NCBI GenBank assembly: GCA_030618495.1
Contig: JAUXDE010000002.1
Coordinates: 1-38,305, forward strand
Length of the DNA: 38,305 bases
Source: Clostridia bacterium
Lineage (GTDB): Bacteria; UBA6262; WVXT01; JAUXBS01
Reading direction: 5' to 3'
A model generated the notes under the pieces. It saw nothing but the letters and a program-made list of their open reading frames with translations. It had not been told where the DNA came from and did no database searches. This document shows positions 1 to 38,305 of this stretch, in pieces (position 1 is the stretch's first letter; each line of letters begins with the position of its first letter). Made by a program: the position numbers and the translations under genes.

Positions 1-288
1 TGTAAAACTCCTGCATATCTTCACGGCATGGGCAAGCCCCAACGGGGCCTCCTGCCGGATATAGGTGACTTTTATCCCCCATTTTTTGCCGGTGCCAACC
101 GCCTTTTTGATTTCATCCCCCGTGTCTCCGATAACTATGGCAATATCGGTTATCCCGGCATCCCTGACCGCCTCTATGCCGTAAAACAATATCGGCTTGT
201 TTGCAACAGGAACGAGCTGCTTTGCATTAGTATGAGTAATAGGACGCAGGCGCGTACCCTTCCCGCCGCTTAATATTACTGCTTTCAC
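1..288 (-). CDS. Nucleotidylyltransferase, glucose-1-phosphate thymidylyltransferase-like (N-terminal part, cut by window edge)
   Basis: The minus strand reads through the window edge without a stop. The first 96 codons begin [18 protein letters not shown], the nucleotide-binding G-G-x-G-T-R-L-x-P signature of sugar-phosphate nucleotidylyltransferases. It continues with [16 protein letters not shown] and [11 protein letters not shown], typical of the long-form RmlA/StrD group that makes dTDP-glucose from dTTP and glucose-1-phosphate. The start is a GTG at 288, overlapping the TGA of the upstream epimerase gene as GTGA, so the two are probably translationally coupled. The pairing suggests synthesis of an activated (deoxy)sugar for surface polysaccharide. 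The catalytic middle and C-terminal left-handed beta-helix, if present, lie outside the window, so nucleotide and sugar specificity cannot be told. Confidence 0.85.
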
Positions 289-1238
289 AGTTTCTCCCTC
301 CAATAGTTTAACAGGTCTTCGGCTGTCTTTTCAAAAGGTATTACGGGTTTCCATCCCGTGGCTTTACAGAACTTCCCATTATCACCCAGAAGGATCTGGA
401 CATCCGAAGGCCTCATCCTGGCAGGGTCATTTTCTACCTGAACCTTTACCTTTGACATGCCAAGCAGCATATCAAGCACTTCCTGTATGGAGTAATCCTT
501 ACCGGAACAAATATTATATGCTTCTCCATATTCACATTTTTCGGTAGACAACCAGTACGCTTTCACAATATCCCTTACATCCGTGAAATCCCTTCTGGCT
601 TCCAGGTTTCCTACACTCATAACCGGTTTTCTCATGTTTTTTTCAATCTCAGCTATCTGCCTGGCAAAATTGGAAACAACAAAAACCTCTCCCCTCCTCG
701 GACCGGTGTGATTAAACGCCCTGGTTCTCACCACTCTTGTTTTATAACTCCTGAAATATTGATATGCGAGCATGTCCTGCCCCACTTTGCTGACCCCGTA
801 CGGCGACAGGGGGCGCAATTGATTGGTTTCTTTTATCGGGACCTCGTTTTCCATTACCAGCCCGTATTCCTCGCTTGAACCCGCGATCTGCATTACCGGG
901 TCCGTGTTTGAATTACGTATTGCTTCAAATATGTTCAATTCTCCTATTATGTTAGTCGTTAACGTTTCCGCAGGCGCATGCCATGACGACTGAACGAATG
1001 ACTGCGCTGCCAGGTGGAATATCTTTTCCGGCTTAATTTTTTTTATCACCTTGTCAACCGACGAGGCATCACGGATATCACACTCGATTAATTCAATCTT
1101 ATCCTTTATATGATCAATGTTTTCCGTGTTACTCCGCCACCTTTCAATACCGTAAACCACAACACCCTTTTTGCTAAGCAAATATTCCGCCAGGTGACTG
1201 CCCACAAATCCCGTAATTCCTGTAATCAATGCTTTCAT
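285..1238 (-). CDS. NAD(P)-dependent nucleotide-sugar epimerase/dehydratase, GDP-mannose 4,6-dehydratase-like extended SDR
   Basis: This 317-residue protein is an extended short-chain dehydrogenase. The Rossmann motif TGITGFVG lies at residues 6-13. The catalytic set is S121-S122-E123 and Y147-x3-K151. The segment [11 protein letters not shown] near 173-183 is characteristic of GDP-mannose 4,6-dehydratase and GDP-4-dehydro-6-deoxymannose reductase relatives, and [17 protein letters not shown] near 209-226 is the usual substrate-binding stretch. The S-S-E motif where dehydratases often have S-T/S-E leaves 4,6-dehydratase versus reductase open. An AGGAG lies 9 nt before the ATG. The TGA overlaps the start of the nucleotidylyltransferase gene by 4 bp. 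It probably acts in the cytoplasm in deoxysugar synthesis for surface glycans. Confidence 0.85.
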
Positions 1239-1298
1239 TTAATAGCGCTCCTTTTATAAAATGTTCAATAATTTTATCAAATATGTATAATATTTACA

Positions 1299-1327
1299 AG
1301 AAAAATGGCAATTGTTTCCATTTTTCT
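1299..1327 (-). terminator. AU-rich hairpin at the lptD-like stop codon
   Basis: The sequence agaaaaatgg (1299-1308) pairs perfectly with ccatttttct (1318-1327) around a 9-nt loop. On the minus strand it begins at the lptD-like stop codon (1328-1326) and its 3' arm ends in a T-run. This resembles a weak intrinsic terminator, but the stem is AT-rich, so confidence is low. Confidence 0.3.
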
Positions 1328-3641
1328 ATTCAGTTAGTAATTCCCACTGAGTGTTCCAACTATCATCTACGGTGGGCCTGGTTCTTCTACCCGATACTCC
1401 GATTTTGGATTCAGGAATTACTTTTATATTGAATCTAAGCCACAGTTCCTGAGTTGTAGGCTTCATCACCCATTTAAGATTCACCTCCCAGCAGTGCAGG
1501 TCCCTGTAGATATTAATCTCACTTCGCACAAAATTACTGGCTCCGAAATCATCGGTAAACACATCTGCCCTTGTGCGAAAATCAAACCGCATCTTCCTGG
1601 TAAACCAGAAACCAAAATTATTGGTGATATCGATTTTATTGGGAGTACTGCCAAAATATTTGATATTATTGGTCCAGTACCAACCCTTCTTATCTTCCCT
1701 TTTGCTTAAGTTAGACCCGAAAGGAGTGTATATAAAGTTCATATCCAAACTCAAAGGCTTCCACAACACCTGCGCCGTGTCTTTGATGTCATAATAATAA
1801 TCCATATAGAATAACGAATTGTCTGTATCATAATTTATCTTGAGATGGATTTTATCAAGGTTTTCCATAAAATAGGTACACATTCCCGTAAGCGTTGGAA
1901 TTCTTACTTCATCTTTTATCGCAGGCAATGTCAACCCCGTAGTTACCACAGCCCCCAACTGCTTCTTTTTTCTCTTCTTACCCCTTAATGAATCCACCCT
2001 GAAGCTGAAGTTATTAGAGCTTGACTCATTCTTCTTCATATCCCAGGCAAACGTATAGTTCATTTTCACGGGCAGTAAACATACCATATTCAAATCCGAT
2101 GTCCATGTGAACCCACTGGTAAACGAATCCGACAGCTCATTTGTCTCCTCATCCCAATTCTGTCCGTACTTCATGTTCATGCCAAAAGTGTTTATAGTAT
2201 TAATATTGAAACTCGTTTCTAATTTCGCATTATCTCTTGCGGACAATTTATAATTATTACTATTTGTAGTATTATACTTGTTATCAATGCCGGCGCCCGC
2301 GCTAAAATAAACGGGGAATTTTGAAACACTGAATAATTTTATTTGATTCAGATTAAAACTGGCCGAGGGCAGGTGCCCGCCGCTCTGTTCAAATTGATTT
2401 GTTGTATCGTTCCACAGGTCCTTTCTTTCCGCAAACACCTTCATGCTGTAATTTGATTTCGTATATGAAAAAGCTATATCGGAGGATATGTTCCTCGTTA
2501 CCAGTTCCATTTCCTCCCTTGCCAGGTCTTCCCCTTTCTGATGACTTTGTTTTTGATTAACATCATTCTTGTTCATGTAGTTAACATTTGACTGCAGTTT
2601 CAAACCCGGCAGGCCCGGAAAATCCTGATTATGTTTAGCGTAAACATTCAGGTTATTCTCCAATTCACCCCCGATGGTCCTGTAGCCGTCATTACTTATA
2701 TGAAAGTTACCGTCTATGTATTTAGTTTTATACTTTTCATCCAAACTCACGCCATACTCCAACTGTTTTGCCGTAGATAGTTTAATATCAAGCATTCCAT
2801 CGTTTTTTGTAAATATAGTAAATGGAAGAAACGCCATCGCAAAAGGGCCATCCTGTGAATTATAACCTACTTCATAATTTCTGCCCTTCCAGCCCAGCCT
2901 TTCCATTTTCAAAGGTATCACGATTTTCGGGAATGGGAGAATGGGGGGAAGTAAGGGAATATTGCCAATCATTAAACTGACCCAGTTGAATATTAACCAC
3001 CTGTCAGGAATAATCGTTATCCTGGATGCCGCTAACCTGTAATGGGCGGGAAGCTTATCACAGGAAGAAGCATAGCCCCTGTACAGGATGAATTTTCCAT
3101 CCCCCTTCTTCTCCATCCTCGGTCCCCTGAAGTACCACTCTTCCACCCTGCAGTTGGCATTGATTACGGTTCCGTCTTTGGTGTCGAAATTATATGTTAT
3201 ACTGTCTCCGTATATTTCATAGCTGTCTTTTATCGAACAGTTGCCCCTCGCGTTAATCTCCTTTGCCTGGATTTTAATGTCTATCTCATCGCACTTGATA
3301 ATCGTCCCCTCATATTCAACTACCACATTACCCCTGGCATATAACCTGTCTTCCTCTCTAATGTACCTGGCATAATCAGAATTAAGTTTAATGGGAACAC
3401 CCGAAAGAATAGTTGAAGAACTTATACCGAATTCACATTCAATGTCTGACAATGCGGGAATCGTGGAAGGAACTACTTTAAACTTCTCTTCATTACCTCC
3501 GGAAACGGGATTCGTGGAATGAATTGCTTCGTATTTCTCTTCAGCGCCAAAAGCCTCCACAAACGGATAAAAGGCAAAAAAAACAGCTGTTATTACAAGA
3601 AGGGCTTTGGGGGCAGATCTCATTTTTTTTGGAATATTCAT
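1326..3641 (-). CDS. lptD: LPS-assembly outer-membrane protein LptD (OstA/Imp) -like
   Basis: This 771-residue protein has an N-terminal signal peptide (basic start, hydrophobic core around residues 12-27, likely cleavage after AFG near 32). An OstA/LptA-type beta-jelly-roll follows at roughly 90-200, with the alternating pattern ADYARYIREEDRLYARGNV and later INARGNCSIKD-type strands. The rest is a long stretch of alternating polar and aromatic residues consistent with an outer-membrane beta-barrel, ending in aromatic-rich strands. LptD places lipopolysaccharide in the outer leaflet, so its presence argues for an LPS-type outer membrane. Length matches the family (about 750-800). The gene has no clear ribosome-binding site; a TATAAT ends 8 nt before the ATG (see promoter). 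Divergent members of this family can be hard to tell from other OstA-like proteins. Confidence 0.75.
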   Translation of the reverse strand: MNIPKKMRSAPKALLVITAVFFAFYPFVEAFGAEEKYEAIHSTNPVSGGNEEKFKVVPSTIPALSDIECEFGISSSTILSGVPIKLNSDYARYIREEDRLYARGNVVVEYEGTIIKCDEIDIKIQAKEINARGNCSIKDSYEIYGDSITYNFDTKDGTVINANCRVEEWYFRGPRMEKKGDGKFILYRGYASSCDKLPAHYRLAASRITIIPDRWLIFNWVSLMIGNIPLLPPILPFPKIVIPLKMERLGWKGRNYEVGYNSQDGPFAMAFLPFTIFTKNDGMLDIKLSTAKQLEYGVSLDEKYKTKYIDGNFHISNDGYRTIGGELENNLNVYAKHNQDFPGLPGLKLQSNVNYMNKNDVNQKQSHQKGEDLAREEMELVTRNISSDIAFSYTKSNYSMKVFAERKDLWNDTTNQFEQSGGHLPSASFNLNQIKLFSVSKFPVYFSAGAGIDNKYNTTNSNNYKLSARDNAKLETSFNINTINTFGMNMKYGQNWDEETNELSDSFTSGFTWTSDLNMVCLLPVKMNYTFAWDMKKNESSSNNFSFRVDSLRGKKRKKKQLGAVVTTGLTLPAIKDEVRIPTLTGMCTYFMENLDKIHLKINYDTDNSLFYMDYYYDIKDTAQVLWKPLSLDMNFIYTPFGSNLSKREDKKGWYWTNNIKYFGSTPNKIDITNNFGFWFTRKMRFDFRTRADVFTDDFGASNFVRSEINIYRDLHCWEVNLKWVMKPTTQELWLRFNIKVIPESKIGVSGRRTRPTVDDSWNTQWELLTE

Positions 3642-3649
3642 TTATGTTT

Positions 3650-3655
3650 ATTATA
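3650..3655 (-). promoter_or_regulatory. Perfect -10 box close to the lptD-like start codon
   Basis: The minus strand reads TATAAT at 3655-3650, then 8 nt, then the ATG at 3641. A normal transcription start would leave a leader of only about 2 nt. The -35 region falls in the arm of the hairpin repeat (3663-3690); the best hexamer is TTAAGG, which is weak. Confidence 0.4.
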
Positions 3656-3662
3656 AATTTGC

Positions 3663-3787
3663 AGGGGTCAGACCTTAACATTTAACAAAATCTGAGTTTG
3701 ATACTTATTCAACAACTGCCAACAAATGAGCAAAAATAGTAATAATGTTAAGTGCTACTTTTTGTTAAATGTTAAGGTCTGACCCCT
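3663..3787. repeat. Palindromic repeat A: perfect 28-bp inverted arms with a 69-nt centre
   Basis: The left arm (3663-3690, starting aggggtcagacc) is the exact reverse complement of the right arm (3760-3787, ending ggtctgacccct). The arms flank a 69-nt AT-rich centre. The element fills the gap between the ROK kinase gene and the lptD-like gene, and the right arm overlaps the kinase reading frame. It supplies the last residues (GSDLNI) and the TAA stop. GGGGTCAGACC-type palindromes resemble REP-like elements moved by Y1 (RAYT) transposases. That link is inference, since no transposase gene is present here. Confidence 0.85.
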
Positions 3788-4769
3788 TTTTAATTTGCCT
3801 TACCAGCAAGGCCGCTCCAACAACTCCAAGGTCATCACCCAGCTTTGAAATTATATAATTTATTGGTTTCCTCTTACTGACGAACGAACGTTTTCTTATG
3901 ACTCTTTTCATTGGCTCCAGGAACAAGTTTCCGGCGCGGGAAACACCGCCGCTGAACACAACAACCTCCGGATTCAATACGTTTATTATGCCTGCTAATG
4001 CGATCCCGAGGTACTCTCCTGTTTCCTCCCATATATTATTTGCCAGAGAATCATTTTTCCTTGCCGCTTCCGCAATAATTTTTGGAGTGATTTTATTTAA
4101 TTTGCCTTTTACAAGTCCGGTTATTTTAGTTTTTCTGCCCTTTTTTATTTCCTCTACCGTTCTTTCTACTATGGCGCCCGCACCGATATACTTTTCAAGA
4201 CAGCCGTTACTGCCGCAATTACACCTCGGCCCCTCCGTGTTAATTGTAACATGCCCTATTTCACCGGCAAGCCCGTTCGACCCGTGATAAATTTCGCCAT
4301 CGATAATAATCCCTCCCCCTACCCCAGTCCCCATTGTCACACAAACCACATCATTGACTGCGGCAGGAACTTCCAGTTGATATGCTCCCCAGGCGGCAAC
4401 GTTTGCGTCATTTTCAAGGAATATCGGAAGTTTTGATAAATTATTTCTCCTGATTTTCTTCTTCAGCATGCTCACAAAGGGGAATTTCTTTTTATACATA
4501 TTAGGAGAACACTTTATTTCCCCTTTCCCGTGGTCTATTAAACCCGCAGAACCTACCCCTATCCCCTGCACGGAATTAATCGGAACACCATCAACGATCT
4601 CGGATAATTGAACAGCTACATGATGAACAAATAATTCTTCTTTCTCCAGAACATTAGCGCTGTATTTTATTTTATTAACTATAACGCCTTTCATGTCCAC
4701 CAGGGCCACAGTAACATTAGTCCCCCCGATATCGACTCCTATTGAATATTTATAACCGGTTTGTTTCAT
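3765..4769 (-). CDS. ROK-family sugar kinase (glucokinase-like)
   Basis: The protein has the ASKHA phosphate-binding motif SIGVDIGGTN at its N-terminus, a second acidic motif ENDANVAAWGAY, GTGVGGGIIIDGEIYHG, and the ROK zinc signature C-x-C-G-x2-G-C-L-E (CNCGSNGCLE). Together these define ATP-dependent ROK hexokinases, most often glucokinase; N-acetylhexosamine kinases cannot be excluded. I chose the ATG at 4769 rather than the ATG at 4805. GGAG stands 4-5 nt before it, the protein then begins MKQTGYKYSIGVD, and the overlap with folC shrinks from 56 to 20 bp. The product is then 334 residues. The last six residues and the stop codon come from repeat A, so the native C-terminus has been replaced or extended by the element. 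Confidence 0.88.
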   Translation of the reverse strand: MKQTGYKYSIGVDIGGTNVTVALVDMKGVIVNKIKYSANVLEKEELFVHHVAVQLSEIVDGVPINSVQGIGVGSAGLIDHGKGEIKCSPNMYKKKFPFVSMLKKKIRRNNLSKLPIFLENDANVAAWGAYQLEVPAAVNDVVCVTMGTGVGGGIIIDGEIYHGSNGLAGEIGHVTINTEGPRCNCGSNGCLEKYIGAGAIVERTVEEIKKGRKTKITGLVKGKLNKITPKIIAEAARKNDSLANNIWEETGEYLGIALAGIINVLNPEVVVFSGGVSRAGNLFLEPMKRVIRKRSFVSKRKPINYIISKLGDDLGVVGAALLVRQIKKGSDLNI

Positions 4770-6072
4770 AGCACTCCAATATTTCAATTGCTTTTCCAAC
4801 GACATAGAGCGAACCGGACACGCAAATCAGGCTGTTACTAAAAGCCATTTCAACCGCTTTCCTGACCCCTTCCCCTACTGTTCGCGCCGTAAATACATCG
4901 CTGGTATTTTTATATTTTAATATTTCTTTCTTCAACGTTGTTCTACTCAATGCCCTCTTGACCTGCGGTGACACTGCAATTACCCTGTCAGCAAGAGGTA
5001 CTATTCCGGACGTCATTAATTGCACGTCTTTATCCGACAGCGCCCCGAAAACCAGGATTAAATCATCGTAAGTAATACTCCCGCCGCTCAGAAATTCTTT
5101 CAGGGATTCTATGCCCGAAGGATTATGCGCCCCGTCAAGAATTACACGAATTCGCTTTCCACCGGCGTTCAGTTTAATGAAGTCCAGCCTGCCCGGCCAT
5201 GACGCTCCTGCAAGGCCCTTTCGTATGTGCGTCTCACTTACGTTTATATTTCTTAGCCCGAGGACTTCTACCGCCCCTACCGCCAGCGCCGCATTCTGTA
5301 CCTGGTGTTCTCCCCTCAGCCTTATTTTAAGCCCTTTATAATTATTGGAAATACCCTGATAATCAAATTCCTGGAACCTGTTATTGACACTTGAAATACT
5401 GGTATCCAGGTCCCTGCCTGCGCAAAAGAGTTTTCCATCTTTTTTTCTGCAAACATCCTTTATGACTTCAAGCGCCTCTTTGTCCTTTGTCGCGGTAATA
5501 ACAGTTCCGTTTTTCTTTATTATTCCCGCTTTTTCACGCGCTATGGATTTAAGGCTGTTACCCAGGTAATCCATGTGCTCATAATCTATATTCGTAATAA
5601 CGGAAACCAATGGATTCTTAATGACATTCGTGGCGTCCAGCCTGCCACCCATGCCCGTTTCCAGCACAACGATATCAACTTCCTTCAAGGCGAAATACAG
5701 GAAAGCAACTACGGTCAGGAATTCAAAATAAGTCAATTCCAGCGATAAACGCCCTGACGCATTCCTGACGGTTCCTGTCAGCCGCGCAACATCCCTTTTT
5801 GAAATCCTTCTACCGTTAACCTTGATACGCTCAGACAGGTCTATCAGGTGAGGCGACGTATACAAACCGGTCTTAAAACCCGCTTCCTCCAGTATACTGC
5901 CTGTCATCACTGCCACCGAACCTTTGCCATTTGTCCCTGCAATATGAACGGAGCGGAAGTTTTTTTCGGGATTATCTAACAAACCCAGAACTTTATTAAC
6001 ATTAGAAAGACCAAATCTTATACCCAGACATCCCAAGCTATTTATATAACTAAGTGCCTTGTTAAACAACAT
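4750..6072 (-). CDS. folC: Dihydrofolate synthase / folylpolyglutamate synthase
   Basis: The P-loop HIAGTNGKGSVAV is the FolC ATP-binding signature, followed by YTSPHLIDLSERIKVNG and ETGMGGRLDATNV, both diagnostic of the family. DGAHNPSGIESL marks the C-terminal Mur-ligase-like domain. The enzyme adds glutamate to dihydropteroate and extends polyglutamate tails of folates in the cytoplasm. The frame is open to 6171, but the first 33 residues (rich in Pro, Cys and Trp) do not look like FolC. The family usually begins 40-50 residues before the P-loop, so the ATG at 6072 (MLFNKALSYINSL, about 440 residues) is the better start. No clear ribosome-binding site precedes either candidate. The end overlaps the ROK kinase start by 20 bp. 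Confidence 0.9.
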   Translation of the reverse strand: MLFNKALSYINSLGCLGIRFGLSNVNKVLGLLDNPEKNFRSVHIAGTNGKGSVAVMTGSILEEAGFKTGLYTSPHLIDLSERIKVNGRRISKRDVARLTGTVRNASGRLSLELTYFEFLTVVAFLYFALKEVDIVVLETGMGGRLDATNVIKNPLVSVITNIDYEHMDYLGNSLKSIAREKAGIIKKNGTVITATKDKEALEVIKDVCRKKDGKLFCAGRDLDTSISSVNNRFQEFDYQGISNNYKGLKIRLRGEHQVQNAALAVGAVEVLGLRNINVSETHIRKGLAGASWPGRLDFIKLNAGGKRIRVILDGAHNPSGIESLKEFLSGGSITYDDLILVFGALSDKDVQLMTSGIVPLADRVIAVSPQVKRALSRTTLKKEILKYKNTSDVFTARTVGEGVRKAVEMAFSNSLICVSGSLYVVGKAIEILECYETNRL

Positions 6073-6201
6073 ATGTAACCATAACATGTCTGGATATGGC
6101 TTAGTTGCAATGAACGACAACGCCGGCGTGCTGTACGCACTCCAAGGCGGAGTGAAGCAGCAAACAACCATATACGGACATGCCCTTCAGGGCAGAAATT
6201 C

Positions 6202-6280
6202 TTTTAACCAGATTCTTCATCACTCGTCACTCATTTGCCGCAAGCAAACATCGTTCCTCGTTCTTTGAATCCGGTTAAAA
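6202..6280. repeat. Imperfect inverted repeat in the folC-accD gap
   Basis: ttttaaccagattc (6202-6215) is matched by gaatccggttaaaa (6267-6280), 13 of 14 positions complementary, around a 51-nt centre. The 265-bp non-coding gap 6073-6337 also holds two shorter palindromes: cactcc/ggagtg at 6138-6154 and tgccct/agggca at 6181-6194. Base composition is more GC-rich in 6115-6195 than in the flanks. No gene or known RNA family is recognised. It may be a degraded palindromic mobile element. Confidence 0.5.
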
Positions 6281-6310
6281 TAATCTCTGTTATGATTACA
6301 TAGGTTACTT

Positions 6311-6332
6311 AACCAGGCACTCGTGCCTGGTT
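6311..6332 (-). terminator. Strong hairpin just after accD
   Basis: aaccaggcac (6311-6320) pairs perfectly with gtgcctggtt (6323-6332), leaving a 2-base loop as drawn (the real loop would open slightly). It begins 6 nt after the accD stop codon on the minus strand. There is no following T-run, so it may act as an mRNA 3'-end or processing hairpin rather than as a classical intrinsic terminator. Confidence 0.5.
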
Positions 6333-6337
6333 ATAAG

Positions 6338-7162
6338 TCATTTTCCTTTTTTAAGTAAACCCAGAGTTCTATCCAGTACATCCTTCAAGTCCTTCCTTTC
6401 GACAATCATATCGATCATCCCGTGTTCAAGCAGGAACTCCGACTTTTGAAAGTGAGGAGGAAGTGTTTGTTTTATGGTCTGTTCTATAACCCTGGGGCCC
6501 GCAAAGCCGATCAATGCCGCGGGTTCCGCGATATTAATATCCCCCAGCATCGCAAAACTCGCAGACACCCCCCCGGTTGTAGGGTCGAGAAGAATGGAAA
6601 TATAAGGAATCTTTTCCTTGTCCAAAAGAGCAATGGCCGCGCTTGTCTTCGCCATCTGCATAAGAGAGAATATTCCTTCCTGCATGCGCGCGCCGCCTGA
6701 AGAAGAAACAATTATCATCGGATATTTTTTTTTCACTGCATTTTCTATAGCGCGCGTTATTTTTTCTCCAACGACCGAACCCATACTGCCGCCCATGTAA
6801 TTAAAATTCATAACTGCAATCACTACGTTATTCCTGCCTATTTTTCCGTAACCCGTGACAACGGCATCATAAAACCCGGTTTTTTTCTGGTGTTTCCTGG
6901 TCCTGTTCGTATAACTTGTTGTATCCTTAAAATTCAACGGGTCCTTTGGCTGAACCTGAGCGTCAATTTCTTTGAAACTGCCGGGATTCAACAACAACTT
7001 TATCCGCTGCCCTGTATTCAGCCTGAAATAATGATTGCATTTAGGACATACCATGAAGTTGCTTTCCAGGTCCTTGTTGTAAATTATTTCCTGGCATCCC
7101 TCGCACTTTATCCACAACCCATCAGGTACGCTCTTTTTTTCATGAGGCGTTTCTACTGCCAT
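6338..7162 (-). CDS. accD: Acetyl-CoA carboxylase carboxyltransferase subunit beta
   Basis: The N-terminal four-cysteine zinc ribbon C-x2-C-x15-C-x2-C (CEGC ... CPKC, residues 20-42) is followed by the crotonase-like carboxyltransferase core. That core carries GGSMGSVVGEKI, SSSGGARMQEG and DPTTGGVSASFAMLGD. This subunit works with AccA to transfer carboxyl from biotin to acetyl-CoA, the first step of fatty-acid synthesis. I chose the ATG at 7162 (MAVETPHEKK, 274 residues). The upstream in-frame ATG at 7177 would make the codons of a GGAGGGGGG ribosome-binding site part of the protein. accA is not in this window. The gene lies 54 bp after the TrpB2-type gene and is probably in the same transcript. 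Confidence 0.95.
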   Translation of the reverse strand: MAVETPHEKKSVPDGLWIKCEGCQEIIYNKDLESNFMVCPKCNHYFRLNTGQRIKLLLNPGSFKEIDAQVQPKDPLNFKDTTSYTNRTRKHQKKTGFYDAVVTGYGKIGRNNVVIAVMNFNYMGGSMGSVVGEKITRAIENAVKKKYPMIIVSSSGGARMQEGIFSLMQMAKTSAAIALLDKEKIPYISILLDPTTGGVSASFAMLGDINIAEPAALIGFAGPRVIEQTIKQTLPPHFQKSEFLLEHGMIDMIVERKDLKDVLDRTLGLLKKGK

Positions 7163-7216
7163 ACTTCCCCCCTCCATATATTCCGCCCGGCTGGCCGGGC
7201 TGTTTCATTGAACTCC

Positions 7217-8572
7217 CTACTTAACTTCCGGGATATCTTTTAAAGCTTCCTTTATCTTTTCTTCCGGATAATCATAATCCTGGAGCTTGTTGTCATAATA
7301 AGCTTCATAAGATGCAAGATCAAAATAGCCGTGCCCGCTGAAGTTTATAACTATTGTCTTAGCTTCGTTATTAGCCTTGCATTTATTAGCTTCATCTATC
7401 ATCGCCTTAATGGCATGAGAAGTCTCGGGCGCAGGGATAATACCTTCCGTCTGGGCAAACAACTTCCCAGCTTCAAAACATGTATTCTGATGATAAGCCC
7501 TGGCCTCAACCACCTTTTCGTTTACCAGGTTGCACAGTACCGGGGCAGCCCCGTGATACCTGAGCCCTCCCGCGTGTATAGTCGGAGGAATGAAACCATG
7601 TCCGAGTGTATACATCTTCAGCAGCGGAGTCATTTTTGCCACATCGCCAAAATCATAAATATACGGCCCCTTGGTCAGGGTTGGACATGAAGTTGGTTCC
7701 ACCGCGATTATATCTATAGGCTGTCCCTTAAGTTTATCCTTCACGAAAGGCAGGAAAAAACCCGAGAAATTACTGCCGCCGCCAATGCAGCCAATAAGCA
7801 CGTCCGCTTTTTCCTTAACCAGTTTCAACTGTTTCTTAACCTCCTGCCCCACAATTGTCTGGTGCAGAAGTACATGATTAAGCACGCTGCCAAGCGAATA
7901 CTTGGTATCATCATGGGTTGCCGCATCCTCAACAGCTTCAGAAATGGCAAGGCCAAGGCTCCCCGGACAATCCGGATCTTTCTTTAGTATCTCCCTGCCT
8001 GAATTTGTTTTATCTGTTGGTGAAGCAAAAACCTCCGCACCCCAGGTCTGCATCATTATCTTACGGTACGGCTTTAAATTGTAACTGCATTTAACCATGT
8101 ACACAGTGCACTTAAGGCCAAAAAGGTTACAGGCAAACGAAAGAGCGCTCCCCCACTGACCGGCGCCTGTTTCGGTGGCTATCCTTTTGGTGCCTGCCAT
8201 TTTATTATAGTATGCCTGGGCTACCGCCGTATTCGGCTTATGGCTCCCGGGAGGCGATACACTCTCGTTCTTGTAATAAAGACGCGCCGGGGTACCAAGC
8301 TCTTTTTCCAGGCGGTGCGCTCTCACCAGCGGTGTCGGCCTCCAGAGCCTGTAAATATTCAATATTTCATCGGGAATTTCTATTTCGTGTTCAGCGCTTA
8401 CTTCCTGTTTTATCAACTCCATGGGAAAAAGCGGAGCCAAATCTTCGGGGCCAAGCGGTTTGCCTGTGCCCGGATGTAAGGCCGGAGCCAGCGGTGTCGG
8501 CAGGTCCGGTAAAACATTGTACCACCTCTGCGGAATTTCCTTCTCACTCAGAAGAATCTTTGTTTCTTTCAT
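7217..8572 (-). CDS. TrpB2-type tryptophan synthase beta-like PLP enzyme
   Basis: This 451-residue fold-type II PLP enzyme has the Schiff-base lysine K112 in [24 protein letters not shown] at about 134-146 and the phosphate-binding loop [10 protein letters not shown]. The long N-terminus ([17 protein letters not shown]) and the length near 450 identify the TrpB2 branch rather than the ~400-residue TrpB1. TrpB2 proteins can make tryptophan from indole and serine without a tight TrpA partner; several are thought to salvage indole. No trpA or other trp gene is adjacent. The ATG overlaps the hisI stop codon by 4 bp (ATGA), tying it to the histidine genes. A clear trpB symbol is withheld because the physiological role of TrpB2 varies. 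Confidence 0.9.
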
Positions 8573-8970
8573 TTTTTCCTCCTCTTTTGAGAATAAACTT
8601 TGCCGGGGCTAAAAACCCTTTTATCCACAATCTTATAATTACCGTTACTATCAACCCTGGTATGGAAACAGGAGCGGTAACCCCTGTGACAGGCCGCGTC
8701 TCCAACCTGCCTGACTTTTATAAGCAGGGTATCGGCGTCACAATCAAACCTTATTTCCTTTATCAACTGAAAATTACCCGATTCCTCACCCTTGACCCAG
8801 AACTTCTTCCTGGACCTGCTCCAAAAACAGGTTTTACCTGTTTTAAGGCTCTTTTTTATTGAGTCCCTGTTCATCCACCCGACCATAAGTACCCGGCCGT
8901 CTTTGTAGTCCTGTATTACCGCGGGTATTAAGCCCTTTTTATCAAATTTTAGTTCTTCAATGAATTTCAT
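8569..8970 (-). CDS. hisI: Phosphoribosyl-AMP cyclohydrolase
   Basis: The 133-residue protein matches single-domain HisI. It has LVPAV-like [21 protein letters not shown] at the N-terminus, [23 protein letters not shown] in the middle, and the metal-binding segment [11 protein letters not shown] with a downstream C-H-R-G-Y-R-S-C-F. It opens the adenine ring of PR-AMP in histidine synthesis and needs zinc and magnesium. There is no fused HisE (PR-ATP pyrophosphohydrolase) domain, so hisE must be elsewhere. Both ends are 4-bp ATGA overlaps, with hisA upstream and the TrpB2-type gene downstream, indicating one tightly coupled transcript. Confidence 0.95.
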
Positions 8971-9695
8971 TTTTCTCCCGCTAATTTTACAGCATCTATT
9001 AAACTAATGGATTCCGTATACAAGGCTTTACCGATAATTATCCCGGTAATATTCTTTATTCCCAGGTCTATAATGTTTTTTACATCACCTAAATTCGAAA
9101 TCCCCCCGGCAATAATAACAGAAGCTTTCACTTTTTCCGCAAATTTTTCTATTGATTTCAGGTTGGGCCCTTCCATCATGCCGTCTTTTTTAATATCGGT
9201 AAATATAATTTCCTTGAAACCGTAATTGCAGATTCTTTTCCCCAGCTCCAGCGCAGTCACTGAAGTAACATCCTTCCATCCCCCGATGGCAACCTTGTTT
9301 CCAACCACGTCAATGCTTATAATTATCCTGTCCTTGAATTTCTTCTTGGCTTTTACCAGGAATTCGGTATCATAAATTGCCGTTGTCCCGAGAACCACCT
9401 TATCAATACCTTTTGACAATACCTCCTGCATAACCGCCATTTTTCTTATCCCGCCGCCAACATGGACAGGGATGTCAACCGCCTTTGAAATCTTCGAAAT
9501 AATCGACATATTTTTCGTTATTCCCGAGAAAGCGCCATCCAGGTCCACCACGTGTATTCTCTTCGCCCCCTGGGCTTTCCACAGCTTTGCGATGAATACG
9601 GGGTCCCTGGAATAAATAGTTTCATTTTCCAGTTTACCCTGGCCAAGCCTTACGCAATAGCCGTTACGAATATCAATAGCCGGTATTATTCTCAC
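8967..9695 (-). CDS. hisA: ProFAR isomerase (phosphoribosylformimino-AICAR-P isomerase)
   Basis: This 242-residue (beta/alpha)8 barrel begins MRIIPAIDIRNGYCVRLGQG, with the HisA catalytic Asp near residue 8. The second catalytic Asp lies in ISIDVVGNKVAIGGW. The half-barrel repeat phosphate sites are VGGGIR and IAGGISN. HisF would start IIPCLDV and lacks this pattern, so HisA is the safer call. It isomerises ProFAR to PRFAR in histidine synthesis. Start and stop each overlap neighbours by 4 bp (hisB upstream, hisI downstream). In many bacteria hisH precedes and hisF follows hisA; neither is here. Confidence 0.95.
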   Translation of the reverse strand: MRIIPAIDIRNGYCVRLGQGKLENETIYSRDPVFIAKLWKAQGAKRIHVVDLDGAFSGITKNMSIISKISKAVDIPVHVGGGIRKMAVMQEVLSKGIDKVVLGTTAIYDTEFLVKAKKKFKDRIIISIDVVGNKVAIGGWKDVTSVTALELGKRICNYGFKEIIFTDIKKDGMMEGPNLKSIEKFAEKVKASVIIAGGISNLGDVKNIIDLGIKNITGIIIGKALYTESISLIDAVKLAGEK

Positions 9696-10279
9696 AACAC
9701 ACCCTTTGTAGACGGAACACCTTTTACCCCCGGGTTTATGCGTACGGCGCTACCCAATGCCCTGGCAAACCCCTTGAATACGCATTCGGCAATATGATGA
9801 TTGTTTCTGCCGTATCTTAAGTTAACATGCAGGGTCAATCCCGCGTTAAAACATACTGCGCGGAAAAATTCTTCCAACAATGAAAAATCAAAGTCGTCCT
9901 TCTTCCGGGATTTGTCAAACTTAACGTTAAAAACCATATACGGCCTTCCGGAAACATCCACGCACACATCGGAAAGTGTTTCATCCATTGGCAACGAAAG
10001 ATTCCCGTAACGCTCAATACCCCTCTTACCGCCCAATGCTTTCTTAACGGCGCTGCCCAGGCATATACCTATATCCTCAACCGTATGGTGGTCATCCACA
10101 CCGGTATCGCCTGACGCAACCAGTTTTAAATCAAACATCCCGTGTTTGGCAAATAATTCGAGCATATGGTTAAGAAACGGTATCGGCGTCTTTATATTGC
10201 CCTTCCCGCTTCCATCCAGATTAAGCTCAAGCGCAATTTCGGTTTCCCTTGTCTTCCTGGTTATTTTCGCTTTTCTCAT
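9692..10279 (-). CDS. hisB: Imidazoleglycerol-phosphate dehydratase
   Basis: The 195-residue monofunctional enzyme shows both metal-binding duplicated motifs, DDHHTVEDIG near residues 62-71 and NNHHIAECVFKGFARAL near 159-175. LNLDGSGKGNIKTPIPFLNHMLE lies at the N-terminus. It dehydrates imidazole-glycerol phosphate to imidazole-acetol phosphate in histidine synthesis and uses manganese. A GGGAG sits 5 nt before the ATG, only 12 bp after the murA stop codon. The TGA overlaps the hisA ATG by 4 bp. No fused histidinol-phosphatase domain is present. Confidence 0.95.
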   Translation of the reverse strand: MRKAKITRKTRETEIALELNLDGSGKGNIKTPIPFLNHMLELFAKHGMFDLKLVASGDTGVDDHHTVEDIGICLGSAVKKALGGKRGIERYGNLSLPMDETLSDVCVDVSGRPYMVFNVKFDKSRKKDDFDFSLLEEFFRAVCFNAGLTLHVNLRYGRNNHHIAECVFKGFARALGSAVRINPGVKGVPSTKGVL

Positions 10280-10291
10280 GTGCTCTCCCGG

Positions 10292-11557
10292 TTAAACCCT
10301 GTTTTTTTTGACTCTTTTTATATCCGCCCCGAGTTTGGTTAATTTATTTTCAATTTTTTCATATCCCCTGTCAAGGTGATAAACCCGTGAAACCTCCGTC
10401 CTGCCACGGGCAAAAAGCCCTGCCAGGATAAGAGCAGCCGACGCGCGTAAATCCGATGCCATAACAGGGGCGCCGCTCAATTTGCTTGCGCCTTCAACGA
10501 AAGCGCTGTTCCCTTCAATCCTTATCTCCGCGCCCATACGGCACAGTTCCGCAACATGAAGGAACCTGTTCTCAAAAACCGTTTCGGTAATTATTGAAGA
10601 CCCCTTCACAGTGCTCATGAAAGCCATCCACTGGGCCTGCATGTCCGTAGGGAACCCCGGAAACGTTGAAGTCTTGATATCCTGTGTTTTTAGTTTTTCT
10701 CCCGCGCTGACACGGATTTCCCCGTCATTTATAACATCCACAACCACTCCTGACGCTCTTAACTTCTCAATTAATGGTTCCACGTCAACTGCTCTCATAT
10801 TCTTTAATAGCACGCTGCCCCTGGTTATTGCCGCAGCTATCATGTACGTTCCCGCCTCAATCCTGTCCGGGATAACACTATGGCGGGCTCCCCGGAGTTT
10901 CCGTACCCCCTGTATTCTGATAATGCTCGTGCCGGCGCCTTTTATAACGGCGCCCATTTTTACCAGGAAATCCGCCAGGTCTTTAATCTCAGGTTCGCAG
11001 GCAGCGTTCTCAATAACAGTTTTACCCGTTGCGTAAACCGCTGCGAGCATCAGGTTCTCCGTGGCTCCTACACTCGGAAAATCAAAATATATTTTGGCGC
11101 CCTTTAATCGTCCAGCCTTCATGCGTACATAGCCGTCACTGATATTAACTACGGCGCCCAGCTTTTTAAAACCTTCAAGGTGCAGGTTAACGGGCCGGCT
11201 TCCTATGGCGCATCCACCGGGAAGAGAAACCTCAACATGCCCCAACCGGGCAAGCATGGGCCCCATTACCAGCGCGGATGCTCTCATCTTCTTTACCTGG
11301 TCGTACGGAGTCTTTGAATTCAGTTTACCTGAAGAAGCTACGTGGACCTTCCTGCCTTTCCGGGTTATTTTTTTACCCAGATGATTCAGCAGGATAAGAA
11401 CAGTATCTATGTCCTTCAAATCAGGCACATTTTCGACAATGCATTCTTCATCCGTAAGTAACGTTGCAATCAATATTGGCAGTGACGCATTCTTGGAACC
11501 GTTGATGGTTACACTGCCGCTCAGCTTCTTCCCGCCGTTAATAATAATCTTATCCAT
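10292..11557 (-). CDS. murA: UDP-N-acetylglucosamine 1-carboxyvinyltransferase
   Basis: This 421-residue EPSP-synthase-fold protein has SKN at 21-23, the loop cysteine C116 in PGGCAIGSRPVNLH (the PEP- and fosfomycin-reactive residue), RIEAGTYMIAAAI, and FPTDMQAQWMA. It transfers enolpyruvate from PEP to UDP-GlcNAc, the first committed step of peptidoglycan synthesis. Cys rather than Asp at the loop predicts the usual fosfomycin-sensitive form. The ATG at 11557 has no good ribosome-binding site, and hairpin repeat B ends 23 nt upstream, filling most of the gap from prmC. The order rpmE-prfA-prmC-murA is conserved in many bacteria. Confidence 0.96.
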   Translation of the reverse strand: MDKIIINGGKKLSGSVTINGSKNASLPILIATLLTDEECIVENVPDLKDIDTVLILLNHLGKKITRKGRKVHVASSGKLNSKTPYDQVKKMRASALVMGPMLARLGHVEVSLPGGCAIGSRPVNLHLEGFKKLGAVVNISDGYVRMKAGRLKGAKIYFDFPSVGATENLMLAAVYATGKTVIENAACEPEIKDLADFLVKMGAVIKGAGTSIIRIQGVRKLRGARHSVIPDRIEAGTYMIAAAITRGSVLLKNMRAVDVEPLIEKLRASGVVVDVINDGEIRVSAGEKLKTQDIKTSTFPGFPTDMQAQWMAFMSTVKGSSIITETVFENRFLHVAELCRMGAEIRIEGNSAFVEGASKLSGAPVMASDLRASAALILAGLFARGRTEVSRVYHLDRGYEKIENKLTKLGADIKRVKKNRV

Positions 11558-11580
11558 TAATTAATTCCAAATTGTGGGGA

Positions 11581-11656
11581 GAATTTGGGGACACGTACCT
11601 AATTATTTTTTTTCGAGTTATGCCTTTAAAATAATTAGGTACGTGTCCCCAAATTC
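11581..11656. repeat. Palindromic repeat B: perfect 29-bp inverted arms, 18-nt loop
   Basis: The left arm (11581-11609, starting gaatttggggacacgtacc) is exactly complementary to the right arm (11628-11656). The loop is ttttcgagttatgccttt. The right arm overlaps the prmC frame and supplies its last residues (NLGTRT) and TAA stop. A short extension ggggaga lies to the left. The same element occurs at 18072-18146 with the loop inverted. It resembles REP/MITE-like sequences moved by Y1 transposases (inference). Confidence 0.92.
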
Positions 11657-12546
11657 ACAACCACTATCCTGTCCTTGCCTGAATAATCCTTCACTATCCT
11701 TTTTAATGATAGTTCACCCGTATCATTAATAATTTTCCTGACCTCACTGCCCTGCTCACTTCCAATTTCCATAATTATGAAACCACCCTCAACCAGGTAC
11801 ATGCCGGCTTCGTTGATTATTCTCCTGTAAAACATGAGTCCGTCTTCACCCGCGTCCAGCGCCCTGGCGGGTTCCCGCAGAACCTCCTCCTGAATGCAGG
11901 CTAAATCCCCGGAACGTATATACGGCGGATTGGATACTATGAAATCCATGTTACAGAAGAAATCCCCCGAGCTGAAAGGATTAAAAAGATCCCCGGCAAA
12001 AAATCTTATATCATCGCTTACCCCGTTGATTTGGGCGTTCCTCCCTGCAACGTCCAGCGCCCTTGCGTCAACATCCGATGCAAACATATCAAAAACAATA
12101 CCTTTATCCTCCTTCAGGTATTTTGCAATGCTTACAGCAATATTACCCGAACCGGTGCACATATCCAATATCTTAACGACCTTCCCATTCTTGCGGTGAT
12201 TGTAACTCCTGATATGTTTTATAGTTTCTTCCACAAGCAACTCGGTTTCAGGCCTCGGGATTAACACATCTTCATTTAAGAAGAATTTTAACCCCATGAA
12301 TTCTTTTTCTCCGGTAAGATATGCCACGGGCTTTCGGCTTATTCTCTGGCGTATTAACTCCATATAGGAAGAAATGACACCCCCGGAAACCATCATGTCG
12401 TTTTTTACTATAAAATCCATCCTATTAATATCAAGTAAGTGGGCAAGCAGTACTTCCGCATCAATCCTGGCATCGGGTATGCCCTTTGCGGAAAGAAGGC
12501 TTTCGGCGTATCTTAAAATATCCCCCGCGCAACGATTTCTTTCCAT
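11635..12546 (-). CDS. prmC: Peptide chain release factor N5-glutamine methyltransferase
   Basis: The SAM-binding motif DMCTGSGNIA is at 128-137 and the glutamine-binding NPPY at 206-209, preceded by the HemK-type helical domain with RKPVAYLTGEKEFMGL and VLIPRPETELLVE. The enzyme methylates the Gln of the GGQ loop of RF1 and RF2; its substrate gene prfA lies directly upstream, 88 bp away. Length (303) is normal for the family. The final residues NLGTRT and the TAA stop are supplied by hairpin repeat B, so the end of this protein has been set by the repeat. A GGAGG lies about 12 nt before the ATG, slightly farther than ideal. Confidence 0.94.
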   Translation of the reverse strand: MERNRCAGDILRYAESLLSAKGIPDARIDAEVLLAHLLDINRMDFIVKNDMMVSGGVISSYMELIRQRISRKPVAYLTGEKEFMGLKFFLNEDVLIPRPETELLVEETIKHIRSYNHRKNGKVVKILDMCTGSGNIAVSIAKYLKEDKGIVFDMFASDVDARALDVAGRNAQINGVSDDIRFFAGDLFNPFSSGDFFCNMDFIVSNPPYIRSGDLACIQEEVLREPARALDAGEDGLMFYRRIINEAGMYLVEGGFIIMEIGSEQGSEVRKIINDTGELSLKRIVKDYSGKDRIVVVNLGTRT

Positions 12547-12634
12547 TAGTTTACAGTTCCTCCGAAACTTTTAACTGGTGGCGCATCAAAAATATTTAAC
12601 TAATAAAGCTCTTTGAAAACCAGCTATAAACAAC

Positions 12635-13681
12635 TTATTCTAATACGCCACTTAACTTCTCAATAAACTCATCAATATTCCCCGCCATGATGTTATCAAG
12701 TTTATGCAAACTGAGATTTATACGGTGATCCGTTACCCTGTCCTGTGGAAAATTATAAGTGCGTATCTTTTCACTCCTGTCTCCCGTGCCTACCTGTTTT
12801 TTTCTTAATTGGGATTGCTCTTTCCTTTCCGCTTCCTTGATTCCCACTGAAAGTCTTGCCCTCAGCACCTTCATGGCTTTGTTCTTGTTCTTGAGCTGAG
12901 ACCTCTCATCCTGGCACTGGACAACAGTTCCGGAGGGAATATGCGTAATACGCACGGCAGAACTTGTTCTGTTGACACTCTGCCCCCCTTTGCCGGATGC
13001 TGAATAGGTATCAATTCTAAGGTCATCCTGCTTTATATCTATTTCCTTCTCTTCAGTTTCAGGCATTACGGCAACTGTCGCGGCGGAAGTATGTATTCTT
13101 CCGCTTGTTTCCGTTTTCGGCACCCGCTGGACACGGTGCACCCCGCTTTCATGCTTAAGTAAACCGTATACATCACTGCCTGCAATGAAAAGAATAACCT
13201 CCTTTATGCCTCCCAGTTCCGTTAAACGGGAACTGATTACTTCCATCTTCCACTTCTTCTTCTCTGCATACCGCGTGTACATTCTCATCAGTTCCGCCGC
13301 CCATAAAGCAGCTTCCCCACCGCCGGTCCCCGCTCTTATTTCAAGGAGCACGTTCCTTTTGTCATCCGGGTCATTTGAAGCAAGCATCATTCTGAGTTCA
13401 CCCTGAAGCGCCTCTTCATCACCGGTCAGTTTCTCAAGCTCTTCCCTTGCCAGCCCCTCCATTGCGGAATCATTTTCACTGATTAATTGGCGGGTATCTT
13501 CTATCTCTCCCTTAACCTTTTTCCACAACCTGAACTTGCCTACTATCAGCCTAATCCGGGAATGCTCCTTCGCAAGTTCCTGGAACCTGTTTTGGTCTGA
13601 AATAACAGAAGGATCAGAAAGCAGTTTTTCCAGTTCGTTATACCTGTTATCTATTTCTCTTAATGTTTCTACAATTTCCAT
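12635..13681 (-). CDS. prfA: Peptide chain release factor 1
   Basis: The 348-residue class I release factor carries the GGQ peptidyl-hydrolysis motif at 232-234 (SGKGGQSVN). The RF1-type recognition tripeptide P-x-T is at 188-190 in [18 protein letters not shown], so it reads UAG and [15 protein letters not shown] near 117-128 is conserved between domains. It lies 22 bp after rpmE and is followed by prmC, which methylates its GGQ glutamine. The long N-terminal helical domain is complete. Confidence 0.97.
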
Positions 13682-13703
13682 TATTTATATCGTGAAATAA
13701 GTA

Positions 13704-14006
13704 TTACTTTTCGGCTTTCTTTGCTTTCTTTACTTTCAAAACCTTTTTTGCCTTCTTGGCTTTCTTCCGTTTTACGGTCTTTTTCCTTACCGTCTTACCC
13801 TCCGTTTTTGCAAAACGGCGCTTAAACTTATCAACCCTTCCGGCAGTGTCAAGCAACTTGTCCTGGCCGGAACCTGTAAAGAAAGGATGGCACGCAGAAC
13901 ATATTTCAACACGAATATTCTGTACCGTGGACCTGGTCTTGCTGGTATTGCCGCAAGCGCAGGAAATTGTTGTATCATAATACTTTGGATGGATTTTTTC
14001 CTTCAT
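13704..14006 (-). CDS. rpmE: 50S ribosomal protein L31 with lysine-rich tail
   Basis: The protein begins [20 protein letters not shown] and continues [23 protein letters not shown], the zinc-binding (four-cysteine, C+) form of L31. The canonical domain ends near residue 70 with VDKFKRRF. About 30 further residues are almost only Lys, Ala, Val and Arg (KKAKKAKK-type), a tail longer than in the usual 66-75-residue family. I chose the ATG at 14006 because GAGGAG stands 6 nt upstream. The longer frame would start at a TTG inside that ribosome-binding region. Zinc-form L31 is the normal housekeeping version. Confidence 0.95.
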
Positions 14007-14055
14007 CTTTGCTCCTCTCAAACCAATTTTAAATACTGCACCGGTTCATATTATT

Positions 14056-14145
14056 TTATTTTTGCTTGTGACGGTTCTTTTTTCTGCGTTTCCTCAGCTT
14101 ATGAGTGCGAATCTTCTGTAGTTTTCTTCTTCTGCCATGCGGCAT
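14056..14145 (-). CDS. 29-residue AURKAIP1/COX24-domain-like basic peptide
   Basis: This tiny gene encodes MPHGRRRKLQKIRTHKLRKR followed by RKKNRHKQK. The pattern M-P-x-G-(K/R)-x-(K/R)-x2-K-I-x-T-H-K-x-(K/R)-K-R-x-(K/R)-x-N-R-H-K is that of the small basic bacterial proteins carrying the COX24/AURKAIP1 C-terminal domain. From memory these are common in Bacteroidota and some other phyla and are thought to be ribosome-associated. A GGAGG stands 6 nt before the ATG, so the gene is well placed for translation. It sits between tyrS (30 bp upstream) and rpmE, in a ribosomal context. Over 60% of residues are Lys, Arg or His. The role is inferred from family and neighbours only. Confidence 0.8.
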   Translation of the reverse strand: MPHGRRRKLQKIRTHKLRKRRKKNRHKQK

Positions 14146-14175
14146 AACAAACCTCCATTTCTATATTAAAGTGTT

Positions 14176-15342
14176 TTAATGGGAAACACGCCTTACTTTT
14201 TTGAATTTCCTCTTTCCTGCCTGTAACACGTACTCCCTGTCCATGACCAGGTCCAGTTTATCATCAACAACTTTTTCCTGGTTTATTCTTAATGCCCCCT
14301 GGTGTATTATTCTTTTCGCATCATTTCTGCTGGTTGCAAGACCCGATAAAACCAGCAGGTTCACTATCCATATCTTCTTCTGGTTGACTTCAACTACCTC
14401 AATATTCTCAGGAAGGCCTTTTTTAACAAAAACCTTTTCAAATTCAGCCCACGACTTCTCAGCCTCAGCCTCACCATGGAACCGCCCTACGATTTCCTTT
14501 GCCAGCTTAATCTTTGCATCACGGGGATCCATTGCCTTAACTTCATCCAGGTCCTTATCCGTAAGCAATTCATAATACCTTACCATAAGCGTATCCGAAA
14601 CCGACATTACCTTTCCAAAAACCTCTATGGCAGGCTCATTTATCCCTATATAATTATCATATGTCTTGCTCATCTTTTTTACGCCGTCAAGGCCTTCAAG
14701 CAACGGCATGGTTATCACTACCTGTGGTTCCATCCCCTTGTCAACCTGAAACTCGCGCCCCATAAGGAGATTAAATATCTGGTCAGTGCCGCCCAGTTCC
14801 ACATCAGCTTCTACCTGTACGGAATCATACGCTTGAAGCAGGGGATACATGAACTCCAGAATACTTATATCTTCGCCTTCGGTATACCTCTTTTTGAAAT
14901 CCGCGCGCGCAAGCATCTGCGCTACCGTGGAATGCGCGGTCAGCTCCAGGAGGTCTGAAAAAGCCATTTTATCGAACCATTCGCTGTTAAAAACTACTTT
15001 TGTCTTTTTCCTGTCAAGTATTTTAAATACCTGTTCCTGGTAAGTCCCGGCATTATCACTGACATCCTTCTGGCTCATTTTCTTCCTTATCTCGCTTCTG
15101 CCGGATGGATCTCCTATACGGGCAGTGTAATCACCTATGATGAACACAACATTATGCCCCATATCCTGAAATGTTTTTAATTTCTCAAGCGCGACCGTAT
15201 GACCGAGATGTAAATCAGAAGAAGTGGGGTCAGCTCCGAATTTAATGTTTAACGGTTTGCCTTTCCCCAGTTTCCTTTCCAGGTCCTTGGCTGAAATAAT
15301 TTCAACAGTTCCTCTTTTTATAGCATTAATATCTTTTCGCAT
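14176..15342 (-). CDS. tyrS: Tyrosyl-tRNA synthetase
   Basis: The class I signature appears as HLGH in [15 protein letters not shown], and the KMSKS motif as [23 protein letters not shown] and the tyrosine-binding [19 protein letters not shown] region are present. An S4 RNA-binding domain closes the protein (about residues 320-388). The form is the bacterial long-HIGH subgroup (TyrRS with about 400 residues). I prefer the ATG at 15342 ([17 protein letters not shown], 388 residues) over an upstream TTG at 15378. The segment between them holds a good promoter whose -10 box ends 7 nt before this ATG, so the mRNA is probably leaderless. The gene diverges from the PBP1A gene. Confidence 0.95.
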
Positions 15343-15349
15343 GGATATC

Positions 15350-15378
15350 TTTATACCAAAAAAACCTCCTTCTTGCAA
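15350..15378 (-). promoter_or_regulatory. tyrS promoter, extended -10, leaderless configuration
   Basis: The minus strand has TTGCAA at 15378-15373, a 17-nt spacer, then TGG-TATAAA with the hexamer at 15355-15350. Seven nt separate it from the ATG at 15342, so transcription should begin at or within a base or two of the start codon. The GGAGG inside the spacer is too far (25 nt) to serve as a ribosome-binding site. Confidence 0.6.
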
Positions 15379-15389
15379 GAAAAAAAGTG

Positions 15390-15417
15390 TTTACAAAATT
15401 TCCTTTTATGATATAAT
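15390..15417 (+). promoter_or_regulatory. PBP1A gene promoter, extended -10, leaderless configuration
   Basis: TTTACA at 15390-15395, a 16-nt spacer and TATAAT at 15412-15417 with an upstream TGA (extended -10). Only aggcgc (6 nt) lies between the -10 box and the ATG at 15424, so a standard start site coincides with the A of ATG. The -35 box lies 11 bp from that of tyrS on the other strand, making a compact divergent promoter pair. Confidence 0.6.
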
Positions 15418-15423
15418 AGGCGC

Positions 15424-17517
15424 ATGATGTTAAAACAAAGAAAGTATTATATAGTATTTATATTTATAATAGCTCTATTTATTTTTATTACAATGTTAAA
15501 GGGATTCTTAAAGGATTTGCCTTCCATTGATTCCCTTGAAGACTACACTCCCGATCTGATAACTAAAATTTATGACATCAACAATGACGTCATAAGTGAA
15601 TTCTTCATTGAACGCAGGACGCTGGTTCCATTATCGGAAATTCCCGTGGACCTGCAGAATGCCGTCATATCGGCGGAAGACACTAATTTTTTCAAGCATT
15701 GGGGCATTGATATATACGGCATTTTCCGTTCCGTCTTCAAGAACTTCCTTCACGGACGCAAACTCCAGGGAGGAAGCACCATAACCATGCAGCTTGCAAG
15801 GGGGCTTTTCCTGTCACGCAAGAAAACCTATGAGAGAAAAATAAGGGAAATACTCCTCTCGGTAAAACTTGAAATGAATTACTCAAAAGAGGAAATCCTG
15901 CAGTTGTACTTGAACCAGATTTTTCTCGGCCACGACATTTACGGTATTGAATCCGCCGCAAAAGGATACTTCAATAAATCCCTTAAGGAACTCAACCTGG
16001 CCGAATGCGCCCTTATTGCGGGGCTCATCCCTTCACCCAACAGGTTTTCCCCATACCATGACCTTGCCCTGGCGTATAAACGCAAGACATATGTTCTAAA
16101 CAGAATGAAACAGGAAAGGTTCATCACTGAAAGCGAGAAAAGGAAAGCAAATAACATTCCCATATACGTACAGAAACGCGAGGAAATCCTGAAACAGGCC
16201 CCTTATTTTGTAGAATGGATACGCCAGCAGTTAGAGGAAAAATACGGCAGTAATGCCATTTACAAGGGCGGGCTGAAAGTATACACAACCCTGGACATGA
16301 AAATGCAGAAAATTGCCGAAAGAATACTTGAGGTTCACCTCATGGACTTTGACAACAGGAGAAAGGAAGAACTACCGAAGGAACTTGAAAAAAAGGAAGT
16401 GGAGATATCCCCTGGGGAACTGGAAGGACTGCTCCAAAAAAAAGTACAGGGCGGCATCATAGCGCTTGATCCGAAAACAGGACAGATACGAACGCTTGTT
16501 GGGGGCAGGGACTTTAAGGAAAGCAAGTTCAACAGGATGATCCAGGCAAAAAGACAGCCCGGCTCCGGTATTAAGCCGATTATTTATACCGCAGCCATTG
16601 AAAACGGCTATACCCCCTCGTATATAATCGATGATTCACCCGTATCTTACTTTAATGATTTTAACAATTGGAAACTGCTTTGCAACACCACCGACCTCTC
16701 AGACCTTGAACCTGAAATTGTGGAAAATATTGACATGGACAGGGTGTGGTCGCCGCAGAACTACAACAAGAAGTTCATGGGCCCTACCATACTGCGCAAT
16801 GCGCTCATTTATTCAAAAAATGTATGCTCCGTAAAACTACTTGACAGGATAAGACCGTTAACGGCTGCCTATTGCGCAGAAAGAATGGGTATATCGACGT
16901 ACATTGAAAAAACGCTGTCCATGGCTTTAGGCACGTCCGAGGTTCTGCCGATCGAACTGGCATCGGTATACGGTGTCCTGGCAAACCAGGGGATCAAAAC
17001 GAAGCCTTACAGCATAATCAGGGTCAAGGATATGGCGGGGAACGTATTGGAAGAAAACTTCCCTGAAGAAGAGGAAATATTAACCACTCAGAACGCTTAT
17101 ATCGTCACTCACCTTATGAGCGAGGTATGTGAATACGGCACGGGCAGGTATACCAGGCTTCTAAGACGGCCGCGGGCAGGAAAGACAGGCACGACTAATG
17201 AGTACACGGACGCCTGGTTCACGGGGTTCGTACCCAACCTCATATGCTGCGTATGGGTCGGTTACGATGATAACATGACGCTCGGTGAAAAGAAAACCGG
17301 CGGGGGCGTTGCCGCTCCGATATGGACTGACTTCATGAAGGCTGTACTTGCGGATACGCCTGTCCTCGACTTCCCGGTGCCCCCGGGCATCACCTTTGCC
17401 AAAATCGATACCAAAACAGGACTGCTGGCTTTAGAAGACAGCGAAGACACTGTCCTGGAAGCATACATAACGGGAACCGAACCAACAGAATATTCACTAC
17501 CAAATAATAACGAATAG
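15424..17517 (+). CDS. Penicillin-binding protein 1A-type bifunctional murein synthase
   Basis: A short cytoplasmic start and one membrane anchor (about residues 8-28) precede a GT51 glycosyltransferase domain. Its catalytic Glu85 is in ISAEDTNFFKHWG, followed by QGGSTITMQLARGLFLS. The transpeptidase domain has S381-x2-K384 in RQPGSGIKP, S464-K-N466 and K587-T-G in RAGKTGTTNEYTDAWF. The enzyme polymerises lipid II and crosslinks peptidoglycan in the periplasm. All catalytic motifs are intact and length (697) is normal for the PBP1A/PonA family. The gene starts ATGATG without a ribosome-binding site, next to a -10 box. The DUF2148 gene follows 15 bp later. Confidence 0.94.
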   Translation: MMLKQRKYYIVFIFIIALFIFITMLKGFLKDLPSIDSLEDYTPDLITKIYDINNDVISEFFIERRTLVPLSEIPVDLQNAVISAEDTNFFKHWGIDIYGIFRSVFKNFLHGRKLQGGSTITMQLARGLFLSRKKTYERKIREILLSVKLEMNYSKEEILQLYLNQIFLGHDIYGIESAAKGYFNKSLKELNLAECALIAGLIPSPNRFSPYHDLALAYKRKTYVLNRMKQERFITESEKRKANNIPIYVQKREEILKQAPYFVEWIRQQLEEKYGSNAIYKGGLKVYTTLDMKMQKIAERILEVHLMDFDNRRKEELPKELEKKEVEISPGELEGLLQKKVQGGIIALDPKTGQIRTLVGGRDFKESKFNRMIQAKRQPGSGIKPIIYTAAIENGYTPSYIIDDSPVSYFNDFNNWKLLCNTTDLSDLEPEIVENIDMDRVWSPQNYNKKFMGPTILRNALIYSKNVCSVKLLDRIRPLTAAYCAERMGISTYIEKTLSMALGTSEVLPIELASVYGVLANQGIKTKPYSIIRVKDMAGNVLEENFPEEEEILTTQNAYIVTHLMSEVCEYGTGRYTRLLRRPRAGKTGTTNEYTDAWFTGFVPNLICCVWVGYDDNMTLGEKKTGGGVAAPIWTDFMKAVLADTPVLDFPVPPGITFAKIDTKTGLLALEDSEDTVLEAYITGTEPTEYSLPNNNE

Positions 17518-17532
17518 AGGAGACATAAAACC

Positions 17533-18063
17533 ATGCTAAAAAAAGATATCAACGCCGAGCATGAAGGAATTCTTGATATTGCGAACCTCATATGTATTGC
17601 AGCCCGTACCGCGCCAAAGGGTAAAGGTGTGGATAATATAGTCACCGCCATTGCAACTGAAAAAGATAAGGAAGAAATCGCCCGAAAAATGAAATCAATC
17701 GGCGAGAAAAACGGCAACAAGACCTTCCTGAGGGATTCGGACAATATCAACCGGGCGCAGGTTATCGTAATCATCGGCACCAAAACAAATCCTCTCAAAC
17801 TGAAACTCTGCGGTTTCTGCGGATTCAAGGATTGTGATGAAATGGAAAAGAACCGGGGAATTTGCGTTTTTAATTCAGGGGACCTGGGAATCGCAATAGG
17901 TTCGGCAGTCTCAACCGCCTCCATTCATAAGGTTGATAACCGTATCATGTACACGGTTGGATATGCAGCCCTTGAGATGAAATTACTTGGAGATGACGTG
18001 AGGATTGCCTACGGAATTCCACTTTCGGTAACCGGCAAGAACATCTTTTTCGACAGGAAATAA
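17533..18063 (+). CDS. DUF2148 ferredoxin-like Fe-S protein
   Basis: The 176-residue protein fits the DUF2148 family: ANLICIAARTAPKGKGVDNI at the N-terminus, QVIVIIGTK in the middle, then C93, C96, C101 and C111 in LCGFCGFKDCDEM and GICVF. C21 is also conserved. These cysteines probably bind an iron-sulfur cluster. The family occurs mainly in anaerobes and has no firm biochemical role. An AGGAG stands 10 nt before the ATG. It lies 15 bp after the PBP1A gene and likely shares its transcript. The TAA stop is flush with hairpin repeat C. No membrane segment or signal peptide is seen. Confidence 0.85.
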   Translation: MLKKDINAEHEGILDIANLICIAARTAPKGKGVDNIVTAIATEKDKEEIARKMKSIGEKNGNKTFLRDSDNINRAQVIVIIGTKTNPLKLKLCGFCGFKDCDEMEKNRGICVFNSGDLGIAIGSAVSTASIHKVDNRIMYTVGYAALEMKLLGDDVRIAYGIPLSVTGKNIFFDRK

Positions 18064-18165
18064 TTTGGGGAGAATTTGGGGACACGTACCTAATTATTTT
18101 AAAGGCATAACTCGAAAAAAAATAATTAGGTACGTGTCCCCAAATTATTTGTCCCCAAATTATTA
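18061..18165. repeat. Palindromic repeat C: near-copy of repeat B with inverted loop, plus outer half-repeats
   Basis: The core arms at 18072-18100 and 18119-18146 are identical to those of repeat B (28-29 bp, perfectly complementary). The 18-nt loop is the exact reverse complement of repeat B's loop. Extra copies of the motif taatttgggga lie outside each arm (18061-18071, and on the minus strand near 18151-18163). The element fills the whole gap between two convergent genes, with a stop codon at each edge. It could serve as a bidirectional 3'-end hairpin, though T-runs are absent after the stem. Confidence 0.92.
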
Positions 18166-19137
18166 GAACTTGGCGGTAACTGAGAACCTGTGAGTAAACA
18201 AGTCCAGCACGCCGTAAGAAACCCACGCGTAATCAATGGCGAATTTCTCCAGATTAAAACCCGCTCCTACGGACAAACCTGAAAGGAAACCTAAATCGGC
18301 AAGGGTCGTTGTTTTAAATCCCGCCCTCACCGCAAACAACTTGGTGATGTAGTACTCTCCCCCGAAATGCAGGTTAAGCTCGTTATCGGCAGGCATGTTG
18401 ACATCTGCGCCAACGGTAAAATTACTTTCCATATCCTTGTACGCAATACCCACTTTTATGTTAAACGGCAAAGCAGCCTCCACTCCCGTAAAACTATCCG
18501 GTCCGCTGAAACTGTACCCCGCTCCTATGTTCTGGACTACCGCCCCGGCAAGGATTCCCTTGCCAAATTCCACCCCCTCTGATGCAAAGTGAACTCCGGC
18601 ATCAAAAGCAAGGCCTGTTGCCGCGTAACCGCCTCCGGCAATATTTTCAACCCCGATACCCTCATAAATCAATTTAACGCTTGCTCCGACACCGAACATC
18701 CCAAACTTCATGCTGAAAGCGCCGATACCCGCCAAATTGTTCGCTCCAAACAGGTAATCTGCCGTATCGGTATCACCTGTCCTCGCCTCCAGTCCTCCAA
18801 GGGTAACGTAAGACGCCCCCACGCCAAAAGCCATATTCTCGCCAATCGGCATCCCGAAAGCCGCAAAATCATGGTTGATGCCCTGGAACAGCATCATGTA
18901 AGAACCTGTCAACTGCATCCCGCTCATGCGGCACAGTCCCGCAGGGTTCCAGTAAAGGGCATTGATGTCGTCCGCAATACCCGCGAACACCTCCCCCATA
19001 CCAACGGCGCGCGCGCCTACCCCGAGTTTTAAAAACTGGGCGCCCAGCGTCCCCGCATTTACATTTATCTCCGCGCCCACAGGGTTTGCAAGCGCCAGGA
19101 TAAGCCCGGCAATTATTACAATTGTTTTCTTATTCAT
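18163..19137 (-). CDS. PorV/PorQ-family outer-membrane beta-barrel protein
   Basis: A signal peptide (MNKKTIVIIAGLILALANPVGA, cleavage near 22) precedes FLKLGVGARAVGMGEVFAGIADDINALYWNPAGL. This is the hallmark N-terminus of the PorV/PorQ (UPF0164, FadL-like) family. The remainder is Gly- and aromatic-rich alternating strands ending in RFSVTAKF, a typical barrel C-terminus with a terminal Phe. In Bacteroidota PorV shuttles type IX secretion cargo at the outer membrane. Many candidate phyla carry relatives of unknown role. It lies 21 bp after the giant gene, with AGGAGG 9 nt before the ATG, so the two are co-transcribed. A partner role for the giant protein is inference. Confidence 0.85.
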   Translation of the reverse strand: MNKKTIVIIAGLILALANPVGAEINVNAGTLGAQFLKLGVGARAVGMGEVFAGIADDINALYWNPAGLCRMSGMQLTGSYMMLFQGINHDFAAFGMPIGENMAFGVGASYVTLGGLEARTGDTDTADYLFGANNLAGIGAFSMKFGMFGVGASVKLIYEGIGVENIAGGGYAATGLAFDAGVHFASEGVEFGKGILAGAVVQNIGAGYSFSGPDSFTGVEAALPFNIKVGIAYKDMESNFTVGADVNMPADNELNLHFGGEYYITKLFAVRAGFKTTTLADLGFLSGLSVGAGFNLEKFAIDYAWVSYGVLDLFTHRFSVTAKF

Positions 19138-19158
19138 GAGTTCTTACCTCCTATTATA

Positions 19159-22100
19159 CTACTGGCTTCTCAATAATGCAACCTTTTTAATTATTTCCGT
19201 TTCACCCATCTTTATATAACACATATATATTCCGTTAGCCACATAACTACCGCTTTCATTTTTCGCATCCCAGGTCGCCCTGTAAACATAACCGCCGGGC
19301 ACCGCAATTTCACTAAAAGTATCCCTTACGAGTTCTCCTGCAAGGTTATATATCTTTATATCAACACTGACATTGCTTGCCGAACCGGGAGGAATCCTGT
19401 ATTTTATAGTAAGCGGAGTTTCAGTTGTCGGATGGAACGGGTTCGGGTACACCCACATCTTGTAATCTGTGTCGGAATACGCAACAGTCACCTGGTTAGA
19501 AAAACCGCTCATGTTGGGTGTCGTCGCATCATCCACCGCCTTTACCGCAAAGTACGGACCTGTAACAATAGTAACTATATAACTGTGTGTGGGCGCCGTT
19601 ACCGTAGCAAGGAGTGTATAATAACCGCCTTCATCAGGGTTCGATGCCTCCACTGAGGACTGGTGGACTTCATAGTATTTAATATCGCTTGCTTCACTCT
19701 CGTCCCAGTCAAGTTCAACACCACCGCCCCCCGCTATTTTATTCGCGCTTAATTTCGGTTTTGCCGGAGCAGTCTCATCGGCGAATGCCGCGTACTTGGT
19801 GAAGTGCGACACGTCTACCGATATGGTGTTGTTTTCACTATCAATTGTCCTGCTGGCCTTCTCCTTTACCCAGGTAGCGTTGTCCTCATCATAGTAATTG
19901 ATATCTAATTTACTCACGGGTACGGTGCTTGCGCCCATATCATATTCAACAGTAACTTTCGAAGTTTCACCTTCCGCTAACTGCGCCAGGGGTCCCGTAA
20001 CAAGGTATATTTCCATGTTATAAACCGAACTGAGCATTTCACCCGGGGCGCCGCTTGCCTTGACAGCAAGGCTCGGTACGATAAACGAATACGCGCTCAT
20101 GCTCTTCTTCATTACCCCCAGAGCGCCGACCTCATCGGGATCAATACTCGCAATGAATATCTTCAAACCCGTAATATCCTCCACGTCTTCGCCGTCGACC
20201 GTCACCTTCGTTCCCATCGGCAGGTAAAAACCGGATGCATTGCCCTGCCCTATAACAATGTTGCCGCCGGTAACGGGATTAATATATTCTTCGTTCCTTC
20301 CCTTTTCACCGGTGTATATAGTAAATACTTTTGTGGACAGTTGCCCTTTCAGGTCATGCCCTGTTACCTGTATCTTGAATTTGTCTTCGCTGGCGGCGGC
20401 ATACTCTGCGCTGCACTCTCTCCTGTCATCGGATAAAATCCTTCCGCTCAACGTCCCCGCCCCTTCTGTAAGAGTAATGATATCCGAAGCGTTTCTTTCA
20501 GCCAGGGGTTCATTGCTCCACACGTCGATTTCGAATACGTCTCCTGTTTTCCTTTCAGCCTGTACAATGAACTGAGGAGGATTATCGGTATAGATAACGC
20601 CTTTTGTTATCGTATCGGTAGGACTGCCTACCGCGAAACTCACCGTGGCGGTATCAATGAATACATCCGCCTTTCCCTCTCCCACGAGAGCAATATAATA
20701 GTTTATGCCCTCCTCCAGTCCTTCAACGCTGTAACTTTCGATCTCGTTGGTCGTGCTGTTGCTGTTAACCGTACCGAATACAAACCTGCTGAAATCATTT
20801 GTAACCGCCACGACTTCCCGCACATCCGACGTATTTATCTTCTTTCCGTACTTGTCAACAATGGACCCCTGCACCTTCTTTCCCGTTACAAGCTGTATCT
20901 CACCAAGGCCGGTGGCCCCGTTGACTGTAATATCGGCAACATGGGTTTTAAGGCCTTTTGAAAAAACCTTCAAAACGTAATCATTCGCAACAATGCCTTC
21001 AATCAGGAAATCACCGTCATAATCGGTTATCTGCTCTATGCCACCCATGGGGTCATTGTATATCTTGCCCTTCTCCTGCAGGAGCACCATCGCGCCGGGC
21101 ATGTCGTTTCCCATTTCCTCAAAAGGCAATGTCAGCGACTTGCCGCCCGAGGGAGTAATTGTCCCCGATAGGCTGGCGTTCGCCTCGCTGAGAACGAAAT
21201 TAACGTTCTCTGATTTTGCCGTAACGTTACTCCTGGATTTTTCACCGTAGCCGGATATTATACCCTCCGTCCATTCGGGCCTTACCGCGGCATAAACGTC
21301 CCAGTACGTTATATCTTCATTAATACCTTTAATCGTATAATAACCTTTTGTATCGGTCTTCGCCTCCAGACGGACTGTTTCACCGTGATGCGATGCGGGT
21401 TCCGCGGACATCCTGATATTCGCAATCCCCGTACCACCTGAATCTTCAACCTTGCCTGAAATTGTTGAACCTTCCTTTAACTTAATAGTCCCGAGGTCAA
21501 TGTCCTCCGCGTTATCAGGCACGGTAATCCCCGCAATCAGCATGCCGGCGTAGTTTTTGTACTGAGCCGCAAAACCGTACATATCCTCCTTCTGCCCGCT
21601 GACCCTCACGACATAGGTCCCGGCAGGCAGGTTCTCTAACCTGAATTCACCTGTTGTTTCATCTATTTTTCTTTCATTGTCCCACTGCTCGGTATGCCTG
21701 TAACTCCCCTCAACCCAGGGCCTTGCCTCGCAGTTTACGGTCATGCCGTTTATGCCGCTCACCGGCTGTCCTGTCTGGCTGTCAACAAGCCTCCCTTTTA
21801 TGTTTGCGCCTTTACCAAGCAGAATTGGAGCAACCGACACATCGCTGCCCGTAACGGACACTTCTTTTGCCACCTCTTTGTAGTTATTTGACCAGACCCT
21901 TACTATGTATGACCCCGTGCTGACCGGGCCGAGAGTAAAGTATCCTGTCCTGTTGGTCGGCTGAGACGAAAAATCAACCCAGTAACTTGAAATGCTGTCC
22001 TTATTGTACCCCGCGCTGAACAATTCAATATTCATCCCCTCCGAACCTGTCAGGGGCCTATTCACCGAACCCGATATACTGTAACCGTCCGTCAGGTAAA

Positions 22101-25100
22101 GGTCTACATTAGCCGCCTCCCCCGCGTCTACGGTCTTAACTTCCGCCTTGCCCGCCATTTTGCCTGAATCAAGATTAACCGGGGGCCTGACCACGTAAAT
22201 CCCCTTATCAAGTCCGCTGACGCTAAATGTTGCGGAGCTTTCACCGACAGGCGTCAGGGGCGCCATGTAATATGCGTTTGTCATGTCCATCCAGTCCATC
22301 TGTTTAGGCATGACTTCTACGAACTTCCCGGTAAGCTCAGTAACAGCAGTTCGTAATGGTGTAGTTGAAGAACTGATATAAACCGTACCTGAAATCGAAG
22401 CGCTGGTATATAGACTTAGAATTCCCGCATTAAAGTCAGCGTCGTTGGTAACCCCGACCATCTTACTCAGGGTGGCAAAGTTACCGTCCGATATACCCAT
22501 GTAATTTGACGTGCCTGGCGCTACATCATACTGGTTCACGGACAGCATGTATTCCCCGGTCCCCAGATTCTCAATTTTAAACGTTCCGGATGTAGAATAT
22601 ATAGTCGTAAGAGACTCAACCCTCATACCGCCCGTCATACCGCCTGTAACCGAAACCCTAACTTTGGAAGGAACACATTCCTCACCCGTAATAATACCGT
22701 AAACAGAACCGCCAAAGGCCTGCAAGTCTATAACCGCAGTATTAGTTGGAGCGGTTACTATGTAAGGCCTGACGGCCATTTCAAAACCCTCAAGCCATGT
22801 ATCAATGTAGTATTGGGCTCCATTAATTAATCCGCTTATTGTCCAGGTACTTACAGGTAAAGTTATGCTGGTTCCCGCACCATGATTTTCCCCGGGTGAC
22901 CATGCATTTATCCATAATGAACTTCCCGGCGTTCCTCCGTTTATCCCTCCTGAAATAGTGCCACCTTCCGAGAATGCATAGGTCCCGAGCGTCACGTCAG
23001 TCGTCCCGATATCAACGTCATAATTCTGTTCCGCGTAACCGTCGGCGTGCAGGTTAAGCTCATAGGTGGTGCCCGGAGGGACATCGTGTATCATAAAGGA
23101 TGCCGTGTTAGTTGAAGCATATATCTCTGTGCCGCTATACGCATACTTCATGTCGGCATCGTTCTTTAAATTAATATTAACGTACACGTTGTTGCCCACA
23201 TCCTCTACGGGTATCTGCACGGTGCCGCTTACAATAACGTTCCTATCAGTTCCTCCAATGGTAAAGTCCTTTGTTGCGCCGTAGGAAGTAATCTCCACGT
23301 TCTGCGCAACCTGGAGCGAGTATCCGAACAATTCGACCTCAACCCTGTAGAATCCGGGCGGCAGAGATATTTTATACGTTTTTAAACTCTGGCCGCTCAC
23401 TATCTGGAAGTTCGTAAACCCATAATTTCCCGTTGTCTCATCCCAGGCGTTGACGTGCCCCCACAACTCGTTGACAGAATTACCCCACTGGTCAGTATAA
23501 GCTGTAAACGGCGCCGGCAGGGTAATGGTTCCCGTGAGTTCCCCACCCTTGTTAAGGATAATATCAGGAACCTGTTTCGTGGTTTCGGCCGCGCCGTAAA
23601 ACACTCCCGGTTCATCATGAGGCTCGTACCCGTCTTTTTCCACGTGAATATAATAATTCCTGTCCTTGGGAACGCCGCTTATAAAATATTTTCCGCTGGA
23701 ATCCGTGTACGCCTCCCCAAAATAATCGTGCGTCCCCGCCTCAACCCTGGCGGTTCCGACAGGCGAGGTGGTACTGCCAACCATCTGGTATATCCATCCG
23801 TAGAGTCCCGGGATATTGCTGTCTATTGTTACGGTTAAATCAGTGTTGGATTCTCCCAGGTAAGCGTTATCCCAGTACGATGAATGACATATTTGGATCT
23901 TAACATCATAGTCACCCGAAGGAAGCACATTCCAGGAATTATCCCTCCCCTCCCACATAATATCAATATACTTCGTGCCGGTCGGTTCGTATCCTATCCA
24001 CCAGTCTGTAAACCAGTCCTTCTGAGCCACTATTGCATCCAGTTCCTCGTAGGTAAGTTTCTGGACGGGCGTCCCGTACCACGGATTGCCCATATTGTCC
24101 CAGGTAACATCATCCCAGTTAAACACCTCAAAAGCACTGTCCCTGTTGGTATCAATGACAACCCTTACAATGGCTCCCGAAAAGTCCGCTGAAGTGGGTA
24201 TATCATTCATCGTGAAACTAATATTGGCAAAGTCCTTAATGTTATCACCGTCGGGCGTTATTGTAACCGTCGTGGATGAGGTGTCGATTCCGTTGTAAAC
24301 CGTAACATCGGTCCCCAGCGTCAGTGTGCCCGAAGTTTGGCTCATAAGAAAATCATCTATAACATACTGAACGGCTGTTGAGAAATATATATTGTAATTG
24401 GGCATGTTCACAATATAGCCGTCCTTCTTCACCTTGACAAAGTAGGGATAGGACTCTGACTGGGGGTAAATCCCGTGAATCTCGAAGTTGTAACCGGGCC
24501 CCAGGTCGGTACCGGATGAAACCGTTGAAGTACTGAAAGTATGGTCAGCCGTATCCCAGCTGTTATTCGAATCCCAGAGTTCCACCGTAACCCCGCCCAT
24601 AGGGATACCCGGAGAGGCAGAGTCCTCCACCTTGCCTCTTAACGTACTTGGGTCAGTCACCACGGGGTCAGAGACGCCGAAGTACACGTAATCCATGTTG
24701 TTCCCGGACAGGTTAATTTCACACGCGCCTTCCATCCCGTCTCCTCCGGCGCCGCACTTATAGACGCCGTAGGGTTCCCACGGGTCTCTTTCATCGTTGC
24801 TGTTATTGTCAATGAAAGCGCCGAGGTAATAGATACCGTCCACCAACCCGTTTATCATGTAAGTGCCTGAGTACATACCTGTTGACACATACAATGTGCT
24901 GTCAGTGCCGCCTTCCACATATGCCTCCGCAAAAGACGGGTCGGAGAATACCCCGATTTTTACATCGTACGTCGGCGTTGCAGATGAAGGAGTTTTGTTG
25001 TAATAAACAGTGCCGGATATTGACCTGTTACCCGTTGGGTCATCAAGTGTCACGTCAATGCCGTACATCTCCCCCTGAACGTATATGGAGGTGTAATCAT

Positions 25101-27351
25101 CGCTGTTCTCAAAGAACCTGCCCATAGGCTCGCCGTCATCAAGAATATAGTTGTTGTTGGTATCCATATAGGTAACAACATAGTAGTTTTCCCCGGTTTC
25201 GGTAGGTCCAAGCCAAACGTTGTCTATCGTGTATCCTCCCACGGCATGTATCATCGTAGACGATTCGGGATCTCCCGCGGGGTTGCCGTTGGCATCCAGG
25301 TTCAGGAAGGCTCCAACGTAAATATCTCCGCTGAATTGCGTACCGCTGTAATAAATGGTACCGTTTATCTTTCCGTAGCCTCCCGCGCCGCCCGCGTAAA
25401 TATTCACGCCAGCCTCGGCCGAATTGCTCGTTGTAAGCCCGTCCGTTTCTGCGATAACCATCGCGTATCCCGTTGTGTTCTTTGAAAGCAGTTCTATGGT
25501 AGCTATACCGGCAACAGTGGCCACAGGATTTGTTAGATTAATAAACTCCGCGCACTCGTTGAATAGAACAAGCCCCTGTTCCCCCATAATCAGTTCCACG
25601 TTCACGTAATCAACATTCATACTAACAGAAGGGTTATCGATACTGAACAGCACCTTCAATATCTCCCCGGGAACAAGGTAATCCCCGAGAGTCCCCGGAA
25701 AGAATTCAAAATTATAGGTTGTCGGTGACATGTCAAACATATTGTTGCTAACGGTTTCCCAGTTACCAAGGGACTCTTTCCATACGCTGACTGTGAAAGG
25801 CGCCGACGATATAGCCACCCATGCCGTTATGGAAATTTTCACGCTGTCCACGCTATTAAGATCTATCGGTTCATAATCAAGATCAAAATCTGTCATGAAG
25901 AACGCATAGTCGCCCACTCCGGCGAAGACTTCAAAATCCTGACTGTCATTAATCTGTTCAATCAGCATGGTTCCGGCGGGGTTAGAAAGCATGACATTAA
26001 TCTCATTCGGAGGAGGCAGCGGAGGATTGATATTAATACCTGGCGAGTGAAACGCTTCATTATTCCCGTACTTGAAATCAAATATCATGCCGCTCTCGGT
26101 GAGCACTTCTATGCCTGTATAGTCAATCTTTATGGGACGGCCTTGCTCGTCCGCTTCAAACACTACGTCAATGGTTCCTCCGGTTAAATAATTTGAGATA
26201 TTTGTGTTAAGTTCAACTTCATAATCACCGAATTCATAGTTAATATATATCGGACTGCCTATAACATCATAAGTACCCCCGTTCCATGCATATACGTTTA
26301 CCTTTAAATCACTCACGTTATCGGTGGCGGCCCTTATGAATATTCTTATCTTCATTATATCGGGAACGTTTTCCGCAATGTTGTTATACTGCGCCCTGAA
26401 CGCGGAATACATGGCCGGAGTCCAGCCTGTATCCCACTGGTAGCCGTCAACTTCCATTATATCGCCGGTCGGTACATTATTATTGATTTCACCTTGAGCT
26501 ATGGGCGGTATGTTCGATAATGACATCGTGTAATACGCCCAGTGGCCCGTATCCATGAAATCGTAGACGTTCCCGAACTCACCACCTTCCCCGCCGCTTT
26601 CGGAGACCGACAGTTCAACGTAGTTCACCTTCAGCCCGTAACCCGGGTTCTCCATCACGTACAGTAATTCCATCCTTTCATCACCGTCATGGTACCAGAT
26701 ATAATCGGCAAAGTTAGCAAGGTTCACAGCATCCTTGGTGAATGACTGCTCCTCGTAACCGAGAAGCATGTTATCGGGTGTTATTTCGTCCCATGCGCCT
26801 GACTTATTATATGCATAAATTATCAACCTGCAGTTACCCTCGGGACACTTGCCCGCGAACTTCGCCTGTATGCTGACTATATTGGATACATTCTCCTCAA
26901 TCACAAAACTCGCCTGGAAGGCGGAGTAATATCCTGACATTTTATAAATATCCAGCATCATGGCATCGTCCATTTTTACCTTATCAACCTCAACAGGCGG
27001 AACTTCAAAGGTCACCATATCGACAAACGTCGGGGGGATAGAGTCCAGTTGGTTATCAGAATACGCCATGTGCATGAGGGCGTCATTGAAGTTATAAACA
27101 TGCGGCCCGCCGCCCGGGCCTGAAGTACCGAGACTGAAGTAAACATCCTTTGTAGCAGTTATATCAACCTGGCCACCCGCATCATAGATGGTTGCTGTAA
27201 TTAATGAAGTACTCATGCCGTCAGCCAGTATGCCCGTAGGGCTTGACTGAATGACTATATAATCATTGGCGCTTACCCTGCCCGCACAAAAAAATAAGAC
27301 AACGGTAAGAAGAAAATAAAATAATATGCCCTTAAATTTCATATCTTTCAT
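19159..27351 (-). CDS. Giant secreted multidomain protein: split Ig-like domain, many carboxypeptidase-regulatory-like repeats, Por-secretion-like tail
   Basis: The product has 2730 residues. In order it shows: a signal peptide (about 1-29); the first half of a Big_1/invasin-like domain (about 33-80); three tandem homologous modules (about 84-258, 262-418, 422-592); the second half of the Ig-like domain (about 605-660); a long series of beta-sandwich repeats of carboxypeptidase-regulatory type, each with an ISGTV-like opening and a G-x-Y-x-(V/I)-x-G-(L/V) close (about 665-2250); an internal FlgD/CHU_C-like unit starting TITPDGDN (about 1030-1145); a region with SVDVSHFTKYAAFA near 2515; a fibronectin III-like domain (about 2524-2623); and a C-terminal sorting-like tail starting VYPNPF (about 2630-2730) with WDAKNESGSYVANGIY. 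It has no recognised enzyme domain. It is probably an extracellular or surface adhesin or structural protein. GGGAGG precedes the ATG. Confidence 0.8.
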   Translation of the reverse strand: MKDMKFKGILFYFLLTVVLFFCAGRVSANDYIVIQSSPTGILADGMSTSLITATIYDAGGQVDITATKDVYFSLGTSGPGGGPHVYNFNDALMHMAYSDNQLDSIPPTFVDMVTFEVPPVEVDKVKMDDAMMLDIYKMSGYYSAFQASFVIEENVSNIVSIQAKFAGKCPEGNCRLIIYAYNKSGAWDEITPDNMLLGYEEQSFTKDAVNLANFADYIWYHDGDERMELLYVMENPGYGLKVNYVELSVSESGGEGGEFGNVYDFMDTGHWAYYTMSLSNIPPIAQGEINNNVPTGDIMEVDGYQWDTGWTPAMYSAFRAQYNNIAENVPDIMKIRIFIRAATDNVSDLKVNVYAWNGGTYDVIGSPIYINYEFGDYEVELNTNISNYLTGGTIDVVFEADEQGRPIKIDYTGIEVLTESGMIFDFKYGNNEAFHSPGININPPLPPPNEINVMLSNPAGTMLIEQINDSQDFEVFAGVGDYAFFMTDFDLDYEPIDLNSVDSVKISITAWVAISSAPFTVSVWKESLGNWETVSNNMFDMSPTTYNFEFFPGTLGDYLVPGEILKVLFSIDNPSVSMNVDYVNVELIMGEQGLVLFNECAEFINLTNPVATVAGIATIELLSKNTTGYAMVIAETDGLTTSNSAEAGVNIYAGGAGGYGKINGTIYYSGTQFSGDIYVGAFLNLDANGNPAGDPESSTMIHAVGGYTIDNVWLGPTETGENYYVVTYMDTNNNYILDDGEPMGRFFENSDDYTSIYVQGEMYGIDVTLDDPTGNRSISGTVYYNKTPSSATPTYDVKIGVFSDPSFAEAYVEGGTDSTLYVSTGMYSGTYMINGLVDGIYYLGAFIDNNSNDERDPWEPYGVYKCGAGGDGMEGACEINLSGNNMDYVYFGVSDPVVTDPSTLRGKVEDSASPGIPMGGVTVELWDSNNSWDTADHTFSTSTVSSGTDLGPGYNFEIHGIYPQSESYPYFVKVKKDGYIVNMPNYNIYFSTAVQYVIDDFLMSQTSGTLTLGTDVTVYNGIDTSSTTVTITPDGDNIKDFANISFTMNDIPTSADFSGAIVRVVIDTNRDSAFEVFNWDDVTWDNMGNPWYGTPVQKLTYEELDAIVAQKDWFTDWWIGYEPTGTKYIDIMWEGRDNSWNVLPSGDYDVKIQICHSSYWDNAYLGESNTDLTVTIDSNIPGLYGWIYQMVGSTTSPVGTARVEAGTHDYFGEAYTDSSGKYFISGVPKDRNYYIHVEKDGYEPHDEPGVFYGAAETTKQVPDIILNKGGELTGTITLPAPFTAYTDQWGNSVNELWGHVNAWDETTGNYGFTNFQIVSGQSLKTYKISLPPGFYRVEVELFGYSLQVAQNVEITSYGATKDFTIGGTDRNVIVSGTVQIPVEDVGNNVYVNINLKNDADMKYAYSGTEIYASTNTASFMIHDVPPGTTYELNLHADGYAEQNYDVDIGTTDVTLGTYAFSEGGTISGGINGGTPGSSLWINAWSPGENHGAGTSITLPVSTWTISGLINGAQYYIDTWLEGFEMAVRPYIVTAPTNTAVIDLQAFGGSVYGIITGEECVPSKVRVSVTGGMTGGMRVESLTTIYSTSGTFKIENLGTGEYMLSVNQYDVAPGTSNYMGISDGNFATLSKMVGVTNDADFNAGILSLYTSASISGTVYISSSTTPLRTAVTELTGKFVEVMPKQMDWMDMTNAYYMAPLTPVGESSATFSVSGLDKGIYVVRPPVNLDSGKMAGKAEVKTVDAGEAANVDLYLTDGYSISGSVNRPLTGSEGMNIELFSAGYNKDSISSYWVDFSSQPTNRTGYFTLGPVSTGSYIVRVWSNNYKEVAKEVSVTGSDVSVAPILLGKGANIKGRLVDSQTGQPVSGINGMTVNCEARPWVEGSYRHTEQWDNERKIDETTGEFRLENLPAGTYVVRVSGQKEDMYGFAAQYKNYAGMLIAGITVPDNAEDIDLGTIKLKEGSTISGKVEDSGGTGIANIRMSAEPASHHGETVRLEAKTDTKGYYTIKGINEDITYWDVYAAVRPEWTEGIISGYGEKSRSNVTAKSENVNFVLSEANASLSGTITPSGGKSLTLPFEEMGNDMPGAMVLLQEKGKIYNDPMGGIEQITDYDGDFLIEGIVANDYVLKVFSKGLKTHVADITVNGATGLGEIQLVTGKKVQGSIVDKYGKKINTSDVREVVAVTNDFSRFVFGTVNSNSTTNEIESYSVEGLEEGINYYIALVGEGKADVFIDTATVSFAVGSPTDTITKGVIYTDNPPQFIVQAERKTGDVFEIDVWSNEPLAERNASDIITLTEGAGTLSGRILSDDRRECSAEYAAASEDKFKIQVTGHDLKGQLSTKVFTIYTGEKGRNEEYINPVTGGNIVIGQGNASGFYLPMGTKVTVDGEDVEDITGLKIFIASIDPDEVGALGVMKKSMSAYSFIVPSLAVKASGAPGEMLSSVYNMEIYLVTGPLAQLAEGETSKVTVEYDMGASTVPVSKLDINYYDEDNATWVKEKASRTIDSENNTISVDVSHFTKYAAFADETAPAKPKLSANKIAGGGGVELDWDESEASDIKYYEVHQSSVEASNPDEGGYYTLLATVTAPTHSYIVTIVTGPYFAVKAVDDATTPNMSGFSNQVTVAYSDTDYKMWVYPNPFHPTTETPLTIKYRIPPGSASNVSVDIKIYNLAGELVRDTFSEIAVPGGYVYRATWDAKNESGSYVANGIYMCYIKMGETEIIKKVALLRSQ

Positions 27352-27397
27352 AACTTGCCTCCCTGATATATACGTAATACTTCCTGCTTCTGAAACA

Positions 27398-27426
27398 AGT
27401 ATACCCTATCATCTATATATTGTCAA
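27398..27426 (-). promoter_or_regulatory. Near-consensus sigma-70-type promoter of the giant gene
   Basis: The minus strand has TTGACA (27426-27421, perfect), a 17-nt spacer and TATACT (27403-27398). Transcription should begin near 27390, giving a leader of about 40 nt that ends in GGGAGGCAAGTT before the ATG at 27351. This is the best -35/-10 pair seen in the window and suggests strong expression of the giant protein and the PorV-like barrel. The remaining part of the 244-bp divergent gap is AT-rich with no further feature recognised. Confidence 0.7.
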
Positions 27427-27580
27427 TAATTTTTGTTGTGACTTTAATCACACGTGTTATTTCATTAAAAAATAAGCACTATATATTCTTTTATTAACTA
27501 AAATAAGATTATTATTTTCCTTAAAATAAGACAAAACCCGGTTAAATCTAAACTTGTAGTGGAAATTTAACGGTTAATTT

Positions 27581-27589
27581 TGTTATAAT
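27581..27589 (+). promoter_or_regulatory. Extended -10 box next to the glycosyltransferase start codon
   Basis: TGT-TATAAT (hexamer 27584-27589) is followed by acagct and the ATG at 27596, so the expected start site is at the ATG. No good -35 hexamer is found 16-18 nt upstream; the TGn extension may compensate. No ribosome-binding site fits. Confidence 0.5.
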
Positions 27590-27595
27590 ACAGCT

Positions 27596-29185
27596 ATGGT
27601 TACCAGGAAAGATTTAAAATTTATTGTCATTATAGCATTTTTCATTATAGCGCAGTTACTCCCGTATATTAACAAACCCTTTCATATAGATGACCCGTTT
27701 TACCTTGAAATGGCAGAACAGATAATTCATGACCCGGTAAGGCCCTACAGTTTTTCAATAAACTGGAGCGGTGAACTGAGAAACGTCTGGTCACACATGG
27801 AAGCGACCTTCCCTCCTTTGATTCCTGTTTACATGGCTTTAATAGCTGTTATACTTGGAATAAATGAAATCATCATGCACTCGATGTTCCTTGTATTCCC
27901 CGTAATCGCGGGAACATCAATGTACTTTATTTCAAAAAGGTTCGGGGCGCCCCCGTTGATTTCATCGCTTCTTATGGTATCAACGCCGGTGTTCCTGGTA
28001 ATGTCCACTACACTCATGCTTGACGTCCCGCTGCTCGCCTTCTGGCTGTTATCAACCGCCCTGTTCATAAGCGGTGTTGATAATGATAACAAGACACTTC
28101 TGTTGCTGGCATCGGTTTCCATGGGTATCTGCTCCCTTGTCAAGTACACCGGGCTGCTGCTCTTTCCCCTTCTTTACCTGTGGCTTTTCCTTAACGGAAA
28201 TGCCAGGAGGTACCGGGCATGGTTTCTTCCGGGACTCACGATATTCCTTGCCTGGTGCATTCACAATCTTATAATTTACGGCGATATCCATTTTCTGCTG
28301 GCAGGCAGTCATATCGGCAAGGAAATATCAATACATAAAGCATTGAGTTTACCCGTATTCTTTTCCGGGAGTTTGGTATTCCCGTTTTCAATCTTTTTTT
28401 GTCTTGATAAAAAACACAAACCACCTGCCGTAATCATCGTTTTGTGCTTATTCCTGTTTTCATTAATCGCTCTATTTCACAAAATGCATTTCATACTGTT
28501 ATTTACCTTGCTTTCTTCATCCGCCCTGATATTTCTTTACCGGATATCCTCCTCCTTTAAAAAAGAGCCTGACACGATATTTTTATTCGTGTGGCTTTCG
28601 ATGGTATTACTGGTTAACTTCATAACGGAACCCTGGGTGGCTGCAAGGTACCTGATATTATGCATACCCCCTGCTGTAATCCTGTTCTTGAGAATAATTA
28701 AATCCATCAAGAAACCTTTGACAAACCATCTAATCATCCTTACGGTTATCGTAACCCTGGTTTCCGGCCACCTTCTTTGTTACGCTGATTATATCTGGGC
28801 GGCGGCTTACAGGGAATTTGCGGGATACGTACGGCAAGAAGGGTATAACAAAGGCTACTTCACGGGTCATTTTGGCCTTCAGTATTATCTTGAGAAGGCG
28901 GGGATGAAGGCGTTTGAAACACACAGGGAGGACATTGAAGAAGGAAGCTATTTCATAACCGCAACCCTGCCCGACCCGCAGAAACCAAACGACAAACTGC
29001 TCCGCAAATTAAGAATCATCGAACACAAATCGTATGAATCACGGTTCCCCGTAAGAATAATGAACCCCGCGGGCAGGGCCGGTTTCTATTCAAGTTTCTG
29101 GGGTATCCTGCCCTTCGGCATTTCAAAAAAACCGCTTGAGGACTTCTACATATTCCGGATTCAGGCGCCGGACACCGAGGAATAA
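27596..29185 (+). CDS. GT39/ArnT-like polyprenyl-phosphate-sugar membrane glycosyltransferase
   Basis: The 529-residue protein has roughly ten to twelve hydrophobic segments. Just after the first (about 8-25) comes HIDDPFYLEMAEQI, matching the acidic D-D/E-x2-Y/F motif in the first periplasmic loop of PMT/ArnT-type GT-C transferases. A soluble C-terminal part begins near 400. Such enzymes move a sugar from a polyprenyl phosphate to lipid A, protein or polysaccharide on the outer face of the inner membrane. The acceptor and sugar here are unknown. The start is ATG at 27596 with a -10 box 6 nt upstream and no ribosome-binding site. It diverges from the giant gene and precedes the radical SAM gene by 131 bp. 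Confidence 0.8.
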   Translation: MVTRKDLKFIVIIAFFIIAQLLPYINKPFHIDDPFYLEMAEQIIHDPVRPYSFSINWSGELRNVWSHMEATFPPLIPVYMALIAVILGINEIIMHSMFLVFPVIAGTSMYFISKRFGAPPLISSLLMVSTPVFLVMSTTLMLDVPLLAFWLLSTALFISGVDNDNKTLLLLASVSMGICSLVKYTGLLLFPLLYLWLFLNGNARRYRAWFLPGLTIFLAWCIHNLIIYGDIHFLLAGSHIGKEISIHKALSLPVFFSGSLVFPFSIFFCLDKKHKPPAVIIVLCLFLFSLIALFHKMHFILLFTLLSSSALIFLYRISSSFKKEPDTIFLFVWLSMVLLVNFITEPWVAARYLILCIPPAVILFLRIIKSIKKPLTNHLIILTVIVTLVSGHLLCYADYIWAAAYREFAGYVRQEGYNKGYFTGHFGLQYYLEKAGMKAFETHREDIEEGSYFITATLPDPQKPNDKLLRKLRIIEHKSYESRFPVRIMNPAGRAGFYSSFWGILPFGISKKPLEDFYIFRIQAPDTEE

Positions 29186-29251
29186 ATGCATTATCCATCA
29201 TAATCAGCTTAGTCTTCAATGTCCATCCTCATTAATAACACTTAATATAAG

Positions 29252-29280
29252 TTGTAATACATGTAATTATATGCTATTAT
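29252..29280 (+). promoter_or_regulatory. Probable promoter of the radical SAM gene
   Basis: TTGTAA (29252-29257), a 17-nt spacer and TGC-TATTAT (hexamer 29275-29280, extended -10). The expected leader is about 30 nt and contains AAGGAA about 7 nt before the ATG at 29317. A second TATAAT at 29287-29292 is an alternative -10 without a clear -35. Confidence 0.4.
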
Positions 29281-29316
29281 CGTAAATATAATAAAAATGT
29301 CCCAAAGGAACAAAAT

Positions 29317-30627
29317 ATGAACTATTTACTCATTAATGCATCTTTTGCAAAGGCTGGAAACTGGTCAAGTAAGTTAAAACCAAGGATTTCCACTTACCCG
29401 TCCCTGGCTCTTACACTACTTGCAGCGTTGGTGCCACCTGAAGATAATGTCCGTATAATAAACGAGGAATTCGAAGAAATAGACTTTGAGGAAAAATTCG
29501 ACCTTGTGGGAATATCCTTCCTCACCCCGGCAGCTCCCAGGGCTTATGAAATCGCGGCTACGTTCAGGAAAAAAGGCATTACGGTGATTATGGGCGGAGT
29601 GCATGTCACCGCGCTGCCCGAAGAAGCGGCCGAACATGCCGATACCATCGTGGTCGGGGAGGCGGAAACCGTATGGCCCGTACTGCTGAATGATTTCAAG
29701 AACGGAACACTTAAGAAACGTTATAAAGCCGACGGTTTCATTGACCTGGCAAACATACCCAGGGCAAGGCTTGACCTCCTGAATAAGAAACATTACGTCA
29801 CAATCAACGTAATCCAGGCATCAAGGGGCTGTTCGTTCGGGTGCGAGTTCTGCTCTATAGCGGAAATGTTCGGAAAGAAAGCAAGATTTCGTCCGGTGGA
29901 AAAGGTTATAGAAGAGATAAAAATGATGGGCAAACAGAGAGTACTGCTCTTCACCGATGATAATCTCATCATGAACCCACCCTACGCAAGGAAACTGCTC
30001 ACCGCCCTCAAGCCGCTGAAACTGCGATGGATAGGTGAAGCGTCCTGGACGATAGGCAACAAACCGGAGATACTTAAACTGATGCAGGAAAGCGGCTGTG
30101 TCGGCCTTCTCATAGGCTTTGAATCCATCCAGGCACAGACCTACACGAAGAAGATTTCAAGGCACAAGGACATGAGGGAAGCTTACATGAAAACGGTCAA
30201 AGCGCTCCACGATCACCAGATTGCCATCGTGGGAGCCTTCATATTCGGCTTTGACAACGACACTCTTTCTACCCTTGATAAAACGCTCCAGTTCTGCCTT
30301 GACGCCGATATCGACATCCCGGAGTTCAACGGGATAATACCGTATCCCGGAACCCCGTTGTACAGGAGATTATCCGCTGAGGGCAGGATATTTAGCAGGG
30401 AATGGCAAAAATACACCTACGAGCCTCCGGGCAGCGTATTTCACTTGAAGAACATGAAAAACGAAGAAATGAACAAGAAACTCAAAAGCATATACCGCGA
30501 CTTTTACTCCTACAAGCGCCTCATCCCAAGGCTCATACGCGCATTTATCCGGTATAGAAACCTGGAAAAAGTTATCTACCTGTTCATAATCTTCCTGGGC
30601 TTCAGGAAGAAAACAAGATTCGAGTAA
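29317..30627 (+). CDS. B12-binding-domain radical SAM protein
   Basis: Residues 1-135 form a cobalamin-binding Rossmann-like domain (LLINASFAK..., DLVGISFLTPAAPRAYEIA, IMGGVHVTALPEEA, GEAE). The radical SAM domain follows, with C172-x3-C176-x2-C179 in RGCSFGCEFCSI binding the 4Fe-4S cluster. FTDDNLIMNP and IGFESI continue the barrel. The C-terminal part (NGIIPYPGTPLYRRL ... about 340-436) is like the DUF4070 extension found on many such proteins. The usual DxHxxG cobalamin motif is not evident, as in many members of this class. Substrate unknown; lipid, hopanoid or cofactor methylation are possibilities. The TAA stop directly abuts the ppdK stop on the other strand. Confidence 0.88.
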   Translation: MNYLLINASFAKAGNWSSKLKPRISTYPSLALTLLAALVPPEDNVRIINEEFEEIDFEEKFDLVGISFLTPAAPRAYEIAATFRKKGITVIMGGVHVTALPEEAAEHADTIVVGEAETVWPVLLNDFKNGTLKKRYKADGFIDLANIPRARLDLLNKKHYVTINVIQASRGCSFGCEFCSIAEMFGKKARFRPVEKVIEEIKMMGKQRVLLFTDDNLIMNPPYARKLLTALKPLKLRWIGEASWTIGNKPEILKLMQESGCVGLLIGFESIQAQTYTKKISRHKDMREAYMKTVKALHDHQIAIVGAFIFGFDNDTLSTLDKTLQFCLDADIDIPEFNGIIPYPGTPLYRRLSAEGRIFSREWQKYTYEPPGSVFHLKNMKNEEMNKKLKSIYRDFYSYKRLIPRLIRAFIRYRNLEKVIYLFIIFLGFRKKTRFE

Positions 30628-33300
30628 TTACTTCTCTTCCAATACCGCGTGCGCGGCTGCAAGCCTTGCTATGGGCACCCTGTACGGCGAGCATGAAACA
30701 TAGTTCATGCCTATGTTATGACAGAATTTCACGGTATCAGGATCTCCCCCGTGTTCACCGCAAATACCTATTTCAAGATTCTTATTCGTCTTCCTGCCCT
30801 TCAATATCGCCATTTTCATCAATTCGCCGACCCCCTCCTTATCAACAGTTGCGAATGGATCATTGCCGAGTATTTTATTATCAGTATAATCCTTGAGGAA
30901 CTTACCGGCATCGTCACGACTGAACCCAAAAGTCATCTGGGTTAAATCGTTGGTGCCGAACGAGAAGAAATCAGCCTCCCTGGCTATTTTATCTGCAACA
31001 ATACATGCCCTGGGAATCTCTATCATGGTTCCTATCATATAATTTAACTTAACCTTTTTCTTCTTAATAACTTCCTTTGCAACTCTTTCAATCACAGCCT
31101 TCTGGTTAATGAATTCATTTTCATGCCCAACCAACGGCACCATTACCTCGGGAATAACCTTAACCTTCTTTTTAGTTAACTCGCAGGCCGCCTCAAAAAT
31201 CGCCCTTGCCTGCATTTCAGTAATTTCCGGGTAAGAAACACCAAGCCTGCATCCCCTGTGCCCCAGCATGGGGTTGAATTCATGAAGGCTGTCTTTCTTC
31301 AATTTTAATTTACTAAAACTCACCCCCATTGCTCCTGCAAGTTCTTTGATATCCTTGTCTTCATGAGGAAGGAACTCATGAAGAGGCGGATCCAGAAGCC
31401 TTATGATAACCGGGAAACCGTTCATTGCCTTGAATATCCCTGTAAAATCAGACTTCTGCATGACAAGTAATTTAGCCAACGCCTTCCTTCTGCCTTTTTC
31501 ATCCTCTGATAAAATCATTTCCCTGACAGCCTTAATCCTGTCACCGCCAAAGAACATGTGTTCCGTCCTGCAAAGGCCTATGCCCCTTGCGCCGAAATCC
31601 CTTGCTACTTTTGAATCCTTTGGCGTATCCGCATTGGTCCTTACGTGAATTTTGCTTATCCCGTCAGCCCAGGACATGACTTTTGCGAAGTTGCCCGAAA
31701 GCTGGGGTTCAATTGTCGGGATCTTGTCAAGCATCACCCTGCCCTTTGAACCGTCCAGGGAAATCCAGTCTCCCTGCTTGATAACCACGCTGCCTGCCTT
31801 GAATAACGATTTTCCGTAATTGATCTCAAGCGCGCCGCAGCCAGCCACACAGCACTTTCCCATACCCCTGGCAACCACCGCCGCATGGGATGTCATCCCG
31901 CCCCGGCCCGTAAGTATGCCCTGCGCGGCATCCATCCCCGCGATATCCTCCGGAGACGTTTCAATTCTTACAAGAATGACTTTTTCCCCTCCCTCGGCCT
32001 GCTTCACGGCATCCTCGGCGGAGAAAACCACCCTGCCCGATACGGCTCCCGGCGAAGCGGGCAGCCCCTCGGCAATCACGTTCAACTTTGCCTTCGGGTC
32101 AATAGTTGGGTGCAGCAGCTGGTCAAGCTGTTCCGGCATAACGCGGGAAACAGCGGTTTTCCTGTCAATCAGTTTCTCCTGCACCATATCCACGGCAATA
32201 TTCACCGCGGCTGCCGCAGTCCTCTTCCCGGTCCTTGTCTGCAGAAGGTAGAGTTTTCCCTTCTGAATGGTAAACTCAATATCCTGCATATCTTTATAAT
32301 GTTTCTCCAGCTTTTTATAAACGGTTTCCAGCTCGCTGTACATTACCGGCATCACCTCTTCCAGCGACTTTGACTTCTTGTCCTGCTTCCCTGCCTTGTT
32401 CACGGGCTGAGGCGTCCTGATACCCGCAACCACATCCTCCCCCTGGGCATTTATCAGGTACTCGCCAAAAAACCTTTTTTCTCCCGTGGAGGGGTCTCTC
32501 GTAAAAGCCACTCCCGTGGCGCAGTCATCGCCCATGTTGCCGTAAACCATTGTCTGGACGTTCACCGCCGTACCCCAGTCGCCCGGAATCTTATTCAACC
32601 TCCTGTACTCGATGGCCCTTGCAATATTCCATGAACCGAACACGGCGCCTATCCCGCCCCATAACTGCTTCATGGGGTCTTCGGGAAAGGTTATATTCAA
32701 CTTCTTCTTGATCATCGTTTTAAACTGCCTGACAAGGTCCTTTAAATCCTCTGCGCTCAGCTTGTTGTCATCCTTCACCTTCCTTGCCTTTTTCTTCCTA
32801 TCAAGCAGAACTTCAAATGGATCTTCCTCGTTGCCCTCGGGTTTCATGCCGAGGACTACATCACCGTACATCTGGACAAACCTGCGGTAGCAGTCATAGG
32901 CAAACCTCTCGCTGCCGGACTGTTTTATCAGTCCCTTCACCGTTGTATCGTTTAACCCCAGGTTTAAGACAGTATCCATCATTCCCGGCATTGAAACCCT
33001 CGCGCCCGAGCGTACCGATACAAGCAGGGGATTATTGCTGTCGCCAAACCCTGCGCCCATCGCCTTTTCAACCTTCCTGAGGTTTTTTCCCACTTCATCC
33101 TTCAATCCTGGTGGATAACGCCTGTTATTTTTATAGAATTCCGTACACACATCCGTTGAAATAGTAAAACCGGCAGGTACACGGACCCCCAAATTCGTCA
33201 TTTCCGCAAGGTTTGCTCCTTTGCCCCCGAGCAAATTCTTCATTTTTGCCTTACCCTCCGCTTTCTTCTCGCCGAAGAAATACACATACTTCTTTGCCAT
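30628..33300 (-). CDS. ppdK: Pyruvate, phosphate dikinase
   Basis: This 890-residue protein has an N-terminal ATP-grasp nucleotide domain (KNLLGGKGANLAEMTNLGV, PGMMDTVLNLGLND). The phosphohistidine domain carries H472 in GRGGMTSHAAVVARGMGK. The C-terminal PEP/pyruvate barrel carries the catalytic C870 in YVSCSPYRVPIARL and GICGEHGGDPDTV. It interconverts pyruvate + ATP + phosphate and PEP + AMP + pyrophosphate. In anaerobes it often runs in glycolysis with a PPi economy. Start supported by AGGAGAGGAG a few bases upstream. It follows glyS after a 42-bp gap that holds repeat D. Confidence 0.97.
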   Translation of the reverse strand: MAKKYVYFFGEKKAEGKAKMKNLLGGKGANLAEMTNLGVRVPAGFTISTDVCTEFYKNNRRYPPGLKDEVGKNLRKVEKAMGAGFGDSNNPLLVSVRSGARVSMPGMMDTVLNLGLNDTTVKGLIKQSGSERFAYDCYRRFVQMYGDVVLGMKPEGNEEDPFEVLLDRKKKARKVKDDNKLSAEDLKDLVRQFKTMIKKKLNITFPEDPMKQLWGGIGAVFGSWNIARAIEYRRLNKIPGDWGTAVNVQTMVYGNMGDDCATGVAFTRDPSTGEKRFFGEYLINAQGEDVVAGIRTPQPVNKAGKQDKKSKSLEEVMPVMYSELETVYKKLEKHYKDMQDIEFTIQKGKLYLLQTRTGKRTAAAAVNIAVDMVQEKLIDRKTAVSRVMPEQLDQLLHPTIDPKAKLNVIAEGLPASPGAVSGRVVFSAEDAVKQAEGGEKVILVRIETSPEDIAGMDAAQGILTGRGGMTSHAAVVARGMGKCCVAGCGALEINYGKSLFKAGSVVIKQGDWISLDGSKGRVMLDKIPTIEPQLSGNFAKVMSWADGISKIHVRTNADTPKDSKVARDFGARGIGLCRTEHMFFGGDRIKAVREMILSEDEKGRRKALAKLLVMQKSDFTGIFKAMNGFPVIIRLLDPPLHEFLPHEDKDIKELAGAMGVSFSKLKLKKDSLHEFNPMLGHRGCRLGVSYPEITEMQARAIFEAACELTKKKVKVIPEVMVPLVGHENEFINQKAVIERVAKEVIKKKKVKLNYMIGTMIEIPRACIVADKIAREADFFSFGTNDLTQMTFGFSRDDAGKFLKDYTDNKILGNDPFATVDKEGVGELMKMAILKGRKTNKNLEIGICGEHGGDPDTVKFCHNIGMNYVSCSPYRVPIARLAAAHAVLEEK

Positions 33301-33320
33301 TCTTTTCTCCTCTCCTTTTT

Positions 33321-33346
33321 TTTAATAGGGACAGACACCTATTTAA
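33321..33346. repeat. Short palindromic repeat D after glyS
   Basis: The stretch aatagggacagacacctatt (33324-33343) has perfect AATAGG/CCTATT arms around a short centre and belongs to the same general GGGACAGACAC-type class as the longer repeats. It starts at the glyS TAA stop codon and ends just before the ppdK ribosome-binding site. A run of nine T lies immediately outside it on the plus strand (A-run on the coding strand). Confidence 0.5.
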
Positions 33347-35433
33347 TCTTTTACTACGATTGATGAAAAATCAGCAATTTCCATGAACAGTTTAACTATG
33401 TTCCTCAATAAGGCAAGCCTGTTATCCCTCAGTTTTTGGTCCTTATCCATGACCATTACCTTATCAAAAAACCTGTCCACCGGCTCGCGCAGGCTTACAA
33501 GCCTGCTTAAAACTTCTTCATACTTCCTGTCTTCCAACATCTTTTTAACATCATTTTTGGTTTTATAATATTTTTCAAACAAATCCTTTTCCTCGGGTTC
33601 CTTCAGGTTATCCGGAATGAATTTCAAGCCAATTACATCCAGTCCAAGTTTTTCTTCTGCCTGTTTGAGTATATTTTTCGCCCTCTTGAATGCGCCGGAG
33701 ATTGGTTCAAAATCAGGCAAGGGGTGCAGTTTATGAACGGCATTTACCCTGGATTGAGCATCAACCGGAAAAGAAAACCCCGTGTCAAGAACAGCCTTGA
33801 TTTCATCATAAGCCATTCCTCGTGACTCGAAGATATTCTCGATACGCTGCCTGAAGAACTTCATGATTTGTTTTTTAATGTTATCCTCATCAGGACACTT
33901 CAACAGTTTCAGCGATTCATGAACAAGTTCGTCCAGGGATAAATCCAGTGATTTTTCAAGTATTATTCTTATAATGCCGTGCGCCTGCCTGCGCAAGCCA
34001 TAGGGATCGCCTGACCCCGTGGGAATCCTGCCGGCATAAAAATCACCGGCAATCGTATCAACCTTATCCGCAATGCCCACCACTGCGCCTTCAATGGATT
34101 CAGGAAGATTGCCGTCAGCCGTCAGTGGCATATAATGTTCGCCTATTGCCTTTGCGGTAACCTCGTCTTCCCCGGATATCACGGCATATTCCCTTCCTAC
34201 TTTCCCCTGAAGCTCGGGAAATTCCCTGACCATCTGCGTCATCAAATCCGCCTTGCATAAATACGCAGCCCTGAGGACGGCTTGGCTGTTTAATTTTTTC
34301 GAATTCAGTTTCTCAATCACGAATTTTACCAGTTCGCGAAGCCTTAAAACCTTATCAAAAACGGTTCCTGTTTTTTCCTGGAATAAAACGTTCTTCAGTT
34401 GGTCAACATAATTCTCCAGTTTCCCGGCGGTATCCTGCCTGAAGAAGAACTCGGCATCCTCGAGCCTTGCGGTAAACACCCTTTCATATCCTTCCTTCAC
34501 ATTTTTCATGTACTCGGAAATACCGTCCCTCACACCTACAAAATACGGAAGCAGTTTCCCATCCACATCAACTACCGAGAAATACTTTTGATGATGTTTC
34601 ATACATGTAACAAGAACGTCCTGGGGCAATTTAAGGTATTTCCTGTCAAACTGTCCCAGTATGGGAGTTGGGAATTCAAGGAGATAATTAACTTCATCCA
34701 GCAGGCCTTCATCCTCCAGCAGGAAACCACCCGTTTTCTTTAATACATGGCTTACCGCATTATAAATAATCTTCCTTCTTTCATCCTGGTTAACAATTAC
34801 ATGATTATGCTTCAGGACTTTCTCGTATTTTTCAATGTCTTTTATATTTATCGGTTTTGAAACCAAGAATCTATGCCCGCGCGTGTTTCTTTCCGAGCTA
34901 AGCTTTCCAAGAGAGAATTTCACGGTTTTATTTTTGTAGAGTACGGTAATCCATCTCACGGGCCTGGCAAACTGAAAATCCGATTGGGGCCACCTCATTA
35001 CCCTGGGAAAAGATATGTTCGAAATGAGCGTGGTTATCAGTTCCGGTAATATTTTTCTCGTTTCAAGGCCTTTTTTCGTCTTTTCGGCAAAAACCCTTTC
35101 ATCATCCCCTTTTTTCCTTATAACAAGACTGTCAACCTCCACGCCCTGACTCTTCGCAAAGCCCGCAGCGGCAGGCGTAGGACTGCCTTTTTCATCGAAA
35201 GCCGCTTTCCTTGAAGGGCCCGAAACAATCGTTTTTATATCATCCTGGTGTCCCGCAAGCTCATCCACAACCAGGACAATCCTTCTGAAACTGGCAAATA
35301 CGTGTATTTCCTTGAAACTAATCCTTTTTTCACTAAATAGTTTTCCCGCTGCAACCCCGAGTTGCTTTCTTGCAGAATCAATATATGCGGCAGGAAGTTC
35401 TTCCGCTCCGATTTCAAGTAGAAAATTTTTCAT
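33343..35433 (-). CDS. glyS: Glycyl-tRNA synthetase beta subunit
   Basis: The 696-residue protein starts [19 protein letters not shown], the classic GlyS opening. It includes [63 protein letters not shown] and the HD-domain region [31 protein letters not shown]. The C-terminal anticodon-binding part is present. It forms the alpha2beta2 bacterial GlyRS with GlyQ. The ATG overlaps the glyQ stop by 4 bp (ATGA). The TAA stop lies at the edge of repeat D. Separate alpha and beta genes rather than the dimeric eukaryote/archaeal-like form are normal for most Gram-negatives. Confidence 0.97.
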
Positions 35434-36272
35434 GGTTTAATTTCCATATACAGTTCAGCAACCTTCTGCGCCAGGGTTCTCACCCTTGCAATAAAATTCG
35501 TCCTCTCCTTCACGCTGATTGCCCCCCTGGCTTCAAGCAGGTTAAATGCATGGGAACATTTCATAACATAATCATGGGCAGGCAGGAGCAATTTCCCGCC
35601 CAGCAGTTTTTCCGCCTCTTTTTCATAAATATCAAAAAGCTTGAATTGCGTTTCAACGGTCGCCTCATCAAAAGCATATTGAGAGAATTCCTTCTCTTCA
35701 TTAAGATGGATTTCCCCGTATTTCACATTCTCTGAATAATCTATGTCGAAAACATTTTCCTTTTTCTGAATGTACATCGCAATCCGTTCCAGCCCGTAGG
35801 TTAATTCCACGGTAACAGGGTTTAATTCAATTCCACCCATCTGCTGAAAATATGTAAACTGAGTTATTTCCAGTCCATCCAACCAGACTTCCCATCCCAG
35901 CCCCCATGCCCCCAGCGTGGGTGATTCCCAGTTGTCTTCCACAAAGCGGATATCATGCTGCTTCGGATTAATCCCTAACTTCTCAAGGCTCGCTATATAG
36001 ATTTTTTGTATGTCTGCCGGCGAAGGCTTGATAACAACCTGGAACTGGTAATGTTTCCTGAGCCTATTCGGGTTTTTCCCATACCTGCCGTCCGAAGGCC
36101 TTCGCGACGGTTCTACATAGGCGGCAGCCCATGGTTTTTTTCCGAGACACCGCAAAAAGGTAGCGGGATTAAAAGTACCCGCGCCTTTCTCAACATCGTA
36201 AGGCTGCAATATTATGCATCCTTCCACTGCCCAGAAATCCTGCAACTTCATTATTATTTTCTGAAAAGTCAT
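35430..36272 (-). CDS. glyQ: Glycyl-tRNA synthetase alpha subunit
   Basis: The class II catalytic subunit shows [74 protein letters not shown] and [22 protein letters not shown], all GlyQ signatures. I chose the ATG at 36272, giving 280 residues, instead of 36290. It matches the usual family start and creates a 4-bp ATGA overlap with recO, the same coupling seen between glyQ and glyS. It makes glycyl-adenylate and charges tRNA-Gly together with the beta subunit. Confidence 0.97.
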
Positions 36273-37033
36273 GAAATCAGTACTTCCCACTGTTTAATAA
36301 ATTTTTCTGTCTTCAATTCACCCGAAAGATGGCTCGAAAGATATGAACCTATTATGCTCTCTAACCCTTTTCTGTGTGACTGGCTAATCCCGGCAGTGTC
36401 TATTTCCGTAAAAGCTTTACTCTCAAAATCCTCGAGGTAATCAATATAACGCCATGGCACGCTGACCGAATTTAAATCTCTTGATTCGCACCTGGGACAG
36501 ATAACTCCGCCCTGAAACGAACTGAATTTCACAATATCCCTTGCGCGCCTGGCGGTTATTCCACAACATGCGCATTTATCAAGACAAAGCTTGTAACCTG
36601 AGGCGGACAGTAACTTCACAACAAAAGCCCATTTAATCACATCCCTGTCACAGTCCGGCATTTGCGAAAAAACTTCGTTCAACATAAAAAACATCTCCGG
36701 GTGAGGCTCATTATCCTCAGTTATCTTATCAATCAATTCCACAATATAACTTGCCGTTATAAACGAATCCAGGTCTTTCCTCAAATAACTGTATGAATTG
36801 ACTGTACTGCAACCTGTTATTTTATATAATTCCGCGCCCTCTTTCTTGTAAAGCATCATTTCATTATAGGAGAAAGGTTCCATTGAAGAACCGTACTTGC
36901 TCTTCATTCTGCGCGCGCCTCTCGCGACAGCCCGCAGTTTGCCCTGATTTCTGGAATACAGAACAACCACCTTATCTGCTTCTCCAAAATCATAGTGCCT
37001 TAAAACAATGGCTGATACTTTATGAAAGCGCAT
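36269..37033 (-). CDS. recO: DNA repair protein RecO
   Basis: An N-terminal OB fold ([42 protein letters not shown]) is followed by a helical domain. A zinc site C154-x2-C157 ... C179-x2-C182 ([14 protein letters not shown]) sits in it. RecO loads RecA with RecR and anneals SSB-coated DNA. Length 254 is typical. GGAG stands about 5 nt before the ATG. The TGA overlaps the glyQ start by 4 bp; recO-glyQ-glyS is a common gene order in several phyla. Confidence 0.93.
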
Positions 37034-37066
37034 ATATCTCCGGGGACAGGTTATCTATGCCCCCTG

Positions 37067-37822
37067 TCAACTGAAGACCTGGAACATCAACGCGGTAATC
37101 AGTATTCCAAAAACAGACCCGGTAATTATTTCCAGTATAGTATGAATACCTTCCCTGTGCCTGCTTTCGGCAATCAACACCGCCATGATTAGCGTCATTC
37201 CTATTAAAACAACATTCTGCGTAATGAAAGCGGTCATGGTTGCAACCGAAAAAGCAAAAGCGCTGTGGAAACTCGGCATTCCGCCGTGTAGGGGCGTCCC
37301 CTTGCCGATATATGATTTCACGGTAATAATCAAAATAAACATTATTACAAGGGAAATGATAATTACGTATTCAGGCGCATTTCTTACCTTTATGAGCAGT
37401 GGAATTGTCATATCATAACCAAAAAACTTTTTCCTGAAAAAAATCAGGTAACCTACCACAACTGCGTTTAACGAAGCCAGAAAAACCATTCCCGCAGCCA
37501 TGTCTTTTATATTTCTTATGGCCGGGCTATATTTCTGACTGAGGAGATTTGATATGTTTTCAACGACCGTATTAAGTATTTCCGTTATGAATACGAGAAG
37601 GATTGTAAATATCAACACTATAACGTCCATTCTCTCCAAATCCAGAAATAAACCGATAATCAAAACAATCAGGGCAATAAGGAAATGTATCCTCATGCTT
37701 CTCTGTGTCTTCAATGTATAAACAACCCCCTTGAGCGCGCAGTCAAAACTGTTAATAAGATTATTTTCCTGCCCTACTCCAGGTTCATTCTCTTCAGGTT
37801 TATTTTTTAAAGGTTCAGGCAA
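37067..37822 (-). CDS. DgkA-type lipid kinase fused to a PAP2 phosphatase
   Basis: Residues 20-130 form a prokaryotic diacylglycerol/undecaprenol kinase with three membrane helices; E81-I-L-N-T-x3-E88 is its catalytic stretch. Residues 140-251 form a PAP2-type phosphatase: G-T-P-L-H-G-G-M-P-S-F-H186 (motif 2) and S220-R-x5-H227 (motif 3). One membrane protein could thus phosphorylate and dephosphorylate undecaprenol or a similar lipid, recycling the carrier used by murein synthesis. The frame starts at TTG (37822), as no ATG precedes residue 43. GAGG lies about 10 nt upstream. It overlaps the end of ybeY by 16 bp. Lipid specificity is inference. Confidence 0.88.
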   Translation of the reverse strand: MPEPLKNKPEENEPGVGQENNLINSFDCALKGVVYTLKTQRSMRIHFLIALIVLIIGLFLDLERMDVIVLIFTILLVFITEILNTVVENISNLLSQKYSPAIRNIKDMAAGMVFLASLNAVVVGYLIFFRKKFFGYDMTIPLLIKVRNAPEYVIIISLVIMFILIITVKSYIGKGTPLHGGMPSFHSAFAFSVATMTAFITQNVVLIGMTLIMAVLIAESRHREGIHTILEIITGSVFGILITALMFQVFS

Positions 37823-38280
37823 TTCAGTATTTCCTCTTCTTTCTTTCTCATTTTTACAGCGTCTTTTTTTCTTTCGTGGTCATAACCAAACAGGTGCAAA
37901 ACCCCGTGCGCGCATAGAAGCGTCAATTCTTTCTTCAGTGAATGATTGAACTTTACGGCCTGGCTTCGCGCCCTTTCAATCGAAATAAAAATGTCCCCGC
38001 CATACACCCTGTTGCCGTGAAAATCGAAGCCGGCGGATTTTCCCGAAAACCCGGAAACCGAAGGGAAAGCAATTACATCCGTAGCCCTGTTAACCTTTCT
38101 GTATTTCCTGTTTATAAGCCTTATGCGGCTGTTATTAACAACCGTTAAACTGATTTCAACCGGAGAAAACCGGACACCCGCATAATGAATGCTTTTTTCC
38201 ACAACCTTTCTAATATGACTCCTATTAAACCGAATCTTATTTTGAAGGTTTCTTATCAGAATCTCTATTTTCATTCTCAT
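37807..38280 (-). CDS. ybeY: Endoribonuclease YbeY (16S rRNA maturation)
   Basis: The metal-binding signature H-x3-H-x5-H appears in CAHGVLHLFGYDHE, preceded by INRKYRKVNRATDVIAFP and GDIFISIERA, all YbeY hallmarks. It acts in 16S rRNA 3'-end processing and ribosome quality control. Four near starts exist: GTG 38298 and ATGs at 38289, 38280 and 38274. The ATG at 38280 has GGAG about 10 nt upstream and gives the usual family N-terminus, so it is preferred, with moderate certainty. Upstream, another frame ends with TGA at about 38287, so a preceding gene may overlap, but only a few of its codons lie in the window. Confidence 0.93.
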   Translation of the reverse strand: MRMKIEILIRNLQNKIRFNRSHIRKVVEKSIHYAGVRFSPVEISLTVVNNSRIRLINRKYRKVNRATDVIAFPSVSGFSGKSAGFDFHGNRVYGGDIFISIERARSQAVKFNHSLKKELTLLCAHGVLHLFGYDHERKKDAVKMRKKEEEILNCLNL

Positions 38281-38305
38281 TGGTGTCATACTCCACACGT
38301 GTATG

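Follow-up and report, generated by a model that had tools for sequence, protein, structure and literature searches.

Hairpins B and C, which lie in a 38,305-nt stretch of a Clostridia bacterium contig (the window), are, judging from their sequences, very probably recent non-autonomous miniature copies of a Y1 transposase element that were inserted in opposite orientations, with the extension TGGGGAG beside each of them being a fragment of the element's tip. Both hairpins are perfect. On the forward strand, B (11581-11656) consists of a 29-nt left arm, GAATTTGGGGACACGTACCTAATTATTTT (11581-11609), an 18-nt loop, TTTTCGAGTTATGCCTTT (11610-11627), and a 29-nt right arm (11628-11656), and C (18073-18146) consists of a 28-nt left arm (18073-18100), an 18-nt loop, AAAGGCATAACTCGAAAA (18101-18118), and a 28-nt right arm (18119-18146). 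Their DNA folding energies are -30 to -33 kcal/mol (z about -11). As claimed in an earlier sequence-only reading of this DNA, which placed both hairpins correctly, the 28-29-bp arms of B and C are identical and form direct as well as inverted repeats: a 35-nt direct repeat covers the left sides (11575-11609 and 18066-18100) and a 28-nt direct repeat the right arms (11628-11655 and 18119-18146). The loops are exact reverse complements, which follows from the exact reverse complementarity of B and C over 75 nt (11582-11656 and 18072-18146). The common left extension is also real; it comprises 7 nt, TGGGGAG, outside the AATTTGGGG arm, and beyond it the flanks diverge, ending in AAATTG at B and in ATAATT at C. 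That reading had further held that C is not simply B in opposite orientation, but C is the reverse complement of B over these 75 nt and TGGGGAG is the sole evidence to the contrary.

A parent with the same ends is present in the genome (G000). Its single Y1_Tnp gene lies in an element at about 1150-1981 of contig C61 and encodes a 218-aa product (domain at 1466-1789); the gene is bounded by inverted AATTTGGGGACACGTACCTAATTATT tips identical to the B and C arms, and the inverted GGGGACAC tips enclosing it at C61:1156 and 1963 agree with the GGGGWSAS motif. The product matched PF01797 (E 2e-14, above the cut-off) and PDB 4er8 (TnpArep; E 5e-5), and it matched NCBIfam REP_Tyr_transpos with E 4.5e-18 and 65.5 bits, below the cut-off of 80; the motifs NHVH and YVELNP are visible in its sequence. 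By these matches, the predicted transposase is related to TnpAREP (RAYT/TnpAREP-like), and the suggested link to a Y1-type transposase is thus borne out by a single Y1_Tnp gene between the same tips. In Omnitrophota, Aminicenantes and others, genes for related transposases likewise lie between inverted GGGGACA tips, and hairpin dimers are also found in the genomes of several of these relatives.

B and C would be inverted-tip dimers of a REPIN/MITE-like kind, with the C61 element as their sole full-length parent in the same genome. By analogy with TnpAREP and IS200/IS605 enzymes, from which the nicking and transfer chemistry is inferred (PMC8266576), the Y1 enzyme would most likely act on the single-stranded hairpin, cut it at its foot and join it elsewhere in either orientation; both orientations would occur because either strand could be inserted. 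Each arm being the perfect reverse complement of the other, the arms would look the same whichever strand was inserted, and only the loop would appear inverted.

The sequence-only reading had instead proposed that one loop flipped between its arms. Under this alternative, a longer ancestor included TGGGGAG, and the loop was later turned in place through template switching in replication, through recombination or through re-ligation by the transposase; TGGGGAG does lie on the same side of B and C despite their opposite loops, and such an event could in principle use the perfect 28-bp inverted arms as its substrate. Independent insertions in opposite orientations account for all the observations without a flip. 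We consider the flip unlikely, because the extension is a recurrent tip fragment that another genome carries in identical form, because upstream of TGGGGAG the fragment beside B is of one tip subtype and that beside C of another, and because fragments stay apart from loops in other families and C has a fragment on its opposite side too. A loop flip was therefore dropped as the main explanation, the flank match being a recurrent junction and close to the accidental match that would speak against a flip. A larger inversion, of the 6.4 kb that separate B from C, was rejected as well, since it would leave the orientation of each loop to its outer flank unchanged. Loop orientation is meaningful for the B and C pair only, since the strands of other contigs are arbitrary and their flanks unrelated.

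TGGGGAG derives from the tip of the element itself, of which it is a truncated copy. The fragment left of B, AATTGTGGGGA (11570-11580, plus strand; AATTRT-type tip), and the fragment left of C, AATTTGGGGA (18062-18071, plus strand; AATTT-type tip), which overlaps the stop codon of the DUF2148 gene, match the two tip subtypes found in the genome, AATTAT and AATTT, respectively, and so are probably pieces of different tips. C carries a GGGGA-type fragment on both sides, the right one being TGTCCCCAAATT (18150-18161; AATTTGGGGACA on the minus strand), and aligning C to B either way leaves a tip fragment at the left. Such cut-off tips precede many element ends, for example ATTATGGGGA followed by ATTAT, GGGGACA followed by T and AATTAT, and GGGGACACGTACCTAATTA followed by G and AATTT. 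GGGGA was found within 45 nt upstream of 14 of 50 element ends in this genome, or about 13 of 50 when L042, evidently a chance match, is set aside, against a background of 3.9% in random 45-nt stretches from the window (0.4% for ATT..GGGGA). The B and C junction, GGGGAG/AATT, recurs at L225 and L248 in an unrelated genome, where both read GGGGAG/AATTAT. By a hand tally, about 5 of 18 junctions are of the GGGGA type, so it is unremarkable that B and C share this class; even so, that both have TGGGGAG remains coincidental within a recurrent type of junction and is not predicted for this pair specifically. The elements at C28 and C128 have the same loop, yet the former has a fragment on each side and the latter none, and the element at C3 has no tip fragment, indicating that fragments do not move along with the element. 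They would instead form locally, either by insertion into or beside a resident copy or by partial deletion of a resident copy.

We compared the two loci across related genomes. In the congener G001 the C site is empty: about 20 nt lie between the DUF2148 stop codon and the end of PorV, against about 110 nt in the window. No empty site for B was found in G001, in which the gene is missing. B sits in the gap between prmC and murA. Read on the minus strand, its right arm forms the end of prmC (VV-NLGTRT-stop), and alignments with homologues from the sister genus cover only residues 8-297 of the 303 in the window prmC. Because these alignments end at residue 297, the final six residues of the predicted product (NLGTRT) and the stop codon are, on this alignment, derived from B (11635-11655, minus strand). 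In the sister genus, prmC ends in sequence of a different tip family. There, the prmC-murA gap of G002 contains AAAATGGGGTCAG, a tip fragment, and after it a complete hairpin of the GGGGTCAG type, and that of G003, whose translated prmC end is matched by G005, contains the tip fragment alone. These gaps, with and without the GGGGTCAG element and with the fragment in both (L253:1990-2130 and L255:2370-2410), form a natural before/after pair. Insertion beside a fragment and loss of an element that left its fragment behind are both possible, and either way fragment and element are separable at this locus.

The evidence comes from one draft assembly (1.69 Mb, 179 contigs) and its relatives. The 13-nt tip GGGGACACGTACC has 36 exact copies in this genome, against none for the tip read backwards, and further copies, including a GTACT subfamily, appear when mismatches are allowed. 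A 16-nt tip occurs four times exactly, whereas 0.34 occurrences would be expected even with three mismatches allowed, a recurrence far beyond chance. Tip repeats occur as single, dimeric and grouped units, and about 20 hairpin dimers could be delimited, which have similar arms and several groups of loops. The sole other relative of the B and C loop is at C3, 94% identical over 77 nt; together with the identity of B and C over 75 nt, this agrees with the recent spread already suggested from the sequence. Contigs C50, C121, C133, C152 and C166 stop within or just past elements, suggesting that the assembly breaks at these repeats and that copies are therefore undercounted. The exact tip was essentially absent from 60 other genomes, the congener included, and a literature search returned no match to it. 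B and C are strong hairpins in intergenic positions, C between convergent genes, as would befit static structural repeats (transcription terminators or RNA hairpins) kept alike by selection without transposition; this explanation is extremely improbable, as the identity is exact even in the loop, a transposase gene has the same ends, the congener site is empty and Rfam gave no match for the hairpins.

Other palindromes occur beside this family. A second family is represented in the window at 3663-3787 by AGGGGTCAGACCTTAACATTTAACAAAA, which has a 69-nt loop and a tip fitting GGGGWSAS; its GGGGTCAGRYCT tips number 18 in the genome, where no second Y1 gene was found. At C106:6980-7115 (L043 and L172), a GGGGACAC hairpin of the present family is nested within a GGGGTCAG-type palindrome, which has a repeated tip of its own.

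The two arms of each element vary in concert. The inner C/T base is concordant between the arms in all 21 elements compared (12.4 expected) and the outer subtype in 17 (8.8 expected), and none of 20,000 shuffles was as high, although these statistics are inflated by kinship between copies. Loops are also shared across different arm types, as at C152 versus C82 and C88; L217 and L218 of G066 have exact reverse-complement loops, and a single base differs in their arms, changed on each side (CAACAC versus CGACAC). These cases indicate that both arms change together, and compensatory stem changes have been described for published REPINs too (PMC3116915). Such concerted change could be expected if gene conversion had homogenised B and C after independent old insertions, but arm-to-arm correction could not homogenise the loops of two elements, and recent copying accounts for loop and arms jointly; we regard this alternative as very improbable. 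It is also unlikely that hairpin processing inverts the loop of an inverted-tip dimer in place, or rewrites the arms around a kept loop, with single loci switching as a result.

Among known systems, the present one appears from its sequence to be of the TIRYT/TIRtron type (terminal-inverted-repeat-associated tyrosine transposases), which comprises RAYT-like genes with flanking GGGGWSAS terminal inverted repeats and single, dimeric or grouped repeat units (Di Nocera et al. 2013, PMC3733652), and shows its main features: a TnpAREP-related Y1 HuH transposase, GGGGWSAS inverted repeats (here GGGGACAC) and extra repeat units in the genome. Most TIRYT have been placed in subclass 2.1, for which a C-terminal HTH was reported (Quentin et al. 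2018, PMC6006769), and TIRYT/TIRtrons probably correspond to that subclass. Unlike in that subclass, no C-terminal HTH domain was detected by Pfam at E values up to 10 in the transposase and four relatives, a search that a short degenerate HTH could escape; the host lineage and the set of hairpin copies are also new. As in REPIN/RAYT systems, two inverted units form a hairpin with a variable spacer and changes on one side of the stem are compensated on the other (Bertels and Rainey 2011, PMC3116915), and mobilisation would occur in trans by a single-copy Y1 enzyme, as is thought for REPINs (PMC3116915). Unlike in REPINs, the arms have no GTAG-tagged small palindrome and there are only about 20 copies; the arm AATTTGGGGACACGTACCTAATTATT lacks GTAG and pairs solely with its partner arm instead of folding on itself, and thus falls outside the GTAG-based REP definition. 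The internally deleted copies that retain the ends of their parent resemble IS200/IS605-like MITEs, but the parent here is bounded by simple inverted tips and not by imperfect subterminal hairpins that differ in sequence.

These results remove a false lead, since perfect inverted arms make insertions in opposite orientations always resemble loop flips. They also add, for a bacterial lineage that has been little sampled, a well-resolved TIRYT-type family in which one parent gene and its miniature copies are accompanied by tip fragments, arms that change in concert and an empty site. How these enzymes choose their sites could become clearer from comparing loci that have a tip fragment according to whether an element lies beside it.

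Follow-up and report, generated by a model that had tools for sequence, protein, structure and literature searches.

A giant exported protein and its PorV-family neighbor as a probable cargo-carrier pair of a type IX-like secretion pathway in a little-known phylum

The locus analyzed here raises the question of whether a giant protein with a sorting-like tail and the outer-membrane barrel encoded beside it belong to type IX secretion, which has been described as confined to the Bacteroidota or the wider FCB group (PMC4793230, PMC7463736, PMC11205867). The window, i.e., the whole stretch of DNA that was analyzed, comprises 38,305 nucleotides of a genome recorded as Clostridia bacterium (GCA_030618495.1, JAUXDE010000002.1:1-38305). 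The phylum of this genome is represented by only six genomes, and it is therefore not Bacteroidota. With a probability of roughly 0.7, we read the locus as encoding a cargo protein together with a carrier of its own, both serving a type IX-like export pathway that depends on SprA. The pair is one of dozens of cargo-carrier pairs in this little-known phylum.

Both are minus-strand genes, a detail absent from the preliminary description of this DNA. The giant ORF (2730 aa, 19159..27351) comes first and is followed by a 21-bp gap with an AGGAGG ribosome-binding site (19138..19158) and by the ORF of the PorV/PorQ-family barrel (324 aa, 18163..19137). From this layout, co-transcription of the two genes is inferred. 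A sigma-70-type promoter-like site upstream of the giant (TTGACA-17-TATACT, 11/12 consensus positions, 27398..27426, minus strand) is weak evidence, since the consensus scan found 22 such sites in the region with 16.8 expected. The giant starts with a putative Sec signal peptide (MKDMKFKGILFYFLLTVVLFFCAGRVSA, 27268..27351, minus strand), which was read by eye and whose cleavage site is inferred. Its body contains carboxypeptidase-regulatory-like beta-sandwich repeats (Pfam CarboxypepD_reg, 2e-25, five stretches), and its C-terminus is matched by both FlgD_ig and TIGR04183. In a genome of the same genus (G001), a giant orthologue of 2766 aa shows 71% identity over the full length; the gene of the orthologous barrel starts 20 bp behind it, and the upstream neighbors are also conserved. 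The conservation of the pair in this genome, together with an association found again at 60-72 loci of six genomes, indicates that the arrangement in the window is not due to chance.

The tail of the giant (residues 2633-2730, 19162..19455, minus strand) reads WVYPNPF...TWDAKNESGSYVANGIY...KKVALLRSQ and was assigned as a C-terminal sorting domain on the basis of model and fold matches. It is the domain that had been described as starting with VYPNPF and containing a FlgD-like core at the end of a 2730-residue exported protein, and this reading was borne out. The beta-sandwich and the WDGxN...GxYxY motif are shared with the Ig-like domain of the FlgD hook cap, and the expectation that the tail would fit sorting-domain models better than FlgD_ig held only in part. 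Pfam gave a mixed picture, with FlgD_ig at 34.1 and Por_Secre_tail at 21.0 (cut-off 27 for both), but NCBIfam and structure favored type IX. More specifically, the giant reached 33.9 bits against TIGR04183 (cut-off 23), and the isolated tail scored 38.8 with the PorZ CTD, 31.3 with the PorU CTD and 26.0 with TIGR04183, while FlgD models reached 19.5 at most. The Type B model TIGR04131 was not among the matches in the NCBIfam scans of either the giant or the isolated tail.

The AlphaFold model of the tail (pLDDT 85.7) supports the same assignment. PorZ (E 9e-4) and PorU (E 3e-3) ranked first in Foldseek, and in VIA alignments the PorU CTD (residues 1061-1158) scored Z 11.6, the PorZ CTD (residues 693-776) 9.6 and the NucA CTD, which is bound in the SprA-PorV complex, 8.6. 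Other Ig-like domains reached Z 8-10, so the Ig-like fold alone is not exclusive to type IX CTDs. FlgD structures were absent from the VIA comparison list, and this comparison consequently excludes nothing in their regard. The giant as a whole was rejected as a FlgD protein, as only the C-terminal Ig stretch is matched and FlgD equivalogs, with cut-offs of at least 230, did not score beyond about 20 bits. No flagellar genes were found in the ORF survey of the window. Unlike in FlgD, the domain here closes an exported protein of 2730 aa whose gene adjoins one for PorV, and type IX CTDs match it better by NCBIfam and by fold.

The neighboring barrel, which had been predicted to be PorV/PorQ-like and to lie 21 bp on, could be identified as such: it scored 161.8 bits against the PorV_fam subfamily model NF033709 (cut-off 90) and 28.9 against Pfam PorV (cut-off 27). 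It remains far under the cut-offs of the PorV and PorQ equivalogs (74.9 against the T9SS PorV equivalog, cut-off 250), and it shows a weak Pfam Toluene_X match. By sequence, the PDB contains a single match to it, PorV from the translocon of F. johnsoniae (6h3i_F, E 5e-11). The AlphaFold model comprises 14 strands (pLDDT 80.6), and Foldseek placed T9SS PorV (8gl6_F and 6h3i_F, E ~3e-13) on top, with FadL and TodX behind. The window barrel has no C-terminal extension and no TPR or OmpA domain. Within the phylum, TPR domains are present in 29 of 65 scanned barrels and an OmpA domain in one examined barrel, and some barrels match PorP/SprF.

Pairing of tails and barrels is the rule in the phylum and not an oddity of the window. 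Mapping of TIGR04183 and PorV_fam in the six genomes revealed a same-strand PorV-family match within 800 bp downstream for 61 of 93 tail matches, with 0.45 expected by chance, and no such match on the opposite strand. In a second count, restricted to direct gene neighbors and to tails at E <= 0.01 (n = 86), 69 tail genes had a same-strand PorV-family neighbor, 57 of them downstream and 12 upstream. The median gap of the downstream pairs is 14 bp, and 13 overlap or abut. Nearly all of these tails (80/86) end in K or R, and 17 of 18 other tails in the phylum were matched by TIGR04131 and are Type B-like. Three weak tail matches were recognized as CarboxypepD-type or NHL-repeat proteins and not as tails; two of them are above E 0.01 and not part of the 86, which still include the third, unpaired one (G004:C148, E 0.0015). 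Several of the unpaired tails are located at contig ends. In the window genome, five of 14 tails have no adjoining barrel gene, and the existence of such tails implies that a carrier has to act in trans for at least some cargos.

We compared this pattern with six SprA-bearing genomes of other phyla, each of which contains 10-130 tails and 5-16 PorV-like matches, with tails outnumbering the latter up to 12-fold. Among the best-scoring 150 tails of these genomes, none had a PorV gene directly downstream (Fisher p ~2e-32 against the phylum). As the comparison covers only the best-scoring 150, weaker paired tails could be hidden in other phyla. Had tails and PorV-like genes not been associated in related genomes, the proposed pairing would have been refuted; the 69 pairs among 86 tails rule out this outcome. 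Tails and barrels also diverge together, with distances correlating at r 0.83 over 66 pairs, r 0.46 over 31 non-redundant pairs and r 0.68-0.80 inside single genomes; none of 5000 permutations reached the observed r in either the 66-pair or the 31-pair set. This co-divergence fits cognate recognition, and linked inheritance would also yield it.

A search for SprA/Sov, which the preliminary description had called for, located a homologue of 1759 aa on another contig of the window genome (L052:1701-6980; TIGR04189, E 7.8e-51). Its score of 172.6 bits is under the NCBIfam equivalog cut-off of 200, and it passes PF14349 (28.5, cut-off 27). A profile built from five orthologues of the phylum matched F. 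johnsoniae SprA (6h3i) in four colinear segments with E 2.3e-19. Matches to SprA were obtained in all six genomes, the one in G001 (76% complete) reaching only E 7e-4 and probably representing another protein. A further match, on contig C68, was discarded as another protein, encoded next to BamA, and the SprA homologue used as a single-sequence query against the genome contigs found nothing. In three genomes of the phylum, a PorV-tail pair lies near SprA. The tail, the barrel and SprA are each homologous to a type IX counterpart, and a type IX-type tail with a PorV-type carrier outside the Bacteroidota is supported by tail and barrel models, folds and pairing.

The alignment of SprA contained only three relatives, all of the same phylum and all recorded as 'Clostridia bacterium' or 'bacterium' MAGs. 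Because these genomes encode outer-membrane machinery, we take the labels to be wrong. One relative (G003) originates from marine sediment (PMC8319310), and another (G004) probably from a cold seep, judging by its CSMAG name (PMC10491686).

Further components of a canonical system were not recovered. In the six genomes of the phylum, GldM gave no match and GldL none above the cut-off, and the catalytic family of PorU (C25, PF01364) gave no match in the window genome, nor did the controls. Since these searches did not include a T9SS-positive control genome, the missing matches are no proof of absence; as they stand, neither a known energy source nor a known enzyme for attachment has been identified. 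An ordinary type IX system could therefore be considered, in which GldKLMN and PorU are too diverged or fall into assembly gaps, and the additional PorVs are redundant and serve any cargo. The presence of SprA, PorV and CTDs would agree with it, as would the fragmented assemblies and the lack of a positive control. We nevertheless regard it as unlikely, as one-to-one adjacency and co-divergence would not be expected for interchangeable carriers, SprA-bearing genomes of other phyla show an excess of tails over PorV-like matches and no adjacency among their best-scoring 150 tails, and GldM is unmatched in all six genomes. With the motor, ring and sortase unconfirmed, the system should not be filed as canonical type IX.

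Even less credence is given to the possibility that the tail is a structural FlgD-type Ig domain, the barrel an unrelated FadL-like porin and their adjacency a lineage habit without a role in secretion. Such a view can draw on the Pfam result, where FlgD_ig exceeds its cut-off and outscores Por_Secre_tail, and on the Toluene_X match and the FadL-type folds that follow PorV. It is opposed by the NCBIfam ranking of T9SS over FlgD models, by PorU and PorZ CTDs leading both structure comparisons, by PorV leading the fold search of the barrel, by the SprA homologue in the genome and by the 69 of 86 tails that are paired, always on the same strand. Equally improbable is that each barrel handles the export of its cargo independently of SprA, which would have another purpose: one barrel per cargo in tight operons does resemble two-partner secretion, and the TPR or OmpA domains present in about half of the barrels might render these self-sufficient, but the 14-strand PorV/FadL barrels in solved SprA-PorV-CTD complexes are carriers and not protein channels (PMC10994853), and SprA is conserved in the phylum with a PorV-tail pair near it in three genomes.

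We return to the reading of a cargo with a dedicated carrier. The phylum appears to use a version of type IX secretion that gives almost every cargo a private carrier, and we propose that the barrel at 18163..19137 is the dedicated carrier and anchor of the giant. By analogy, the giant would cross the inner membrane via Sec, and its Ig-like C-terminal domain would then enter the SprA-like outer-membrane translocon. There, the PorV-family barrel that belongs to the giant would be docked at the lateral opening of SprA and offer its extracellular loops for the tail to bind, and the PorV-cargo complex would exit sideways into the outer membrane. The giant would probably remain bound to its barrel as a surface anchor, in the manner of Type B cargos on PorP/SprF; this is suggested by the lack of an identified PorU sortase and by the provision of a barrel for nearly every cargo. 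The TPR and OmpA domains described above are consistent with an anchoring role. Export itself, the route through SprA, cognate specificity, permanent anchoring and the energy source are all inferred, without experiment.

Genes for motor-like proteins were observed in several other cargo-carrier operons and are absent beside the window pair. At one locus of the window genome (L036), cargo and PorV are followed by a 553-aa FliF-FliG fusion, MotA, MotB, a second MotB, a histidine kinase, response regulators and PilZ. The fusion contains FliF C-terminal, FliG middle and FliG C domains, and its hydropathy suggests a signal peptide, a periplasmic FliF part, one transmembrane helix and a cytoplasmic FliG part. 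A second locus (L125) has a motor gene set resembling this one, a third (L152) combines the fusion with MotA and a single MotB, and additional FliF-FliG copies, some cut by contig ends, follow barrel genes at L046, L078, L104 and L153. In place of the FliF-FliG/Mot set, L151 carries ExbB-ExbD-ExbD-TonB, and related ExbB, ExbD and TonB genes are found at L156. E. coli queries for FliE, FliF, FliH, FliI, FliM, FliN, FliP, FliQ, FliR, FlhA and FlhB had no match in 789 kb (~47%) of the window genome or in 646 kb of relatives, and FliG retrieved only the FliF-FliG fusions.

A hybrid machine, which would combine SprA-type export and private carriers with power drawn not from GldLM but from a minimal flagellar-type FliF_C-FliG rotor with MotA/MotB as stators, or from ExbB/ExbD/TonB, remains a tentative idea that we consider less likely than not. 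Its motor would perhaps be coupled to the carriers via periplasmic TPR or OmpA domains, and it might also move surface adhesins, as in gliding. The motor genes are linked to the cargo-carrier pairs by operon position alone, and any functional tie to secretion would be an inference from that position. If they are the engine, the flagellar motor would be connected with type IX secretion, and the power source of the system is in any case a question raised by GldLM not being found. We found no earlier report of PorV paralogues or of this system elsewhere, nor of FliG/MotA with type IX secretion, in a literature survey that left subscription papers and preprints largely uncovered. The dozens of natural tail-carrier pairs offer material for reading the recognition code.

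Two known arrangements provide the closest comparisons. In Flavobacterium, one PorV is common to all Type A CTD cargos (PMC12618676), whose CTDs bind the PorV loops inside SprA and then exit sideways with PorV (PMC10994853). The phylum studied here shares with the Type A system of Bacteroidota the SprA-family homologue, the PorV-fold carrier and the Ig-like CTD on a large exported cargo. It differs in that almost all Type A cargos have a PorV-family barrel of their own next to them, in the fusion of many barrels to TPR or OmpA domains, in GldL, GldM and the PorU catalytic domain not being found (without a positive control), and in lying outside the Bacteroidota. Type B cargos have cognate, gene-linked PorP/SprF carriers (PMC12618676), and PorP-like proteins anchor them (PMC9143113). 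Pairs such as SprB-SprF of F. johnsoniae resemble those of the phylum in that cargo and carrier genes lie side by side with one carrier each, and some phylum tails and barrels match TIGR04131 and PorP/SprF, respectively. In contrast to Type B, the phylum applies this logic also to tails of Type A and barrels of the PorV family, and these make up most of its pairs, including that of the window. The simplest reading is that dedicated carriers serve Type A tails in this phylum too, suggesting that cognate carriers are able to serve either type of tail.

In the window's own genome (G000), a cargo-PorV pair on contig C88 (locus L036) is followed directly downstream by genes for a FliF_C-FliG_M-FliG_C fusion, MotA and MotB (L036:11277-14500, minus strand), with a second MotB gene after the first (L036:10581-11267). 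The same order of pair, FliF-FliG fusion, MotA and MotB is seen at L125:10085-16902. On contig C55 of G003, from the same phylum, the set (L152:1391-10170) comprises, in order, a giant cargo of >3367 aa, a PorV-type barrel, a TPR protein, a FliF-FliG-TPR fusion, a coiled-coil protein of 1121 aa, MotA and MotB, an order kept up to the contig's limit at L153 and L072 (G004 contig C82). The motor genes of L036 are followed by genes for a sensor kinase, two response regulators and a PilZ protein (L036:7040-10564), which suggests signal control of the motor or of secretion.

Several PorV/PorP-type barrels (L094:906-2897, L125:14374-16902 and L046:1292-3619) carry C-terminal TPR repeats, or FlgD_ig, CHU_C and OmpA domains. 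G023, a genome of another phylum, has 14 PorV-family matches and only three tails, and no match to SprA was found in it (93% completeness), so PorV-like barrels may also occur in genomes lacking this translocon.

In the window, an inverted repeat, GGGGACACGTACCTAATTATTTT and its complement (18078-18141), lies in the gap where the PorV and DUF2148 genes converge, possibly as a bidirectional terminator or a mobile repeat.

In G002, ExbB-ExbD-ExbD-TonB genes (L151:11809-14333, contig C58) lie downstream of two genes whose products are a cargo protein (3110 aa) and a barrel protein (1344 aa); genes in G005 are related to this set (L156:3-2307, contig C92). At L151, the ExbB-ExbD-ExbD-TonB set occupies the place held by FliF-FliG and MotAB in other genomes.
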